DNA from: an uncultured Acidobacteriota bacterium
GTDB lineage: Bacteria; Acidobacteriota; Terriglobia; Terriglobales; Acidobacteriaceae
Direction of reading: 5' to 3'
Length of the DNA stretch: 64,000 nt
Assembly (NCBI GenBank): GCA_903832055.1
Contig: CAILAC010000002.1
Coordinates: 372,001 to 436,000 of the forward strand
The position numbers and the translations under genes were made by a program. The number at the start of each line of letters is the position of its first letter. Position 1 is the first letter of the stretch. Positions 1-64,000 of this stretch are shown here, piece after piece. The notes beneath the pieces were generated by a model. It was not told the origin of the DNA. It worked only from the letters and a program-made list of their open reading frames with translations, and made no database searches.

Positions 1-541
1 TCTCCTGCTCGTGCTGCGCCACTTCCACTTCCCGCTGCGCATACAAGATCGATTGATAGGCGCGCACCACATCAAGCGCGATGCGCTGATTCACTGACCT
101 TGACGCAAGAGCTGCACTCTTTTCCGACAAGTCCGCACGGCGAATCTCTCGCTGCGTCTTGAACGAGTCAAAGGCCGTCCAGCTGCCTGAAAAACGCGTG
201 GAAAAATTCCCGATTGCCTCCGGCCGGTTCAGCGCATTCAACCCAAAATCCGCCTGGGTAAAAGCGCCCTGCCGCAGCCGCGTGCCAAATGCATACACCG
301 GGTCGTTGCCCCGCGAAATATCCTCGGTAAATTGCAGGCTCGGCAACAGATTTGTCCGCGCCGACCGCGCTTCCGCCTGTGCAACCTTGCCGTCTGCCTG
401 CGCTACAGCCACCTCGGCGTTCTGCGCCATCGCCATGTCAATGGCTTGCCGCAACGTAAGAGGCTCCTCCGCAAACGAAGATCCTCCCCCCGTAAACAGG
501 AGAAGCCCCAGAATCAAGGCCGGGAATTGATGTGATTTCAT
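1..541 (-). CDS. TolC-family outer membrane efflux protein, N-terminal part (cut by window start)
   Basis: Reading leftwards from the ATG at 541 gives about 180 codons without a stop before the window edge. The product begins with a signal peptide (basic MKSH, a hydrophobic LILGLLLFTG core, cleavage near SSFAEE) followed by LTLRQAIDMAMAQNAEV, the usual first helix of TolC/OEP proteins, and then the LLPSLQF strand typical of their first repeat. Such proteins form the trimeric outer membrane channel of tripartite pumps or type I secretion. The C-terminal two thirds lie outside the window, so partner genes cannot be seen. It is distinct from the second TolC-like gene at 4211-6160. The family is clear; the substrate is unknown. 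Confidence 0.8.
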   Translation of the reverse strand, partial: MKSHQFPALILGLLLFTGGGSSFAEEPLTLRQAIDMAMAQNAEVAVAQADGKVAQAEARSARTNLLPSLQFTEDISRGNDPVYAFGTRLRQGAFTQADFGLNALNRPEAIGNFSTRFSGSWTAFDSFKTQREIRRADLSEKSAALASRSVNQRIALDVVRAYQSILYAQREVEVAQHEQE

Positions 542-660
542 CGGTTGGCTACCTGAATAATGCCCTTCACCTGAACAAAGCCCTACCGCCGCCGATTCGT
601 TACAGAAATCAGGGGAAAATTCGCGCTGACTCTGCAACCTTGCGCATCAGCGGGGTCACT

Positions 661-1206
661 TCACTCCGAAGGCAAAGTATCCCTCAACCCCTGCGCCACC
701 CCATCAATCGAAGTCTGCTGGCTCAATTGGGTAATTTCCTGGTCCGCCGCAATGCTGTGCAGACCCATCCTCTGCGCCATTTGCCGCTCCATCCCCAGCA
801 GCGCCGTAAGTTCGCGCTCACTCAACAGCAGCATTTGCAGCATCAGCTGATCCCGCTCCTCGGCCCTGCGACTTATCCGCGATTGCCGCATGAGAATAAA
901 GCTCGCCACCAGAATCGCTTCAAACGCAAACAGAATATCCAGCAGCGGAAATGGCGCCGGATCAAAGCGATAAAGTCCGCGAATCGGCAACCAGTTCCAG
1001 CCCACCCAAGCAACAAAAACCGCCGCATGCGCACCCACATACGAGAGACTGCCAATGAACGAGGCCATCCGGTCGCCCAGCTTTTCCGATTGTGTGCGCT
1101 GCGCCAGGAACTCCTGCTCATGCCGCGCAATTAGATCAATATGCTCCTGCAAGTGGATCTGGACCTTCTCAGGAGACTCAAGCGGATTCGCATTCTGCGC
1201 CATCAT
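661..1206 (-). CDS. DUF1003 family inner membrane protein
   Basis: A 181-residue protein with a soluble N-terminus, two membrane helices (about residues 52-70 and 86-106) joined by a short loop with FDPAPFPLLD, then a charged helical tail with ERDQLMLQMLLLSERE. The FD-x-PFPLLD-x2-FAFEAIL arrangement followed by QSR is the DUF1003 signature; the function of that family is unknown. Two adjacent ATG codons (1206 and 1203) can serve as start, and the GAGG at 1211-1214 is better spaced for the second. It stands alone, 96 bp downstream of the histidine kinase stop. Confidence 0.85.
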   Translation of the reverse strand: MMAQNANPLESPEKVQIHLQEHIDLIARHEQEFLAQRTQSEKLGDRMASFIGSLSYVGAHAAVFVAWVGWNWLPIRGLYRFDPAPFPLLDILFAFEAILVASFILMRQSRISRRAEERDQLMLQMLLLSERELTALLGMERQMAQRMGLHSIAADQEITQLSQQTSIDGVAQGLRDTLPSE

Positions 1207-1302
1207 GCCACCTCACCAAGCGCATTGTTGCACCCACGATAAGATGGCGCTGCCTCTTTATGTGCTATCTCTCCTCGGCGCGAACTGCTCGCCAACTCTC
1301 AC

Positions 1303-2802
1303 TCACTCTGCTCCGCCTGCACCATATGGCAGCGGCAGGCGCAGACAAGCCACACAGCCATGCATTTCCCCTGAAGAACTACCCCCGCTGTCGCCCCGAT
1401 TCGTCAGTTGAACCGAGCCTCCATGCCCAAGCGCAATCTGCTGCGCCAGCACCAGCCCAATGCCGGTTCCACTCGGCTTGGTCGTATAAAACGGAACAAA
1501 CAAGTTGCTGGCATTCGTCAGTCCAGGACCATTGTCAGTAATGCTGATCAGCACCTCGCCCGCGCCCGTCTCCCATGAGATTTCGACGCAAGGCGTGTGC
1601 CCACCCGGCGATAGCAGCGCCGCATCCGCGCTCATTGAAGCTTCGGCGGCATTGCGCACCAGGTTAATCAGCGCCTGCGCCAACTGATCCGCATCCGCCA
1701 GCACCACCACGTCGTCAGCCTCAGATACGCTCACAGCCACACGCGTCTCAAGCTTTGCAACCCGCCTGATGAGCCCCGTCAGCGCGACCGATTCAAGCCG
1801 CGGCGCAGGCAAACCAGCAAGTTCCCTGTAAGCCTGCAAAAAGCGGTTGAGGCTCTCGGCGCGATCCTCAATCACTTCCAAACCGCGCTCAAAATCCTCC
1901 GCATCCTCGATCGAATCCGCCGCCGAACCTAACCGGCTTCTCAAACTCCCGGCAATTGACTTGATAGGCGTCAGCGAGTTGTTGATCTCATGCCCCAGCA
2001 CGCGAATCAGCCGCTCCCGGGCCAGCCGCTCTTCCTCGCGCAGGGCCTCGCTCACATCTGAGAGCACAAAAAGCGTATGCGGCACGCCGCGCAACCGAAA
2101 GCTCGACCGCTTCACCACCCACCGCGCCGACTGCTGCGCCACACCTTGCGCCTGCCGAGGTCTGCTCAGAGAAAGCAGATCGTTATCCTGTGCTCCCAGC
2201 AGCCGCTCCAGATCATCTTTTCCGCTCGCAGCGCTCTCCTGCTTACGTTCCCCCGTCGCCTTGCCCTGCAGATTGAAAGCCCGCTCCGCCGCAGTATTCA
2301 GCAGCTTCAAGCGACCTTCAGGGTCAAACGCCAGCACCGGCGACTGCATCGACTTCATCACCCGTTCCACCAGCGCCATCGCTTCCATCGCGCCCACGCG
2401 CTGCGCCTGCAACATTCCTGCAAGCGCATTGATCTCCAGCGCCAGGTCGCCCATTGCGTCATTCCGCCGACCACCGCGGGCACGAAATGAGTAGTCATCC
2501 TCGCGCAGCGCCGCCACCACATTGGCCAGCGTCTGCAAGGGGCGTACAATCCGCTCCTGCAGCAGCGAAACCACAAGCAGCCACACAGCGGTCACTGCCG
2601 GCAAGACGATCCATTGAATTGAAGGGTCGACACGGAGCTGGCGCAACTCCACCGCAGCCAGCACCACCATCGGCGCACCTAACACGTATAACCATAGACG
2701 CAGCCGACGTTCAAAACTCAGCCTCTCGCGCGTCCTTCCGAGCGGCAGTCGTTTGCGCGCCACAGCTTCCGCAACCGCCGCATCCCTGGGCTTAGAGTCC
2801 AT
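1303..2802 (-). CDS. NtrY/AtoS-type sensor histidine kinase
   Basis: Inner membrane sensor kinase of about 499 residues. Two membrane helices (about 35-52 and 63-81) are separated by only about ten residues, so there is almost no periplasmic sensor. They are followed by a HAMP-like linker, a PAS-like segment (about 145-250), and the catalytic core with the phosphoacceptor H271 in LGHEINNSLTPI, an N-box (NLVRNAAEA), and the ATP-lid motifs DNGPGL and GTGIGL. The ATG at 2802 was chosen; an in-frame TTG lies three codons upstream. The gene overlaps the end of the response regulator by 11 bp, so the two are probably translationally coupled. The signal is unknown; the lack of a periplasmic domain suggests membrane or cytoplasmic sensing (inference). 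Confidence 0.88.
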   Translation of the reverse strand: MDSKPRDAAVAEAVARKRLPLGRTRERLSFERRLRLWLYVLGAPMVVLAAVELRQLRVDPSIQWIVLPAVTAVWLLVVSLLQERIVRPLQTLANVVAALREDDYSFRARGGRRNDAMGDLALEINALAGMLQAQRVGAMEAMALVERVMKSMQSPVLAFDPEGRLKLLNTAAERAFNLQGKATGERKQESAASGKDDLERLLGAQDNDLLSLSRPRQAQGVAQQSARWVVKRSSFRLRGVPHTLFVLSDVSEALREEERLARERLIRVLGHEINNSLTPIKSIAGSLRSRLGSAADSIEDAEDFERGLEVIEDRAESLNRFLQAYRELAGLPAPRLESVALTGLIRRVAKLETRVAVSVSEADDVVVLADADQLAQALINLVRNAAEASMSADAALLSPGGHTPCVEISWETGAGEVLISITDNGPGLTNASNLFVPFYTTKPSGTGIGLVLAQQIALGHGGSVQLTNRGDSGGSSSGEMHGCVACLRLPLPYGAGGAE

Positions 2803-4180
2803 ATTTCTCAATGCGCCGGTACAGCGCTCCGCGGCTCAGGCCCAGCGCATCCGCGGCCTGGCTCACGTTGCCGCCCACACGCGCCAGAGCCTTGCGAATC
2901 AGAATCGCTTCCACCGCCTCCAGGCTCATATCATCCATCGCCGAAGCGGCCGCACGCGGTGCATGCAGCGCCAGATCCGTCGCCTCAATGCGTTCTCCCC
3001 GCGCCATCAGCACTGCCCGCTCAATCGTGTGATCCAGTTCGCGAACATTCCCCGGCCAGCCGTAATTCAGCATCAGTTGCAGCGCCGACGGTTCCAGCCC
3101 CTGTATCGCCCGCCGGTACCGCGTCGCATGCCGCGCAAGAAAATGCCCCGCCAGCTCCGGAATATCCTCGCGTCGGTCCCGCAGCGCAGGCAAACAAATC
3201 TCCACCGTGTTCAGCCGGAAAAGCAGATCCTCCCGGAACCGCCCCTCAGCGCAATCCTGCCGCAGATTCGCATTGGTCGCGGAAAGTATCCGCACATCGA
3301 CTTTCTGCGTCCGCGAAGAACCCACCCGCTCCAGTTCGCCCGTCTCCAGCACACGCAAAATCTTGGCCTGCTGCCGTATCGGGATATTCGCGATCTCATC
3401 CAGAAAGAGCGTTCCACCGCTGGCTAGTTCAAATCGCCCGATTCGGTCTGTTCGAGCATCCGTAAAGGCCCCCTTCACGTGTCCAAACAGTTCGCTCTCA
3501 AATGTCCCATCCGGCAACGCACCCGTATTCACGGCAACCAGAGTGCGCTGAGCGCGCCCTGAAAGCCGATGCAGCATCTGCGCCACCACTTCCTTGCCTG
3601 TGCCATGCTCGCCGGTAATCAGTACATTGGCATCCGACGGCCCCACCCGCGCCATTGTCTCCAGCACCATCCGCATCGATGGCGCAGACGCAATGAAGTC
3701 CGGTGCCCCAGGCGCCCTGAGAATGCGGTTCTCCGCCTCCAGCCATTGCGTTCGCCGCTGGCTGCGATGCAGTTCCATTTGCGTCCTCAAGACACTCAAC
3801 AGCCGCGGATTCTCCCATGGCTTTTGAATGAAATCACTCGCCCCGCGCCGCATCGCCTCGACAGCCAGATCAATGTTGCCCCACGCCGTCATCACAATCA
3901 CCGGCAGCTGCGGGTCGATTTCCTTGATGCGCGCCACCAGCTCCATCCCCTCCTGGCCCGAGGTCGTGTCGCGCGTATAGTTCAGGTCAATCAGCACCCC
4001 ATCAAAACTGTCGTGCGCCAGCGCCTCAAGCAGCAATGCCGGCGTCCGCACCATCTCCAGCTGATACCCTTCCGGCTTCAGCAGCAGACGCAGTGCTTCC
4101 AGTATCTGTGGCTGATCATCCGCAATCAGCAGTTTGTAAGGCTTCTCGGCAACTGCTCTCGATTTGTCGGTTGTCTTCAT
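2792..4180 (-). CDS. NtrC-family sigma-54-dependent response regulator
   Basis: 462 residues in the order receiver (about 15-130, acidic pair DD at 21-22, phosphoacceptor D65 in LIDLN, K120 in FIQKPW), AAA+ ATPase (about 160-385, Walker A GEHGTGKE at 190-197, Walker B-like GGTLFLDEIANIP) and a C-terminal Fis-type helix-turn-helix (GGNVSQAADALGLSRGALYRR). The sigma-54 contact loop reads GAFTDA (237-242) instead of the usual GAFTGA, so Gly is replaced by Asp at the fifth position. It lies 30 bp downstream of the TolC gene and overlaps the kinase gene, and so is likely the regulator of this export locus. Phosphorylation by the neighbouring kinase is inferred from context. Confidence 0.92.
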   Translation of the reverse strand: MKTTDKSRAVAEKPYKLLIADDQPQILEALRLLLKPEGYQLEMVRTPALLLEALAHDSFDGVLIDLNYTRDTTSGQEGMELVARIKEIDPQLPVIVMTAWGNIDLAVEAMRRGASDFIQKPWENPRLLSVLRTQMELHRSQRRTQWLEAENRILRAPGAPDFIASAPSMRMVLETMARVGPSDANVLITGEHGTGKEVVAQMLHRLSGRAQRTLVAVNTGALPDGTFESELFGHVKGAFTDARTDRIGRFELASGGTLFLDEIANIPIRQQAKILRVLETGELERVGSSRTQKVDVRILSATNANLRQDCAEGRFREDLLFRLNTVEICLPALRDRREDIPELAGHFLARHATRYRRAIQGLEPSALQLMLNYGWPGNVRELDHTIERAVLMARGERIEATDLALHAPRAAASAMDDMSLEAVEAILIRKALARVGGNVSQAADALGLSRGALYRRIEKYGL

Positions 4181-4210
4181 TCTTCCAGCCAGTCTTGCAG
4201 TGTCGCATAC

Positions 4211-6160
4211 CTACTGTCCACTGCCCGCTACTGTTCCCGTTTTTGCTGAGTCAATCGATATCCCATTCGCCTCCAGCGTCGAACCCACCGCGCGGTCCAG
4301 TTCTATGCGTGCCTTCTGATAAGCCGTCATTGCCGCTACCAGCGCCGACTCCGCCGCCGCCAGGTCCCGTCGCGCCGTCAGCGTCTGCAGGTTAGAGCCA
4401 GCCCCCAGCTCCTGCTCCTTCGCCGTAATATCAAACGTCTTCTGCGCCAGGTCGCGGCCCTTCCGAGCCGACTCCACACGCGCCTCACTCTGCTCCAGCG
4501 CGTACTGCGCATTCCGCACCTCAATGCGAATCTGCTTCTTCAACTGCTGCATGTGGAGCTCCGACTGTCGCGCCTCCAGTTCTGAGCGGTACTGGTCGCT
4601 CTTGGCGATCCGGTTGCGCAGCGGAATGTTCACCGAGATACCCACATAGTAGTCCGGCGCAGAATTGTTCAGCGCATTCTCCACCGCCCCGCCAAACCCC
4701 GTCGGCACCAGCGAATTGACCGTCGTTCCCGGCACTTTCGGACCCGCCAGTCCAGAACCCGCATAGAACCCGTTAAACGCCACCTCCGGCAGCAGCGCAT
4801 TCCGCGCCGCCTCACGGCTGATGCGCCTATTCTCCAGATCAATCGTCGTTTCGCCCAGCTCCAGCCGGTCACGCAGCGCCTGCGCAATCATGTCCGCCGT
4901 AAGCGCCGACGCCGTCGCATCCATCGTGCTGTGGTCGGTCGGCTTCACCGGCATCGCCTCCAGGATTGGGTCATCCAGATTCTTGGTCAGCGCATTCTTG
5001 ATCAGCAGTTCCTGAAACTGCAGCGTCGTCTTTGCAATCGTCAGATCCTGCTCGCGATTGGCCACCTCCGCCTCATCCTTCATCACGTCCATCGCCGGTA
5101 TCGCCTGCAATTCAAGCTGCTTGCGCCCGCTCTCCAGCGTCTGTTGCGCAAACTTCAGCGACCGGTCCTTCACCTGCTCATCCTCATACGCCGCCACCAG
5201 GTCCCAATACATATTTGCAATCTGCGTCACAGTCGTCAGCACCTGCAACTTGAAGGCTGCATCTGAAATCTTCTGGTTATTCCGCGCAATCCTCAGAAAT
5301 CGCAGGTTCGGTCCAAACCCAAAGCCCGCCAGCAACTCCTGCTGAATCCCAAAGCGGTAATACGTATTCAGCGTCGGATTCAAAAAGCTGTTCGGCGAAT
5401 TCGTCGTCGTCCGGTTGTTATCCAGAATCGCCTGAATCGAAGTACCCGTCGGAAACGCCTGCGCATACACAATGTTCCCGTTCGTCGAATTGTTCTTCAG
5501 CACCTGCACCCCATAGGTCTGCAGGTTTGAGAGCGGCGCCGCTGCATGTTCCACGTTGAAGTTGGCGCTGATCGTCGGGTCATACGACGAAACATTTGTA
5601 CCCGTACCCAGCGTCGATTGCACCAGCCCTGAAGCGCCCGCGCCCGCGCCGCCCGCGCCCCCTGAAGTACCGCCAGCGCCCGCCCCTGCCGCGCTCGAAC
5701 CAAAGCCGCCCACGCCGCCGCCCGGCGTATTCTGCACCACGCCCGTGTTCACTCCGCGAAACGACCCGCCCGCCTGCGTCCGCAAGATATCCGCCTGCGC
5801 AATCGGCATGTTATACCGCGCAATCGCAAGATCGAGATTGTTTTCAAGCGCCAGCGCAATCGCATCTTTCAGCGAGAGTTCAAGCACGCCGTCATGAATC
5901 AGCGTGTCAATCCGATTCGAGTTCGCCAGATTCGGCTCCGCCACCAGCGAAGCCCGATACGCGCTCACCGGATTCCACGAGTGCGGAATATCCAGCCGCA
6001 AACCCGCAGCCTTTTGCGGCGTCGGAGCATTGGGAGCGCCACTTTGTGCAGCCACCGGCAGCGATTGCACCAGCAAACTCAGGCAGCAAACTCCAGCGAT
6101 AAGTCTTATCAATTCCGACTTATTGCTGCCGTGCAACTCTTCTCTCTTTGAATAACTCAA
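4211..6160 (-). CDS. TolC-family outer membrane efflux channel
   Basis: 649 residues, long for TolC-like proteins, which usually have 420-500. An N-terminal signal peptide (SELIRLIAGVCCLSLLVQSLPVAAQ) is followed by LSLKDAIALALENNLDLAIARYN, the first OEP helix. A glycine- and alanine-rich insert (about residues 146-172, GGGVGGFGSS and similar) interrupts the first half. The second repeat carries the expected long helices (QTLESGRKQLELQAIPAMDV and AQKTFDITAKEQELGAGS). The start overlaps the stop of the upstream ABC ATPase gene in an ATGA, implying translational coupling. It would provide the outer membrane exit for the HlyD-ABC system encoded upstream. The substrate is unknown. Confidence 0.9.
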   Translation of the reverse strand: MSYSKREELHGSNKSELIRLIAGVCCLSLLVQSLPVAAQSGAPNAPTPQKAAGLRLDIPHSWNPVSAYRASLVAEPNLANSNRIDTLIHDGVLELSLKDAIALALENNLDLAIARYNMPIAQADILRTQAGGSFRGVNTGVVQNTPGGGVGGFGSSAAGAGAGGTSGGAGGAGAGASGLVQSTLGTGTNVSSYDPTISANFNVEHAAAPLSNLQTYGVQVLKNNSTNGNIVYAQAFPTGTSIQAILDNNRTTTNSPNSFLNPTLNTYYRFGIQQELLAGFGFGPNLRFLRIARNNQKISDAAFKLQVLTTVTQIANMYWDLVAAYEDEQVKDRSLKFAQQTLESGRKQLELQAIPAMDVMKDEAEVANREQDLTIAKTTLQFQELLIKNALTKNLDDPILEAMPVKPTDHSTMDATASALTADMIAQALRDRLELGETTIDLENRRISREAARNALLPEVAFNGFYAGSGLAGPKVPGTTVNSLVPTGFGGAVENALNNSAPDYYVGISVNIPLRNRIAKSDQYRSELEARQSELHMQQLKKQIRIEVRNAQYALEQSEARVESARKGRDLAQKTFDITAKEQELGAGSNLQTLTARRDLAAAESALVAAMTAYQKARIELDRAVGSTLEANGISIDSAKTGTVAGSGQ

Positions 6161-6855
6161 GATTGCACCCCTGCCATCGCCTTCGTTGCCGTATCTGAAT
6201 ACACCCAGCCATCGCGCAGTTCGATCGTCCGGCTGCCATACTTCGCGTTTTCTTCTGAATGCGTCACCTGCACAATCGTCGTCCCCTCTTCATTCAGCCT
6301 GCGAAAAAGCTCCATAATCTCCTTCGCCTGCCCGGAGTGCAGGTTCCCCGTCGGCTCATCCGCCAGCAGCAGACTCGGCCGATGGATCACCGCCCGCGCA
6401 ATCCCCACTAACTGCTGCTGTCCACCCGATAACTGACTGGGATACAAGTCCTTCTTGCCGACTATATTGAAGCGATCCAGAGTATCCGCCACCAGCGCCT
6501 GGCGCTCCTTGCGCGGAATGTCCTTGTACGACAGAGGCAAATCAATATTCTCCGCCACCGTCAAATCATCCAGCAGGTGATAACTCTGAAAGACCATGCC
6601 AATCCGCTTGCGCGCCAGGTCCGCCCGCTGCTTGCGGCTCATCCCCTGCACCGCCTCGCCCTCAAAGTGAAACTCGCCCCGCCACTGGTCATCCAGCATC
6701 GCCAGCACATTCAGGAGCGATGACTTCCCCGCCCCTGAAGGCCCCATCACCGTAACAAACTCACCCGGCTCAATCGTCAGATTCACTTGCCGCAGAACCC
6801 AAGTCTCCGTTGGTCCCGTCTTGAAACTTCGCTCGACACTTTTCAGTTCAATCAT
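6157..6855 (-). CDS. ABC transporter ATP-binding protein, MacB/LolD type
   Basis: 232-residue cytoplasmic ATPase. It shows Walker A GPSGAGKSS, a Q-loop (VFQSYHLLDDLTVAENI), the ABC signature LSGGQQQ, Walker B (LLLADEPTGNL) and the switch histidine (QVTHSEENA). The DEPTGNL Walker B extension is typical of the FtsE/LolD/MacB branch, which drives mechanotransmission permeases of the FtsX fold. It lies 33 bp downstream of the first-listed ADOP permease and overlaps the TolC start by four bases. The locus contains a second, diverged ATPase at 12028, so each could pair with one permease (inference). Confidence 0.93.
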   Translation of the reverse strand: MIELKSVERSFKTGPTETWVLRQVNLTIEPGEFVTVMGPSGAGKSSLLNVLAMLDDQWRGEFHFEGEAVQGMSRKQRADLARKRIGMVFQSYHLLDDLTVAENIDLPLSYKDIPRKERQALVADTLDRFNIVGKKDLYPSQLSGGQQQLVGIARAVIHRPSLLLADEPTGNLHSGQAKEIMELFRRLNEEGTTIVQVTHSEENAKYGSRTIELRDGWVYSDTATKAMAGVQS

Positions 6856-6888
6856 GACTTCGCCTGACTCCTCAATCCCGTAAAAAGC

Positions 6889-9414
6889 CTATTCTGATCG
6901 CAGCGCCAGCATCGGATCGACCGACGCAGCCCGTCGCGCCGGAATCGCCGCCGCCAGCACCACCATCACCGCGCTCACCCCGACACAAGCAGCCAGCGTC
7001 AACGGATCTCCCGGCTGCACCCCATAGAGTTGGCTGGTCAGCAGCCGCGAAATCGCAAACGCCGCCGGCAGCGCCACCGCCACGCCAATCACCGCCGTCA
7101 GCGCCATCTCGCGCAGCACCAGCATCACCACCGCACTGCGCTGCGCGCCCAACGCCATGCGCACCCCAATCTCGCGCGTCCGCTGCGCCGTCGCGTATGC
7201 CAGCACTCCATACAGCCCCACCGCCGTCATCAGCAGCGCCAGCAGAGAAAAGCTCATCGCCAGAAATGCCAGCGCCCGCTCGTTGGCCAGACTTATATCC
7301 ATCTGCTCATCCAGCGTGCGCATCTGGTACACCACGAGCTTCGAATCCAAACGGTGAATTCGCTCGCGAATCATGCTCTCAACCGTCTCCGGTGACTGGT
7401 CCGTCAACGCGTAAAGCTCCATGCCTCCAGGCAGTGTCTGCTGCAGGTAAGGCCGGTAGACTGTCCCGCGCGGAGTGTCCCTCAGGTTCTGGTGCTTCAC
7501 ATCACCCACCACGCCCACAATCGTCGTATCCAGTTTCACGTCGCTGCCCCCGCCTTCGGCAATCAGGCGTCCCAGCGCGTTCTGCGGAGTTCCATAAAAC
7601 CGCTTGGCAAATGTCAGGTTCACCACCGCCACTCGCGGCGCACCTTTCACATCAGCTGCTGTAAATTCCCGCCCTGCCAGCAGCGGTTGACGCAGCGTCG
7701 CAAAATAGCCGGGCGTGATACACGGGATTTCAAAATTCATGTCCTCTTCTTCAGGTGCCACATGCCCCTGCACTGTAAAGTTCGAGCCGTTCTGGTTGCC
7801 CGCAATCTCCGGGTCGGTCGTTCCCGATGCCTGCAACACACCCGGAATTGCCCGCACTTCGTCGAGCACATTCATCTCCACCTGCGCCGTGCGGTCATCT
7901 CCATATCCAGCCAGCGTCGGGTCCACCTGCCAGCTCAGCACATGCGCTGTCTGGAAACCCAATGCCTGTCCGCGCAGATTTGATAGCGTCCGCAAAAACA
8001 ACCCCGCCCCACCCAGCAGCAGAACAGTCAGCGCGATCTGAAAACCAACCGCGATCTTGCGAAATAGCTGTGAGCGCTTCGATGCCGTTCCACTGCTCTG
8101 CCGCAGCGACTCAGCCAGCCGCGGCCGGATAAATTGCAGCGCTGGTGCCACACTGAATGCCAACGTTACCGCCACCGAAAGCAGCAGCGTAAACCCCAGT
8201 ACCCGCAGGTCAACCGAAGCTGTATACGGCGTCTGATCCTGGTCTCCCACATTGCTGATAATCCTCACCAGCACGCTCGCAATCAGCGGAGAAAGCACCA
8301 CCCCGGCAATCGCTCCGCACACCCCCAGCACGGCTCCTTCCACCAGCAGTTGCCGCACAATCCTCGACCGCGCCGCGCCCAGTGCGTAGCGCATTGAAAT
8401 CTCTCGCACCCGCCCCGCCGCCCTCAGCAGCAGCAGCGTCGCCACATTCACCGCGCACATCGCCGCCAGCACCCCAACCATCCCCATCAGCACCAGCAGC
8501 GGCATCCGCAAGTCCTGCCGCTCCGGATTGAATCCCGTCGAATCGTCCTTCACAAACAGGTGCGTGTGATTGAGAAACTTGTCTTTGAACCGCTCTGAAA
8601 CCGTCCTGTATCCCGTCAGTTCCTGCGCTCGCAGCGCATACCAAAGCGGCTCCATTGTCGTTTCCGCCTGTTGCGCCGTCACACCCGGCTTCAACCGCGC
8701 CACCAGCGTCAGCCAGATCGACTGATGATTCGTCAGATCCTTGCGCGGAGCCGTCCAGGGCATCGCGATATCACTCATGCTCACCGGCAGAAACACCCCC
8801 GGCGTATACCCCCCAATCGCGCTGTGAAACCCCTCCGGCGCTACCCCCAGAATCGTAAACGGATGCCCGTTGATCAGCAGCGTCTTCCCCGCCACATCCG
8901 GCGCTGCCGTAAAGCGGGTCTTCCAGTAGTCATAACTCAACACCGCCACCGGATTCGCATCCTTCGCCGTATCATCCGAAACGGTCATCAGCCGCCCCAA
9001 CGCAGGCCTTAGTCCCAGTACGTCAAAGTAGTTTCCACTCACAAGCTCCGCATCTTTGTTCTCTGCCTGGTCATGCCAGGAAATGCCAACACTCGATCGG
9101 TCCGCGGCGAGAATGCCCGCGAATACCGTGTTGCGGTCGCGCAGATCCTTGTACATCGGCCACGAGAAGTAATTACCCGTATCTCCCCCAAAGCTGCTAG
9201 CCGAGCCAGAGTAAGCACCCGTCCACTCAAACCGCACTAACTCCTTCGGCTTCTGCACCGGCAGAGTCCGCAGCATCACCTGGTCAAATATCGTGAAGAT
9301 CGCCGAGTTAGCACCGATGCCCAGCGCCAGCGTCACGATCACCGTAATCGCAAACCCCGGCCCCCGCAGCAGTTGCCGCACCGCGTAACGCACATCCTGT
9401 ATCAACGCATTCAT
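6889..9414 (-). CDS. ADOP-type ABC permease (duplicated MacB/FtsX domains)
   Basis: About 841 residues with the architecture of the acidobacterial duplicated permease family: an N-terminal helix with LALGIGANSAIF, a MacB periplasmic core, three membrane helices of an FtsX domain (around LLVLMGMVGVLAAMCAVNVATLLLLR, with the REISMRYALGA coupling helix), then a second copy ending in REIGVRMALGAQR and IPARRAASVDPMLALRSE. The ATG at 9414 is preceded at six bases by AGGGGA and is preferred over an in-frame TTG at 9420. Members of this family are often found without an ATPase; here ATPase, adaptor and channel genes all flank it. It probably works as a MacB-like mechanical transporter or extruder; the substrate is unknown. 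Confidence 0.9.
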   Translation of the reverse strand: MNALIQDVRYAVRQLLRGPGFAITVIVTLALGIGANSAIFTIFDQVMLRTLPVQKPKELVRFEWTGAYSGSASSFGGDTGNYFSWPMYKDLRDRNTVFAGILAADRSSVGISWHDQAENKDAELVSGNYFDVLGLRPALGRLMTVSDDTAKDANPVAVLSYDYWKTRFTAAPDVAGKTLLINGHPFTILGVAPEGFHSAIGGYTPGVFLPVSMSDIAMPWTAPRKDLTNHQSIWLTLVARLKPGVTAQQAETTMEPLWYALRAQELTGYRTVSERFKDKFLNHTHLFVKDDSTGFNPERQDLRMPLLVLMGMVGVLAAMCAVNVATLLLLRAAGRVREISMRYALGAARSRIVRQLLVEGAVLGVCGAIAGVVLSPLIASVLVRIISNVGDQDQTPYTASVDLRVLGFTLLLSVAVTLAFSVAPALQFIRPRLAESLRQSSGTASKRSQLFRKIAVGFQIALTVLLLGGAGLFLRTLSNLRGQALGFQTAHVLSWQVDPTLAGYGDDRTAQVEMNVLDEVRAIPGVLQASGTTDPEIAGNQNGSNFTVQGHVAPEEEDMNFEIPCITPGYFATLRQPLLAGREFTAADVKGAPRVAVVNLTFAKRFYGTPQNALGRLIAEGGGSDVKLDTTIVGVVGDVKHQNLRDTPRGTVYRPYLQQTLPGGMELYALTDQSPETVESMIRERIHRLDSKLVVYQMRTLDEQMDISLANERALAFLAMSFSLLALLMTAVGLYGVLAYATAQRTREIGVRMALGAQRSAVVMLVLREMALTAVIGVAVALPAAFAISRLLTSQLYGVQPGDPLTLAACVGVSAVMVVLAAAIPARRAASVDPMLALRSE

Positions 9415-9426
9415 CAGCAATCCCCT

Positions 9427-11988
9427 CTACTCTGTTCGTAACGCCTGCATCGGTTCAATCGAGGCCGCCCGCCGCGCCGGAATCGCTCCCGCAGCCACCG
9501 CGCACAAGGCCAGCACCCCCGCCGCGCCGCCCAGCGAAGCCGCGTCATACGCACTTACCCCATACAACTGGCTCGCGATGAAGTGCCCAACCAGCATCGC
9601 CGTTGGAATCCCAAGCAGCAGCCCGATTGCCAGTTGCACTACCACCCCGCGCAGCACCAGTTCCAGCACCTGCTTCCGCGTCGCACCCAGCGCCATCCGA
9701 ATCCCAATCTCACTCGTCCGCCGCGCCACAAAGTACGACGTCACGCCATACAAACCCACTGAAGCCACCACCAGCGCCAATATCCCAAACAGCCCGGTCA
9801 GCCGCGCAATCAATCGGTCCTGGTTGAAATTCCCCGCCACCTGCGCATCCAATGACCGCAAATCGCCCACCGTCAGATTCGGATCAATCTCCGCCAGCGT
9901 CCGTCGAATCAGCGACTCCACATCCTGCTGCGGCCCGTTGAAGCGAAGAATCATCGAGTTGATAAACATCGACTGCACCTCGCCCCCGATAATCGGCGGC
10001 TCCTTGTACGCCGTCAGGTACTGCGTCAGCGGGCGCATGAACAACGGCCGCGTCGCGTCGCGCGGATTGTTCATCTTGAAATCCTTGAAGACTCCCACAA
10101 TCTCAAATGAACTCGAATACTGCGGCAGATCGATGCCAAAGCGCTTGCCCACCGGGTCTTCTTTCGGAAAAAAGCGCTTCACAAACGCCTCGTTCACCAC
10201 CGCTACGAGCGGCGAAGTCGCCGTATCCTGCTCGGTAAACTCGCGCCCCCGCACCATCGGCACCCCGATGGTCGCCAGGTAATGCGCGCTCACCCGGTCC
10301 CACGACGATCCGCAATGACTGTTCGGCCCCGGCGCAGGAAACCCTTGCTGGATCACGCACTCGCCCCAGTTATTCCCCTCCAGCGGCGAATACAACGCCA
10401 TCCCAACTCCGCTGACCCCCGGCAACGCCGAGAAGCGCGAATCCAACTCGCGGTACAGCGCCGGCAACTTCTCCAGCGTGTATCCCGCGCCGGCCGGATC
10501 CAGATGAAGCACGTAGCGGTTGCTCGTCGCAATGCCAAAATCCATGTGCTCCAGGTTCGCCAGCGACTTGCTCATCAGCGCCGCACTTACCAGCAGCACC
10601 AGCGACAACACCGCCTGCACAATCACCAGCACTTTCTGCGGCAGCGAAGAACGATCCCGCGCCGACCGCCCCGAACCGCCGCTTCCCCGCAGCGCCTCCG
10701 CAGGCTGAGCATGCGAGGTAAGCCACGCAGGCGCAATCCCAAACAGCACACCCGTCACCATTGACACCAGGAACGCAAATCCCAGCACCGGCAGCGAAGG
10801 CCGCCCATCAATCGGCATGCTCCGCGCATCTGGAAATGCCAGCGACAAAATCATGTGCGAACCCGCATACGCCACCGCCAGGCTCGCAACCCCGCCAATG
10901 AAGCTCAGCAGCACGCTCTCCGTAATCGTCTGGAGAATCAGCCGGCCACGCCCCGCCCCCAGCGCCATCCGTATCGAAATCTCAGACCGCCGCGCCGTAC
11001 CCCTCGCCAGCAGCAGATTCGCGATATTTGCGCAGGCAATCAGCAGCACCACCGCCGAAAGCCCCATCAGCATCCGCAGCCCCGTCCCCGTCTCCTGCTG
11101 CAGATTTTGAATGCCTCCGCCACCCGGCACAATCACGACATGCTGCTTGGGAATCTCGCCACTTCCGCCATTGTCCGTGTACATCGGCCGCGTCCCCAGC
11201 CACTGCCGCAGCGCAATCGATAACTTCTCCTGCAGCCCAACGATGTTCGTTCCCGGCCTGGCCCTGCCTAACAGATACAGCCAGTTCGAATCCTGGTGAT
11301 GCAGTATCGTGCCCGGCCCCGCAATCAATGGCTCCGTTTGCAACGGCATCCAAATCGCCGGCGGACGATCAGAAATCCGGTCGCCGAAAAACCCTCGCGG
11401 CGCGATTCCGGCCACCGTAAATGTCTGCCCATTGATCGTCACCGTCGAGCCCACCAGCGTCCCATCGCCAGAGAACTCCGACTGCCACGCCTCATAGCTC
11501 AGCACCGCCACCGGGGCCGCCGCAGGCGTATCATCGCTCTCCGCCAGCATCCGCCCCATCAACGGACCAACGCCCAGCGCAGTAAAGTAATTCCCCGTCA
11601 CATATTCAGCGCGCATCGATTTAGAAATCGCGTTGCCCCGGCGCACCGCATAGCTGTTCTGCCCGCTCTGCATCGCTGCCAGTTGCTCAAACTCCGGCGC
11701 AGAGTTCTTCAGGTGCTGAAACAGGTCATACGAGAACAGGTCAAAGTCGCCATCCTCGTTCATGAATCCGCCGTTCACACAGCAATCGTCCCGGTCCCCC
11801 ACCCGGTACAGTTGCCCAGGATCTTTCACAGGCAACGACTTCAGCAGAATCCCCTGCACCAGCGTAAAAATCGCCGCGTTCGCCCCAATGCCAAGCGCCA
11901 GCGTAATCACCGCCGTCATCGTGAACCCCGGCGACTTCACCAACTGGCGCAGAGAATATCGAATGTCCTGGAGCAATGTGCCTGTCAT
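9427..11988 (-). CDS. ADOP-type ABC permease (duplicated MacB/FtsX domains), second copy
   Basis: 853 residues with the same two-fold organisation as the neighbouring permease: LALGIGANAAIF near the N-terminus, a MacB core, FtsX helices around LLIACANIANLLLARG with RRSEISIRMALGAGR, and a C-terminal half with TSEIGIRMALGATR and IPARRAASIEPMQALRTE. The two permeases are diverged across their periplasmic domains, so this is an old duplication rather than a recent repeat. A GGAGG lies eight bases upstream of the ATG at 11988. The stop is 12 bp before the next permease start, so the two are almost certainly co-transcribed and may form a heterodimer (inference). Confidence 0.9.
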   Translation of the reverse strand: MTGTLLQDIRYSLRQLVKSPGFTMTAVITLALGIGANAAIFTLVQGILLKSLPVKDPGQLYRVGDRDDCCVNGGFMNEDGDFDLFSYDLFQHLKNSAPEFEQLAAMQSGQNSYAVRRGNAISKSMRAEYVTGNYFTALGVGPLMGRMLAESDDTPAAAPVAVLSYEAWQSEFSGDGTLVGSTVTINGQTFTVAGIAPRGFFGDRISDRPPAIWMPLQTEPLIAGPGTILHHQDSNWLYLLGRARPGTNIVGLQEKLSIALRQWLGTRPMYTDNGGSGEIPKQHVVIVPGGGGIQNLQQETGTGLRMLMGLSAVVLLIACANIANLLLARGTARRSEISIRMALGAGRGRLILQTITESVLLSFIGGVASLAVAYAGSHMILSLAFPDARSMPIDGRPSLPVLGFAFLVSMVTGVLFGIAPAWLTSHAQPAEALRGSGGSGRSARDRSSLPQKVLVIVQAVLSLVLLVSAALMSKSLANLEHMDFGIATSNRYVLHLDPAGAGYTLEKLPALYRELDSRFSALPGVSGVGMALYSPLEGNNWGECVIQQGFPAPGPNSHCGSSWDRVSAHYLATIGVPMVRGREFTEQDTATSPLVAVVNEAFVKRFFPKEDPVGKRFGIDLPQYSSSFEIVGVFKDFKMNNPRDATRPLFMRPLTQYLTAYKEPPIIGGEVQSMFINSMILRFNGPQQDVESLIRRTLAEIDPNLTVGDLRSLDAQVAGNFNQDRLIARLTGLFGILALVVASVGLYGVTSYFVARRTSEIGIRMALGATRKQVLELVLRGVVVQLAIGLLLGIPTAMLVGHFIASQLYGVSAYDAASLGGAAGVLALCAVAAGAIPARRAASIEPMQALRTE

Positions 11989-12027
11989 GATTTGAACCTC
12001 CGGCTAACCCCTGCACTTACGGCCCAC

Positions 12028-12738
12028 CTATACCTCAGCCAGCAACTGCGTCATCTCACCCTCGGCCACTACCTTGCCGTCAAACAGGTGAATCTGCCGC
12101 TCCGCATGCGCCGCAAACCTCGGATCATGCGTCACCATGCAGATCGTCGAGCCCTCCGCATGCAGCTCCTGCAAGAGCTTCATCACCGCTTCACCGTTCT
12201 TTGAATCAAGGTTGCCCGTCGGCTCGTCCGCCAGCAGAATCGACGGCGAACCAGCCAGCGCCCGCGCCACCGCCTCCCGCTGCTGCTGTCCGCCCGAGAG
12301 CTGCGCCGGATAGTGCCGCATCCGGTGCGCCATATTCACCCGCTCCAGCGCCTCCTGCACCTTCTTCTTCCGCTCCGACGCTGGCATGCCACTGCGATAC
12401 GTCAGCGGCAGCTCCACATTCTCCGCCACCGTAAGATCACCAATCAGGTTGAAGCTCTGAAAGATAAAACCAATCTCCTGGTTGCGAATCCGCGACCTGT
12501 CCGAAAAATTCAGATTGGCAACCTCTTTCCCATTCAGCGTGTAACGCCCACTGGTCGGCGTGTCCAGCAGCCCCACAATCGACAGCAGTGTTGACTTGCC
12601 GCAGCCCGAAGGGCCGCTCATCGCCACATACTCGCCGCGGCCAATCGTCAAATGAACGCCCGACAGCGCGTGCGTCTCGATCTCATCGGTGTAAAACACC
12701 TTCGTCAACTGCTCAATCTCAATGATGTTCTGGCTCAC
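12028..12738 (-). CDS. ABC transporter ATP-binding protein, MacB/LolD type, second copy
   Basis: 236 residues from a GTG start at 12738, which has GAGGAG six bases upstream. The frame is open further upstream to 12861, but that extension runs through repeated intergenic DNA and is not typical of the family. Visible motifs are Walker A GPSGCGKST, Q-loop (FIFQSFNLIGDLTVAENV), signature LSGGQQQREAVARAL, Walker B ILLADEPTGNLDS and switch His (MVTHDPRFA). It powers an FtsX-fold permease, most likely the one encoded 39 bp downstream. It is only moderately similar to the ATPase at 6157, which argues against a recent duplication. Confidence 0.92.
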   Translation of the reverse strand: MSQNIIEIEQLTKVFYTDEIETHALSGVHLTIGRGEYVAMSGPSGCGKSTLLSIVGLLDTPTSGRYTLNGKEVANLNFSDRSRIRNQEIGFIFQSFNLIGDLTVAENVELPLTYRSGMPASERKKKVQEALERVNMAHRMRHYPAQLSGGQQQREAVARALAGSPSILLADEPTGNLDSKNGEAVMKLLQELHAEGSTICMVTHDPRFAAHAERQIHLFDGKVVAEGEMTQLLAEV

Positions 12739-12794
12739 CTTGTTCTCCTCAACTAGTCTCTTCGTGCAAACACCGTTAACTAAATCCGAATCCC

Positions 12795-12942
12795 GCGGCC
12801 TTGAAGGATACGCACTCCTCCAACTACAAAAAGCGGCCTCGAAGAATACGCGCTCCTCCAACGAGTGAAAGCGGCCTTGAAGGATACGCGCCCCTCCAAC
12901 GAGTGAAAGCGGCCTTGAAGGGTACGGGCTTCAGCCCGTACA
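12795..12942. repeat. 38-bp tandem repeat, four degenerate units, running into a REP palindrome
   Basis: Units begin with GCGGCC at 12795, 12833, 12871 and 12909, an exact 38-bp period. Each unit contains a form of TTGAAGGATACGCGCTCCTCC and then AACGAGTGAAA. The fourth unit switches after GAAGGGTACG into the palindrome described in the next entry. The array lies between the adaptor and ATPase genes of the export locus and has no spacers, so it is not a CRISPR. It probably grew by slippage or unequal exchange of the left flank of the palindromic element. Confidence 0.85.
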
Positions 12943-12981
12943 TCAGACCACCCAACAAATGAGGGCTTTAGCCCCTGAGGG
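12915..12981. repeat. Dispersed palindromic element, copy 1 (REP-like, two hairpins)
   Basis: GTACGGGCTTCAGCCCGTAC (12922-12941) is a perfect 20-bp palindrome. After 21 bases comes GGGCTTTAGCCC (12963-12974) followed by CTGAGGG. The same two-hairpin arrangement recurs at 23151 and, in a diverged form, at 61510. In transcripts of the export locus it would form two adjacent stem-loops between hlyD-like and ATPase genes and could affect relative expression (inference). Confidence 0.8.
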
Positions 12982-12989
12982 CAGCATCC

Positions 12990-14249
12990 TCATTCCAGCC
13001 GTATCTTTTCTGAAGCATCCCACCGGCTCATATCGCTCAAAATCACCGTATCCCCAGCCTGCAACCCGTCCATCACTTGAATACTGTTCACCGAAGCGCG
13101 CCCCACCTTCACCGGCACCCGCACCGCCGTCTTCCCGTCCGCGCTCACCTTGAACAGGCTGATCGTGCTGTTCTCATTTCCAAATGCCGGCCGCCCAACA
13201 AACAGCACATCCGTCATCCGGTCCAGATCAATCGTCCCGTCCACACTCAGGTCAGGCCGCGCGCCCTGCGGCAAGGCCCCTGCCAGCTCTACGTCAACCG
13301 TGACCGTTCCGTTCTGTACTGCCGGATCAATCCGCATCACCCGGCCCGCAACCACGCCGTTATGCGTATCCACCTCGGCCGGCTGCCCAATCTGAATATC
13401 CCTCGCCTGCGTCTCGGCAATCTTCAAACTCGCCTTCAACTGGTCCGGCTGCACCACCTTCGCCAGCGTCGTCCCCGGAGCCACATGCTCGCCCACCTGG
13501 TGCGGCAAATCCACCAGCACACCGCTGATTCCCGCCCGCACACTCAACGCGTCCAGTTGCTTCTGCTTCAGGCCCAGCAGCGCCTGCGCCTGCTCCACCT
13601 TCGCCTGCTGCACCGCAATCTGCGTTTCAATGGCTTTCTCATTCAGCGTCAGCCGCTGCTTTTCCAGGTCGTTGCGCGTCTTCAGGTCATCCGACTTGCC
13701 CTTGGAAGCCGAATACGTCAGCCCGCTGATCACCCCCAGGTCATACAGCGACTTGTCGGTCTGCGCCTGCAACCTCGCCTGTGTATCGTCCGCGCTCACC
13801 GTCGAAGCGGCCGCCTTCTGCGTCATCAGATCGCTCTGCAGCTTGGCCCGCGTATTGGTCAGCTCCGCCGCCGCGCCCTTCAGCTGCAACTGGGCGTCCA
13901 GCAGCTCCTGCTGCACCTTGGGGTCGGCCAACTCCATGATCAGAGATTGCGGCTCCACCTTCGCCCCCGGCAGCACCAGAATCCGCACCACCGTCGCCTC
14001 CGTCTCCGCCGGAATCAGCCGGATCTTGTCCTCCCGCGGCACCAGTGTCCCCGGCCCGCGCACCTGCCGCAGCATCGGCCCCCGCTTCACCGTGTCCGAG
14101 TAAATCGTCGCGCGATCCACCCCCGGAGCAGCCGGCTTCAGCCGCACCACAAACACTACCGCCGCCGCCACTACCACCAGCGCCACCGCCGCCACAACGA
14201 TCTGCTGGCGCCGCTTCTTTTTCTTGATGTCAGGTCGAGAAATATCCAT
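12990..14249 (-). CDS. HlyD/MacA-type periplasmic adaptor protein
   Basis: About 419 residues with one N-terminal membrane anchor (about 18-38) preceded by the strongly basic KKKKRRQQ, then the first half of a barrel-sandwich (lipoyl-like) domain, a long coiled-coil hairpin (about 110-230, with LLDAQLQLKGAAAELTNTRA), the second lipoyl half (LSVRAGISGVLVDLPHQVGE) and beta-barrel and membrane-proximal domains. Such adaptors bridge an inner membrane ABC transporter to a TolC channel. The ATG at 14249 is preferred; a GTG lies one codon upstream. It is the first gene of the export locus; 251 bp of repeated DNA separate it from the next gene. Confidence 0.9.
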   Translation of the reverse strand: MDISRPDIKKKKRRQQIVVAAVALVVVAAAVVFVVRLKPAAPGVDRATIYSDTVKRGPMLRQVRGPGTLVPREDKIRLIPAETEATVVRILVLPGAKVEPQSLIMELADPKVQQELLDAQLQLKGAAAELTNTRAKLQSDLMTQKAAASTVSADDTQARLQAQTDKSLYDLGVISGLTYSASKGKSDDLKTRNDLEKQRLTLNEKAIETQIAVQQAKVEQAQALLGLKQKQLDALSVRAGISGVLVDLPHQVGEHVAPGTTLAKVVQPDQLKASLKIAETQARDIQIGQPAEVDTHNGVVAGRVMRIDPAVQNGTVTVDVELAGALPQGARPDLSVDGTIDLDRMTDVLFVGRPAFGNENSTISLFKVSADGKTAVRVPVKVGRASVNSIQVMDGLQAGDTVILSDMSRWDASEKIRLE

Positions 14250-14264
14250 CACGCCACCAGTAGT

Positions 14265-14282
14265 TGCACTCCAGTGGCCAAA
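14265..14282 (-). promoter_or_regulatory. Candidate sigma-54 promoter of the export locus
   Basis: On the minus strand TTGGCCACTGGAGTGCA has GG and GC separated by exactly ten bases, the -24/-12 spacing of sigma-54 promoters, but it departs from the consensus at several positions. Predicted transcription would begin near 14254, only about five bases before the ATG at 14249, which is uncomfortably short. The presence of a sigma-54 activator gene in the operon and two upstream palindromes supports the call; the short leader weighs against it. Confidence 0.3.
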
Positions 14283-14330
14283 TAATCCAATTTAGAATCA
14301 ACAACTTGCAGCCGCCGTGTGAACAGCAAA

Positions 14331-14366
14331 TGTCCGCTCACGGATTCAACTGTCCAAAAACGGACA
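14331..14366. promoter_or_regulatory. Tandem TGTCC-N6-GGACA palindromes, candidate enhancer for the NtrC-type regulator
   Basis: TGTCCAAAAACGGACA (14351-14366) is a TGTCC-N6-GGACA inverted repeat. A weaker copy, TGTCCGCTCACGGATT, lies at 14331-14346, so centres are 20 bp apart, about two helical turns. They sit about 84 and 104 bp upstream of the predicted start of transcription, the usual range for activators of the NtrC class, which bind such sites with Fis-type helix-turn-helix domains. Assignment to the regulator at 2792 is inference. Confidence 0.5.
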
Positions 14367-14380
14367 GGATTCCGGAATCC

Positions 14381-15442
14381 CTACGGCTCATCCCGATAAA
14401 TTCCCACCGACGCCTTCCCACCCTCCGCCAGCCGCGCCCGAAACATCCCCGGCGTATTAAAGCTCCACGCCATCTGCCCATCCGGAGCAAGCGCAATCAC
14501 CCCGCCATCCCCATGCAGCCCCACCAGCTGCTTCTGCACCACCTCATCCACCGCCGCCTGCAACGGCATCCCCTTGTATTCGACCAGCGCACAAATCGTC
14601 CGCGCCACCGTCAGGCGAATGAAAAACTCCCCCACCCCCGTCCCCGAAACCGCGCACGACTGGTTCGCAGCATACGTTCCCGCCCCAATCACCGGCGTAT
14701 CGCCCACCCGGTTCCAGCGCTTCCCCGTCGTCCCGCCCGTCGAAGTTCCCGCCGCCACATTCCCCGCCCGGTCCAACGCCACGACCCCCACCGTACCGAA
14801 CTTGTGATTCTCCGGCGTTTCAAAAAGCGCAATCGGCACTCCCGCCGCCGCAGGCACCCCCGCCGGCCGCGCCGGCACAGGCTGTCCCTGCTTCTTCAAC
14901 TCTTCCACCAGTTGCTGCCACCGCCGCTCCCTAAAAAACCAGCTTGGCGGCATCTGCTCCAGGTGCTGCTCCGCCGCAAAAGCATCCGCCCCTGCACCCA
15001 CCAGAAACACGTGCGGCGACTTCTCCATCACCGCCCGCGCCAGCGCAATCGGGTGCCGCGTCCGCTGAACGTCAGCCACCGCCCCCGCCGCCAGCGTTCG
15101 CCCATCCATCACCGCCGCGTCCATCTGGTTCGTTCCATCCGCCGCAAACACCGCCCCCCGCCCCGCGTTGAACAGCGGATTGTCCTCCAGCAGCTGAATC
15201 GCCGCCTGCACTGCATCCAAAGACGCACCGCCGGAATCCAGCACCTTCGCCGCAGCATCCAGCGCCGCCTGCAAGCCAGCGCGGTACTGCTTCTCCGCCT
15301 CCGGTGTCATCGAAGACCGCTCAATCACCCCCGCCCCGCCATGCAGCACCACAGCCCACTTATGCGGAGCAGCCACCGGAGCCTGCCCCCTCGCCGAAAC
15401 CAATCCCATTCCCATCACCAGCCCAACCAGCCAAATACGCAT
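14381..15442 (-). CDS. Secreted isoaspartyl peptidase / L-asparaginase (Ntn-hydrolase, type 2)
   Basis: About 353 residues. The signal peptide MRIWLVGLVMGMGLVSARGQ directs it to the periplasm or beyond. The precursor has WAVVLHGGAGVIERSSM near the N-terminus, the SLDAVQAAIQLLEDNPLFNAGRG block and the autocleavage site before the threonine in FGTVGVVALDRAGNVAAGTS, followed by TGGTTGKRWNRVGDTPVIGAG, all hallmarks of the IaaA/AspG family. Autocleavage gives alpha and beta subunits and the new N-terminal Thr is the nucleophile. It hydrolyses beta-aspartyl dipeptides and asparagine. The ATG at 15442 has GAGG about six bases upstream; a start at 15466 would spoil the signal peptide. Confidence 0.9.
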   Translation of the reverse strand: MRIWLVGLVMGMGLVSARGQAPVAAPHKWAVVLHGGAGVIERSSMTPEAEKQYRAGLQAALDAAAKVLDSGGASLDAVQAAIQLLEDNPLFNAGRGAVFAADGTNQMDAAVMDGRTLAAGAVADVQRTRHPIALARAVMEKSPHVFLVGAGADAFAAEQHLEQMPPSWFFRERRWQQLVEELKKQGQPVPARPAGVPAAAGVPIALFETPENHKFGTVGVVALDRAGNVAAGTSTGGTTGKRWNRVGDTPVIGAGTYAANQSCAVSGTGVGEFFIRLTVARTICALVEYKGMPLQAAVDEVVQKQLVGLHGDGGVIALAPDGQMAWSFNTPGMFRARLAEGGKASVGIYRDEP

Positions 15443-15493
15443 CACAACCTCACGAACCACGAACAACTAACAACTAACCAAGAACCACGGGCT

Positions 15494-15528
15494 ATTCCCT
15501 ATTCCCTATTCCCGATTCCCGATTCCCT
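15494..15528. repeat. 7-bp tandem repeat (ATTCCCT/ATTCCCG, five copies)
   Basis: Five uninterrupted heptamers, three ending in T and two in G, run across the stop codon of the amidohydrolase gene (stop at 15506-15508). Because seven is not a multiple of three, gain or loss of a unit would change the last residues of that protein (currently ending GIGNRE). The adjacent DNA (15452-15490) is also simple-sequence-like, with repeated AACAACTAAC and GAACCACG. Confidence 0.85.
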
Positions 15529-16801
15529 GACCCTTGTAAACCACCCCATCCTTCATCACAAAACCAACCCGCTTCACCGCCGAAATATCTTTCAGCGGAT
15601 CCCCCTCCACCGCAATCACATCCGCCAGAAACCCCGCCTTCAGCTCGCCAATCTGCCCTTCCCAATCCAGCAGCCGCGCCCCATTGATCAGGTCCGCCCG
15701 CAGCACCTCCGCCGGGCTCATCCCATACTCCACCATCAGCTCCAGCTCCCGCGCCTGCGTCCCATGCGGAAACGGCCCCACATCCGAGCCCACCGCCATC
15801 GGCACCCCCGCCGCCAGTTGTTTTTTGAACTCCGCCACGTGCAGCTTTTGCATCGAGTCGTCCCAATCCCCCACCGATGGGTCCGCATGCTTGCCAAAAT
15901 ACTCCACAATCGCAAACGTCGGCACCGCGTAAATCTGCTTTTCCTTCATCAACCGCATCGTCTCGTCGCTCAGCTGGTCCGCATGGTCGATTGAAGCAAC
16001 CCCGGCCTCCGCCGCAAACAGCGCCCCCGGCTCCCCCGTGCAGTGCACTCCCACCCGCGTACCCTGTCGCGCAGCTTCCTTCACAGCGACGGCAAGCTCC
16101 TCCTCCGTGTACTGATACGGCGTCGTAAACTTCCCGTCCCGCATCCGGTCCTTGCCCGTCTCGTAGATCTTGATGAAGTCCGCCCCCTCCTTCAACTGCT
16201 GCCGAATCACCGTCACCAGTTCCCCCGCACTGTTCGCATAATCCGCGTTCGAGGGCACATGCGAGGCCGGGTTATACGCAATCGCATCCTCATGCCCGCC
16301 CAGAATGCTGATCGCATTCCCGCTCATCCGCATCCGCGGCCCCGGAATCAGCCCCGTATCAATCGCCCGCCGCACCGCCGTATCCGCCGACCCCGCGCCC
16401 TCCGTGCCCATATCGCGCTCGGCCGTGTACCCGGCCATCAGGTCATCCTTCGCCGCCTGCTCCGCCAAAATCGTTCGCCAAGGCACAGACTCTTGAATCG
16501 TCTGCAAATCCTCCGCCCCCGGATGCAGAAACAGGTGCACATGCGCATCAATCAACCCCGGCATCAGCGTTGTCTCACCTAGTTCCAGCACCGTCGCCCC
16601 GGCCGGATGCGTCACCTGAGCACCAGCCTCCACAATCCGGTTCCCCCGCACCAAAACCTCACCCGGAGAAACCAGCTTGCCCGCAGCCACGTCCAGCAGA
16701 TGCGCCGCATGCAGCACCACAGTTTTCTCCGCAGCCACCAGCGAAGCTGGCACCAAAACCACAAAAAAGAGAGCCATCAAACCCAGACCAGTCCGATTCA
16801 T
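15506..16801 (-). CDS. Secreted amidohydrolase (Xaa-Pro dipeptidase / imidazolonepropionase-like)
   Basis: About 431 residues from the ATG at 16801, which has a G-rich ribosome site and yields a clean signal peptide (LGLMALFFVVLVPASLVAA). The metal-dependent amidohydrolase barrel shows the HVHLF pair after GLIDA, HCTGE, the HADQ histidine and the catalytic Asp in AVGSDVGPFPHG, followed by NGARLLDWEGQIGELKAGFLADVIAV. It is paralogous to the gene at 41294. Family members act on C-terminal prolyl or other dipeptides and on cyclic amides; the exact substrate cannot be told. Its C-terminus lies in a heptamer repeat. The upstream extension of the frame to 17062 lacks a signal and is rejected. Confidence 0.85.
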   Translation of the reverse strand: MNRTGLGLMALFFVVLVPASLVAAEKTVVLHAAHLLDVAAGKLVSPGEVLVRGNRIVEAGAQVTHPAGATVLELGETTLMPGLIDAHVHLFLHPGAEDLQTIQESVPWRTILAEQAAKDDLMAGYTAERDMGTEGAGSADTAVRRAIDTGLIPGPRMRMSGNAISILGGHEDAIAYNPASHVPSNADYANSAGELVTVIRQQLKEGADFIKIYETGKDRMRDGKFTTPYQYTEEELAVAVKEAARQGTRVGVHCTGEPGALFAAEAGVASIDHADQLSDETMRLMKEKQIYAVPTFAIVEYFGKHADPSVGDWDDSMQKLHVAEFKKQLAAGVPMAVGSDVGPFPHGTQARELELMVEYGMSPAEVLRADLINGARLLDWEGQIGELKAGFLADVIAVEGDPLKDISAVKRVGFVMKDGVVYKGQGIGNRE

Positions 16802-16924
16802 GCCCCCGATACTAGCACGCACCTTCCCTACCCGCGACACTCCCTGCAAGCCATATTCAACTGTCCGGATTGTGAGTCGAAATCGGTCACGGCGATAAAA
16901 TAGGGCGATGAAGGGCTTCCACCC

Positions 16925-17344
16925 ATGATCTTCGTAAGTCTGACCCGCCTGCGCATTCGCTCTTGGCTCTACCTGCCACCCTTTGCTTTCCATGCCATCC
17001 GAGCAAATCGGCAGATCAAGCAGGCGCCGGGCTTTCTCTCCGGCAAGCTCCTGCCGGATCAAAACTTCACTTTCTGGACCATGACCTCCTGGACCGACCA
17101 GGAAAGCATGCGCCTGTACATGACTTCAGGAGCCCACAAGGCAGCCATGCCACATCTGATGCGCTGGTGCGACGAGGCCTCCGTTGCCCACTGGCAGCAA
17201 GACGAAACCACCCTGCCATCCTGGCAGGAAGCCGACCTGCGCATGCGAGAGACCGGCCGCGTCTCCAAGGTCAACAACCCCAGTCCCAACCACGCCAGCC
17301 TCACCTACAAAAAACCGCGAACAACCGGCGGAGGAGCCATCTGA
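16925..17344 (+). CDS. DUF3291 / antibiotic-monooxygenase-like small protein
   Basis: 139 residues. It begins MIFVSLTRLRIRSWLYLPPF and continues with APGFLSGKLLPDQNFTFWTMTSWTDQESM and MPHLMRWCDEASVAHW, the pattern of DUF3291, a ferredoxin-like dimeric alpha-beta barrel fold related to Abm monooxygenases. The family has no firm function. The start overlaps the stop of a possible six-codon leader peptide (MKGFHP, 16908-16928) in an ATGA, and GATAAAAT at 16893-16900 could be a -10 box. The gene is divergent from the amidohydrolase and shares a 123-bp promoter region with it. Confidence 0.75.
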   Translation: MIFVSLTRLRIRSWLYLPPFAFHAIRANRQIKQAPGFLSGKLLPDQNFTFWTMTSWTDQESMRLYMTSGAHKAAMPHLMRWCDEASVAHWQQDETTLPSWQEADLRMRETGRVSKVNNPSPNHASLTYKKPRTTGGGAI

Positions 17345-17489
17345 AACTCGATCCATGCGCCCTCTTCCCCCGTCCTCGCCATCGCCGGTCCGATAAGGTT
17401 GGGATTCCAGGCCACTGCAGAACCGTTGTATTCATTCCTCGTGCAGAGGTCTGTCGTAACATCGTTGCGAAGACAAAATTGAGGCGACC

Positions 17490-17891
17490 ATGAAAGCAGA
17501 GCTTCTGCGCTTCGACAACACCCTCGAACACGACCCCGCCATCGATGCCTGGTTCGCCGCCCATCCCGGCGAACTCGGCAATCTAGCCCGCCATTGGTTT
17601 GAAGTCATGCGCAACTCCGGCGACGAAGTTCGCGAAATCCTCCACGACGGCTGCCCCGTCGCCTGCTTCGGCGACGTCCCATTCGCTTATGTCAATGTCT
17701 TCACAGCCCACGTCAACGTAGGCTTCTTTCAAGGCTCATCCCTGCCCGACCCCGCCCACCAACTCCAGGGCGCCGGCAAGCGCATGCGCCACGTAAAGCT
17801 AAGACTCGAAACAGCCACAGACGCCGCCTCGCTCACTCAACTCATCAAAACGGCATACTCCAGCATCAAGGCGCAGGTTGAAAACGGTTAG
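17490..17891 (+). CDS. DUF1801 domain-containing protein
   Basis: 133 residues with the DUF1801 (YdhG/YjhX-like) arrangement: an N-terminal helix, VREILHDGCPVACFGDVPFAYVNVF, then VNVGFFQGSSLPDPAHQLQGAGKRMRHVKL. The family is small, cytoplasmic and of unknown role; some members resemble the frataxin-like iron chaperone YdhG. No operon partner is visible: the previous gene ends 145 bp upstream and the next is on the other strand. Confidence 0.8.
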   Translation: MKAELLRFDNTLEHDPAIDAWFAAHPGELGNLARHWFEVMRNSGDEVREILHDGCPVACFGDVPFAYVNVFTAHVNVGFFQGSSLPDPAHQLQGAGKRMRHVKLRLETATDAASLTQLIKTAYSSIKAQVENG

Positions 17892-17992
17892 TCCAGTAAA
17901 GTCCCGTCAGCAGCATCAAATCTGACATGCCTGCTGCAAAGGTCCGAGCCAGGGTATCCCGCAATTCTCTGCCCGGCATTGCCCCAGAGCAC

Positions 17993-19462
17993 TTACGGCG
18001 CAGCCGTCATCAGCGTCCAGCTTCCCACTTCCCCCGCGCTCTCCGGGGTGTAGTTGGGATTATCGCTGGTGCGGTAATTCCCGAAGCCGTCAGTGAAGTG
18101 GTACTGACCCAGGTTTGACAGCTGCGTCGTGCCGCCAGTGCTCGGGTCGTTCAGCGTATCGACGCCACGGATCACATCGTCCCAATGGTCGGCAGCGCTG
18201 CGTTTGCCGCCATCCCGCAGGTAACTGTCGTCCACGCCGCCGCTCGAGCGAAGAGCCTCTTCCTGCTTTTCAAAGTTCGCCTGGAAAGCGGCCTGCTGCT
18301 TCATCGTCTGGTCCACAATCGCCTGAGCCGCGCGAAGCTGATCATAGCCCTGCTGCAGCTTCTGGTTAAAGTCGGCCACCATCTTCGCCGTAATCGCCTT
18401 CGAGAGCCGAATCCACGCCGGGTTGACATAGAACGACTTGGCGATCACGCAAAACATCGGCATGCGCTTGTCGAGCGTGCCGGCCGGTGCGCGAAAGCTC
18501 TGCAGCGCCTGGAAACCCCAGTTGGTTTGCTTGATCATCCCTGCGTTCACCCCCGTGTTCGCCCCTTGCGAGAGGTAGTAAACGCCAAAGAAGGCCTCCT
18601 CGACCGGTTGCCCGTTCAGGTCGTAGCCTACCTTGATCGCCACGCCATGCTGGTTGGGCGCCGGGTCCAGGTGCAGCACCTTTGCGAGGTCCGGCAGGTC
18701 CTGTTGCCCAAGCCATTTGAAATTCGCAGCATTGGGGCGAGTCTTCTGGATGAACTTTGCCAGGGCCTGCATCGGTTGCATGGGCGGCGAGGAAAGAGCG
18801 CCCGTGGGCAGGCGCTCGCCAAGCCCAAGTTTGCGGCCCTTGTCATACTGCTTCAGTTGAGCAGCTACCTCGGTCGATTCCAGCCGCAGCAGGGGAAATT
18901 GAAAAAATGCCTCCGCATTGTCAGGATTCTCGGCACTCGATGAAAACGAAAGTGGGTACTCGACCCAGCCGTAGTGCCACTCCACCTTGCTCTCGAAGTG
19001 CCACTTCTCGGGCACGTGCAGCGACGCAGCCCGCATTCCGCCATGTTCTGTATCCGTTATGATGCGCTCGACAAATTTCTCTGCGGCGGCGCCCTGAGTG
19101 GAAGCGGAAGCTGCCGCATTGGTGCCGGAAGACGGTTTCGCCTGCGGGCCCGCAGCCGGGGCGCTGGTTGCGGAAGCCGCAGGCGCGGTTGCAGCCGCAG
19201 GCGTTGGAGTGCTGCCCGGGCTCGCAGCCAGCCCGGCTGCCTGTCTGCACCGGTCCGAGAGCGAGTCTTTGTGCTCCTTGAGGCAGGCTATGATGCGGCC
19301 CCCGCCCGGTTGCACTCCCGCGCAAAACTTCTGCGCATCCGCTGCGCAACCGTCGCGCAGCGCCGCCGCTGTTGCCTGACCCTGGGCCAGATTCAACAGC
19401 GCAGATTGCGTGCCGATGGCGGCACAGACAACAAGCAGCATCCTCACACTCTTCATAGCCAT
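17993..19462 (-). CDS. Secreted protein with N-terminal cysteine-rich (GLG1-like) repeat, function unknown
   Basis: About 489 residues. A signal peptide (MLLVVCAAIGTQSALLNLAQG) precedes a cysteine-rich segment with DGCAADAQKFCAGVQPGGGR and ACLKEHKDSLSDRCRQAAG, resembling the cysteine-rich GLG1 repeat found in bacterial periplasmic proteins. A linker rich in Ala, Pro and Thr (about 85-130) leads to a large unrecognised domain that ends in DVIRGVDTLNDPSTGG and a stretch rich in Gly, Asn and Tyr. The start is either the ATG at 19462 or the one at 19456; GAGGCGAGG lies immediately upstream. There is no operon partner, and its enzymatic activity, if any, is unknown. Confidence 0.7.
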   Translation of the reverse strand: MAMKSVRMLLVVCAAIGTQSALLNLAQGQATAAALRDGCAADAQKFCAGVQPGGGRIIACLKEHKDSLSDRCRQAAGLAASPGSTPTPAAATAPAASATSAPAAGPQAKPSSGTNAAASASTQGAAAEKFVERIITDTEHGGMRAASLHVPEKWHFESKVEWHYGWVEYPLSFSSSAENPDNAEAFFQFPLLRLESTEVAAQLKQYDKGRKLGLGERLPTGALSSPPMQPMQALAKFIQKTRPNAANFKWLGQQDLPDLAKVLHLDPAPNQHGVAIKVGYDLNGQPVEEAFFGVYYLSQGANTGVNAGMIKQTNWGFQALQSFRAPAGTLDKRMPMFCVIAKSFYVNPAWIRLSKAITAKMVADFNQKLQQGYDQLRAAQAIVDQTMKQQAAFQANFEKQEEALRSSGGVDDSYLRDGGKRSAADHWDDVIRGVDTLNDPSTGGTTQLSNLGQYHFTDGFGNYRTSDNPNYTPESAGEVGSWTLMTAAP

Positions 19463-19586
19463 CCTCGCCTCAAAGTACCAACAAGGCCACCGCACACAGC
19501 ACGTGCGGAATTGCTCAATACTGTAGCAGGCCTTTCAAGCAGTCCGCCTCAATCCAACTGCCGCCTGTCAACTGACCCCTGCCCCC

Positions 19587-20939
19587 TCAGAAAAACAACG
19601 ACCAATTCGCAATCACATTGAGCGCATTTGCAACCCTCGGCGTAATCGCCGGTCCAGCTACATAGCTCAGTCCCAGGCTCACATAGTTGCCCCGCGAAGC
19701 ATGCAGTGAATAGCTTCCGGTAACTGTCGTTCCCGCTCTCCAGACAGTCTTGCCTTCAGCAACAAGCTTGTCGGTAAACACACTGCTGTAGCCGCTGCGC
19801 GACGCAACAAAAGACACCACATCATCAGGCCGTGAACGAACCGGCGCTTCCTTGTAAAGTCGCGCCTCGTAATAGCTGGAGTATGAATTCATCGTCTCCG
19901 GCACCTTCATCCACGACCCGCCAACATACAGTCCCTTGGTCGGGCGCTCCAGGTCGCTCCTTGTCATCTGATAGTCCATCAGAGCGTATGCGCAATAATT
20001 GCCTGTCTCCGCCTTACCCGTAGCAAGGTTCTTGTAAGTCGTGGTGTTGTAAATCACTCCCGCCCGCAGCCACGCCTGATGTGCATCCGCGCTTGAGGGC
20101 CGCTGAAAGCCCCCCTCATTGATCAGTACCAGCCCGTCGCCATGCGGAATGAACCGGAAACCCGTATGATTCCGCGCCACCTCGGTCGGCCCGCCATTCG
20201 GATCAAAACTCCGCTGCGCCGCGCTCTTGATGTAAGTATTCGCAGGCCCGCGAACCCGCACGTTCAACGAAGGCGCCGTCATCGGGAAGTACGACATACC
20301 CACCTCATAGGGCAACACGGCATACACTCCCTGTGCGCCCGTCGCCGTCGATCCGCCAACAAACAGACCGATGAAGTTCATGTTGTTCGCAATGTAGCCC
20401 GCCTTCAACTCCACGCGATCATTTCCAAATTCTTTGTAAAAATAAAGCGCCCATAACCCAAGCGACTTCGGCCCAGCAGGATTCCAACTCACCCAGTTCC
20501 ACACCCCGCCCAGATACAACTGTGCATGCTCCAGATGCAGTTGGCGCAGATCAGGCGACAAAATCGGCTGCGCAAACATGCTCTCAAAATTCCGCTGTCC
20601 CACATACACCTGGCTGTCGGCAGCCACCGGCGCATCAAGCACGTTCTGCGTGTACTGCGGCCCCGTAATCACGCGAAAAGCCAGCCCCTTGCGCAGCATC
20701 GCCCGGCGAAATCCCGAATTGATGTCGATCAGGCTGTCGGTAAACACCGGCATGGCAGCCTCTCCACCCAGATAATTCAGCCCCTCAATCGAGCGATCAA
20801 CTGTGCGTTCAACGGGTGCCGGGGAATCAGGAAGCCCCTTCCCTGCATCCTTGCTTTGAGCGTTGCTCAGGATGCCGGCGCACAGCAGCAGCGCAGCGGC
20901 GAGAACACCTCTGTTGCTTCGGTAGTTCCTCTGGTTCAT
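19587..20939 (-). CDS. Carbohydrate porin, OprB-like outer membrane beta-barrel
   Basis: About 450 residues from the ATG at 20939, which begins a normal signal peptide (GVLAAALLLCAGILSNAQS). The body is rich in alternating strands with aromatic girdle residues and ends in WSLFF, the C-terminal aromatic signal of outer membrane barrels. Blocks such as LHLEHAQLYLGGVWNWVSWNPAGPKSLG and YNTTTYKNLATG resemble the OprB family of sugar-selective porins; the match is by pattern only. The open frame upstream to 21107 overlaps the glycosylase gene and is rejected. Uptake of oligosaccharides would suit the nearby aldose epimerase. Confidence 0.65.
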   Translation of the reverse strand: MNQRNYRSNRGVLAAALLLCAGILSNAQSKDAGKGLPDSPAPVERTVDRSIEGLNYLGGEAAMPVFTDSLIDINSGFRRAMLRKGLAFRVITGPQYTQNVLDAPVAADSQVYVGQRNFESMFAQPILSPDLRQLHLEHAQLYLGGVWNWVSWNPAGPKSLGLWALYFYKEFGNDRVELKAGYIANNMNFIGLFVGGSTATGAQGVYAVLPYEVGMSYFPMTAPSLNVRVRGPANTYIKSAAQRSFDPNGGPTEVARNHTGFRFIPHGDGLVLINEGGFQRPSSADAHQAWLRAGVIYNTTTYKNLATGKAETGNYCAYALMDYQMTRSDLERPTKGLYVGGSWMKVPETMNSYSSYYEARLYKEAPVRSRPDDVVSFVASRSGYSSVFTDKLVAEGKTVWRAGTTVTGSYSLHASRGNYVSLGLSYVAGPAITPRVANALNVIANWSLFF

Positions 20940-21069
20940 TCCAAATGGCCCAATCATTTGTGCAAGATAGAGAGCCAGTGTAGCGCAGCGGCATGACTCT
21001 GATTTGTCCCAGGCAGGCGACTTGGAGAATCGGAAATTCCCACAACCCTCACCCATTGGCGAAAGCACG

Positions 21070-21768
21070 CTACCGCTCTGTCTCCATCCACTCCCTCGCC
21101 CGCACAAACACCCGCAAAAACATCCCCTCCGTCAGCACCCCGGTGTTCGTGTTCTGCAGCGAAGGATGATAGGTCGCCATCAGCACCAACCCATTCGACA
21201 GCGCAAACTCCGCCCCATGCCGAAACTCCAGTCCCCGCCGCGACTCCACCACTCCCGCCCGCACCAGGTAACCCACAAACGCATCAAACCCGATCTTCCC
21301 CAGGCACACCACCACCCGCAGCCGCGGCAGCAGCGCCATCTCCTCATCCAGCCAATGCGCGCAGTTCCGCTGCTCCTCAGGGCTTGGCTTGTTCCCCGGC
21401 GGCGCGCACCGCACCGAAGCGCTGATCCACATATCCATCAATTCGAGCCCATCATCCCGGCTCTCGGAATTCGGCTGCGAAGCAAACCCCGCCTCATACA
21501 GCACCGGAAACATGAAGTTCCCCGACCCATCCCCGGTAAATGGCCGCCCCGTCCGGTTTGACCCATGCGCCCCCGGAGCCAGCCCAAACACCAGCACCCG
21601 CGCCTCAGGGTCGCCAAAGCTCGGCACCGGCCGCCCCCAATACTCCCACTCCCGCCACTGCCGCCGCTTCTCCCGCGCAATCCCCGCGCAGTACTCCCGC
21701 AGCCGTGGACAGGCTTCGCAGGCCACAATCCGCTCATTCAAAATCGCCAGACTCATCGCTTCCGCCAT
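21070..21768 (-). CDS. Uracil-DNA glycosylase, family 5 (UdgB)
   Basis: About 232 residues. The motif LVFGLAPGAHGSNRTGRPFTGDGSG is diagnostic for family 5, in which motif 1 lacks the polar catalytic residue of other families. Four cysteines for a [4Fe-4S] cluster are visible: CEACPRLREYC near the N-terminus and VRCAPPGNKPSPEEQRNC in the middle. The enzyme removes uracil and hypoxanthine from DNA in base excision repair and is common in thermophiles, actinobacteria and acidobacteria. Two ATGs (21768 and 21756) are possible starts; a GGCGGAAG lies upstream of the second. Confidence 0.9.
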   Translation of the reverse strand: MAEAMSLAILNERIVACEACPRLREYCAGIAREKRRQWREWEYWGRPVPSFGDPEARVLVFGLAPGAHGSNRTGRPFTGDGSGNFMFPVLYEAGFASQPNSESRDDGLELMDMWISASVRCAPPGNKPSPEEQRNCAHWLDEEMALLPRLRVVVCLGKIGFDAFVGYLVRAGVVESRRGLEFRHGAEFALSNGLVLMATYHPSLQNTNTGVLTEGMFLRVFVRAREWMETER

Positions 21769-21951
21769 CCCGCCATTGTAGAAACCTTTGCCCAACACTC
21801 CCGTCGAATTTCGCAACAGCACACCCGCAGGTGTTTATCGTAAAATGGCTGCGCTTTGAGAAAACCTTTCCCGCCCGCACCGTGCGCGCCGGAATCTTCT
21901 CGCTTCACCGGTTGCAGACTCGCTTCAATGCCACTCCCAGGGGACGCTCAC

Positions 21952-23109
21952 ATGACCTACCTCACCCACGCTATCGCCGCCACCGTACTCGCCGCGGGAA
22001 CCCTCGCCGCCCTGAGCCCCGCTCTCAATGCGGCCCCGCCCGTCGTCAACGGCAAGCCAGCCATCACCATCAGCCGCAAGCCCACGCCCGGCGCAACCAA
22101 GCCAGAATTCACATCCGTCACCCTGCTCCCTGGCCGCGCCCTCCTCGTCCAGCAGATTACCGCCTTCTTCCCCGGCAAAGGTGAGGTCGAAGTCCTCGCC
22201 TCCCCAAGCCTTGAAGAATCCGCCACCATGCTCAATGACAAAGATGACGCCAACGGCGACCTCGCCTACCGCCTCGGTGCTGCCTTCCTCTTCCCCTACC
22301 CCAACCGCATCCGCGGACCCCTCTCCGACGACGGCAAGACCCTGACCACCGAATGGCACGGCAAAACCATCACCCTCCCCGCCAACAACATCGGCACCAA
22401 GCCAACCGCCGAACGCCACGCCATGCACGGCCTCATCCTCAAATCCGTCGTCGATGACCTCCAGGTCAAGGAAACCCCCGAGGGCGGCACCGTCACCGGC
22501 ACCATCCACGGCGGCGACTTCAACGGCCACTGGCTCTCCTCCACCGACCTCGTCATCAAAATCACCCTCACCGCTGACAACGTCGATGCCTCCATCGTCG
22601 CCCATAACGTCGGCAAAGAGTCTGAACCCGTCGCCATCGCCTGGCACCCCTACTTCAACATCCCCAGCGGCGACCGCAAGCAGGCCCGGCTCCACATCCC
22701 CGGCAGCGAAATGGCCGAGGTCGATGGCTACGACAACGTCTTCCCCACCGGCAAAATCCTGCCCGTCGCCGGCACCCGCTTTGACTTCCAGGCCCCCACC
22801 GGCAAGCCACTCGCTGAAGACTTCCTCGACGACAACTTCAGCAATCTTTCGCCCAAAACCGGCCCCGTCGTCGTCAAGATCACTGACCCCGCAGCCCACT
22901 ACGGCGTCGCCATCGAGGGCCTCACGCCCAACGTCAAAACCATCCAGGTATATGCGCCCCCGGCAAAGAGCTTCATCGCCGTCGAGCACCAGACCAACTT
23001 CGCCAACCCCTTCGGCAAGGAGTGGGGCACCAAAAACACCGAAATGATCACCCTCGCCCCCGGCAAAAGCACCACCTGGCACGTCCGCCTCAAAGTCTTC
23101 GTCCCGTAG
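21952..23109 (+). CDS. Secreted aldose 1-epimerase family protein
   Basis: 385 residues from the ATG at 21952 (AGGGGA about ten bases upstream), beginning with a signal peptide (LTHAIAATVLAAGTLAALSPALNAAP). The galactose mutarotase fold is recognised by FLFPYPNRIRG, the catalytic-type RHAMHGLI and the AWHPYFNI histidine, and a C-terminal FIAVEHQTNFANPFG. These enzymes interconvert alpha and beta anomers of aldoses. Export to the periplasm suggests it acts on sugars released by secreted hydrolases. The upstream part of the frame (from 21856) is not needed. Confidence 0.85.
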   Translation: MTYLTHAIAATVLAAGTLAALSPALNAAPPVVNGKPAITISRKPTPGATKPEFTSVTLLPGRALLVQQITAFFPGKGEVEVLASPSLEESATMLNDKDDANGDLAYRLGAAFLFPYPNRIRGPLSDDGKTLTTEWHGKTITLPANNIGTKPTAERHAMHGLILKSVVDDLQVKETPEGGTVTGTIHGGDFNGHWLSSTDLVIKITLTADNVDASIVAHNVGKESEPVAIAWHPYFNIPSGDRKQARLHIPGSEMAEVDGYDNVFPTGKILPVAGTRFDFQAPTGKPLAEDFLDDNFSNLSPKTGPVVVKITDPAAHYGVAIEGLTPNVKTIQVYAPPAKSFIAVEHQTNFANPFGKEWGTKNTEMITLAPGKSTTWHVRLKVFVP

Positions 23110-23150
23110 TCTGTAAAACCTGAGAAGCCTCTGGTTAAGCCCGCATTTCG

Positions 23151-23214
23151 AAGGGTGCGGGCTTCAGCACGTACATGAAGTCCAGCTGAATCGGCGGGCT
23201 TTAGCCCCTGAGGG
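23151..23214. repeat. Dispersed palindromic element, copy 2 (REP-like)
   Basis: GAAGGGTGCGGGCTTCAGCACGTACAT is followed after about 16 bases by GGGCTTTAGCCCCTGAGGG, which is the copy-1 arrangement (12915) with mismatches in the first hairpin and the second hairpin intact. It lies in the 420-bp gap between the epimerase and trigger factor genes; nothing else is recognisable in that gap. Confidence 0.8.
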
Positions 23215-23529
23215 AAACCCCGTGCAGACTGAATCAGAGGTTCCCTGAGTTGTCCGGCAGATAACGTTGCATGCCGGACAACTTACCTTCAACTTTGCGT
23301 AATTTGTCTTCGTAATCGCGCGATCAATGTTCTCCATCTCAAGCCTCAATTCACCGCCTCATCCAGCCCCCGTTTGACCGACCTCGCCAACCCTCATACC
23401 ATTAGGAAGAACGCCCTTCGCCCGTAGTCAGCTCTCAGCGGAAAACCCACCCACTTTCATCACGGTGGCTTTCCCCTCAGACGCACTCCGACAGGCCTTG
23501 GCGCACAAGCATCTTTGGAAGGCACAACC

Positions 23530-24972
23530 TTGAGCTCCGCAGAATCCACCGCAACGACCTCCATTCTTGACGCAGAAACCACTCTGACGCCGATCGAAGA
23601 AACCTCCGAACTCTCCCACGAAGGCCACGACCATAGCCACGACGATCATGACCACGCCGGTCACGACCACTCGCACGAAGGCCACACTCACGCTTCCGGC
23701 CCGGTCCTGAATCCCGAGTGCGTCCGCGAAGTCAAAATCGAAGCCCCCGTCGAAGTCGTCGACAAGGCATTCGCAGGCGTCCTCAAGGAATACAAGAAGC
23801 ACGCCCGCATCCCCGGCTTCCGCGCCGGCAAGGTGCCCGAGAGCGTCGTCAAGCGCCGCTTTGCCGAGCAGATCAAAAAAGACGTCGTCGAGCAGTTGCT
23901 CCCCGAGCGCTTCCAGGCAGCCATCGCCGCCGCCGGTCTCGTTCCCGTCTCCCAGCCCCAGCTCACCAGCCTCGTCCTCGAAGAGGGCCAGCCCCTCGTC
24001 GGCGCAGCCGTCTTTGAAGTAGTCCCCGCTTTCTCGCTCGATGGCTACCAGGACGTCACCGTTCCCAAGCCCACCGTCGAGGCCAGCGAAGAAGAGTTCC
24101 AGGCCGAGCTCAAGCAGCTTCGCGAGTCCCGCGCCACCGTCGAGCCCGTTGAGGATGACCGCCCCCTCGTCGACGGCGACTGGGCCCAGATCAGCTACTC
24201 CGGCCAGGTCATGGACCTCGTCGGCGCACCCCCCATCGCCGGCCAGGATTCGCTCGTCGAAATCGGCGGCACCGAAACCCTGCCCGCCTTCACCGAAGCT
24301 CTGCGCGGCGCCAAAGTAGGCCAGGAACTTCAGGTCGAGGTCATCTATCCCGCCGACTATTCCGAAGCCAATCTCGCCGGCAAGACCGTCGGCTACTCCA
24401 TCGAAGTCAAGGCCATCAAAAAGCGCACCCTGCCCGAGCTGACCGACGAGTTCGCAGCCGAGCTGGGCGAATACGAAAACATGGCCGCCCTCGAAACCCG
24501 CATCCGCGAGCACCTTCTCGCCACCAAGCAGCGCCAGTCCGAGCAGGAAGTTCGTGAAGCCCTCTTCGCCGCACTCAACGAGCGCTTCCCCTTCCCCGTG
24601 CCTGAATCACTGGTACAGCAGCAGGTCGATGCCCGCCTCGATCGCGGCCTCCGCGCCCTCGCACAGCAGGGCATGGACCCAGAAATGATGCGCAAGTTCG
24701 ACTTCAACCGCCTCCGCGCCGCACAGCGTGATTCAGCCGTCAGCGAAGTCAAAACCAGCCTCCTTCTCGACCGCATCGCAGACGCAGAGAACCTCACCGT
24801 GACCGACGAAGAAGTCGACCACGAAATCTATATGGCCGCCCTGCAACAACGGGAACCGGTCGAAACCCTTCGCGCCCGTTTGACCGAAGACGGCGGTCTG
24901 GCTAGAATCCGTGAACAACTACGGCGCGAAAAAACTGCCAGCTTGCTCTATCAGAGACTGCCTGCCGCGTAA
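23530..24972 (+). CDS. tig: Trigger factor with histidine-rich N-terminal extension
   Basis: Ribosome-associated chaperone with peptidyl-prolyl isomerase activity, about 480 residues. The TTG at 23530 is chosen because GGAAGG (23517-23522) lies seven bases upstream; another TTG at 23515 overlaps that site. Order: an unusual N-terminal extension (1-62) with eleven histidines between residues 30 and 54, the ribosome-binding domain with IPGFRAGKVP, an FKBP-type domain (DGDWAQISYSG to about TVGYSIEV) and the C-terminal chaperone arms. The tig-clpP-clpX order is the classical one. The His-rich segment is absent from ordinary trigger factors and looks like a metal-binding tail. Confidence 0.95.
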   Translation: MSSAESTATTSILDAETTLTPIEETSELSHEGHDHSHDDHDHAGHDHSHEGHTHASGPVLNPECVREVKIEAPVEVVDKAFAGVLKEYKKHARIPGFRAGKVPESVVKRRFAEQIKKDVVEQLLPERFQAAIAAAGLVPVSQPQLTSLVLEEGQPLVGAAVFEVVPAFSLDGYQDVTVPKPTVEASEEEFQAELKQLRESRATVEPVEDDRPLVDGDWAQISYSGQVMDLVGAPPIAGQDSLVEIGGTETLPAFTEALRGAKVGQELQVEVIYPADYSEANLAGKTVGYSIEVKAIKKRTLPELTDEFAAELGEYENMAALETRIREHLLATKQRQSEQEVREALFAALNERFPFPVPESLVQQQVDARLDRGLRALAQQGMDPEMMRKFDFNRLRAAQRDSAVSEVKTSLLLDRIADAENLTVTDEEVDHEIYMAALQQREPVETLRARLTEDGGLARIREQLRREKTASLLYQRLPAA

Positions 24973-25004
24973 AGGTAGTCTGAATTTTTCACGGTTTCAC
25001 GGTT

Positions 25005-25088
25005 CAATCCGGTATTTGAATTCGTTACGGAAGTCTGATACCGGTTGATCCCGCAAACCACAATCATCAGGGGCCTGCATCTGGCCCC
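25005..25088 (+). promoter_or_regulatory. Two hairpins in the tig-clpP intergenic region
   Basis: CCGGTAT (25009-25015) pairs with ATACCGG (25038-25044), and GGGGCC (25070-25075) pairs perfectly with GGCCCC (25083-25088) across a seven-base loop. The second stands 25 bases before the clpP start. Neither is followed by a T-run, so neither is a normal terminator. A role in mRNA processing or in separating tig and clpP expression is possible but unproven. Confidence 0.35.
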
Positions 25089-25113
25089 CAAGCAAAAGTG
25101 AGAGAATAGCGCA

Positions 25114-25704
25114 ATGGCATTAGTCCCCATGGTGGTCGAGCAGACGAGCCGAGGCGAACGCGCCTACGACATTTATTCCCGTCTGCTCCGCGATAACATC
25201 ATCTTTCTCGGCACCCCGATTGACGATCAGATTGCCAACCTCATCGTTGCGCAAATGCTCTTCCTCTCCGGCGAAGACCCAGAAAAAGACATTCAGCTCT
25301 ACATCAACTCGCCGGGCGGCTCCATCACCGCTGGCCTCGCCATCTACGACACCATGCAGTTCATCAAAAACAACGTGGTGACCTACTGCATCGGCCAGGC
25401 AGCCAGCATGGGCGCTTTCCTGCTCCTCTCCGGCACCAAAGGCAAGCGGTTTGCTTTGCCTAACTCGCGCATCCTTATTCACCAGCCCTCCATGGGCGGG
25501 TTGAGCGGCCAGGCCACGGACATCGATATTCATGCCCGCGAAATCCTCCGCATCCGCGAAATCACCAACACGCTCATGGCCAAACACACCGGCCAGAGCC
25601 TCGAACGGATCGAACGCGATGTTGAGCGCGACTTCATCATGACCGCGCCTCAGGCCAAGGAATACGGCATCATCGACGAAATCATCGACCGTCCCCGCAC
25701 CTAG
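25114..25704 (+). CDS. clpP: ATP-dependent Clp protease proteolytic subunit
   Basis: 196 residues, the normal length. The catalytic triad is visible: Ser in GQAASMGAF, His in [10 protein letters not shown] and Asp in [10 protein letters not shown]. The N-terminal [23 protein letters not shown] begins the mature enzyme almost at once, with little propeptide. It assembles into the tetradecameric barrel in the cytoplasm and works with ClpX, encoded 27 bp downstream. Confidence 0.97.
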
Positions 25705-25731
25705 CAGTACGTTGTTTCACTGGAGGAAGTA

Positions 25732-27012
25732 GTGGTGATGAAACGCACCGGACCCGAAGACACGCTGAGCTGCTCGTTCTGCCATAAATCGCAGGACGCA
25801 GTAGCCAAATTGATCTCCTCACCGAGTGACTACCCCCGCGCATACATCTGCGATGAGTGCGTCGGCGTCTGCAACTCGATCCTTGAGGACGACCGCGGTG
25901 AAGCCCATCCCACTACCTCCCCAGCCCACCTGCCCAAGCCGCAGGACGTCAAAAAGTTCCTCGACGAGTACGTCATCGGTCAGGACCAGACCAAAAAGAA
26001 ACTCGCCGTCGCCGTATACAACCACTACAAGCGCATCCAGATGAACCAGGCGCGCAACAACGAGATCGAGCTCTCCAAGTCCAACATTCTCCTCATCGGC
26101 CCCACCGGCTCGGGCAAGACTCTGCTCGCCCACACCCTCGCCAAGATGCTCGACGTTCCCTTTGCCATCGTGGACGCCACTACCCTCACAGAGGCCGGCT
26201 ACGTCGGCGAAGACGTGGAAAACATCATCCTCAAGCTGCTCCAGGCCGCCGACGGTGACGTAGCCCGTGCCCAGACCGGCATCATCTACATCGACGAAAT
26301 TGACAAGATCGGTCGCAAAGACGAGAACCCCTCCATCACCCGCGACGTCTCCGGTGAAGGCGTCCAGCAGGCCCTGCTCAAGATTCTCGAGGGCACCGTC
26401 GCCAACGTTCCCCCGCAGGGCGGCCGCAAGCACCCCCATCAGGAATTCACTGCCGTTGATACCACCAACATTCTTTTCATCTGCGGCGGCGCATTCGTCG
26501 GCATTGAGCGCGTCATCGGCCGCCGCGTCGGCAAAAAGGCCCTCGGCTTCAAATTCGCAGAGGCCGGTGAGACTGAAGCAGCCTTCGCCGTCCGCACCCA
26601 GCGCGACACGGAACTCCTCCGCCAAACCGAACCCCAGGACCTCATCAAGTTCGGCCTCATCCCCGAATTCGTCGGCCGCCTCCCCGTCATGGGCATCCTC
26701 GACGAGCTCGACGAATCCGCCCTGGTCGAGATCCTCACCAAGCCAAAAAACGCCATCCTCAAGCAATACCAGCGCCTCTTCGAATACGAAAACGTCCACC
26801 TCCACTTCACCCCGGACGCTGCCGCCGCCGTAGCCCGCGAAGCCCTCCACCGCAAAGTAGGCGCCCGCGGCCTCCGCATGATCCTCGAAGAGCTCATGCT
26901 CGACCTCATGTACCACCTCCCCAGCAACAAAAGAGTCCGCGACCTCGAAATCACCAAAGACATGGTCGAACGCCGCGACCTCTCGCTATCCCTCCTCGAA
27001 AAGGCGGGTTAG
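25732..27012 (+). CDS. clpX: ATP-dependent Clp protease ATP-binding subunit ClpX
   Basis: About 426 residues. The N-terminal zinc-binding domain has C-S-F-C and a second C-D-E-C pair; the AAA+ core has Walker A GPTGSGKT, Walker [12 protein letters not shown], pore loop GYVGED and sensor residues, and the LGF loop (KKALGFKF) that docks on ClpP. Two GTG codons (25732, 25735) and an ATG (25738) are possible starts; GGAGG at 25722-25726 suits the GTGs best. It unfolds ssrA-tagged and regulatory substrates; smpB is also in this window. Confidence 0.96.
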
Positions 27013-27189
27013 TACAGATGCCGTCATATGGCAATGCGTGTTTGACATCTGATGAGCAAGACTCGAAGCATTCATTGCCCTTGGTTCGGATATCCGCAAA
27101 AATTGTGATGGCTGGCAGCATATTCTTAAGCCTTATCTGAACTAAGGTGGCGACGAGTGAGCCTGTTATTCGTCCAGAAATATTTTCAT

Positions 27190-27225
27190 CAACAAACCTT
27201 ACTCTCTAGGGCGTAAGGTTTGTTG
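27190..27225. repeat. Perfect 13-bp inverted repeat
   Basis: CAACAAACCTTAC (27190-27202) and GTAAGGTTTGTTG (27213-27225) form a perfect 13-bp stem with a ten-base loop. No T-run follows on the plus strand. The 255-bp gap after clpX is lower in GC than its surroundings. The repeat lies 42 bp upstream of the small gene at 27268 and could be a clpX transcript end, an operator, or a recombination scar; the sequence does not decide. Confidence 0.6.
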
Positions 27226-27267
27226 AGATACACGGGTCGGTGCTTTTTCTTCGTTAAGAGGTTTTGA

Positions 27268-27576
27268 ATGAGCGACTTCTGGCCAGCTACAATCGGCACC
27301 GCCGTGGGCGGATTCGTAAGTATCGCAACTACATATGTTACTGACATAATTCGTGAACGGCGCACTGGGAGATTAGACCAAGTTCGAACGGCGACTCTGC
27401 GACGGTTCCTCTCAGATGAAAAGTTCGAATGGCGGACGATCCAAACTCTCTCAGACGCGATAGGCGCAGAGAAGGAAACAACTGTGCGGCTGCTATTGCT
27501 AATGGGAGCCAGAAAGTCCCTAACGAATGATCGTGAACTGTGGAGTATGGCCCCTTGGCCTGAGAATACGCAGTGA
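27268..27576 (+). CDS. Small protein with N-terminal membrane segment and possible winged helix, unknown
   Basis: 102 residues, preceded by AAGAGG at seven bases, which supports it as a real gene. An N-terminal hydrophobic stretch (WPATIGTAVGGFVSIATTYV) is followed by basic RERRTGR and then a helical region (FEWRTIQTLSDAIGAEKETTVRLLLLMGARKS) that could fold as a small winged helix (inference). Codon use is less GC-rich than in the flanking clpX and lon genes, suggesting acquisition. I do not recognise the family. It lies just before the toxin-antitoxin pair but is separated from it by 101 bp. Confidence 0.55.
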   Translation: MSDFWPATIGTAVGGFVSIATTYVTDIIRERRTGRLDQVRTATLRRFLSDEKFEWRTIQTLSDAIGAEKETTVRLLLLMGARKSLTNDRELWSMAPWPENTQ

Positions 27577-27677
27577 ACACCTAAGTACCCGTTTGGACGC
27601 TGGTTTCTGTCAAAGTTGTCTTTCACCTCCTCGATTTCTTGCTATCATCGCTTCAAGTCAGTCGCCGGAGGCCTGCT

Positions 27678-27929
27678 ATGCAAATCGCACTCACAGAACC
27701 CCAGGAAGATTTCATCCGGCAAGCCGTCAGCGAAGGACGCTACGCGTCCGAAGCGCAGATAGTGACCCTCGGCCTCCGCATGGTCGAAGAGCACGACCGC
27801 AAGCTAGCAGACCTCCGCGCCATGATCGCCGAATCCCTCGCTGACGACAAAGTGTACACGCCCGAAGAGATGGACCAGTTCTTCGCAGAACAGGACTCAG
27901 AATTGACCGCTCAGGGCTTCACGGAGTGA
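27678..27929 (+). CDS. Type II antitoxin, ParD family
   Basis: 83 residues. The N-terminal half (MQIALTEPQEDFIRQAVSEG, RYASEAQIVTLGLRMVEE) is the ribbon-helix-helix DNA-binding domain of ParD/CopG-type antitoxins; the acidic C-terminus (SLADDKVYTPEEMDQFFAEQ) should wrap around the toxin. GGAGG (27666-27670) sits seven bases before the ATG at 27678, ruling out the longer frame from 27639. Its stop overlaps the toxin start by four bases. It would neutralise the toxin and autoregulate the operon. Confidence 0.85.
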   Translation: MQIALTEPQEDFIRQAVSEGRYASEAQIVTLGLRMVEEHDRKLADLRAMIAESLADDKVYTPEEMDQFFAEQDSELTAQGFTE

Positions 27930-28240
27930 ATCGGGCGCACTTCCGGCGATCTGCCCTGCGTAATCTCGCCGATCTGAGAGACTATCTTGTCAGGCCCAGC
28001 AGCAACAGCCGAGTGGCGCGGAAATTCATTTCCCGCCTGCGCGCATACTGTGACCATCTTGCCTCGTTCCCCTTCGCGATGGGCAAGGAACGTCCAGAGT
28101 TGGCTCCAAATCTCCGCAGCATCGCATTTGAAAACTATTTGATCTTTTTTCAATACACGCGAGATCGCCTCGAAGTAGTCAACATCATCGAAGGCCACCG
28201 CGACGTCCCCCAATATTTCTCCCTCACCAAACCCGAATAA
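27926..28240 (+). CDS. Type II toxin, ParE/RelE superfamily
   Basis: 104 residues from a GTG that overlaps the antitoxin stop (GTGA). The fold is indicated by SALRNLADLRDYLV, RKFISRLRAYCDHLASFP, GKERPELAPNLRSIAFENYLIFFQY and VVNIIEGHRD, the usual helical hairpin followed by a three-stranded sheet. ParE members poison DNA gyrase and RelE members cleave mRNA; this one looks more ParE-like through the RPEL-x6-SIAFENYLIFFQY block. No frameshift or missing region is visible, so it is probably functional. Confidence 0.85.
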   Translation: MNRAHFRRSALRNLADLRDYLVRPSSNSRVARKFISRLRAYCDHLASFPFAMGKERPELAPNLRSIAFENYLIFFQYTRDRLEVVNIIEGHRDVPQYFSLTKPE

Positions 28241-28300
28241 TCCCTCTTCCCCGCCGCACCCCCAATCCCCCCGCCCGGCAGGATTACAATCCTATAAAGC

Positions 28301-28335
28301 CCGTTGCACCCAGTCTCTGCCTGAGAATGCAACGG
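28301..28335 (+). promoter_or_regulatory. Inverted repeat CCGTTGCA-N19-TGCAACGG upstream of lon
   Basis: Eight-base perfect arms (28301-28308 and 28328-28335) flank 19 bases, ending 38 bp before the lon ATG. This could be an operator for a dimeric repressor or a hairpin in the lon leader. I cannot assign a regulator and see no clear heat-shock promoter beside it. Confidence 0.4.
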
Positions 28336-28373
28336 AATTCAATTTGCTGCATCCCATCTCTTAAGAGGATTCA

Positions 28374-30785
28374 ATGACGACACGGGAAAAAAACGAACCA
28401 CGCAAACTGCCCATGATGCCCATCCGCGACATGGTGATCTTCCCGTACATGGTGACCCCCTTCGTCGTCGGCCGCGAATCCAGCGTCCGCTCCCTCGAAG
28501 AAGCCCTCACCGGCGACCGCAAAATCTTCCTTGCCACCCAGCATGACGCAAGCGTCGACGAGCCCAAGGCCAAGGAAATCTACCAGGTCGGCACCATCTG
28601 CAACATCGTGCAGTCCGTCAAAATGCCCGACGGCAACATCAAAGTCCTCGTCGAGGGCGTCGAACGTGCCAAATCCACCGACGTTACCGACGCTGACGGC
28701 TTCTTCGTTGCCACCGTGCGCAAAGGCAAATCCAACTTCGAGATGACGCCAGCCACCGAAGCTCTCATGCAGCGCGTCACTACCCTCTTCGAAAGCTACG
28801 TCAAGCTCCAGCAATCCCTCAACTACGAAACCATGATTGCCTCTGTGCGCATGGACGAGCCCGCCAAGCTCTCCGATGTCATCGCCGCCAACCTTCAACT
28901 CGGCATCGAAGAAAAGCAGGAACTCCTCGGCATCTTTGACCCCACAGCCCGCCTCGCGCGCATAGCAGACGTGCTCGATGTTGAAATCGAAAAGCTCGAC
29001 CTCGACCGCAACGTCCAGTCTCGCGTCAAGCGCCAGATGGAGCGCGCCCAGAAAGAGTACTACCTCAACGAAAAGATCAAGGCCATCCAGAAGGAACTCG
29101 GCCGCGGCGAAAAAAGTGAGTTTGACGAACTTCGCAAGAAGATCGAAACCAGCGGCATGACCAAGGAAGTCATGGAAAAGGCCAACCAGGAGCTCGCCAA
29201 GCTCGAAGCCATGCCTCCCATGTCCGCCGAATCCACCGTCAGCCGCAACTACCTCGACTGGCTCCTCGCCGTGCCGTGGAAGAAGAAGTCCAAGGAAACC
29301 CGCAGCGTCGACCACGCCGAAAAGGTCCTCAACCAGGACCACTACGGCCTCGAAAAGATCAAAGAGCGCATCCTTGAGTTCCTCGCCGTCCGCCAGCTCG
29401 TAAAAAATCCCAAAGGATCCATCCTCTGCTTCGTCGGACCTCCAGGCGTCGGCAAAACCTCTCTCGGCATGTCCATCGCCAAGGCCACCGGCCGCAAATT
29501 CGTCCGCCTCTCCCTCGGCGGCGTGCGTGACGAAGCGGAAATCCGTGGCCATCGCCGTACCTACATCGGCGCCCTGCCGGGGCAGATCATTCAGGCAATG
29601 AAAAAGGCCGGTACGAAAAATCCCGTTTTCCTCCTTGACGAAGTCGACAAAATGGCCAATGACTTCCGCGGCGATCCCGCATCGGCCCTGCTCGAAGTCC
29701 TCGACCCCGAACAGAACAGGACCTTCCAGGATCATTACCTCGACGTCGACTACGACCTCTCCGAAGTCCTCTTCGTCGCCACCGCCAACGTCCTCCACAC
29801 CATCCCGGCTCCCCTTCAGGACCGCATGGAAATCCTCCGCCTCTCCGGCTACACCGAGGTCGAAAAACTCGAAATCGCCCGCAACTACCTGCTCAAAAAA
29901 CAGCGCGAAGCCACCGGCCTCACCGAGCACAATCTCACCTTCAAAGACGACGCCATCGTCGCCATCATCCGCGACTACACCCGCGAAGCGGGCGTCCGCA
30001 ACCTCGAACGCGAAATCGGCAACGTCTGCCGCAAGGTTGCCCGCCGCGTCGTCAAAAACGGCCCAAAGCACCAGGAAGAAATCACCGCACTCAATATCAA
30101 CGACTTCCTCGGCGTCGCCCGTTTCCGCGACTCTGAGGTCCACGACAGCCCAGAGGTCGGCCTCGTCACCGGCCTCGCATGGACTGAAGTCGGCGGCTGC
30201 ATCCTCACCACCGAGGTTCAGGTCCTCGACGGCAAAGGCAAGCTCACCATCACCGGTCAGCTTGGCGACGTCATGCAGGAGTCAGCCCAAGCTGCCCTCT
30301 CTTACATCCGCGGCCGCGCCAATGCCCTCGGCCTACCCCGCGATTTCTATCGCAACCTCGACATCCACCTCCACGTCCCCGAGGGTGCCATCCCCAAAGA
30401 CGGCCCGTCCGCTGGCATCACCATCGCCACGGCCCTTGCCTCAGCACTCGCCAAAATCCCCGTACGCCGCGACATTGCCATGACCGGCGAAATCACCCTC
30501 CGCGGCAAAGTCCTCCCCATCGGCGGCCTCAAAGAAAAACTCCTCGCTGCCCAGCGCGCAGGGGTCTTTGAAGTCATCCTCTGCAAGGCCAACGAAAAAG
30601 ACACCGTTGACCTCCCTGAGGCTCTCAAGAAGGCGATGAAGCTCCACTTCGTCGACCAGATGGACGAGGTCCTCAAGATCGCCCTGCTGTCCCCCCTCAA
30701 AGCACTGGATGAATCCGAGGCTGTGCCCATGACCACCATGCCTCCAGCAGAATTGCCCACCGGCAGCCAAACCACCCACCAGTAG
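28374..30785 (+). CDS. lon: ATP-dependent Lon protease
   Basis: 803 residues, the normal length for LonA. Order: N-terminal substrate domain ([19 protein letters not shown]), a helical middle, AAA+ domain with Walker [10 protein letters not shown] and Walker [11 protein letters not shown], and the C-terminal protease domain with the catalytic Ser in PKDGPSAGI and the Lys in [18 protein letters not shown] lies about eight bases upstream of the ATG. It degrades misfolded proteins and antitoxins in the cytoplasm; the directly preceding gene pair is a toxin-antitoxin module. Confidence 0.97.
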
Positions 30786-30801
30786 CCAAGGAAAGCCGAA
30801 T

Positions 30802-30838
30802 CCGGGTGCCCCACATCTCGCCTTTGAGATGTGGGATT
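30802..30838 (+). repeat. Divergent REP hairpin, same borders as the 128-bp units
   Basis: CCGGGTGCCCCACATCTC, loop GCCTTT, then GAGATGTGGGATTC: a perfect ten-base stem (30810-30819 with 30826-30835). The borders CCGGGTGCCCCAC and GTGGGAT match the hairpins at 31678, 31806, 31934 and 32576 while the inner stem differs with its pairing kept. It lies 16 bp after the lon stop. Confidence 0.7.
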
Positions 30839-30866
30839 CAAACACCTCAACAACTCCAGGTACCCC

Positions 30867-31655
30867 ATGCTCAGCCTCCGTGTCTGGATCATCACCGCCC
30901 TGATCGTTCTCGCAGCGATCGGGGCCTACGTCGTCTGGGCAACCCGCGCCCGCGTCAACTACACCTCCCGCTCCCTCTCCGCCGCGCCGCCCGCCACCCA
31001 CACTGCGGCCAACTCGGCCACTCACCCCCTCCACATTGATGGATGCAACGACGACTTCATCGTCAAAACCGGCGAGCTCGTCGAGCCCCGCGTCGTCCCC
31101 GGCGCCCCCATCGAAGACTTCCGCCGCACCTACGGCAAAGAAACCCACCGCGACAAATCCGGCATCACCACCTGGGACCCCAACCCCTTCACCCTCAGCG
31201 AAGGCAGCCTGGGCCCGGACAGATCCAGCAGCTTCGTAGCCCTCTCCGTCAATCAGGGCCACGTCGTCGAAACCCTCGACGGCATCGAACTCGGCATCGA
31301 CTCCCTCGGCACCGTCTTTCGCAAAATGCGCGACCGCGGCGTCGAAACCCACGAGCGCGTCATCCACGGTGACGGCTCATGGACGCTCGTCATCTCCTTC
31401 TACTCCACCTGTGCCCGCAAGTACCGCAGCGAATACTCCCGCACCTTCCCCGCCACCCCCGAAATCGACAGCCTGGTCACGCCTCACCCACCCGTTCCCG
31501 ATCCGGGTAAACCGGCCCCGCCACCCGGCACCCCCGCCAAACCCCTCCCCTGGCGCTCTGACTTCTTCCTCAACAAAGTAGTCACCCAATACACCCTCGT
31601 TCCCTCAAACGGCCACGACGACTCCATCGAAGGCTCCCCCTCCGACCACAACTAA
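30867..31655 (+). CDS. Membrane-anchored protein of unknown function
   Basis: About 262 residues from the ATG at 30867. One N-terminal membrane helix (LRVWIITALIVLAAIGAYVVWA) anchors a periplasmic domain that starts after a Ser- and Ala-rich linker. The domain has IDGCNDDFIVKTGELVEPRVVPG, then VVPGAPIEDFRRTYGKE and IELGIDSLGTVFRKMRDRGVE, and a proline-rich tail (about 215-245, PVPDPGKPAPPPGTPAKPLP). Two cysteines could form a disulfide. I do not recognise the family. It follows lon by 81 bp across a REP hairpin and need not be co-transcribed. Confidence 0.6.
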   Translation: MLSLRVWIITALIVLAAIGAYVVWATRARVNYTSRSLSAAPPATHTAANSATHPLHIDGCNDDFIVKTGELVEPRVVPGAPIEDFRRTYGKETHRDKSGITTWDPNPFTLSEGSLGPDRSSSFVALSVNQGHVVETLDGIELGIDSLGTVFRKMRDRGVETHERVIHGDGSWTLVISFYSTCARKYRSEYSRTFPATPEIDSLVTPHPPVPDPGKPAPPPGTPAKPLPWRSDFFLNKVVTQYTLVPSNGHDDSIEGSPSDHN

Positions 31656-31669
31656 ATCAAGCAACAAAT

Positions 31670-32053
31670 CCGGTTGCCCCACCTTCAAAACAGTCCCACC
31701 GTTTTTAAGGTGGGATACTTTGTATCTATAGCCCTGTATAGCCCTTGTCTTTTACATCCCGAGTCAATCTCGACTAAAACTCGTCCTTGCCCCAAATCCG
31801 GGTGCCCCACCTTCAAAACAGCCTCACCGTTTTTAAGGTGGGATACTGTGTATCTATAGCCCTGTATAGCCCTTGTCTTTTACATCCCGAGTCAATCTCG
31901 ACTAAAATTCGTCCTTGCCCCATATCCGGGTGCCCCACCTTCAAAACAGCCCCACCGTTTTTAAGGTGGGATACTGTGTATCTATAGCCCTGTATAGCCC
32001 TTGTCTTTTACATCCCGAGTCAATCTCGACTAAAATTCGTCCATGACCCAAGG
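31670..32053 (+). repeat. Three head-to-tail 128-bp units, each with a REP hairpin, ending in the RAYT start
   Basis: Units start at 31670, 31798 and 31926. Each begins CCGGGTGCCCCACCTTC (first copy CCGGTTG), carries a hairpin (31678-31714, 31806-31842, 31934-31970; arms CCCACCTT-C-AAAAC and GTTTT-T-AAGGTGGG, nine-base loop), then TATCTATAGCCCTGTATAGC, CCCGAGTCAATCTCGACT and CGTCC. Where units 1 and 2 read TTGCCCC, unit 3 reads ATGACCC, the start of the transposase gene at 32043. Very few differences separate the units, so the amplification is recent. These are contiguous repeats, not a CRISPR. The array fills the 387-bp gap before the transposase. Confidence 0.92.
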
Positions 32054-32558
32054 CCTAAAGCGATACCAGGGTTCGGGCGACTTCCACTTCATTACTTTCA
32101 GTTGTTATCAGCGCAAGCCCTACCTCTCGTTACCCTCAAGCCGGTCCCTCTTCGAAGAATCACTGGAATCGACAAGAGTCAGATATAACTTCAAAGTCCT
32201 CGGGTATGTAGTTATGCCCGAACACATCCACCTACTACTCACCGAACCCCCTGAGACCCCAATTTTCAAAGCACTCATGTCCCTGAAAATCTCAAGCGCC
32301 AAACGCCTCAAGGAATCCCCCTTCTGGCAGGCTCGCTACTACGATTTCAACGTCTTTACAAGCACCAAGCAGGTCGAAAAGCTGAAATACATCCATAGAA
32401 ACCCAGTTCGCCGTGGCCTTGCCCCAAGGCCTGAAGACTGGGCTTGGTCCAGCTTCCGCCACCACGCTACCGGCTTTGAAGGCACGGTACAAATCGAATC
32501 CAAATGGACAGCCTTCAAGCGAGATTCCAGTCCGAACCCACCCAGCAAATCGCAATAA
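32043..32558 (+). CDS. REP-associated tyrosine transposase (RAYT, IS200-like Y1/HUH family)
   Basis: 171 residues. The HUH motif is seen in VMPEHIHLLL, with RYQGSGDFHFITFSCYQRKPYL at the N-terminus and FWQARYYDFNVFTS supplying the candidate catalytic tyrosine, followed by KLKYIHRNPVRRGLAPRPEDWAWSSF, the conserved C-terminal block of this family. RAYTs are single-copy domesticated relatives of IS200/IS605 transposases that act on REP hairpins. Here the gene lies between direct copies of such hairpins: one 72 bp before its start and one 17 bp after its stop. No convincing ribosome-binding site precedes the ATG, which sits inside the 128-bp repeat. Confidence 0.9.
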   Translation: MTQGLKRYQGSGDFHFITFSCYQRKPYLSLPSSRSLFEESLESTRVRYNFKVLGYVVMPEHIHLLLTEPPETPIFKALMSLKISSAKRLKESPFWQARYYDFNVFTSTKQVEKLKYIHRNPVRRGLAPRPEDWAWSSFRHHATGFEGTVQIESKWTAFKRDSSPNPPSKSQ

Positions 32559-32567
32559 GGCCACACT

Positions 32568-32636
32568 CCGGGTGCCCCACCTTCAAAACAGCCCCATCGT
32601 TTTTAAGGTGGGATACTGTGTATCTATAGCCCTGTA
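32568..32636 (+). repeat. Partial fourth copy of the 128-bp unit, downstream of RAYT
   Basis: CCGGGTGCCCCACCTTC with the full hairpin (32576-32612) and GGGATACTGTGTATCTATAGCCCTGTA matches the first half of the upstream units in the same orientation and then diverges at about 32636. The remaining 350 bases to the engB start (32637-32990) are lower in GC, contain a C-rich run near 32880, and hold no gene that I can support. Confidence 0.85.
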
Positions 32637-32990
32637 CCCCTATTCCCAATCACCATACCGAAACTCGCGCCATTGCCGACAATTACCCAAGATCGGCGCA
32701 CAATAGAAACAACAACAGCCCAGACCACGCCGTTACCCTCGCTTTTTGATTGTCATTCTCCAGGGGAAACTGCCGTTACAAGTCCAAAATATGGCCTCAA
32801 AACAGCACAAAAACATGCAGGTAACCAACTCGCAACCCCATCAAAACAAGCATTTTAACCAACAAAACCTCAAAAAACACCCCACCCCCCCCTTTAGGGC
32901 AGGAAGCCCCGCTTTCTGCCCATAACCGCAACTCCTGTATCCTGAAGTAGGTTGACCGGACACAGATCTCCGTCTCCCGGAGATTGCTCA

Positions 32991-33623
32991 ATGCGCTATC
33001 AAACCCAGTTCCTGCTCTCGGCCATGGAAGCCTACCAGTTCCCCGCTTCCAACGCCCCTGAGATCGCCTTCCTCGGCCGCTCCAACGTCGGCAAGTCGAG
33101 CCTGCTCAACGCCCTCGTCGGCGAAAAGGCCGCAAAAGTCTCCTCCACCCCCGGCCGCACCCGCTCCATCAACTTCTTCGCCCTCGGTGCTCTCAAGCCC
33201 GGCGAAGAAAGCCAGCCCGGCCGCGAGTTGATCACGAAACCCAAGCTCCTCTTCGCCGACCTGCCCGGCTACGGCTACGCCAAGATTTCGAAATCCATTT
33301 CTGAAACCTGGCCTGACTTCATTGACCCGTATCTCGCTGAACGCGAACAACTTAAGCTCTGCATTTGCCTCATCGATTCCAACATTCCGGCCCAGCAAAG
33401 CGACATGCAGTTGCTCAACTGGCTGCGCCACGTCGGCCGCAACTTCGCCGTCGTCGGCACCAAGGTCGATAAGCAGAGCGGCAACGAACGCACCAAAAAC
33501 CTCGCCCGCCTCAAGCGCGACCTCCAAATCGATGACCTTTTGTTTCTCTCGTCCAAGACCGGTTACGGCCTCAAAGACTTGTGGAAGCGCATCGAAGACG
33601 CCGCAGACCTGCCCAGCCAGTGA
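32991..33623 (+). CDS. engB: Ribosome biogenesis GTP-binding protein EngB/YsxC
   Basis: About 210 residues from the ATG at 32991. All GTPase motifs are present: G1 GRSNVGKSS, G2 region around STPGRTRSINFF, G3 DLPGYGYAK, G4 GTKVDK and G5 SSKTGYG. It acts in late assembly of the large ribosomal subunit. A small insert around residues 68-85 (GALKPGEESQPGRELITKP) lengthens the switch region compared with the usual 195 residues. It is convergent with the gene at 33647, 23 bp downstream. Confidence 0.94.
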   Translation: MRYQTQFLLSAMEAYQFPASNAPEIAFLGRSNVGKSSLLNALVGEKAAKVSSTPGRTRSINFFALGALKPGEESQPGRELITKPKLLFADLPGYGYAKISKSISETWPDFIDPYLAEREQLKLCICLIDSNIPAQQSDMQLLNWLRHVGRNFAVVGTKVDKQSGNERTKNLARLKRDLQIDDLLFLSSKTGYGLKDLWKRIEDAADLPSQ

Positions 33624-33646
33624 GCCAGCCAACACAAGCTGCGCTA

Positions 33647-34408
33647 CTAAAGAATCGGCTGTCCAGCAATCTCAATCTGCACCGGATCAGTTGCCTCCGC
33701 AGCCAGCTTCCGCGCCGCCTCACGGAACTCTTCCAGCTCCGCGTCACTGAGAACGACGCCACGCTCCCGCTGCGCCAGCCGTCCCAGATACCGCGGTGCC
33801 AGCCGCAGCCAACGTCGCCGCTCAGTATCTCCCGCAGGAATAGCGGCTATCGCCAAGGCATCCAGCCGCGGTAGCCACTGCGCAAACTGCCGGTCGACAC
33901 TCCAGCAGATATAGTCGCCGACAGTAGTTTCGGCCACTTCAATCCGCCGCGCGCCATCTGCCGCAAACCGCTCCATCAGCGGCAATTGCCCGTCAGCCGC
34001 AAGCAGCTCAGGCAGCACGCCACGCTCTAGCATCGCCTCAACCAGCTTCTGCGGTGCAACTCCAACCCCAACCGATACAGTTTGGCGCTTGCGAATTTCG
34101 TTCTTGAGAATGCGCAGAGCTTCTTCCAGCGAAGTCACGACAAAGTCCACCACGCCATCGCGCATCGCCATCCGCTGCACGGTTGGGTCTGCTGAAGCAG
34201 CCAGCGAAGCCGCGCCCGCAATGTTCGCCGCAAAGAGCAGATCGCGCCCCGCAGACGTCAGTTCACCTGCATACAGCAGCTTGCCACCCAAACCCGCCTC
34301 AACATCCAGCGTGAGCGTGCGGCACAGCGCAGCGTATTGGCGGAAAATCTGCTCTGCCGCGCAGGTCGCGTCAGGCTGATCGAAAGGTGGAGGCAAGTGG
34401 GAAGACAT
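33647..34408 (-). CDS. Conserved hypothetical protein, possibly urocanase-like
   Basis: 253 residues, cytoplasmic, no signal peptide. The central region (GLGGKLLYAGELTSAGRDLL, FAANIAGAASLAASAD, MRDGVVDFVVTSLEEALRIL, KNEIRKRQTVSVGVGVAP) looks like a compact alpha/beta domain, with a phrase resembling part of urocanate hydratase. I cannot confirm this and the length is less than half that of urocanase, whose NAD-binding motifs are not seen. The C-terminal half is helical. It ends convergent with engB and starts 56 bp before the pseudopilin stop, reading the same way but with its own leader. Confidence 0.5.
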   Translation of the reverse strand: MSSHLPPPFDQPDATCAAEQIFRQYAALCRTLTLDVEAGLGGKLLYAGELTSAGRDLLFAANIAGAASLAASADPTVQRMAMRDGVVDFVVTSLEEALRILKNEIRKRQTVSVGVGVAPQKLVEAMLERGVLPELLAADGQLPLMERFAADGARRIEVAETTVGDYICWSVDRQFAQWLPRLDALAIAAIPAGDTERRRWLRLAPRYLGRLAQRERGVVLSDAELEEFREAARKLAAEATDPVQIEIAGQPIL

Positions 34409-34464
34409 TCCCTATAGTCTAACGGGAATCAGACGATGAGAAGGGCCGGCAAAACCATTGGCCT

Positions 34465-34872
34465 TTACCAGGTCGAATACGGCTGCCCATCGCTGCCCGG
34501 TTCTTCATCGCCAGAGTGCACGTCATCAATGCCCGGCTCCGTCTGGTCAATCGAATGCAGCGCGTCGCTCTGGTTGACCACCCAACTATCCGAGGCGCGC
34601 GTCATCGGGTCCACCGGAATCGACTTGAGATACCCACTATCCACCAGGTCCTGCAGTGACTGCGGAGCCTTCTGCTTGTCCATCGTGTAGGAATCAATGG
34701 CTCCCCGCAGCACGTGCAGATCTTCCTTCAGCACAGATTCCTTCGCCGCCTTCACCGCAGAGATGTAATTCGGGATGGCAATGCCCATCAGCACACCAAT
34801 GATGAGCATCACCACCATCAGCTCAATCAGCGTGAATCCCTGCTCCGACTTGTGCCTGCCCTGAATCTTCAT
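34465..34872 (-). CDS. Type II secretion pseudopilin, GspG-like
   Basis: 135 residues from the ATG at 34872. A short basic leader ends in the prepilin peptidase site before FTLIELMVVMLIIGVLMGIA (Gly-Phe cut, Glu at position five), then helical AKESVLKEDLHVLRGAIDSYTMDKQKAPQSLQDLV and GYLKSIPVDPMT, the GspG core. Unlike most GspG proteins it ends in an acidic tail with EPGIDDVHSGDEEPG and closes YSTW. It lies 22 bp after the second pseudopilin and the secretin in one apparent operon (35409, 34895, 34465). It would form part of the periplasmic pseudopilus. Confidence 0.85.
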   Translation of the reverse strand: MKIQGRHKSEQGFTLIELMVVMLIIGVLMGIAIPNYISAVKAAKESVLKEDLHVLRGAIDSYTMDKQKAPQSLQDLVDSGYLKSIPVDPMTRASDSWVVNQSDALHSIDQTEPGIDDVHSGDEEPGSDGQPYSTW

Positions 34873-34894
34873 CGCCTCAGCCAATCTGAAATCC

Positions 34895-35386
34895 TCACCA
34901 CTCCGAGTACTTGGTCCCGTCGAGGGCTGTTCCCGTTGACTTCGAATACACGTCAAAAACGCTCTGGCCGCCATACGAGTCGCTCTTGGGGTCGTCCTGC
35001 ATCGAGTGCAAACCCCACTCCGCCTTGCCCGTCATGGGGTCGACCGGAATCTTGCGCAGAAACTTGACCTTCTTGCCCTGAACTTCCACTCCCTTGACCA
35101 GTTCGTCCAGATCCGGAGGATAGTTCTGGCTATCGACCTTGGTCATGAATGCACCCTTTTCAGCAGCATCCTTGTAATGGTCGATGGCATCGCGCATCTC
35201 CCAGAGATCCCGCCGCAGTTCGCGCTCCTTTTCCCGCTGCACCTTGAACCGCGCAATGGGAACCGCCGCCGAGGCCAGAATACTCAGAATCGCCACCGTC
35301 ACAATCAGCTCGACCAGCGTCAGCCCTGCCTCGCTCCTGCGCGACGCACCGCAACGCAGCAATCGAAGATGCATGAGCTTCATCAT
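34895..35386 (-). CDS. Type II secretion pseudopilin, second copy
   Basis: 163 residues. The prepilin signal has a longer basic leader (RLLRCGASRRSEAG) before LTLVELIVTVAILSILASAA, with the conserved Glu at position five. The globular part has REKERELRRDLWEMRDAIDHYK, PPDLDELVKGVEV and FLRKIPVDPMTGKAEWGLHSM, again GspG-type. It ends YSEW, matching the YSTW of its neighbour. Two GspG-like pseudopilins next to a secretin but no gspE, gspF or gspC in view suggest that the rest of the machine is encoded elsewhere. Confidence 0.85.
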   Translation of the reverse strand: MMKLMHLRLLRCGASRRSEAGLTLVELIVTVAILSILASAAVPIARFKVQREKERELRRDLWEMRDAIDHYKDAAEKGAFMTKVDSQNYPPDLDELVKGVEVQGKKVKFLRKIPVDPMTGKAEWGLHSMQDDPKSDSYGGQSVFDVYSKSTGTALDGTKYSEW

Positions 35387-35408
35387 CCGGCGTCAACTCC
35401 TCCATCCA

Positions 35409-37814
35409 CTATTGAATGACGATGTGGGCGTTCTGAGCGCTCACCGCCACCGGGCGCTGCGCGGAATCCATCGCGCCGGGACGGGTAATCACAACGTCCG
35501 ATTCACCAGAAGTCTTCGCCTGAAACGTGAGGATGCACACCGCTCCATTGCCCGAAACACCCGCCGTCCCCGGTGGCCGCGACGCCGCGATCGTGATCAT
35601 TCCCGGGCCATCATCGCGATGCACCAGCGCCACGGCCTGGCCATCCTTGCCCAGCAAATCGCCGCTGTCCACATTCACCAGCGTCAGTTTCGAGGCGTCA
35701 TATTGAATCTGCAAAGGAACCGACGAAATGTCCTGCGCTCCCGTCAGCGTAACGGCCACAGGGAAGTTAGAGCCGACCGTCGGGTTCACCGTGCTCGGGG
35801 TCAGAGCCATCGCAACCGGTGCAATTGGCCCGCTGCCCGCCCCCGCAGGAGCGCCCTTCGCATTCGGGATATCCGCCTGATTGTTCTGCCGCAACTGCGC
35901 CAACGCTGAGGGCACTGCCGCCTCTGATGTCTGGCCGCGTAAAGCTCCCACTCCAGGGACAGCAGGCTTACCTGCCGGTCCCCCGCGCGCCGGCTTGGGC
36001 ATTGCCGGTTCTGACGGCTTGGTTTCGACCGACGAAACGTGACGAAGCTCAATTGCCTGCCCGGCTCCTGTATCAATCGAGCGCAGGTTGAGCGGTGTCA
36101 GTTCCTGGCCGCGCACAACATGGGGCGTTAATACAAACACAATCTCGTCGTCCACAACCTCGTGCGACCGTGAACCAAAAATGTACTTGAGCAATGGCAG
36201 TTCGCTGAGCCCCGGAATACCGCTGGCGCTTACCAAATCCTGTTTGTTCAGAATGCCGACGAGGATACTCGCCTCGCCCTCGCGCAGTCGAATCACCGAG
36301 TCAGAAGACTTCTGCGCGATAATCGGCTCTGTCACGCCGCTGATGGTCGTGCTGCCGCTCTCTGAACTCACTTCAATCTTCATTTTCAGAGTCACGTCAT
36401 GGTCGTAGTGCACCGTCGGCGTCATATCGATCTGTACGCCCACATCAATGTACTGGAACTGTGTCTGCACCGCCGACTGGGTAATCGCCGTACTCACGCC
36501 AGCAGAGTACGAACCGGTCGCAATCGGGATACGTGAACCGATCTTGATCGTTGCCTTCTGTGAATCCGTTGAGCGAATGCTCGGGTTCTGCAGAATCTTG
36601 GTATCGGAATCTGACATCAGCAGGTTAGCCGTCGCCGAACTCACCGTCACCGCAAAATTGTTGGCATTCAGATTGGCCAGGTTATTCAGCGTCAGCGAAG
36701 AGGATGAAGAACCCGTCGTTCCCGTTCCTGTCGTTGTCGTGGTGCTTGTAGACGTAGGCGGCTGCAAGGCAAAGCTGATGCTTCCTGGCCAGCTCAGGCC
36801 GATGTTGCGCAGCTTGTCCTTGTTCACTTCCATGACTGCGATATCAACCACAACTTCCGGCCGCGCCTTGTCCAGATCATTGATGACCTTCTGCGCCAGC
36901 GTCAGTTCATCCGGGGTCGCCCGCATCACGATCGCATTCTGGCTCGGAACGCCATAGACCTTGGCATTAGGCAACACATTGCGCAGAGCCGTCTGCACAT
37001 CGTTCAAATCATTCTGTTGCCATGCGTTCGAGAGGTAGAAGGTCTGAACCGCCTGCTCGTCCAGTTCCGTTCGCTTGGCACGGCTGTTCTGCGCCACAAA
37101 GATGGTGTTTTCCGTCACCGGCCGCCAGAATGTCGTCGAAAGCGTTCCCACAATCCGCAGCGCGTCCATCAGCGAAACGTTGTTCAGATCCACCTGAATG
37201 CGCTTGCCGTTGTAGTCCGGGTCAAACAGCACGTTGATACCCGCTGCCTTGCCGATGGCCTGGTAGATGACCTTGGAGTCTTCCGTCATGTGCAGCGTAA
37301 GCGGCTCATTTGATACCGGCTTCAGCTCTGCAGGCGCGGCGGCGCCTTCCATGGCTTCAGATGCCGGTGCACTCAGGCTGGTTTCGCTCCGGACTGGAGT
37401 CTGCGTCTGATGCGCCCGAATATGGGCAACTTCCTGTGCCGCCGCCTCATTGCCTGGGTCAACTTCGACCGCACGCATAAACTCCGCCAACGCCCCGGCC
37501 TCATTGGCCGCCGACAGTAGTTTGCGACCCTTCGTTACATGCGTAACGCCCGCCGTCTGCCGGCTACGGTAGAAGGCCTCGCGCATCCGCAGGTCCGTCG
37601 GAGCCTTCGCATACGCCTTGCGATAGGCCTCATACGCGGCGTCATAGTCTTCCCGCGCTTCAGCAGATTGGCCAATTGAAAAAAGCTTCCTGGCCGAATC
37701 TTCCGCTGACGCTGGTATTGAAACCGGACCAAGCGTCGTTACAATCATCGACGCGGTCAACAGCAGAGCTACGGCATTTTTCTTAAGAGTGAGCGGGCTA
37801 GCAAGGCGGTTCAT
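35409..37814 (-). CDS. Secretin (GspD/PilQ family) with N-terminal TPR-like and C-terminal cohesin-like domains
   Basis: About 801 residues from the ATG at 37814 (GGGAG seven bases upstream). Order: signal peptide (NAVALLLTASMIVTTLGPVS), TPR-like repeats (about 40-130, AREDYDAAYEAYRKAYAKAP), secretin N-domains with LNNVSLMDALRIVGTLS and KARPEVVVDIAVMEV, the secretin barrel (about 400-590) with VPIAT-like strands and GIPGLSELPLLKYIFGS, and a C-terminal domain (about 660-800, ALTPSTVNPTVGSNFPV and VPLQIQYDASKLTLVNV) that resembles cohesin. It forms the outer membrane gate. The cohesin-like fusion is unusual outside acidobacteria-type secretins. Confidence 0.88.
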   Translation of the reverse strand: MNRLASPLTLKKNAVALLLTASMIVTTLGPVSIPASAEDSARKLFSIGQSAEAREDYDAAYEAYRKAYAKAPTDLRMREAFYRSRQTAGVTHVTKGRKLLSAANEAGALAEFMRAVEVDPGNEAAAQEVAHIRAHQTQTPVRSETSLSAPASEAMEGAAAPAELKPVSNEPLTLHMTEDSKVIYQAIGKAAGINVLFDPDYNGKRIQVDLNNVSLMDALRIVGTLSTTFWRPVTENTIFVAQNSRAKRTELDEQAVQTFYLSNAWQQNDLNDVQTALRNVLPNAKVYGVPSQNAIVMRATPDELTLAQKVINDLDKARPEVVVDIAVMEVNKDKLRNIGLSWPGSISFALQPPTSTSTTTTTGTGTTGSSSSSLTLNNLANLNANNFAVTVSSATANLLMSDSDTKILQNPSIRSTDSQKATIKIGSRIPIATGSYSAGVSTAITQSAVQTQFQYIDVGVQIDMTPTVHYDHDVTLKMKIEVSSESGSTTISGVTEPIIAQKSSDSVIRLREGEASILVGILNKQDLVSASGIPGLSELPLLKYIFGSRSHEVVDDEIVFVLTPHVVRGQELTPLNLRSIDTGAGQAIELRHVSSVETKPSEPAMPKPARGGPAGKPAVPGVGALRGQTSEAAVPSALAQLRQNNQADIPNAKGAPAGAGSGPIAPVAMALTPSTVNPTVGSNFPVAVTLTGAQDISSVPLQIQYDASKLTLVNVDSGDLLGKDGQAVALVHRDDGPGMITIAASRPPGTAGVSGNGAVCILTFQAKTSGESDVVITRPGAMDSAQRPVAVSAQNAHIVIQ

Positions 37815-38082
37815 CAAACTCCCATACAACTTCTCATACACTGGCGTCCCCAAGGAATTCCGGCTCTGCGTCGGGGCTGGTCCTGCAAGGTTGCGCGAAC
37901 TGCACACGCTTCCCAAAGCCGTTCTCGACCGATGTCCTGAAAAATTCAAAGAAATCCAGTTCCCGGAACGCTTCCAAAGAACAAAAGCCGTACTCCAGCG
38001 ATGCCTCATTCTAGCAAAGCTCCTTTACAGCACGGGTTAAAACTGCGCCAGTGCTAGCATGAAGATTCGAGGAAGTTTCACC

Positions 38083-38631
38083 ATGTCGCGCCAAAGCAGC
38101 TACAACATTGCCCCCGCAGCCAAGCCCACCGGCCACGCGGCCAAGCCACGCGACCCCGTCGCCAGCGGCCAGCGTGATGCTGCGTTCAACCGCAGCGCCA
38201 GTTTTAACTACTTCCTCGTAGAAAAAGTAGAGGCCGGTGTCGCCTTGCGTGGCACTGAAGTGAAGTCTATCCGCGAGGGCCAGGCCAACCTCAAAGACGC
38301 CTACGGGCTTATCAAGGATGACGAAGCTTTCCTGCTCAACCTGCATATCGGTCCCTACTCCCACGGCAACAGCCAGAATCATGACGCGCTTCGGACCCGC
38401 AAACTGCTGCTGCATAAAGAGGAAGTCCGCAAGCTACACGTCAAGACGCAGATCAAGGGCCATACGCTCATCCCCGTCCGCCTCTATTTCCGCAACGGCC
38501 GGGTCAAATGCGAACTCGCCGTAGCCAAGGGCAAGCAGGAGTGGGACAAGCGCGAAACCGAAAAGCGCCGCGAAGCCGACCGGGAATCCCGCGCCGCCAT
38601 CAATGAAAGCAAACACAAGGGCGGCCGCTGA
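38083..38631 (+). CDS. smpB: SsrA-binding protein SmpB
   Basis: 182 residues from the ATG at 38083 (GAGGAAG seven bases upstream); the ATG at 38059 has no such site. The oligonucleotide-binding fold carries NYFLVEKVEAGVALRGTEVKSIREG, SYSHGN-like GPYSHGNSQNHD and KCELAVAKGKQEWDKRE, followed by the basic C-terminal tail that enters the decoding centre. A 40-residue N-terminal extension rich in Ala, Pro and Lys precedes the core. It delivers tmRNA to stalled ribosomes, and tagged products go to ClpXP, also encoded here. The tmRNA gene itself is not seen in the window. Confidence 0.95.
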   Translation: MSRQSSYNIAPAAKPTGHAAKPRDPVASGQRDAAFNRSASFNYFLVEKVEAGVALRGTEVKSIREGQANLKDAYGLIKDDEAFLLNLHIGPYSHGNSQNHDALRTRKLLLHKEEVRKLHVKTQIKGHTLIPVRLYFRNGRVKCELAVAKGKQEWDKRETEKRREADRESRAAINESKHKGGR

Positions 38632-38662
38632 CAATCGGCGATTTTTCCGTCTGTCTCAAGCT

Positions 38663-39391
38663 CTAGTGGGGCTGATTGCTCAACTGAAGCTCTTCATAGT
38701 CACGTCCATTGTTGGGCGGAGTCGGCTGATCGCTACCAATCATCTGGCCGCTCGAACGGTCGCGAAAGTAGTAAGGACGCGTCGCCAACTCATGCGACTC
38801 GCCGGATTCATCGACATACAGCGAGGTTCCTCGGATCGCTCCTCGGTCCCAGTCTTCCACTGCGCCGGTCCCGTCTCCTGATCGCGCACCACCAGAGCCC
38901 TCCGTCCGAGAACCGCCGCCCGCGTCAGCCGCAATCCCGGTAATCTCCCGCACTGTTGAATGCGTATCGCCAGTCTTGATCCGGTAAATCTCAGTCTCAA
39001 GGTATGCTTCCTGTGCCGTCCACTGCGGCATGAATTGCTCACACTGCGGGCGATTGTTGGCCATCATTCCGTTCATCGCGGCCTGCGCCATCTGCTGGGT
39101 TGCGCGCGTCATCTCCTGCTCGCACTGGTATACCTGAGCCATCAATTGCGATTGCTGCGCCTGGAACTGTGCCAGCCGCTGTTGCCCTCCATCCTCGGGA
39201 GACCGCTCTGGCTGCGAGCCAATACTGCCATCCGCTGTCACACCGGCCTGGCGTTCTTCACTCTCCGCTCCAGAGCCCCCAAAGTTACGATCATGGTTCG
39301 GCAAAGTACCAAGCCTGTAAATCCCACCCAAAATCAACACGCCCACGGCAACCTTCAGCCAGACGGGCCATGCCTTGATTGCTTTCCACAT
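38663..39391 (-). CDS. Hypothetical protein with N-terminal membrane anchor and Gln-rich helix
   Basis: About 242 residues from the ATG at 39391 (GGAGG eight bases upstream). One membrane helix (VWLKVAVGVLILGGIYRLG) anchors a polar, probably periplasmic protein. Residues about 70-110 are rich in Gln and Met (LAQFQAQQSQLMAQVYQCEQEM, TQQMAQAAMNGMM) and likely helical. A Gly- and Ser-rich linker leads to a C-terminal RGTSLYVDESGESHELATRP and YYFRDRSSGQMIGSD. I do not recognise a family. It is convergent with smpB. Confidence 0.6.
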   Translation of the reverse strand: MWKAIKAWPVWLKVAVGVLILGGIYRLGTLPNHDRNFGGSGAESEERQAGVTADGSIGSQPERSPEDGGQQRLAQFQAQQSQLMAQVYQCEQEMTRATQQMAQAAMNGMMANNRPQCEQFMPQWTAQEAYLETEIYRIKTGDTHSTVREITGIAADAGGGSRTEGSGGARSGDGTGAVEDWDRGAIRGTSLYVDESGESHELATRPYYFRDRSSGQMIGSDQPTPPNNGRDYEELQLSNQPH

Positions 39392-39517
39392 ATCACTGCC
39401 TCCGCGCACACACCCTAACCTTAACCGCGCCAAGCAGCATCAAAACGCCTCACGCCACACACAAATCACTTTCCGGTTGATTCCGAACCCTCATCCTTCA
39501 GTGGAATAATAGGGAGC

Positions 39518-41059
39518 ATGAAGACACATCTGGTTTTTGCCAATCTTGCTGGAATTGAAACTGACCTGCTCATCGTCGCCGCTGCCGATGCGCAGACTGC
39601 CAAAGGTGCTGACGCCAAGCCTGAGCTAGTCCTGCTCACTTCGGATGCAACCGTCAAAGCCGCCGCAGCCACCGTGCTGGCGCTGGGCGAGTTCAAGGCC
39701 GGTGCCAACGAAACCCTGCTCATCCACACCCCGGCAGGTCTCGCCGCCAAGCGCCTGCTGCTGGTCGGCGTCGGCAAACTCGCCAAGGCCACGCCACACT
39801 CGATTCGCGCCGCCGTCGGCACCGCCATACGCTTTGCCAAGCCACGTGCCATCCGCGCCGCGGCATTTGCCCTGCCAAACGCGGCAGAATTCGCCGCCAA
39901 ATCCAGCGCTCGCGCCGCCGTCGAGGGCGCAATGCTCGCCGACTACGACCCTGACACCTACCGCTCTGATCGTAAAGACCTGAGTGTCTATGACTTCACC
40001 GTCGTCGCCACCGCTGACGTCGATGCTGCAGCAGTCAATCTCGGTTATGCAGAAGGCGTCATCGTTGCGGAAAGCCAGAACTTTGCCCGCGAACTCGTCA
40101 ACGAGCCCGGCAACAAGCTCACACCCACCATCCTTGGTCAGCGCGCCGCCGCCATTGCAGCAGCAAACGGTTTGAAATCAGAGGTTTACAGCACAGAGAA
40201 GCTGCACGAACTCAAGATGGGTTCCTTCTGGGCGGTCTCGCAGGGTTCAGAAGAACCACCCGCGCTCATCGTGCTTACCTACGAGCCAGAGGGCTACGAC
40301 CCCGCCACCTACACCGGCCCGGTGCTCGGCCTGGTCGGCAAAGGCATCACCTTCGATACTGGCGGCATCTCGATCAAACCCTCTGAAAAGATGGAACTGA
40401 TGAAGTACGACATGGGCGGCTCAGCAGCCATGCTTGGCGCCATGGCCGCCATTGGCCGTATCAAGCCTAAAGTCAAAGTGATCAGCGTTGTATGCTCGGC
40501 TGAGAACATGCCCGACGGCAAGGCCCAGAAGCCCGGCGACGTGCAGACTGCCATGCCTTTTTCGGCCGACGAACCCGGCAAAACCATTGAAGTCATCAAC
40601 ACCGACGCCGAAGGCCGCATGGTGCTGGCCGATGGCCTGACCTACGCCCGCCAGCTTGGCTGCACTCACCTGATTGACGCCGCTACGCTGACCGGAGCCT
40701 GCGTGGTTGCCCTCGGGCCGGTGAGCGCCGGCGGCTTCTCAAACAACGACGAGAGCTACGAAAAACTCATCAAGGCTCTGGAAATTTCCGGCGAAAAGAT
40801 CTGGCGGCTCCCGCTCGGGGACGAGTACCTGGAGCAGATCAAGTCAGACATCGCGGACCTGAAAAACACCGGCGGCCGCTGGGGTGGAGCTTCGACGGCG
40901 GCGCAGTTCCTCCAGGTTTTCGCGGGGGACACGCCGTGGATTCACCTCGATATCGCAGGCATGGCGTGGTACGAAGACACCAAGCCGTTCATCGCCAAAG
41001 GGCCGAGCGGATTTGGCGTGCGCAGCATTCTGGAATGGGTGCGCAGCTACGAGAGGTAG
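39518..41059 (+). CDS. pepA: Leucyl aminopeptidase, M17 family
   Basis: 513 residues. The catalytic C-terminal domain has GKGITFDTGGISIKP (metal ligand Lys and Asp), KYDMGGSAAMLG and the M17 signature NTDAEGRMVLADG, followed by the DAATLTGACVVALGP block. The N-terminal macro-like domain is seen at about 1-170. The enzyme is a hexameric dinuclear metallo-aminopeptidase in the cytoplasm that finishes peptide degradation. AGGGAG lies only one base from the ATG, an unusually short spacing. A region of 234 bp after the gene (41060-41293) shows no feature. Confidence 0.95.
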   Translation: MKTHLVFANLAGIETDLLIVAAADAQTAKGADAKPELVLLTSDATVKAAAATVLALGEFKAGANETLLIHTPAGLAAKRLLLVGVGKLAKATPHSIRAAVGTAIRFAKPRAIRAAAFALPNAAEFAAKSSARAAVEGAMLADYDPDTYRSDRKDLSVYDFTVVATADVDAAAVNLGYAEGVIVAESQNFARELVNEPGNKLTPTILGQRAAAIAAANGLKSEVYSTEKLHELKMGSFWAVSQGSEEPPALIVLTYEPEGYDPATYTGPVLGLVGKGITFDTGGISIKPSEKMELMKYDMGGSAAMLGAMAAIGRIKPKVKVISVVCSAENMPDGKAQKPGDVQTAMPFSADEPGKTIEVINTDAEGRMVLADGLTYARQLGCTHLIDAATLTGACVVALGPVSAGGFSNNDESYEKLIKALEISGEKIWRLPLGDEYLEQIKSDIADLKNTGGRWGGASTAAQFLQVFAGDTPWIHLDIAGMAWYEDTKPFIAKGPSGFGVRSILEWVRSYER

Positions 41060-41293
41060 CTTTGGAATGAGAATGTTAAACGTGTAACATTTGAGCGAAT
41101 GGGACTGGCCTGGAAAACTTTGTTGGAAGTGGTTTGTTTTCTGGGCCTTCCATTTGCGGATAATTGTTGCGTTTTGTGCCTTGCTGCAGCGAATGGTAAT
41201 TTTGGGCATTTCATGGGCTGTGTCACACAGACCTGCTGCGCGGGAAGTGCCTGGCTGCCCCCATCCCAGGCATCGAGATGGGGGCGGCCAGGC

Positions 41294-42613
41294 CTATTTC
41301 GCTGCGTTGCCGCCCTTGTAGACCACGCCTGACTTCATGACAAATTTCACATCCTGGAAGAGCTTTACGTCCTGGAGGGGGTTGCCATCGACGGCGATGA
41401 TGTCGGCCCATTTGCCGGGATCGAGGGAGCCGGTTTTGTCGGTCCAGCCCATCAGGTCGGCGGCGTTGATGGTGCCGGACTGGATGGCGGCGAGCGGGGT
41501 CATGCCGAGGTCGCGGACGTAGACTTCGAGTTCGTGGCCGTTGAGGCCGTGGGGGTAGACGGCGGCGTCGGTGCCGAGAGCGAATTTGACTCCGGCTTCG
41601 TAGGCCTTCTTGATGTTTGGCTTGGCGACGGCGATGGTGTCTTTCATCTTCTGCTGGTAAAACGGTGGCAAGTGGCCGAACTCGATGATCCAGTCTTCGA
41701 GATAAAGGGTTGGCACCATGTAGGTGCCGTTCTTTTTCATGGCCGCGATGCCTGCAGCATCAACGAAGCTGCCGTGCTCGATGGAATCGATGCCTGATTC
41801 CGAGGCCCACAGGATTCCCTGCGCGCCGTGGGCGTGGGCGGCCACCTTAAGGCCGAGGCGGTGTGCGTCCTCGGCGATGGCCTTCATCTCTTCGCGGGTG
41901 TATTGGGATGCCTGGAGGCTGTCGCCCTTGGAGAGGACGCCGCCGGTGGCGCAGATTTTGATGACGTCAGCGCCGTACTTGATGTTTTGCCTGACTTTCT
42001 GCTGAACGGCGGGGATGCCGTCTGCCACGCCCTCGCCGACGATGTGGTACTGGTAGGGCAGCAGGTTTTCGTCGCAGTGGCCGCCGGTGATGCCGAGCGC
42101 GGGACCAGAGGCCTGGATATGCGGCCCGACCACCTGGCCGGCATTGATGGCATCGCGAAGATCAATATCCGCATACCCCGATGCTCCGACGTTGCGAATC
42201 GAAGTGAAGCCAGCCATGAGCGTTACGCGCGCATTGACCACGCCGTTGATGGCTTCCTTGGCGACGGTGGAAGTGAGCTCTTTGTAGGGGTCAAACTCGG
42301 TAGCCATGGTGATGTGGGTATGGACATCCATGAGCCCGGGGGTGACGGTCATGGAGCCGAGATCGACCACGATATCGCCTGCCGCGGCCGGGGTAGATGC
42401 CGTGGGCGCGATGGACTGGATGGTTTCGCCGACGACAACAATCGTCTGTGCATCAAGTATTTTTCCGGTATGAACATCAAGCAGGTGGCCGGCGCGAACG
42501 AGGGTGCGACCGGCGGAGCTTGAAGACTGGGCAAGACCGACTACGCTCTGGGCGAGACCCAGGCACAGAGTAAGACCGACAACTGGCAACAGTGAACCGA
42601 TGCGAAAGCGCAT
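41294..42613 (-). CDS. Secreted amidohydrolase (Xaa-Pro dipeptidase / imidazolonepropionase-like), second copy
   Basis: 439 residues beginning with a signal peptide (IGSLLPVVGLTLCLGLAQSVVG). The amidohydrolase motifs are DVHTHI, HAHGAQG, SIEHGS and the Asp in ALGTDAAVYPHGLNG, ending in NGNP-type LDPGKWADIIAVDGNP and VKFVMKSGVVYKG. The same C-terminal phrase occurs in the gene at 15506 (VGFVMKDGVVYKG), so the two are paralogues in different places. AGAGG precedes the ATG. It is divergent from recG across 118 bp. Its likely role is hydrolysis of dipeptides or cyclic amides outside the cytoplasm; the substrate is not known. Confidence 0.87.
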   Translation of the reverse strand: MRFRIGSLLPVVGLTLCLGLAQSVVGLAQSSSSAGRTLVRAGHLLDVHTGKILDAQTIVVVGETIQSIAPTASTPAAAGDIVVDLGSMTVTPGLMDVHTHITMATEFDPYKELTSTVAKEAINGVVNARVTLMAGFTSIRNVGASGYADIDLRDAINAGQVVGPHIQASGPALGITGGHCDENLLPYQYHIVGEGVADGIPAVQQKVRQNIKYGADVIKICATGGVLSKGDSLQASQYTREEMKAIAEDAHRLGLKVAAHAHGAQGILWASESGIDSIEHGSFVDAAGIAAMKKNGTYMVPTLYLEDWIIEFGHLPPFYQQKMKDTIAVAKPNIKKAYEAGVKFALGTDAAVYPHGLNGHELEVYVRDLGMTPLAAIQSGTINAADLMGWTDKTGSLDPGKWADIIAVDGNPLQDVKLFQDVKFVMKSGVVYKGGNAAK

Positions 42614-42731
42614 TTAGACCTCTTTTTTTGAATGACCAACCGGAATCCAGCAAGTGTAGCAAGATCGCGTGGGTATCAACCAAAGCCGTTCACATTCGCG
42701 GTAACCGGCCTGCGGTTGTAGCATCCAGAGA

Positions 42732-45092
42732 GTGCCTGAATCCCAACCCAATCTCGAAAGACTGGCAAAATCTGAAGCTCGGCCAGAAGGACAAGCGCGA
42801 CCTGAAGGGCATGGTCGGCTCGACACCCCGGTCATGTATGTGCGCGGCGTGGGCCCGCGTGTCGCCGGACTGATCGCGGCCAAGGGAATTCAGACCGCCG
42901 AAGACCTGCTTTACCACCTGCCCTTTCGTTATGAAGACCGCCAGCACCCGCGCAGCCTGGACGAACTCAAGGCCGGGGAAATGGCCTCGGTCATCGCGGA
43001 GGTGCGCGGCACCTCGCTGCTCTCGACGAAACGTTCGCCAATTTTTGAAATGACGGTCGGCCAGGGCAACCTCGCAATGAAGTGCGTCTGGTTCAATGGC
43101 GGCTACCTGCAGGGCCGCTTTCGCGCCGGGCAGACGATTGCGCTCTTTGGCAAGGTCGAAGCCTCGCGAACGCCCTCGGTCGGGCGGACGATGAAAATGA
43201 TTCAGCCGCAGTTTGAGCTGATTCCCGAGGTGAGCGAAGACGAGGAGACGCGGCTGCTGGAAGTAGGCCGAATAACGCCGGTGTATGAATCGCTGGGGGG
43301 CACGCAGTTAGCCTCCCGGTGGCAGCGCAAGGTCATTTTTCGGCTGCTGGAATCATTTGGGGGATCGCCGGGGGCGGTGCCGGAGTGCCTGCCGCAGAGT
43401 ATGCTCGACCGGCTGGGCCTGCCTGACCGCGCCAGTGCACTGCGCGAAGCCCACTTTCCCTCAGAAGGGACGACGCAGATTGCCCTGATGGAAGCACGGA
43501 CTCCTGCACTGAGGCGACTGATTTTTGAGGAGCTTTTTTTCCTGGAACTTGGCCTGGAACTGAAACGGCGAAAGGCACAAAAACAACTGGGCATTGCCTT
43601 TGACCCAAGCGACCAGGTTCGCGCCGCGATCCGCGAAGTGCTTCCCTTTCACCCGACCGGGGCGCAGAAGCGGGCGCTGGGCGAGATCGTTGCCGATATG
43701 CGCCAACCCCACCCGATGCGGCGGCTGCTGCAGGGCGACGTGGGTTCTGGCAAGACGATTGTGGCGTTGCAGGCGATGCTGGTGGCGATTGAAAACGGAT
43801 ACCAGGCGGCAATGATGGCCCCTACAGAAATCCTCGCCACGCAGCACTACCTGGCTGCCCGCAAGCTGCTGAGCCGAGCTACGAAGCATTACAAAGTCGT
43901 GCTGCTGACGGGGTCGCTTGACCAGGACCGCAAGCGGCTAGCGCGGAGCCAGATCTTTTCTGGCGAGGCGCAACTGGTGATTGGTACCCACGCCCTTATC
44001 GAGGAAAAAGTGGAGTTCGACAAACTCGGCCTGGTGATTGTGGACGAGCAACATCGCTTTGGCGTGCTGCAACGTTTCAGGTTGATGAAAAAGCCGGGGG
44101 CAGCGGAGCCGGATGTGCTGGTGATGACGGCTACGCCGATTCCACGAACACTGGCGCTCACGCTTTATGGCGACCTCGACTCGAGTGTGCTGGATGAGCT
44201 GCCGCCGGGCCGGACGCCGATTGTGACCCGCCGCGTCCCAGGCGAACGGCAGGACGATGTTTGGGAGTTTGTTCGCAAGCAGGTCGCCCAGAAGCGCCAG
44301 GCATACATCGTCTATCCCATTATTGAGGGGGCAAAAGACGACCAGCCTGAACTGGATTTTGCCCGAGCCGACGCAGAAGCTGTGGTCGAAGCTCCGGCGG
44401 CCCCGGCAAAGAAGACGCGAAAGGGCAAGACAGCCAAGCTGTTTCCAGCTCCGGAGTCGCCGAAATCAACCAAGCTGGATCTGCGCTCGGCCACCGAGAT
44501 GTACGACCAACTCCGCAACGGAGCCCTGAGCGATCTGCGCGTGGGCCTGCTGCACGGTCGCCTCGACGCCGACGAAAAGGACGTAGTCATGCGGCGATTT
44601 CAGCGCGGTGAGATTGACGTACTGGTTTCTACGACGGTGATCGAAGTGGGAGTGGACGTGCCGAACGCGACGGTAATGGTGGTGGACCACGCTGAGCGTT
44701 TTGGGCTGGCGCAGTTGCATCAGTTGCGCGGACGGGTCGGCCGAGGGGCGGCGAAGAGCTATTGCCTGCTGATGACCGGGGAGCGGGTATCACCTGAAGC
44801 GGAGGAGCGTCTTGCTGCGATGGTGCGGACGCAAAATGGGTTTGAACTGGCAGAGCTGGACCTGGCGATGCGTGGTCCGGGGGAGTTTTTTGGCACTCGG
44901 CAGGCTGGTTTGCCGGGCTTTCGGGTAGCCAACCTGGTGCGCGACCGCGACCTGCTGGAGTTAGCAAAGAAGGAGGCTGCCGCCTTTGTGACAACGCCTG
45001 AGGAATCTGTTACCGAGGCTGAGCGCAAGCGCGTCTGGGGACATCTGCGCCATGCCTGGCAGCGCCGGTATGGCCTGATGGAAGCGGGCTGA
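42732..45092 (+). CDS. recG: ATP-dependent DNA helicase RecG
   Basis: 786 residues from a GTG at 42732. The N-terminal wedge domain has VRGVGPRVAGLIAAKGIQT and LLYHLPFRYEDR; helicase motifs are GDVGSGKT (I), MAPTEILA (Ia), VDEQHRFG (II, DEQH), VMTATPIPR (III), then HGRLDADEKD, ATVMVVDHAERFGLAQLHQLRGRVGRG (V-VI) and the C-terminal wedge-contacting LAMRGPGEFFGTRQAG. Between motif III and HGRL a lysine- and proline-rich insert (about 535-582, APAAPAKKTRKGKTAKLFPA) is absent from the E. coli enzyme. RecG reverses stalled forks and migrates Holliday junctions. An ATG at 42834 (MYVRGVG) is an alternative start. Confidence 0.95.
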   Translation: MPESQPNLERLAKSEARPEGQARPEGHGRLDTPVMYVRGVGPRVAGLIAAKGIQTAEDLLYHLPFRYEDRQHPRSLDELKAGEMASVIAEVRGTSLLSTKRSPIFEMTVGQGNLAMKCVWFNGGYLQGRFRAGQTIALFGKVEASRTPSVGRTMKMIQPQFELIPEVSEDEETRLLEVGRITPVYESLGGTQLASRWQRKVIFRLLESFGGSPGAVPECLPQSMLDRLGLPDRASALREAHFPSEGTTQIALMEARTPALRRLIFEELFFLELGLELKRRKAQKQLGIAFDPSDQVRAAIREVLPFHPTGAQKRALGEIVADMRQPHPMRRLLQGDVGSGKTIVALQAMLVAIENGYQAAMMAPTEILATQHYLAARKLLSRATKHYKVVLLTGSLDQDRKRLARSQIFSGEAQLVIGTHALIEEKVEFDKLGLVIVDEQHRFGVLQRFRLMKKPGAAEPDVLVMTATPIPRTLALTLYGDLDSSVLDELPPGRTPIVTRRVPGERQDDVWEFVRKQVAQKRQAYIVYPIIEGAKDDQPELDFARADAEAVVEAPAAPAKKTRKGKTAKLFPAPESPKSTKLDLRSATEMYDQLRNGALSDLRVGLLHGRLDADEKDVVMRRFQRGEIDVLVSTTVIEVGVDVPNATVMVVDHAERFGLAQLHQLRGRVGRGAAKSYCLLMTGERVSPEAEERLAAMVRTQNGFELAELDLAMRGPGEFFGTRQAGLPGFRVANLVRDRDLLELAKKEAAAFVTTPEESVTEAERKRVWGHLRHAWQRRYGLMEAG

Positions 45093-45107
45093 TGCGGGTT
45101 TTGCCAC

Positions 45108-45434
45108 CTAAGCGCCTTCAGAAGAGCTGGGCGGCAGCGTTGTGTCCGATGGAAATGAATAGATTTCCAGATCAACGCTCACGATTTCACCGCTGCAATC
45201 TTCATGATGGCTGCGGGTGCACTGGCACAGCTCGGTAAAGCGCAGGTGCGCCAACTGGCTCAGATCGAGGCCTACCGCAATCAGTACGGTATAGATGTCG
45301 ATACAGTGCATCCGCTCAAATTCAAAAAGCATGTTGATCATGCCCGCATCATTGGCGCCGCGGCTGAGCACCCATCCGCCGCTGCAGAGAATCGCGCCAG
45401 TCAGCGTCTGGATCAGTCGGCCGGGTTCATCCAT
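45108..45434 (-). CDS. Conserved-looking small protein of unknown function
   Basis: About 108 residues from the ATG at 45434 (GAAGG nine bases upstream), with further ATGs at 45449 and 45455. The composition is protein-like: MDEPGRLIQTLTGAILCSGG, MINMLFEFERMHCIDIYTV, LRFTELCQCTRSHHEDCSGE. Four cysteines, two in LCQCTRSHHEDC with two histidines, could bind a metal (inference). It is convergent with recG, with 15 bp between stops. It was kept because it has a ribosome site and balanced composition; a spurious frame cannot be excluded. The 255 bp between it and acpS hold no clear feature. Confidence 0.5.
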   Translation of the reverse strand: MDEPGRLIQTLTGAILCSGGWVLSRGANDAGMINMLFEFERMHCIDIYTVLIAVGLDLSQLAHLRFTELCQCTRSHHEDCSGEIVSVDLEIYSFPSDTTLPPSSSEGA

Positions 45435-45689
45435 TGTTGTTGCCTTCATATGCATCGCCCAGGATGTACCCGTGTTCGAACCCGCCGAAGGTAGTGTCGT
45501 CGCAATCATTGACCTGTTCATCGGAGTCTGCAAGATCGGCTTGACATGTGTTCAACTGTGCAACGGTTATGTGCCGCCGCAGGACAGGCGCGCTCCCGTT
45601 ACTTTGACCACGGTTTGGGCAGGTCAGCCTGCGCCGACGCGAAATTCAACCCACTTTGAGGCAGCGACTTATGGTAGCCTCCATCCAGA

Positions 45690-46082
45690 ATGCTGGTGGG
45701 CACTGGAATCGACATCACCGAAATTCACCGGATCCAAAAGTCAATCGACCGCTATGGTGATCGCTTTCTGGATCGCATTTACACGCCGGGCGAGAAGGCC
45801 TATTGCCTGCGCAAGCGCAATTTTGCGGAAAGCTTTGCGGCGCGCTTCGCCGCCAAGGAAGCTGCCGCCAAGGCTCTCGGAACGGGAATCAGTTACGGTG
45901 TCACCTGGCTTGAGATTGAAGTGACGCGCGCCCCCAGCGGTCGCCCCGGGCTCCTGTTCCACGGACGCGCAGCCCAACTGGCTGCCGCACTCGGCGTCAC
46001 CCACGCTGCGCTTTCGCTTACCCACTCGCGTGTGGAAGCAATGGCCAGTGTGGTGCTTGAGGGCCCTGGTAGCGAAACCTGA
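45690..46082 (+). CDS. acpS: Holo-[acyl-carrier-protein] synthase
   Basis: 130 residues. GTGIDITEIHRI at the N-terminus supplies the magnesium-binding Asp, and FAARFAAKEAAAKALGTG is the family's second signature with the KEA triad; SLTHSRVEAMASVV closes the fold. It transfers 4'-phosphopantetheine from CoA to acyl carrier protein in the cytoplasm. No strong ribosome site is seen before the ATG at 45690. Confidence 0.93.
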   Translation: MLVGTGIDITEIHRIQKSIDRYGDRFLDRIYTPGEKAYCLRKRNFAESFAARFAAKEAAAKALGTGISYGVTWLEIEVTRAPSGRPGLLFHGRAAQLAAALGVTHAALSLTHSRVEAMASVVLEGPGSET

Positions 46083-46244
46083 CGGCCATGATTCAACGCA
46101 GATTTGTGCGGTTGGTCCTTACAAATTGATGAGCTGAATGTATTCACAGCGTTCCCGGCGATTCAGGAATGTCAAATCTGCTTTTTAGTCTGCGGCTCAT
46201 CTTTATTGGTCTGGTATCCTCACTCAAACAAGGGGAATTTTGGA

Positions 46245-47321
46245 ATGCCTAGCCAGAAAGAGCTCCGTTGGTCCCAATTGAAGGTCGGCATACTGGCTCT
46301 TGCAGCGTTTGCTGCCCTCACAGTGCTTATCTTCCTCATGTCGGGTTCTACCGGTGGCCTGTTCACCCGCAAGATTCATCTCAAGGCGTATTTTGGAAAT
46401 GCAAACGGCCTCAAAGTAGGTGCACCAGTCACGCTGGACGGCGTAACGGTTGGTAACGTGACCAGCGTACGCATCATGCCGGCACACGAAGTCACCCCTG
46501 TTGAAGTCATGATTGATGTGAGCAAGAAGTTCATGCCTTCGCTGCACACGGATTCCACCGCCGCCATCGACCAGGCAGGTGTGCTGGGAGACGCATTTCT
46601 CGACATCTCATCGATCAAGGCGCGTGGCCCTCAGCCAGCCGACAATTCAACCCTTCCCACGGCGGCGATTCCGGGTATTCAGGATGTCATCCGCACCAGT
46701 CAGGGCTCCATCGAAGCCGTCACTGACGTCATCCATAGAGTCGGCATGCTGGTTGACACCATCAATTCGGGACAGGGAACGGCGGGGGTGATGCTGAATG
46801 ATCCGGTGGTTGCGAAGAAGATCGTCCGAACGATCGACCAGTTGCAGGCTCTGACGAATGGCCTCTCAAGTGGCAAGGGAACCCTTGGCAAACTGCTAAC
46901 GGATGACGAACTTTACACCCGCGCCAATTCAACCATTACCAAACTCGACACCATCGCCACTGAGTTGCAGAGTGGACAGGGGTCGGCAGGCAAACTGCTT
47001 AAAGACGACACTCTTTATAAGAACCTGAACTCGGCCATCGAGAACACCAATGCCCTGTTGGCGGGGATCAACTCTGGTAAAGGGTCGCTGGGCAAGCTGG
47101 CGAAGGACCCCGCCTTTGCCGAAAAAGTTGAGACGTCGCTCGATCACCTCAATACGCTGCTCCAGGGGATGAACGAGGGCAAGGGCAGCCTCGGCCAGTT
47201 TGTTGTCAATCGGTCGATGTACGACTCGCTGGATAAGACGGTGAAAGACACGGGCGAATTGGTGACCGGAATCCGGAAGAATCCGAAAACATACCTGACC
47301 GTCCACGTGAAACTCTTCTAG
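46245..47321 (+). CDS. MCE/MlaD-domain protein with repeated helical tail
   Basis: 358 residues from the ATG at 46245 (AGGGGA eight bases upstream). One membrane helix (VGILALAAFAALTVLIFLMSG) precedes the MlaD/MCE beta-barrel (about 38-125, YFGNANGLKVGAPVTLDGVTVG). The rest is helical with about five repeats of roughly 40 residues marked by SGQGTAGVMLND, SGKGTLGKLLTDD, SGQGSAGKLLKDD, SGKGSLGKLAKDP and EGKGSLGQFVVN. MCE proteins shuttle lipids across the periplasm with MlaE permease and MlaF ATPase, neither of which is encoded nearby, so the partner is unknown. The long repeat tail may form a periplasm-spanning needle (inference). Confidence 0.88.
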   Translation: MPSQKELRWSQLKVGILALAAFAALTVLIFLMSGSTGGLFTRKIHLKAYFGNANGLKVGAPVTLDGVTVGNVTSVRIMPAHEVTPVEVMIDVSKKFMPSLHTDSTAAIDQAGVLGDAFLDISSIKARGPQPADNSTLPTAAIPGIQDVIRTSQGSIEAVTDVIHRVGMLVDTINSGQGTAGVMLNDPVVAKKIVRTIDQLQALTNGLSSGKGTLGKLLTDDELYTRANSTITKLDTIATELQSGQGSAGKLLKDDTLYKNLNSAIENTNALLAGINSGKGSLGKLAKDPAFAEKVETSLDHLNTLLQGMNEGKGSLGQFVVNRSMYDSLDKTVKDTGELVTGIRKNPKTYLTVHVKLF

Positions 47322-47603
47322 GACCAGTTCACACGGCCCTTTGCGCAGGCGAACGGTTTCATCGCGTGAGGCCGCGACTCGAGTGGCACTCACCAGTACG
47401 CTAGTTGGTTGTCCCCAGGGGAACTATGCCTGGATACACGTTCCATTCGGGTATTGATGCCCTGTCAAACCCGGGGCCCAACGATATTCTCGAAAATTCA
47501 TCCTCGTGTTACCTTTCTATGCAGCAGTGCAGGCCGGTCCTGCATCCATCGTTCGCTCACCGACCCAGGCCTGACGCGGGTCACTCCACAACCAAGGAAT
47601 CCG

Positions 47604-49715
47604 ATGAAATCGCTTCGCCTCGCTTCAACGCTCTCGACTATTTTCTGTACTGCAACTCTGCTCTTTACCATGAGCCCGCTCCACGGCCAGACTCTGGGCT
47701 ATGTCGCTGACACAGCAGCCGCTCCGGCTCCTCCCAAATCTGTGAAGAGTCTCGACTTGACGGCATTGGACAAGAGCGCTGATCCCTGCGTCGATTTTTA
47801 CCAGTTTGCATGCGGCAACTGGATCAAGGACAATCCTGTTCCCTCTGACCAGGTGCGCTGGGCGCGTTCTTTCTCGATGCTGGGCGAGCGCAATCGCTAC
47901 CTGCTCTGGCAGCAGCTGGATGCAGCCGCGAAGGCCCCCAAGTCTCCTCTGGAGAAGAAATACGGCGATTACTACGCGGCGTGCATGAATACTGACCTCG
48001 TCGAGACCAAAGGCCTGGCCCCGATAGCTCCGGCTCTGGACCGGATCGCCGCTTTCTCTGATCCTAAAAAGCTTGCGACGCTGATGGGCGACCTGGCCGC
48101 TGCCGGCAGCCCTGCACCGCTTTTCGCCTTTGGCGTAGGCCAGGACGACAAGGATTCAACGCAGCAGATTGCGCAGACCTTCCAGGCTGGCCTTTCGCTG
48201 CCAGACCGCGATTATTACCTCTCTGACGCGAAGCGGTTTGTGGACATTCGTGCCCAGTATGTGGCTCATCTGACGAAGATGTTTACCCTTGCCGGCGACA
48301 CCCCTGAGAAGGCTGCGGCCGAGGCGGCCTCGGTGCTGCGCATTGAGACTGCCCTGGCAAAGGGTTCGATCAGCCGCACGGAACTGCGCGAGCCGACCAA
48401 TCGGTACCACATTTACTCGGTGCAAAAGCTGCAAGAACTGACCCCGGACTTTGATTGGGCTACCTACTGGAAGGCAATCCAGATCGGTCATTTTGACACG
48501 CTCAACGTGGGAACACCCGAATTTTTCAAGACAATTGCCCAGCTCACCACCTCGGAGCCGGTCGATGCCTGGAAGGCTTACTTCCGCTGGCACACTCTCC
48601 ACGGGTCTGCAAGCAACCTGCCCAAGGCCTTCTTTGACGAGAATTTTGCATTCTTTGGCAAGACTCTCGCGGGGCAAAAGGAACCTACGCCGCGTTGGAA
48701 GCAATGCACATCGATGACCGACCAGGCGCTCGGCGAGGCTGTGGGACAGGATTGGGTGAAGCAGAACTTTCCCCCGGCAGCCAAGGCGAGCATGGACAAG
48801 CTCGTGGCTGCGCTGGAAAAATCCCTCGGCGACGACATCAGCACCCTGCCCTGGATGAGCGAGGCGACCAAAAAGGCGGCTGAGGAAAAGCTCAGCCTCA
48901 TCCGGAACAAGATTGGGTACCCAGAAAAATGGCGGGACTATACGGCGTTGACAACAGCGAATGATGACCTGATCGGAAACATCCACCGCTCGACCATTTT
49001 CCGTCGCAACTTTGAGCTGGGCCATCTGGGCCAGCCGGTCGACGAAAAGGAGTGGGGCATGACGCCGCCGACGGTCAACGCCTACTACGACCCATCGATG
49101 AACGACATCAACTTCCCTGCCGGGATTCTGCAGCCGCCGTTCTTTGATTTCACGATCGACCCCGCTGTGAATTTTGGCGGAATTGGCGTGGTGATCGGCC
49201 ATGAAATGACCCATGGATTTGACGACGAAGGCAGCAAGTATGACGGCCACGGCAACCTGCGCGAATGGCAAACCGCCGATGACCGGAAGAAATTTACCGA
49301 GCGGACGGACTGCGAAGTGGCTGAATACAGCGGCTTCGAGGCTTCTCCTGCTCACGACGATCTGCCCGCTCAAAAACTCAAGGGAGACCTGACCCTGGGC
49401 GAAAACACGGCAGACAACGGCGGACTGCGCATTGCCTACATGGCGCTGCTGGATACGCTGGCCGCCGAGAAGAAGTCAATTGACAGCAAGATTGACGGAT
49501 TCACTGAATCGCAGCGCTACTTCCTCGGCTTTGCCCAGGTATGGTGCCAGAACCAGACCGACCAGGCTGCGCGCCAGTCGGCTCTGACTGACCCGCACTC
49601 GCCGGGCCGCTGGCGCACCAATGGCTCGGTGCAGAACTTTGAGGAGTTCGGCAAGGCCTTTGGCTGCAAGAGGGGTCAACCGATGTACCCGGAACACTCC
49701 TGCCGCGTCTGGTAA
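47604..49715 (+). CDS. Secreted M13 family zinc metallopeptidase (PepO/neprilysin-like)
   Basis: 703 residues from the ATG at 47604 (AAGGAA upstream), starting with a signal peptide (LASTLSTIFCTATLLFTMSPLHGQ). The N-terminal DPCVDFYQFACGNWIKDNP is the family hallmark. The zinc site is VVIGHEMTHGFDDEGSKYD, with the third ligand in GENTADNGGLRIAY. The C-terminal QPMYPEHSCRVW is the conserved end. Such enzymes cleave oligopeptides up to about 5 kDa outside the cytoplasm. It fits with the nearby secreted peptidases and amidohydrolases. The frame is open upstream to 47409, but the signal peptide and ribosome site fix the start. Confidence 0.94.
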   Translation: MKSLRLASTLSTIFCTATLLFTMSPLHGQTLGYVADTAAAPAPPKSVKSLDLTALDKSADPCVDFYQFACGNWIKDNPVPSDQVRWARSFSMLGERNRYLLWQQLDAAAKAPKSPLEKKYGDYYAACMNTDLVETKGLAPIAPALDRIAAFSDPKKLATLMGDLAAAGSPAPLFAFGVGQDDKDSTQQIAQTFQAGLSLPDRDYYLSDAKRFVDIRAQYVAHLTKMFTLAGDTPEKAAAEAASVLRIETALAKGSISRTELREPTNRYHIYSVQKLQELTPDFDWATYWKAIQIGHFDTLNVGTPEFFKTIAQLTTSEPVDAWKAYFRWHTLHGSASNLPKAFFDENFAFFGKTLAGQKEPTPRWKQCTSMTDQALGEAVGQDWVKQNFPPAAKASMDKLVAALEKSLGDDISTLPWMSEATKKAAEEKLSLIRNKIGYPEKWRDYTALTTANDDLIGNIHRSTIFRRNFELGHLGQPVDEKEWGMTPPTVNAYYDPSMNDINFPAGILQPPFFDFTIDPAVNFGGIGVVIGHEMTHGFDDEGSKYDGHGNLREWQTADDRKKFTERTDCEVAEYSGFEASPAHDDLPAQKLKGDLTLGENTADNGGLRIAYMALLDTLAAEKKSIDSKIDGFTESQRYFLGFAQVWCQNQTDQAARQSALTDPHSPGRWRTNGSVQNFEEFGKAFGCKRGQPMYPEHSCRVW

Positions 49716-49735
49716 GCCCTGACGCAGCTTCGAAG

Positions 49736-49776
49736 GGCCACGACGACTCGCATCTCTGGAGTCGTCGTGGCCTTTT
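49736..49776 (+). terminator. Rho-independent terminator after the M13 peptidase gene
   Basis: GGCCACGACGACTC (49736-49749) pairs perfectly with GAGTCGTCGTGGCC (49759-49772) across a nine-base loop, followed by TTTT. The remaining 240 bases before the next gene (49777-50018) hold no other recognisable feature. Confidence 0.9.
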
Positions 49777-50018
49777 CGAATAAATACACACTGCAATGAC
49801 CACATTGACCAAAAATCCAGATACCCAATTTTTCCCCGACACGTCCAAATCTCCAGCAATCACGCGGGGAATCCACTGTGCCGAACATCCGTCCCCCCGG
49901 AAACTATGCACAATGCCCCCGTACCTTCTACAATGCAGCGAGGGACCCATCCCCACCCAGCTCTGCTGCGGAACATGAAACCTGGCGGTTCAAGACGCGC
50001 TCAGGACGAAGGAAAAGC

Positions 50019-51347
50019 ATGAAGTTCAGGAAATTCGGCAAGACGGTGCTGACCGCTGCCCTCAGTTCGGCCATTGTATTCAGCCTCAGTTCTTGCGTTA
50101 GAAGTTTTACGGTTGGCTATTTGTATGTAACGGGCACTGTGACGGCCACCCCGAACGGCAACGGCATTATCAGCGGCTTCAAGATTGATAACAATACGGG
50201 CCGGCTGATCGCCATGCACGGATTGCCAGTTTCAAGCGGCGGAGCAAACCCGGCTCGCATTGTCCTGCTGCAGGGCGGCCGTTTCGTCTACGTCCTAAAC
50301 CGCGGCACCAACGCCGCTCACGGCTCTGTATGCACAACCGCGGACCCCTGCCAGAACTCCAACATTACCCAGTTCGTGGTGGGTGCCAATGGCATTCTGA
50401 CGCCGCAGCAGACATTCTTTACCCAGGGCATCAATCCAATTCGTCTGGTTTCCGATTTGTCAGGCACGTACCTGCTTGCATTGGATCATGATGCGCCCAG
50501 CGGTGAATTTTGCGGCACAGTTGTATCGGGAGCCACCTCCTGCGGCGACATCACCATTTTCGCAATCAACCCAAACACCGGGCGACTTTCGCTTGTGACG
50601 AACGCCCAGTTGACAGCATCGAGCGGAAAGCCCGTTACCTACTTCCCCGTGCCTGCTAACCCGATTGACTTCTCGTTTGCCTCTGGATACGTGATGACCC
50701 TGAGCGGGGCCGCTGGCAGCGCCCAGACCGTCTATCCCTACTCGTATAGTTCGGCATCTGGTCAGTTAAGCCAGAGCCAGAGCACACCGCAGATCATCAC
50801 CAATGGCAGCGGCAACCCGATGAGCCAGGGAACGGCTCTCGTCTATGCTGGCGCAAAGGTGTACATCCTCGACAATGAGAGCATCGTCGCTAACGGCACC
50901 ACGAGCCAGTCACAGGTATTGCCATTCACGGTCGGCACAAACGGCGCTCTGCAATCTCTTACAGGCGGCGCGGTTCCAGATGACCCAACTCAATCGCATC
51001 CGATTTACCTGATTTCCGAATCGAAGGGTAAATTCGTGTACGTGCTGAATCAAGAGGGCGCAAGCACCGCAACTGGCGCAGGTATCGCCGGCTTCTCGGT
51101 CAACCCGTCTGACGCGGAGCTGAGTGCAGCTCCTGGATCCCCCTGGGGCACAGGCGCAGGTCCGCAGTGCCTTCTCGAGGACCCGTCGAACCAGTTCATC
51201 TACACGGCAAACGCGGATGATTCCACGGTTACAGGTCGGCTCCTAGACCCGAACTCCGGCGCGCTTCGTCAGTTGAACGGCAGCACCGGTACATTCCCTC
51301 TCAACGGACCAGCCAGCTGGTGCGTGGCAACAGGCCGCACAAACTAG
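50019..51347 (+). CDS. Beta-propeller lipoprotein (YncE/lactonase-like), tandem copy 1
   Basis: 442 residues from the ATG at 50019 (GAAGGAAA upstream). The signal MKFRKFGKTVLTAALSSAIV ends in lipobox LSSC with the cysteine at residue 26, so it is a lipoprotein. The rest is a string of beta-propeller blades with GGRFVYVLNRGTNAAHGS, GTYLLALDHDAPSGE, FVYVLNQEGASTATG and FIYTANADDSTVTG, resembling the 6-phosphogluconolactonase/YncE propeller fold; catalytic activity cannot be inferred. It is the longest of three consecutive paralogues (50019, 51499, 52918) and the least similar in its signal. Confidence 0.82.
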   Translation: MKFRKFGKTVLTAALSSAIVFSLSSCVRSFTVGYLYVTGTVTATPNGNGIISGFKIDNNTGRLIAMHGLPVSSGGANPARIVLLQGGRFVYVLNRGTNAAHGSVCTTADPCQNSNITQFVVGANGILTPQQTFFTQGINPIRLVSDLSGTYLLALDHDAPSGEFCGTVVSGATSCGDITIFAINPNTGRLSLVTNAQLTASSGKPVTYFPVPANPIDFSFASGYVMTLSGAAGSAQTVYPYSYSSASGQLSQSQSTPQIITNGSGNPMSQGTALVYAGAKVYILDNESIVANGTTSQSQVLPFTVGTNGALQSLTGGAVPDDPTQSHPIYLISESKGKFVYVLNQEGASTATGAGIAGFSVNPSDAELSAAPGSPWGTGAGPQCLLEDPSNQFIYTANADDSTVTGRLLDPNSGALRQLNGSTGTFPLNGPASWCVATGRTN

Positions 51348-51498
51348 CCTGGACTGTTTTGTGCTTCACCTCACGGAAGGGTCCGCGCCCGTCAATTTGA
51401 TCAAGCACGGGCCCTTCTGCTCAACCTGAAACGGGGCAACTCCGCTCTCGAACTACTGTCGTGAGCTGCTATGCCCAAGTCTTCAACGAAGGAAACGC

Positions 51499-52692
51499 AT
51501 GAAGTTCGGCAAACCCGGCCAGATCACGCTGGTCTCAGCCATCGCACTTATGGTGGCCACTTTATTTACCGCCTGCGGCACGCTCAACGTCGGCTTTCTC
51601 TTTGTCGCGACCAATAAACAGGCGCCCGGGCAGATCGAAGTCTACGAAGTCAACTCCGAATCCGGAGCCCTGCGCACCATCCCCACTTCGCCCTTTCCTT
51701 CTGGCGGTAGAAACCCCGTCGCTGAAGTGGTTTCGCCTGATTTCAAGAATCTTTACGTGGCGAATCGGGATGACAACAACATCGTCCAGTTCGGCATCGG
51801 TACTGACGGCAAGCTCTATCCCCAAAGCACGATCAATACTCCTGGATCATTCCCCATCGCACTCACCATCAACTCTGCCAACAAGGTTGTTTACGTACTG
51901 GACACCTTGCAGCGCGTCGGTGCATGCAGCCTTACGAACCCCTGCCCTGGAGTGCTTGCCAGTTGCAACGTCAACGCCAATGGCTCTCTGGGCACACTGG
52001 CGGACGGAACTTACCAGTGTCTGAATTCCGCGGCACTGCAGCTGAAGCCCACAGATGCGAAAACAGTTTTGACGCCTACCTCGCTTGATCTGCTGGCTAA
52101 TGGAAGCTTTGCCTATGTGAGCGCCTACAACAGCGATACCAATGTGGGTTATGTCTTCGCTTTTGCAACCGGTGCGGATGGAACTCTCACACCGCTCAAT
52201 GGTGGCCTGCCCTATAGCGTTGGCTCGCAGCCGGTTGCCATGGCCAGTGATGATGCCGGGGCAACACTCTATGTGGCTGACAAGCAACTGAACAAGATTT
52301 CAATCTTCGGCATTCAATCAGACGGCACGCTGGCACTGCAAAGCTCTGCTGCGACCGGCGATCAGCCTTCCGCCCTGACACTCGATGGAAGCAAGTTCCT
52401 TTACGTGACCAACTCTGGGGATTCGAACGTCACTGGCTATGCGGTGGGTGCAGGCAGCCTTTCAAAACTCACCACCAGTGCCTCCGACACCAACCCGATT
52501 GCAATTACGGTTGATCCCAAGAAGCTGGGCTTCCTCTACACTGTCAACTTCCTTGGGAACTCCCTCAGCGGCTTTCAGATCAATCCCAACACGGGTGCGT
52601 TGATCAACACGCAAAACACTCCATATGCTTCAAGTGTGCAGCCCACGGCGATTGCAGGTATCCCGCACGGCGGCACAACCAAGGCCAAGTGA
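51499..52692 (+). CDS. Beta-propeller lipoprotein (YncE/lactonase-like), tandem copy 2
   Basis: 397 residues. The signal MKFGKPGQITLVSAIALMVA with lipobox LFTAC (Cys26) is nearly the same as that of copy 3. Blades show KNLYVANRDDNNIVQFGIGTDGKL, ATLYVADKQLNKISIFGIQS, KFLYVTNSGDSNVTGYAVG and FLYTVNFLGNSLSGFQINPNTG. The upstream GAAGGAAACGC sits directly before the ATG, as in its neighbours. A weak hairpin near 51374-51418 may end transcription of copy 1. Function may be surface binding or carbohydrate or redox-related; nothing in the sequence decides. Confidence 0.82.
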   Translation: MKFGKPGQITLVSAIALMVATLFTACGTLNVGFLFVATNKQAPGQIEVYEVNSESGALRTIPTSPFPSGGRNPVAEVVSPDFKNLYVANRDDNNIVQFGIGTDGKLYPQSTINTPGSFPIALTINSANKVVYVLDTLQRVGACSLTNPCPGVLASCNVNANGSLGTLADGTYQCLNSAALQLKPTDAKTVLTPTSLDLLANGSFAYVSAYNSDTNVGYVFAFATGADGTLTPLNGGLPYSVGSQPVAMASDDAGATLYVADKQLNKISIFGIQSDGTLALQSSAATGDQPSALTLDGSKFLYVTNSGDSNVTGYAVGAGSLSKLTTSASDTNPIAITVDPKKLGFLYTVNFLGNSLSGFQINPNTGALINTQNTPYASSVQPTAIAGIPHGGTTKAK

Positions 52693-52917
52693 GTTGAGGC
52701 CGGGGTCATTCCCGGCCTGTCAACAACTGGAAAATGACCCTCTGCTCAAGGACGCGCCCAAGCGAAAGCGAATGCAACGGAAAGCGTACTTGATGCAGCC
52801 GGAGCAACAGAGCCGGGAACTAGCCCAACGCCATCTTGAGCTTCTACAATCGAGATGGATACAATTTAACCCAGTTTGCATGCGGCCAATTGTTCTGGCC
52901 CACGATGAAGGAAACAG

Positions 52918-54114
52918 ATGAAGTTCAACAAATTTGGCCAAGTATTTCTGGTCTCTGCTATCGCCCTGATACTGGCCACCACTTTTACTGCGTGCAATCC
53001 TGTCACGATCGATTATCTTTTCGTCGCCGGCAACAAGCAGAGTCCCGGACAGATTCAGACCTTTCAGGTAGACCGCGTCTCGGGCGCACTGAGCACCGTT
53101 GGGTCCACCGTCTCTTCGGGTGGAGTGAAGCCCGTGTCTGAAGCTGTGTCAACGGATTACAAGCACCTTTATGTGGCCAATCAAGGCGACAGCTCTTTGG
53201 TTGAATTCAGCATATCGGCGGGCGGCGCTCTTACATCGGTGAAGTCAGTATCCTTGAGCTCTGAAGGCAATACCCCCGTAGCCATCGCGATGAATACCGC
53301 GGGCACGCTTCTGTACGTAGTGAATCTCTACCAGCCCGGCTGCTCCAGTTCGAGCCCCTGCGGAGGCGCCCTGGCAGTTTTCCCGGTGGCCGCTGATGGC
53401 TCACTCAGCGCGCCGGTAGCCAACGGCGGTCTCAACTATTTTCCTCTTGGCATCAACCCGACTGCGGTGAGCGCCCTGCCCGATGGAAATGCTGTCTATG
53501 TGACGAGCTATGATCCGGGTCTGGGCCTTGGACGCATCTACGGCTTCGGTGCAACCAGCGCTGGCGCGTTGACTTCGCTTTCCGGCAGCCCTTTCGCGGC
53601 AGGCGTCAAGCCTTCAGCCATCGCTTCCGATCCGACCAGCCGGTTTGTCTACGCAACTGACTTTGCTCAGAACCAGATGATTGCATACAGCGTCATCGAC
53701 AAGGGTGTTTTGCGGCCGCTCATCAATGGCCCCTTCCGCACCGGTAGCCAGCCAACTGCGATTCAGGTTGATCCTCGTGGCAAGTACATTTACCTGACCA
53801 ATTCGCTCGACAACACGATGTCCGCATATGCCATCGACATTTCGACCGGCACCCCAGCCGCAGCGGTGAACCCGACTGGCGCGGCATCCAATGTCACTGG
53901 CACGCAGCCTGTGGCCGTCCTTGTCGACCCGGGTTTTGGACGATACGTCTTTTCCGCCAACTTCCTGGACAACTCGCTCTCAGGTTTCCAACTGAATCCC
54001 AACACCGGAACTTTGTCGCAGGCACAGAACGGTCCCTTCCCCTCGATTGGGCAACCCACTGCCATTGCAGCGGTTCCACACGGCAACCACTCGATCCAGA
54101 TCAACCAGCCGTAG
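52918..54114 (+). CDS. Beta-propeller lipoprotein (YncE/lactonase-like), tandem copy 3
   Basis: 398 residues. Signal MKFNKFGQVFLVSAIALILA and lipobox TFTAC (Cys26). Blades include KHLYVANQGDSSLVEFSIS, RFVYATDFAQNQMIAYSVI, KYIYLTNSLDNTMSAYAI and RYVFSANFLDNSLSGFQLNP. The closing blade resembles the last blade of copy 2 (NFLGNSLSGFQINPNTG and NFLDNSLSGFQLNPNTG), showing that these two arose by the later duplication. The ribosome site GAAGGAAACAG is shared. A strong terminator follows. Confidence 0.82.
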   Translation: MKFNKFGQVFLVSAIALILATTFTACNPVTIDYLFVAGNKQSPGQIQTFQVDRVSGALSTVGSTVSSGGVKPVSEAVSTDYKHLYVANQGDSSLVEFSISAGGALTSVKSVSLSSEGNTPVAIAMNTAGTLLYVVNLYQPGCSSSSPCGGALAVFPVAADGSLSAPVANGGLNYFPLGINPTAVSALPDGNAVYVTSYDPGLGLGRIYGFGATSAGALTSLSGSPFAAGVKPSAIASDPTSRFVYATDFAQNQMIAYSVIDKGVLRPLINGPFRTGSQPTAIQVDPRGKYIYLTNSLDNTMSAYAIDISTGTPAAAVNPTGAASNVTGTQPVAVLVDPGFGRYVFSANFLDNSLSGFQLNPNTGTLSQAQNGPFPSIGQPTAIAAVPHGNHSIQINQP

Positions 54115-54132
54115 TCCGGTCATTTCGAACGT

Positions 54133-54171
54133 AAAAAAGGGGCAGCCCCATTGCGGAGGTTGCCCTTTTTT
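54133..54171 (+). terminator. Rho-independent terminator after the lipoprotein cluster
   Basis: AAAAAAGGGGCAGCC is followed by GGTTGCCCTTTTTT; GGGCAGCC pairs with GGTTGCCC with one G-T pair and the flanking A and T runs extend the stem. With the A-run on the other side it could also work for transcripts arriving from the minus-strand acyltransferase gene. Confidence 0.8.
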
Positions 54172-54301
54172 GCGTCTCAAAGACATCGCCCGACCAGGCC
54201 TGGCGAAGTCCCACGCTCTTGACTGGCTAAAGAATCGATCCAGCCATTGAACGTTGCAGGTCGGCTTCAGCCTTGTGCCACAGGGTGATAACCCTTCTCG
54301 A

Positions 54302-55423
54302 CTAGGCCACTCCCATCCATCGCCGCAGCAGCTTCTGAGCCGGCTTTTCCACTACGTGCAGTGTCAGCAGCCCAAGCAATACCAGCACGGCATAGCTGAT
54401 CCAGGGGTCAAAGCGGCTGAGCCCAAGTCGAGGCAGGATACCGCTTTCATGCAGCCAGTTCCACAGGTTGAAGTGCATGAGGTAAAGGCAATAACTCGAC
54501 TCTCCGACAAAGACAAAGCCTCTGAAACTGAACAACTTTGCCATGGGATTGTGTCCTGAGAGGGCCAGAATGATGCAGCCGAAAAGAGGCATGAGCAGTC
54601 CGTCATGAATCAGCGCGAACGGCACCCGGGAGCCCATCACCAGAATCCCGTAAATCCCCACGAAGCCAACTACACCCAGCACAAAACGCAGGATACCTTT
54701 GCGGTCAATCACTTCATCGAGGCCAGCCAGCATCACTCCAAACAAGAAGCTGGGCAGATGAGGCAAGGGAGTGAACTTCAACGCCTGCAACCAGGGCCCG
54801 GAAGAGAAGCGGTCAACCATCTGAAAGCCGTCAGGATTGAAGATGACATAGAGCGTGCCGGGGATCAGCCCTATCGCCCAAAGCGCCGCCAAGCGCCAGA
54901 AGTGACCGCTGAATCGCGCTGGTCTGGGCAGAGCGGCGACCCACGGAAACAGCAGATAATAGGAGACTTCCGCCGACATGGTCCAGGCCGGAGTATTCCA
55001 GAAGGTGGCTATCTCGGGAATCCAGCCCTGTAACAAGACCGGAGTCAGAGCCACGCCCGTCCAGAACATCGCCGGTGAATGCGCGGCGCGCTCAGCTGAG
55101 AACATCTTCCAGCCAATCAGCAGGCTGAGCAGGTAAACCGGATAGAGTCTTGTGAAACGCGCTTCCCAAAAGCGCATTTTGTTCAGAGTGCCGGCACGAG
55201 CCCGGCCCGCATAGTTGTAGGCCAGCACAAAGCCGGAAAGCATGATGAAAAAGCTGACGGACAGGTAGCCAGCATTGACCACGGGCGCAAAAGGCCCAAA
55301 CCAATCTGGATTGGAAAAATGAAAAAACACGATATTCAGGGCCGCGAAGCAACGCAGTCCTGTCAGCGCATCCAGCCGGGCTGGCTTTTGAACTTCCACT
55401 GGGCAATTAGACGACAGAAGCAA
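54302..55423 (-). CDS. Acyltransferase 3 family membrane protein (OafA/YrhL-like)
   Basis: 373 residues with about ten hydrophobic segments. The N-terminal RLDALTGLRCFAALNIVFFHFSNP carries the family's R-x10-H pattern, followed by FFIMLSGFVLAYNYAGR, RFTRLYPVYLLSLL and TPAWTMSAEVSYYLLFP, all usual acyltransferase-3 blocks. Such proteins O-acetylate sugars or peptidoglycan precursors at the inner membrane. It begins 13 bp after the pyrH stop and may be read through from it, although the functions are unrelated. Confidence 0.9.
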   Translation of the reverse strand: MLLSSNCPVEVQKPARLDALTGLRCFAALNIVFFHFSNPDWFGPFAPVVNAGYLSVSFFIMLSGFVLAYNYAGRARAGTLNKMRFWEARFTRLYPVYLLSLLIGWKMFSAERAAHSPAMFWTGVALTPVLLQGWIPEIATFWNTPAWTMSAEVSYYLLFPWVAALPRPARFSGHFWRLAALWAIGLIPGTLYVIFNPDGFQMVDRFSSGPWLQALKFTPLPHLPSFLFGVMLAGLDEVIDRKGILRFVLGVVGFVGIYGILVMGSRVPFALIHDGLLMPLFGCIILALSGHNPMAKLFSFRGFVFVGESSYCLYLMHFNLWNWLHESGILPRLGLSRFDPWISYAVLVLLGLLTLHVVEKPAQKLLRRWMGVA

Positions 55424-55436
55424 AGGGCGACAACAG

Positions 55437-56141
55437 CTAGGAAGTTACGAGTGACCCGACCTTCTCACCCATGGCGACGCGGCGAATATTGCCGGGACGA
55501 TTCATGTTGAAGATGATCATGGGCAGGTTGTTGTCCTTGCACAGGCTTACGGCGGTCAGGTCCATGACCTTGAGCCCCTGCTTGAGGATCTCCATGTAGG
55601 TGATTTCGTCGTATTTGACGGCGTCTTTGAAGAGCACAGGGTCGGCGTTGTAGATGCCTTCGACCTTGGTGGCCTTCATCAATACATCGGCCTTGATTTC
55701 CATCGCGCGCAGCGAAGCAGCGGTGTCGGTCGAGAAGAAGGGGTTGCCGATGCCGGCGGCGAAGATGACGACGCGGCCCTTTTCCAGGTGACGGACGGCG
55801 CGTCGTCGGATGTACGGCTCGGCGACCTGGTCCATGGCGATAGCAGTCATCACGCGGCACTGGACGTCGTGTTTCTCAATGGCGTCCTGGAGGGCGATGG
55901 CGTTGATGACAGTTGATAGCATCCCCATGTTGTCGGCTGAGACGCGGTCCATTTCCTTGGCCTGCTCCGCGACGCCACGAAAGAAATTGCCGCCACCAAC
56001 GACGATCGCCACCTCGACACCCAGAGAGCGGACTTCGACGATTTCGTTGGTAATCTCAATGACGCGCTCTGCATCGAGGCCGAAGCCCTTTTTGCCCGCG
56101 AGCGCTTCCCCTGAAAGCTTGAGTACGATCCGTTTATACAT
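55437..56141 (-). CDS. pyrH: UMP kinase
   Basis: 234 residues from the ATG at 56141, beginning [21 protein letters not shown] as the family does. [10 protein letters not shown] binds phosphate, and [13 protein letters not shown] and [16 protein letters not shown] are the conserved amino acid kinase blocks. It phosphorylates UMP in pyrimidine synthesis and is a hexamer regulated by GTP and UTP. AGAAGG ends only one base before the ATG, a short spacing. No tsf or frr gene adjoins it, unlike in many bacteria. Confidence 0.95.
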
Positions 56142-56415
56142 GCCTTCTCGAGTATCGCATACCATTGCTGGCCTTGTGTCTTCACCGAAACCAGGACTGC
56201 ATCGGACCGTTTCCTTCACTCGCTGCCGCACCTGAGGTTTGCCAAAGGAATCCTTTCCAGCTTTCACCCAATAGGTGTGACGGAGGGCACATCGAAGGCT
56301 TGAACAAGCGGCGTAAGTTCACTGGCATCCGTCGGGGATGCACAAAAGGGCAGTTCCTGGTTTCTATCCATGATTCAGGTTAGCCCGTGATGCGTGCACC
56401 GACCGTGAGGTAGGA

Positions 56416-57504
56416 ATGGCTCTCTCCATCTGGCAATCGATGCAGCAGAAAGGTTACAGCCGCAGGGACTTCCTGCAATTCTGCGCTGCAGCCGCCACAG
56501 TGGCCGGGCTTGGCCCCAACGGATTGGGCCAGGTCGCCTCAGCCTTTGAAAAGAAGGAAAAGCCGGCAGTGATCTGGATGCACTTTCAGGAGTGCACCTG
56601 CTGCAGCGAGTCGTTCCTGAGAGCTTCGCACCCCATCGTGCTGGATGTGCTGCTGGATGTGCTTTCGCTCAACTACAGCGAAACACTGATGGCAGCCTCC
56701 GGCTTCCAGGCGGAGAAGAGTCTGAACGACACCATCAAGAACAACAAGGGCAAGTACATCGTTCTGGTTGAGGGGGCGGTGCCGACCGGCGCTGACGGTG
56801 TTTACTGCATGATCGGCGGCAAGACTGCGGAGTCGATTCTGCAGACAGTCGCCAAGGATGCCGCCGCGATTGTGGCGTGGGGCAGTTGCGCCTCCAACGG
56901 ATGTGTGCAGGCGGCGAAGCCAAATCCGACCGGTGCAACGCCGATCTACAAGCTGGTGGACAAGCCGGTGATCAACGTGCCGGGATGCCCGCCCATTGCG
57001 GATGTGATGATGTCGGTCGTGACCCACTTGCTGGTTCTGGGGCAGGTGCCGGCGCTCGACAACCAGAATCGGCCCAAGGAATTCTATGGGCGACGTGTGC
57101 ATGACACCTGCTATCGCAGGCCCAACTACGACGCGGGGCTGTTTGTTGAGGCGTTTGACGACGAGAATGCGCGCAAGGGCTATTGCCTCTACAAGATGGG
57201 CTGCAAGGGTCCGGTCACCTACAACGCCTGCTCAGTGGTGAAGTGGAATGAGGGCACCAGCTATCCGATCCAGTCAGGTCACGGCTGTATCGGCTGCAGC
57301 GAGGCGGGATTCTGGGACAACGGACCGTTCTACCAGCATCTGCCGTCGTTCCCTGGATTTGGCATTGAGAGTACGGCGGATACCGTCGGCTCGCTGGTAG
57401 GAATTGCCACCGTGGCTGGAGTGGCTGCACATGCAGTGGTCACAAACGTTCGCAAACGCAAAGTGATTGCAGAAGTACATGCAGAAGATCAACCAGAGGT
57501 GTGA
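56416..57504 (+). CDS. hyaA: [NiFe] hydrogenase small subunit, oxygen-tolerant type
   Basis: 362 residues. A twin-arginine signal (YSRRDFLQF) sends the folded enzyme across the inner membrane. Proximal cluster ligands form the six-cysteine pattern of oxygen-tolerant group 1d enzymes: Cys60, Cys62 and Cys63 in ECTCCSES, Cys158 and Cys163 in WGSCASNGC and Cys191 in PGCPP; ordinary enzymes have Gly at the positions of Cys62 and Cys163. Distal and medial cluster ligands are in HDTCYRR and KMGCKGPVTYNACS, GHGCIGC. A C-terminal helix (VGSLVGIATVAGVAAHAVV) anchors it. AGGTAGGA precedes the ATG directly. It is the first gene of hyaABCD. Confidence 0.96.
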   Translation: MALSIWQSMQQKGYSRRDFLQFCAAAATVAGLGPNGLGQVASAFEKKEKPAVIWMHFQECTCCSESFLRASHPIVLDVLLDVLSLNYSETLMAASGFQAEKSLNDTIKNNKGKYIVLVEGAVPTGADGVYCMIGGKTAESILQTVAKDAAAIVAWGSCASNGCVQAAKPNPTGATPIYKLVDKPVINVPGCPPIADVMMSVVTHLLVLGQVPALDNQNRPKEFYGRRVHDTCYRRPNYDAGLFVEAFDDENARKGYCLYKMGCKGPVTYNACSVVKWNEGTSYPIQSGHGCIGCSEAGFWDNGPFYQHLPSFPGFGIESTADTVGSLVGIATVAGVAAHAVVTNVRKRKVIAEVHAEDQPEV

Positions 57505-57510
57505 GGAAAT

Positions 57511-59223
57511 ATGACACGCGTAGTTGTCGATCCTGTAACTCGTATTGAAGGGCACCTGCGGATTGAGGCAGTGGTCGAGAACGGCGTCATCACCGACGCC
57601 TACAGCGCTGGCACGATGGTGCGCGGGCTGGAAAAGATCCTGATTGGCCGCGACCCGCGCGACGCCTGGGCAATCTGCGAACGCGTCTGCGGCGTCTGCA
57701 CCACGGTGCACGCGCTGACCAGCGTGCGCGCTGTGGAGAGCGCGCTGGGCATCGCCGTACCGCCGACAGCGGAGCTGATTCGCAACATCATGATGGCCAC
57801 ACAGTATGTGCAGGATCACGTGATCCACTTTTACCATCTGCACGCCCTGGACTGGGTAGACATTGTGAACGCCCTCAAGGCTGACCCGAAAAAGGCGGCC
57901 GAGCTGGCAGGTTCGTTCTCAAAATGGGACAAGAATACGCCCGCCTACTTCTCTGAAGTGCAGGACAAGATCAAGTCCTTCGCGGCGAATGGACTTGGGA
58001 TTTTTGCCAACGGCTATTGGGGCCATCCTGCGTACAAGCTGCCGCCTGAGGTCAACCTGATCGCGGTAGCGCATTATCTCGATGCGTTGATGTGGCAGAA
58101 AGAGATAGTCAAGATTCACGCGGTGTTTGGCGGGAAGAATCCGCATCCGAACTATGTTGTGGGCGGCGTCCCGTGTTCGATCGACACCAATGAAGTCGCG
58201 GCAATCAATTCAGAACGCCTGAATCTGGTGGCGCGGCTGATCGATGAGGCGAGGGTGTTTGTCAACGAGGTTTACATCCCCGACGTACTCGCTGTGGCCT
58301 CGTTTTACAAGGATTGGGCGCAGTGGGGCGGCGGGTTGTCGAACTACATGAGCTATGGCGAGTTCCCGACCAAGGGCTATGCGCAAACAGAGGCCTTCAA
58401 GTATCCGCGCGGAGTGGTGCTCAACCGCGACCTGAGCACCGTGCATCCGGTGAATGCGACTGACTCGCAGGAGATCAAGGAGTACATTGCTCACTCCTGG
58501 TACAGCTACGACGGCGGCAACAATGCTGGTGTGCATCCCTGGGCGGGCGAGACGAAGCTCGACTACACGGGCCCTAAGCCTCCCTTTGAGACGCTTGAAG
58601 GATACGAGAAGTACTCGTTCCTGAAGACGCCCCGGTGGAAAGAGCAGGCGATGGAAGTTGGTCCGCTGGCGAGGCTGGTGGTGGCTTATGCGGCGGGACA
58701 CACGGACGTGAAGGAGGTCGTGGGGCAGACGCTGGGCAAGCTGAATGTGCCGGTTGGAGCGCTTTTCTCAACACTTGGCCGCACGGCTGCGCGGGCGCTG
58801 GACGCTGAACTGGCGATGCACTGGCTGACAGAGTTCTTTGACGAGTTAATGGCTCGGGTCAAAATCAATGAGGTTTCAACTTTTAACGGTACGCTTTGGG
58901 AGCCAAAGACGTGGCCTGCATCGGCAGAGGGAGTCGGCCTGACCGAGGCTCCGCGCGGCGCGCTGGCGCACTGGATCAAGATTCGCGATGGGAAGATCGA
59001 TAACTACCAACTGGTGGTGCCGACGACGTGGAACGGCTCACCGCGCGATGCGAAGCAGCAGCGTTCCTCCTTTGAGCAGGCGCTGATTGGCACTCCTGTA
59101 GCGAAGATCGATGAGCCGGTTGAGATTTTGCGCACCATCCATTCCTTTGACCCGTGCCTGGCCTGCGCTGTGCATTTGTACGATCCGCAGGGACGGCACC
59201 TCCACCAGGTTTCCTTCGAGTGA
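57511..59223 (+). CDS. hyaB: [NiFe] hydrogenase large subunit
   Basis: 570 residues. The nickel-iron site ligands are seen in the L1 motif ERVCGVC (Cys60 and Cys63) and the L2 motif DPCLACAVH (Cys549 and Cys552). The N-terminal VVVDPVTRIEGHLRIE is the other family hallmark. A 15-residue tail after His555 is removed by the protease HyaD (59955) once nickel is inserted. The subunit oxidises H2 at the periplasmic face together with HyaA. The gene begins six bases after hyaA ends. Confidence 0.97.
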   Translation: MTRVVVDPVTRIEGHLRIEAVVENGVITDAYSAGTMVRGLEKILIGRDPRDAWAICERVCGVCTTVHALTSVRAVESALGIAVPPTAELIRNIMMATQYVQDHVIHFYHLHALDWVDIVNALKADPKKAAELAGSFSKWDKNTPAYFSEVQDKIKSFAANGLGIFANGYWGHPAYKLPPEVNLIAVAHYLDALMWQKEIVKIHAVFGGKNPHPNYVVGGVPCSIDTNEVAAINSERLNLVARLIDEARVFVNEVYIPDVLAVASFYKDWAQWGGGLSNYMSYGEFPTKGYAQTEAFKYPRGVVLNRDLSTVHPVNATDSQEIKEYIAHSWYSYDGGNNAGVHPWAGETKLDYTGPKPPFETLEGYEKYSFLKTPRWKEQAMEVGPLARLVVAYAAGHTDVKEVVGQTLGKLNVPVGALFSTLGRTAARALDAELAMHWLTEFFDELMARVKINEVSTFNGTLWEPKTWPASAEGVGLTEAPRGALAHWIKIRDGKIDNYQLVVPTTWNGSPRDAKQQRSSFEQALIGTPVAKIDEPVEILRTIHSFDPCLACAVHLYDPQGRHLHQVSFE

Positions 59224-59227
59224 CATT

Positions 59228-59965
59228 ATGAGCTCTCCAGAGATTGGCCTAGGCATCGGTCGAGGGCGCAGGACGCCGCTGGACCATCAGCAACCGGTAG
59301 AGTACCGGCGCGTGTATGTGTGGGAATTGCCGGTACGCATCTACCACTGGATCAATGCGGTAGCGCTGGTGCTGCTGTGTGCGACCGGCTACCTGATCGG
59401 AGCGCCCACAAGCCCACTGTATGCAGCTGAGGCCTACCAGCAGTACTGGTTTGGGTGGGTGCGATTCCTGCATTTCACGGCGGCGTTTGTGTATGTGTTC
59501 AACTTCATGGCGCGGATTTATTGGGGATTTGTGGGCAACAAATACTCACATTGGACCGCTTTCTTTCCCTTGAAGCCAGCGCAGCGGCAGGAGATTGTGG
59601 ATGTAATCAAGGCGGATGTACTTGAGACCAAGCTGCATGGGCCGATCTCGACGGGGCACAATTCTCTGGCCGGGCTGATTTACTTCTTCACGTTCCTGGC
59701 GTTTGTCTTCCAGACGATTACTGGTTTTGCCCTGTATTCCAGCATGAGTTCTTCGTGGCTACCGCGCATGTTTGTTTGGATCGTGCCGTTGATGGGAGGC
59801 GAATTCAGTGTGCGGTTCTGGCATCACCTGTTCCTGTGGTTCTTTGTCACGTTCGTCGTCGTTCATGTGTACCTCGCCTTTTATCACGACTATATTGAAG
59901 GGCGCGGCACGGTTTCGTCGATCATTGGTGGCTGGAAGTTTGAGCGGGAGAAGCGTGAGAAGTAA
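59228..59965 (+). CDS. hyaC: Ni/Fe-hydrogenase b-type cytochrome subunit
   Basis: 245 residues from the ATG at 59228, four bases after hyaB. Four membrane helices hold the heme ligands: His in VRIYHWINAVAL, RFLHFTAAFVY, STGHNSLAGLIYF and RFWHHLFLWFFVTFVVVHVY. It passes electrons from the periplasmic hydrogenase dimer to the quinone pool. It ends in a short cytoplasmic tail (GGWKFEREKREK). The hyaD start overlaps its stop by 11 bases. Confidence 0.95.
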   Translation: MSSPEIGLGIGRGRRTPLDHQQPVEYRRVYVWELPVRIYHWINAVALVLLCATGYLIGAPTSPLYAAEAYQQYWFGWVRFLHFTAAFVYVFNFMARIYWGFVGNKYSHWTAFFPLKPAQRQEIVDVIKADVLETKLHGPISTGHNSLAGLIYFFTFLAFVFQTITGFALYSSMSSSWLPRMFVWIVPLMGGEFSVRFWHHLFLWFFVTFVVVHVYLAFYHDYIEGRGTVSSIIGGWKFEREKREK

Positions 59966-60425
59966 AAATGGAAAAACGTTGGTGCTGGGCCTGGGCAACA
60001 TCCTGATGGGCGACGAGGGCGTCGGCGTGCATGTGGTGCGCGCTCTCGAAGCGCAGCCATTGCCGCCCCATGCGGAGTTGCTGGATGGCGGCACGGGTGG
60101 ATTCATACTGCTCGAACCGATGCAGTGTGCCGACCGCGTTGTGCTGATTGACGCAGCGGCAGACGGTAACCCGATTGGTACGGTGACGCGGACGGTTCCT
60201 CGTTTTTCGCGGGATTATCCGCCGACCCTGACGGCGCATGACGTCGGGGTGAAGGACCTGCTGGATGTGTTTTACATGCTGGGCGGCGAGCATAACGTGG
60301 TGCTTTACGCGATCAGCATCGATCCGCATCAATCCATCACGATGAGTCTGTCGCCTGTCATCGCAGAGGCTGCGGCAGTTGCTGTCGAGCGGGTCAAGGC
60401 GGAGTTAACTGCTTCCGTTTGTTGA
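59955..60425 (+). CDS. hyaD: Hydrogenase maturation endopeptidase
   Basis: 156 residues from a GTG at 59955, preceded by GGGAG. VLGLGNILMGDEGVGVHVV is the HycI/HyaD signature with the nickel-sensing Glu in DEG, and LLDGGTGGFILLEPMQCADRVVLIDA holds the second conserved acidic residue. It recognises nickel in the precursor of HyaB and cleaves its C-terminal tail. No hypABCDEF genes are in the window, so the general maturation factors must be elsewhere. The 267 bases to the next stop codon (60426-60692) show nothing recognisable. Confidence 0.94.
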   Translation: MRSKNGKTLVLGLGNILMGDEGVGVHVVRALEAQPLPPHAELLDGGTGGFILLEPMQCADRVVLIDAAADGNPIGTVTRTVPRFSRDYPPTLTAHDVGVKDLLDVFYMLGGEHNVVLYAISIDPHQSITMSLSPVIAEAAAVAVERVKAELTASVC

Positions 60426-60692
60426 GATCGGTGTCATTCTGGACAATGTCTGATAAGAGAGCGGGAGGTGCCTTTTGGGTATTTCCCCATTTTGCGTGCT
60501 TTGGATGCTCGGGCGTCGGCGAGAGCGGGTGGTTTGGGTGCCAAGTCTATTGCGAGTGTACGCGGCAGGGTGTTAATTCTCGGCAAGGAAGTTGTGGACT
60601 GTTGCAGGGGAATTTGAGAAGCCTGGGTCTGACAATCCAGACGTGGGGCACACTCATTTCTTATTTCCAAGGCGAGGCCGCGCGAGCGCACT

Positions 60693-61139
60693 TCAAGGCT
60701 GAATTTGCCTGGGGTCACTCTGCCAGGGGTCAAGAAGAGACAGGCCAAGGCCGGAGAAGTCTCTGGTGTTGCGGGTGACGAGGGTGAGGTTGTGTTCGAG
60801 AGCGGTGGCGGCGATGAGGCCGTCAGCCGTGGAAATTGTGATTCCCTTGCGTCTGGCTTGAACCGTGAGTCGGCCCCAGCGGTCGGCAATCGCTGGCGTG
60901 ACAGGCAGTAATTTTGCTGCGAACCATGCGGGCAGGCCCTTTGCGAACCATATCTCCAACTCGACTCGGCGTTTGCCCACGGGGAGATTTTCGATGCCCA
61001 GGCGAATTTCTCCAACCGTTATCACGCTCACGAATAGAGTCTCGGGATCGGCGCTTTCAAGCCACTCCCGGACTTCGAGGCACGGTGACTGATTCGAAAA
61101 CTCTGAGATCACGTTGGTGTCGATCAGGTGGCCATTCAC
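60693..61139 (-). CDS. Type II toxin, PIN-domain ribonuclease (VapC family)
   Basis: 148 residues from a GTG at 61139. The PIN active site is made of the Asp in HLIDTNVISEF, the Glu in TVGEIRLGIENLP, the Asp in TADGLIAATALEH and the Asp in TRNTRDFSGLG, so all catalytic acids are present. It would cleave tRNA or rRNA. It follows the antitoxin by 12 bp. The tail after the PIN fold (DPWQSDPRQIQP) is unremarkable. Confidence 0.88.
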   Translation of the reverse strand: MNGHLIDTNVISEFSNQSPCLEVREWLESADPETLFVSVITVGEIRLGIENLPVGKRRVELEIWFAKGLPAWFAAKLLPVTPAIADRWGRLTVQARRKGITISTADGLIAATALEHNLTLVTRNTRDFSGLGLSLLDPWQSDPRQIQP

Positions 61140-61151
61140 GGAAATCAGAAC

Positions 61152-61388
61152 TCAGAATTCTACTGGGACTGGGTAGTCTTTGATGCGTTCAATTACGATC
61201 CCCGAGCCGCGCAGCGGGGACTCCATCAAGAAGTCAGCCAGATTTTGCTTTGGCTTCGTCTTGGCTGCGGGAGGCGGCACGGATTTCAAGGCGTGAAGGA
61301 GGACGGCTTCCACATCGGGGAAGGCGCCGGTGGCCATTTGCTGGCGGATCAGGGCTTCGATTTCTGGCTGGTGGATTTCGATGGTCAT
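61152..61388 (-). CDS. Type II antitoxin (VapB-like)
   Basis: 78 residues; GGAGGAG is seven bases upstream of the ATG at 61388. MTIEIHQPEIEALIRQQMATGAFPDVEAVLLHALKS has the ribbon-helix-helix outline of CopG/ParD-like antitoxins, followed by a proline- and lysine-rich hinge and a C-terminal toxin-binding tail. The toxin downstream is a PIN ribonuclease, so this is its partner by position. Confidence 0.78.
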   Translation of the reverse strand: MTIEIHQPEIEALIRQQMATGAFPDVEAVLLHALKSVPPPAAKTKPKQNLADFLMESPLRGSGIVIERIKDYPVPVEF

Positions 61389-61509
61389 GGCTGCGCTCCT
61401 CCTTCACTTCAGTATGGGGATGGTGGGGTGGGGTGTCAATTGCGGCAGATGATTGGAGTTCTCTCTCGTCCTCTTTGCAAGCTCTGAATATGTTGTCAAC
61501 ATCGCCTCA

Positions 61510-61565
61510 TGGGCTGAAGCCCCGTTGATTTTATTGGCGTTATCGGCACGACTGAAGTCGTGCTC
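61510..61565. repeat. Dispersed palindromic element, copy 3 (diverged, two hairpins)
   Basis: GGGCTGAAGCCC (61511-61522) and, 24 bases on, the perfect palindrome GCACGACTGAAGTCGTGC (61546-61563). The first matches the core of copies 1 and 2 in reverse orientation; the second has the same GAAG/CTTC centre with other arms. It lies in the 237-bp gap between the antitoxin and the glycoside hydrolase. Confidence 0.75.
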
Positions 61566-61625
61566 TGATTACAAAGCGCTTGGAATTTGAGTTTTCAATG
61601 CATTCTAAGGCTAACTGTGCACCTC

Positions 61626-64000
61626 TTACTTCCACGTATGGGCGACCATCGGCAGGCCGGTGACGGGCCAGTGGCTGACCTGGGCGTTGGTGTTCGGTTC
61701 GACGGGAATCGGTGAGCCGGGGGCGGAGACTGCGATGTTCCAGCCGTCGAGGGTGATGAGCGGGGATTCGCCTTTGAGCGATGCGGTGGCTGCTTCGAGG
61801 GTGATGGAGCGGGATTCCCCGGGGACGAGCGAGACGTAGTTGTCGCTGGCGTAGACGGGCAGGACGCGCTGACTCTCAGACGCGTCTGGCTTGCTGGCAC
61901 CGGGCTTGCTGCGTCGCAGTTGCAGGTGGGCCATGAGGGCGATCTGCTTTGACGGGTTATGCAAGGTGACGACGAAGTAGGCATTGCCGTCGCGGTCGAG
62001 CCGGGTGGCTTTCGCTTCGAGGGTTACTGGCTTCATTGACTCGAGAGCGAGCAGGTTGTCGGGCTCAGAGGTGCTGCCACGCCAGTAGAAATTCTCAGAA
62101 ATGGGAGCCCCGGCGGAGTCTTTGAGCACCAGGCGGACGAAGTGGACCTGGGTGGAGAAGACTTTGCAGGCGGGGTCCCATCCATCGCAGAAGCCGCCAA
62201 AAGGGTCAGCTTGGCCGAGATTGATGGCAGAGGTGGCGGGGCCAGTGACGTCGAAGTCGTGTTCAAAGCCCAGGGTACCGTCGAGGGCGTAGATGGATTC
62301 GTGGACGGTCGCGCCTTTGAGGATTTCGGGGCGGTTGTTGATGACCTGGAGTTCGCCATTCGATTCGTTGAGCTGGACATGGACCATTTCGCCTGCCTTT
62401 TTCACGGCGAAGAGTGAGGCGTTGGGCTCAAGGTCGTAGTGGTAGAGCTGCCAGACAAAACTGGGCTGGGCGGGGGCGCTCATCCAGGTAATGACGGCGG
62501 TGGCGGGGTTGAAGAGCTTGGCGTTGCGCCCCTCATACATCGCCCGGTAGGCCTCGTAGTTGGCGAGCTGGCTCTTGCGGACGAAGTCGGCCATGTTGGC
62601 GAGCTTGCCATAACGATTCGCCAGCGTGGTGGGGTAGGTGTCGCCGGCTGAGGCTCCGCGGGCGAGGTCATGCTCAGCCCAGTCGTCGTTGATCTGCTCC
62701 CAATCCTTCTGGGGCATCATGCCCTGGAGGCTCTCGATGGTGGGGATGGAGGAGCTGCCGAGCTCGGTTTTGAAGGCTTCGGAGTAAGCGTAGTATTCGC
62801 GGGGGGTGCGCCAGCGGTAGGGGCCGCCGGAGTTGACGCCGTGGCCGGAGGTGGAGCTGGGCTGGTAGAGGCGGGTCGGTTCGAGCTCTGCCATGAGGAT
62901 GCGGAGCTGGTCGTCGATTTCCTTGGGCGGAAAGCCCTCGTTGCGGGCGCACCAGACGGCGATGGAGGGATGGTTGCGGTAGCGCAGAATCTTGTCGCGT
63001 ACATTGGCCATGTAGGTGGGCAGGTCGGTGGGGTTGGGGCCATCGGAGGGGTTGGGCTGGAAAAACTCGTCCCAGAGGAGGATGCCGTATTTGTCGGCGA
63101 GCTCGTAGAAATCTTCGCTGGTGGATTGACCGACCCAGTTGCGAATGAGGTTCATATTGGCGAGCTGATGGAGGCGAAATTCTGCATCGAGGCGCTCGCG
63201 GGAGAGGCGCTTGAGGCCTTCGTCGAGACCCCAGTCGCCGCCGCGGATGAAGATGCGGACGCCGTTGACGGAGATGGTGAGGTTTTCAGAGTCGGGGACG
63301 GTGTATTGAATCTTGCGGACGCCGACCTCGAGGGTCTGGCTGTCGGAGGTGGTGCTGCCGACTTCAAAGCTGAGCTTGAGGGGGTAGAGGTTTTGCGGGC
63401 CGTAGCCGTTGGGCCACCAGAGTTTGGGATTGAGGAGGTGGAGGGTGGGGAAGGCTTTGGGATCGAGGGTGATGGGGGTGGAGGCGTGGGGGGGGGAGGG
63501 TGACCTGCCGCTGGACGGAGATTTCGCCGAGTTTAGCTTTGAGGAGGCCGGTCTGGGGCTGGTCGGTGAGGTTCTGGAGTGTGGTGGAGATCGCGACGTC
63601 GGCGGAGTCGGTTTTGGGCAGCGGGAGATCGGTGGTCACGAGGGGGTCTTTGACGAGGACGGGGCCTGAAGTGGAGAGAAAGACCTTGGCCCAGATGCCG
63701 GAGTCGCGGTCGCGGATGCCAGGGAGCCAATCCCAGCCGATGGTGGAGAGGAAGGTGGGGCCGTCGATGGCGGTGATGCCGCCGTTGGTGACCATGCCGT
63801 CGGCGATGGTGTGTTCGTGAGGATCGCCGGGATGGGGCTGGGGGGTGATGAGGACGGCGATCTGGGCAGGTTTACCGGGGGTGACCTGCGAAGTGATGTC
63901 AAAGATGCCGCGCTTGAATGCTCCGCGCATGGTGCCGACTTGTGTGCCGTTGACCCAGACCTCGGCGGAGTAGTTGATGCCATCGAAGTTGAGCCAGGTG
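61626..64000 (-). pseudogene. Glycoside hydrolase family 2 (exo-beta-glucosaminidase/mannosidase-like), frameshifted and cut by window end
   Basis: Reading left from 64000, the N-terminal jelly-roll domain (TWLNFDGINYSAEVWVNGTQVG, RGAFKRGIFDITSQV) runs to a C9 tract at 63488-63496 where the frame shifts by one base. After it, LLNPKLWWPNGYGPQNLYPL, then the catalytic barrel (FIRGGDWGLDEGL, MNLIRNWVGQSTSEDFYELA, DKYGILLWDEFF) continues to the stop at 61626. Acid/base Glu is in WCARNEG (coded near 62937-62939); the nucleophile is probably in ELGSSSIPTIESLQ. One base fewer in the C-run would restore a single frame. Either a sequencing error, a real null allele or a phase-variable switch. The 5' end lies outside the window. 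Confidence 0.85.

Follow-up and report, generated by a model that had tools for sequence, protein, structure and literature searches.

In acidobacterial REP-associated tyrosine transposases (RAYTs), the residue at position 103 covaries with the second base of the short tag that precedes the flanking hairpins, which suggests how RAYTs tell their own repeats apart. This bears on the open question of how the numerous small repeats of a domesticated transposase stay matched to it. We consider it rather probable that an acidobacterial RAYT reads tagged hairpins and that residue 103 sets the variable tag base, with the stems diverging with the lineage, the leader in the window having been tandemly duplicated into an array, and a fifth hairpin there being a leftover. 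The window, which is the whole stretch of DNA analyzed, comprises 64,000 nt from an uncultured Acidobacteriota bacterium (Acidobacteriaceae; GCA_903832055.1, CAILAC010000002.1, 372,001-436,000, forward strand). The host of the RAYT gene is a soil bacterium.

Identity of the transposase and layout of the locus

The gene at 32043..32558 encodes a protein of 171 aa, which scored 101.9 bits against the NCBIfam model of REP-associated tyrosine transposases (NF047646, cut-off 80), confirming the assignment as a RAYT that had been made from the sequence alone. The protein does not belong to the IS200/IS605 insertion sequences, as the corresponding model (NF033573) gave 31.8 bits, below the cut-off of 55. 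The Pfam Y1_Tnp match scored 39.8 bits, and E. coli TnpAREP (4er8) was matched both by sequence and by fold. In the available text of PMC2817692, RAYTs are defined by an HUH motif, a catalytic Tyr, an NP(L/V)(R/K)xG motif, and a conserved Thr near the N-terminus. The window protein has HIH at 61-63, Tyr at 116, and NPVRRG at the third motif, and T18 is a candidate for the N-terminal Thr. Across 32 sequences, H61, Y116, N120, P121, V122, and T18 were invariant, and H63 was conserved in at least 90%. Residue 103 of the window protein is Asn (codon 32349-32351).

The upstream neighbor is the lon protease gene (28374..30785; Pfam Lon_C, LON_substr_bdg, and AAA), and the downstream neighbor is a GTPase gene (32952..33623), presumably of the engB/ysxC type, an ORF matched with E below 1e-40 in 14 of the 15 genus genomes, its own included. 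These genes, the RAYT gene and all other window features described here lie on the plus strand. ORF X (30867..31655), to which Pfam gave no match, was detected by tblastn at 43-50% identity in three relatives (L199, L200, and L202), where it is retained between lon and engB. The order lon-X-engB thus occurs without a RAYT in three of the five relatives compared for synteny, and the other two (L198 and L201) have engB alone. An Rfam search of 28000-35000 returned nothing over the gathering score, with one chance match of 17.4 bits against 40.

Flanking hairpins and divergence of their stems

In the first locus set, taken from the best 80 of 173 relatives, a plus-strand hairpin was found within 300 bp upstream in 72 of 77 RAYT loci, compared with 14 of 749 distal 360-bp segments and 3 of 385 shuffled upstream regions. 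A minus-strand hairpin was found downstream in 65 of the 77 loci and in 13 of the 749 distal segments. Inverted hairpins surround the gene in 58 of the 73 acidobacterial RAYT loci having both flanks; the window RAYT has no inverted partner, its downstream copy being direct. RAYT cassettes were also found duplicated at unrelated sites. Most loci have the gene between two inverted hairpins, and the cassette as a whole has probably moved.

Within a locus, the stem arms agree at 6.5 of 7 positions (109 loci having a hairpin on each side), whereas between loci the agreement is 6.3, 4.95, 2.4, and 2.3 of 7 as RAYT identity declines, the value of 2.4 applying to RAYTs that are 50-65% identical. Since the stems match within a locus and diverge between loci, the interior is not free, and stem and RAYT evolve together. 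Many stem pair types occurred over 155 loci, which is not independent proof of structure since a minimum of 9 pairs out of 10 had been required of each hairpin.

The motif GGTGCCCCA occurs six times in the window (0.73 expected). A genome search for the border motif, which the sequence-only reading had put forward, yielded 44 matches to GGTGCCCCA-N(6-36)-TGGGA, one of which lies inside another, whereas the reversed pattern gave 0 and 1, indicating that the hairpins are genome-wide repeats. These matches fall into several stem classes. A solo hairpin after lon (30802..30837, tag GGTGC), the fifth of the locus, had been described as divergent but fully paired, and it forms an 11-bp perfect stem of different sequence (z = -4.4 for DNA folding relative to dinucleotide shuffles). 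It belongs to a different class (CCCACATCTCG), one that has RAYT relatives of its own. This class has at least 17 copies, adjoins three decayed RAYT remnants in the window's genome (including L204 and L205), and adjoins RAYTs of other genomes, on both sides of L063 and downstream of L068 and L069. We therefore rejected the idea that the fifth hairpin diverged from the hairpin of the window RAYT, and it is probably left over from a different, decayed RAYT lineage.

These observations bear on the earlier suggestion that the borders and not the interior are recognized, under which the interior stems would drift freely, constrained by pairing alone. The borders are common to all classes found with the border pattern in the genome, by construction of the search. 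The stems, however, agree within loci and follow RAYT identity, a pattern that may also arise if the two hairpins convert each other or share an ancestor, and the fifth hairpin is a class apart. We regard recognition of the borders alone as quite improbable. Nor are the borders constant. Four of the five hairpins in the window carry CCGGGTGCCCCAC, in line with the shared borders that had been claimed, but the first one has CCGGTTGCCCCAC, and among RAYT loci the second base of the border varies with residue 103. An acidobacterial-type RAYT, a single-domain HUH/Y1 enzyme, would rather recognize hairpins in single-stranded form, in which a CCC...GGG stem follows the 5-nt tag G-x-T-G-[C/G] and would diverge in sequence along with the RAYT lineage.

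Covariation of residue 103 with the tag

The tag was defined as G[x]TG[C/G] before the hairpin, x being base 2, and was compared with residue 103 in 155 proteins (180 unique proteins minus 25 without a residue at column 103 or without a tagged hairpin). Proteins with Asn103 had G in 228 of 235 hairpins (A in 3, T in 2, and C in 2), those with Pro103 had T in 11 of 11, and those with Ile103 (four hairpins) or Ala103 (two) had C in 6 of 6. Leu103 was mixed (G4, A1, C3, and T1), and Ser103 and Val103 had G in two hairpins and one hairpin, respectively. The last tag base was C in 137 proteins, G in 14, and mixed in 4. The 72 proteins added after the idea had been formed, which are enriched for relatives of the variant RAYTs L093 and L117 because these served as queries for the later loci, gave T8 for Pro, C4 for Ile, G103, A2, T2, and C2 for Asn, and G1, C1, and T1 for Leu. 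Three loci (L091, L146, and L150) were excluded from the profile seed. Six Asn proteins were exceptional before clustering (L112, L246, L273, L303, L304, and L291, the hairpin of the last being probably spurious). After clustering at 95%, where a protein differing at residue 103 from its neighbors was retained and changes are thus more readily seen, 5 of 132 Asn proteins carried a base other than G in the tag of one or both sides.

A tree-based scan of 137 RAYT columns against tag base 2, covering also the loci where the pattern was first noticed, placed column 103 first with p = 1.0e-5, and the second best column had p = 0.18. For tag base 5 and stem base 5, the best p values against the same columns were 0.026 and 0.048, and for stem base 4 the best was 0.0097, again at column 103; none survives correction. 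The tree contains seven tag changes and eight residue changes. Four of the seven tag changes fall on branches with a change of residue 103 and three do not; among the joint changes are the replacement of Ala by Pro in L093 and, on the evidence of one hairpin, a reversion to Asn and G in L139. Independent gains at residue 103 are few, namely two of Pro and one each of Ile, Ala, and Leu.

The aligned proteins of L088 (Ala103) and L093 (Pro103) differ only at residue 103. The tag is GCTG in L088 and GTTG in L093, at both ends of each, so the two ends have changed in concert. The upstream stems of the two loci are identical, the downstream stems are one loop base apart, and the DNA differs at 30 of 761 nucleotides. 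Among dispersed hairpins of a genome with Pro RAYTs (G121), GTTG was present on 15 of the 16 typed CCCACCCT and GGTG on all 12 typed CCCACATC; in a genome with Ile RAYTs (G334), 7 of the 13 typed CCCAGGTG had GCTG and 6 had GGTG. Residue 103 aligns to residue 102 of the E. coli enzyme and lies in a predicted strand (95-104), between residues 100 and 104, which are among the guide contacts of E. coli TnpAREP (available text of PMC8266576; PMC6006769).

Changes of residue 103 and of the tag could also have coincided on a few branches by chance, with gene conversion between the inverted hairpins producing the change at both ends and no contact being involved. Such hitch-hiking is in keeping with the small number of independent changes, with the generally concerted upstream and downstream stems, and with Leu103 being compatible with any base. 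It accounts poorly for the fact that column 103 stands alone among the 137 columns and that 30 nucleotide differences between L088 and L093 left this residue as the only amino-acid difference. Moreover, the dispersed hairpins follow the tag in G121, if only partly in G334, and the residue sits among known guide contacts. We therefore consider hitch-hiking unlikely and favor the explanation that residue 103, located in strand β4, reads base x, whether by direct contact or indirectly. The proposed code would be Asn-G, Pro-T, and Ile/Ala-C, with Leu permissive, and one substitution at this residue could re-target the enzyme to a new hairpin set. We give an even chance to a full one-residue switch. 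In such a switch, residue 103 would read the guide tag at its first base, and single natural replacements of Asn by Pro, Ala by Pro, or Leu by Ile, as well as a reversion from Leu to Asn, would each re-target the enzyme to a new tag; flanking and dispersed hairpins would then convert, Leu would be a permissive intermediate for new codes, and cassettes would move as units. If true, the residue-tag code would offer a way of re-targeting small nucleases that act on single strands.

Comparison with known RAYT systems

The sequence-only reading had placed RAYT/REP systems mainly in gammaproteobacteria, which needs qualification because a 2013 paper had already described RAYT-like genes of Acidobacteria flanked by repeats (Di Nocera et al., PMC3733652). 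The available text of that paper notes a sharply defined acidobacterial group of tyrosine transposases. It describes TIRtrons (TIRYTs), acidobacterial tyrosine transposases with flanking inverted repeats, some of them from repeat families. Terminal inverted repeats are likewise seen in the 58 loci with inverted hairpins, but the window copies are direct, and that text, compared at the level of its wording, contains no common G-x-TG-C tag, linked residue, or tandem leader. Known REP tags are nearly uniform, and the same text reports the GTAG tag to be degenerate at its second and third positions; Acidobacteria supply natural variants at another tag base, including two enzymes one residue apart, which makes the code directly testable.

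E. coli TnpAREP (4ER8) resembles the window protein in fold and family, in the tag at the hairpin foot, and in guide contacts near strand β4, but its tag is GTAG, whereas the tags here are GTGC or GTGG with G in front. The available text of PMC8266576 does not report residue 102 as setting a tag base, and its introduction states that there is no evidence for mobility of tnpAREP, whereas cassettes are duplicated here. E. coli combines Ala at 102 with the G of GTAG; if that G is the counterpart of x, the code does not hold universally. In Pseudomonas and Stenotrophomonas, orthologous RAYTs also have different REP stems and RAYT-REP coevolution has been proposed, but the tags in the available texts are GT(A/G)G, and these texts report no residue-linked first-base variants (PMC3686654, PMC2817692). 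The window hairpins depart from this canonical tag, having GTGC or, in copy 1, TTGC. The system belongs to a known kind, and its proposed specificity code can be put to the test.

Tandem array of the RAYT leader

As had been recognized from the sequence, the upstream unit of the RAYT gene is multiplied. Three contiguous 128-bp copies occupy 31665-32048 (repeat signal 31665-32051, 96% matches), the last of them reaching its end at the RAYT ATG (32043). Unit 1 (31665..31792) has a hairpin at 31670-31716 with the variant tag GTTGC, a -10-like box TAAAAC, and CCGGTTG in place of CCGGGTG; unit 2 (31793..31920) and unit 3 (31921..32048), which reaches into the start codon, have hairpins at 31798-31844 and 31926-31972 with the tag GGTGC. 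Pairwise identities are 96.1, 96.9, and 94.5%. The partial copy that had been noted 3' of the gene (32567..32636) consists of a hairpin and 22 nt of leader in direct orientation, 99% identical over 70 nt. These four copies of the RAYT's own hairpin have one internal C.T mismatch and fold with z of -2.4 to -3.6 (DNA, dinucleotide shuffles).

When 122 bases of the unit were searched in 300 family genomes, with at most two candidates scored per genome, so that weaker copies may have escaped, full units were found only in the window's own genome and partial matches of 45-62 bases in five others. Leader-including tandem arrays were detected at 5 of 170 RAYT loci against 1 of 111 control stretches, which were shorter (700 bp against up to 1400), and three of these five automatic matches (L235, L273, and L301) are weak, with 77-83% identity. 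Hairpin arrays lie right at RAYT starts in the window (three hairpins), L101 (three), L085 (four), and L326 (nine). Such amplification had been thought unusual, and it is rare but not unique.

The simplest route to the three tandem copies would be slippage or unequal exchange that duplicated the promoter-like leader together with its hairpin. Of the three units, 2 and 3 are the closest pair, and both junctions read CCCCA(A/T)ATCC, as expected from repeated tandem duplication. The position of the four arrays would also suit a RAYT that itself re-inserts hairpin and leader at its start codon, with no slippage or unequal exchange, and eight of the nine L326 units finish in CCATGCC, as if the start region came along with each. 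Tandem repeats arise without any enzyme, however, and we find construction by the RAYT doubtful. Promoter-like TTTACA-18-TAAAAT sequences, matched by consensus only, lie within duplicated units 2 (31879..31908) and 3 (32007..32036), giving two matches in the region against a mean of 0.9 (sd 1.0) in shuffles. The latter ends 6 nt 5' of the ATG, from which the RAYT gene may have a leaderless start.

The transposase and the layout of its hairpins

The window protein passed the NCBI model for REP-associated tyrosine transposases (RAYTs; 101.9 bits, cut-off 80) and failed the IS200/IS605 model (31.8 bits, cut-off 55), which confirms its assignment as a RAYT. Its best solved relative, both by sequence (E 1.2e-9) and by fold (Foldseek E 1.2e-11; AlphaFold2 model, mean pLDDT 89.3), was 4ER8, the E. 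coli TnpAREP with a REP hairpin bound. The genome contained seven Y1_Tnp family matches, including a second RAYT of the same type (C10:227230, 57% identical to the window RAYT), and a protein search revealed three additional RAYT remnants.

Acidobacterial RAYT loci were sampled as the best 80 of 173, and flanks were counted in those with enough sequence, the window included (n=77; 73 for both flanks). A plus-strand hairpin was present within 300 bp upstream in 72/77 loci, a minus-strand hairpin downstream in 65/77, and hairpins on both flanks in 58/73, compared with 14/749 and 13/749 for distal 360-bp segments of the same loci and 3/385 for shuffled upstream regions. Thus, the typical layout is an inverted pair of hairpins around the RAYT gene. 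The window departs from this layout: the copy downstream of its gene has direct orientation, and it is one of 12/77 loci in which the search over 300 bp gave no minus-strand hairpin. Acidobacterial transposases with flanking inverted repeats have been described (PMC3733652, compared by its text). The RAYT-matched stretch of six loci (L091, L114, L118, L121, L132, L137) contains a family hairpin, as if the repeats inserted into their own transposase gene.

The sequence-only reading had suggested that the hairpin borders, rather than the interior, are recognised. In the 109 loci with both hairpins, however, the two stems matched at a mean of 6.5 over seven arm positions, whereas the match between loci fell with RAYT identity from 6.3 (at least 80%) through 4.95 (65-80%) to 2.4 (50-65%) and 2.3 (below). 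This speaks against a free interior and suggests that the stems follow the RAYT. The likeness within loci could also come from common descent of both hairpins or from conversion between them. RAYT-REP coevolution has been proposed earlier, in the available text of PMC2817692 and PMC3686654.

Residue 103 and the variable base of the tag

The tag G-x-T-G-[C/G] stands at the hairpin foot, immediately 5' of CCC. During tabulation of the tags, it was noticed that loci with T or C at x carry an unusual RAYT residue after YYDF, residue 103 in the numbering of the window RAYT. This residue aligns to E. coli residue 102 within predicted strand 95-104, and its position is flanked by residues 100 and 104, both named as guide contacts (PMC6006769 and the available text of PMC8266576). 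Among 155 proteins, Asn at residue 103 was accompanied by G in 228 hairpins, A in 3, T in 2 and C in 2, Pro by T in 11, Ile by C in 4, and Ala by C in 2; the remainder were Leu (G 4, A 1, C 3, T 1), Ser (G 2) and Val (G 1). The 72 proteins collected after the idea had arisen, the later loci being fetched with two variant RAYTs as queries, gave Pro with T in 8, Ile with C in 4, Asn with G in 103, A in 2, T in 2 and C in 2, and Leu with G, C and T in one each. Some of the new non-Asn proteins were near discovery loci (L236 and L237 at 91-94%, L266 at 92%, L218 at 84%) and others farther off (L209 and L267 at 75-78%; L238, L241, L270, L271 and L272 at 69-73%). Base x was the same in the upstream and downstream hairpins in 102/109 loci.

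When the proteins were clustered at identity thresholds from 95 down to 70%, the association of Asn versus non-Asn persisted (Fisher p between 2.9e-13 and 4.8e-5, descent ignored). In a tree of the 155 proteins, column 103 changed on the same branch for 4/7 base-x changes; the branch-length-weighted binomial chance was 1.0e-5, or 1.4e-3 when multiplied by 137 columns, and the next column gave 0.18. In the four joint changes, Asn→Pro accompanied G→T (an 8-tip clade with a support of 0.87), Leu→Ile accompanied G→C, Ala→Pro accompanied C→T, and Leu→Asn accompanied C→G (L139, with one hairpin on a cut-off contig). The remaining three were G→C inside the Leu clade and, with residue 103 still Asn, G→A in L303 and L246.

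The sharpest case for the putative residue-tag link is the pair L088 and L093, whose aligned RAYTs differ only at residue 103 (Ala and Pro, respectively) and whose tags at both ends are GCTG and GTTG. Their upstream stems are identical, the downstream stems are one loop base apart, and 30 differences were present in the 761 bases compared. The border motif noted in the sequence-only reading is probably the guide tag, its one variable base changing with one enzyme residue. No such link was found in the literature searched, which included acidobacterial REP work and few subscription papers, or by text find in PMC8266576 and PMC6006769. This covariation is the part that deserves a bench test.

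The dispersed repeats agree with the link in part. Among the matches listed for genome G121, in which the RAYTs L238 and L272 combine Pro with stem CCCACCCT, 15/16 typed CCCACCCT hairpins had GTTG and 12/12 of the CCCACATC class had GGTG. Among those listed for G334, where L209 and L267 have Ile and stem CCCAGGTG, typed CCCAGGTG hairpins were GCTG in 7/13 and GGTG in 6/13, and GGTG was found in 46/48 CCCAGGTC and 19/19 CCCACCCT hairpins. The mixed G334 tags fall short of a clean outcome, although they could reflect an earlier stage with Asn or Leu.

Possible movement of RAYT cassettes

Four same-genome RAYT pairs (L238/L272, L241/L271, L209/L267, L207/L266) were 85-89% identical over 692-745 bp, whereas their flanks (1-1.5 kb, E 1e-3) shared only short matches of 20-115 bp that linked element ends to other places and are probably further hairpins. 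The L088/L093 cassette was 96.1% identical, with aligned flanks at 75-82%. Of the ten right ends listed, 5 (L088, L093, L238, L271, L272) lay at or within 2 bases of an outer GGTGGCC/GCTGGCC or near form; this motif occurred 12-75 nt outside the hairpin in 82/262 hairpins versus 21/1310 composition shuffles. These observations suggest that these RAYT cassettes moved, hairpins included, as units; the members of each same-genome pair occupy apparently unrelated sites. In contrast, the introduction of PMC8266576 describes tnpAREP as without evidence of mobility.

The array and the fifth hairpin in the window

Three contiguous 128-bp units (31665-32048) precede the 171-aa RAYT gene (32043-32558) and a partial fourth unit follows it (32567-32636; 70 bp retained, 99% identical), as had been read from the sequence. 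Identities were 96.1% (units 1 and 2), 96.9% (2 and 3) and 94.5% (1 and 3). CCGGGTG had been given as common to all five hairpins; the tag of unit 1 is GTTG and that of the remaining units GGTG, so the claim is wrong for this one hairpin and holds for the others. A promoter-like TTTACA-18-TAAAAT is present in each of units 2 and 3, the latter stopping six bases before the ATG, and thus the array may multiply a promoter-like site and the hairpin jointly; the two sites, against a shuffle mean of 0.9, are consensus matches only and no sign of transcription. Simple repeated duplication would fit both the junctions, which read CCCCA(A/T)ATCC, and the high similarity between units 2 and 3.

When the final p bases upstream of the gene were required to repeat at 75% or more, arrays were detected in 5/170 loci versus 1/111 in the control: the window (128 bp x3), L063 (45 bp x2) and three weak cases. 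Outside this strict test, L101 has three hairpins at 38-bp spacing, L085 four at 55-56 bp, and L061 three downstream at 50 bp. Directly upstream of the Pro-type L236 RAYT (G155:C32, L326:998-1782) there is a tandem run of nine units of 92-93 bp, each with a GTTG hairpin; eight of the nine end in CCATGCC, which resembles a start region. The leader amplification, regarded as unusual in the sequence-only reading, is therefore rare but recurrent in kind, and the window array looks like ordinary tandem duplication within a known kind of element.

Copies of the border motif were found outside the locus: GGTGCCCCA-N-TGGGA matched the genome 44 times, one match being nested in another, whereas the backwards pattern gave 0 and 1. 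These hairpins sort into classes by stem. The window RAYT class, CCCACCTTCAA, is represented by four copies at the gene and, in dispersed form, by copies or relatives at C2:162113, C11:47859, C13:308731 and C16:1009616, with two more from a later listing (C10:632188, C11:50027); part of the post-hairpin tail is common to several of the dispersed copies. The fifth hairpin (30802-30837), after lon (28374-30785), belongs to a separate class, CCCACATCTCG, with at least 17 copies counted by eye. Members adjoin the three RAYT remnants (C9:120880, C12:208053, C12:209502) and RAYTs of other genomes (L063 on both sides; L068 and L069 downstream). Most simply read, the fifth hairpin is a remnant of a different, decayed RAYT lineage. 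Non-GGTG tags in the genome included the GTTG of array copy 1 and GATG in at least four well-formed hairpins.

A close relative carries a diverged copy of the window RAYT hairpin and tail (G011:C68, L203:2978-3039), with no RAYT match in the surrounding 6 kb. ORF X (30867-31655), which has no Pfam match, is kept between lon and engB (engB-like ORF 32952-33623 in the window) in three related genomes at 43-50% identity. Many flanking hairpins are accompanied on their outer side by a half-copy of the hairpin arm, GGGTGGCCC or GGGCTGGCCC, after which a stem mimic often follows; it was seen in L065, L068, L083, L127 and others, mostly 24-50 nt beyond the hairpin foot, and several cassettes have it at their right end.
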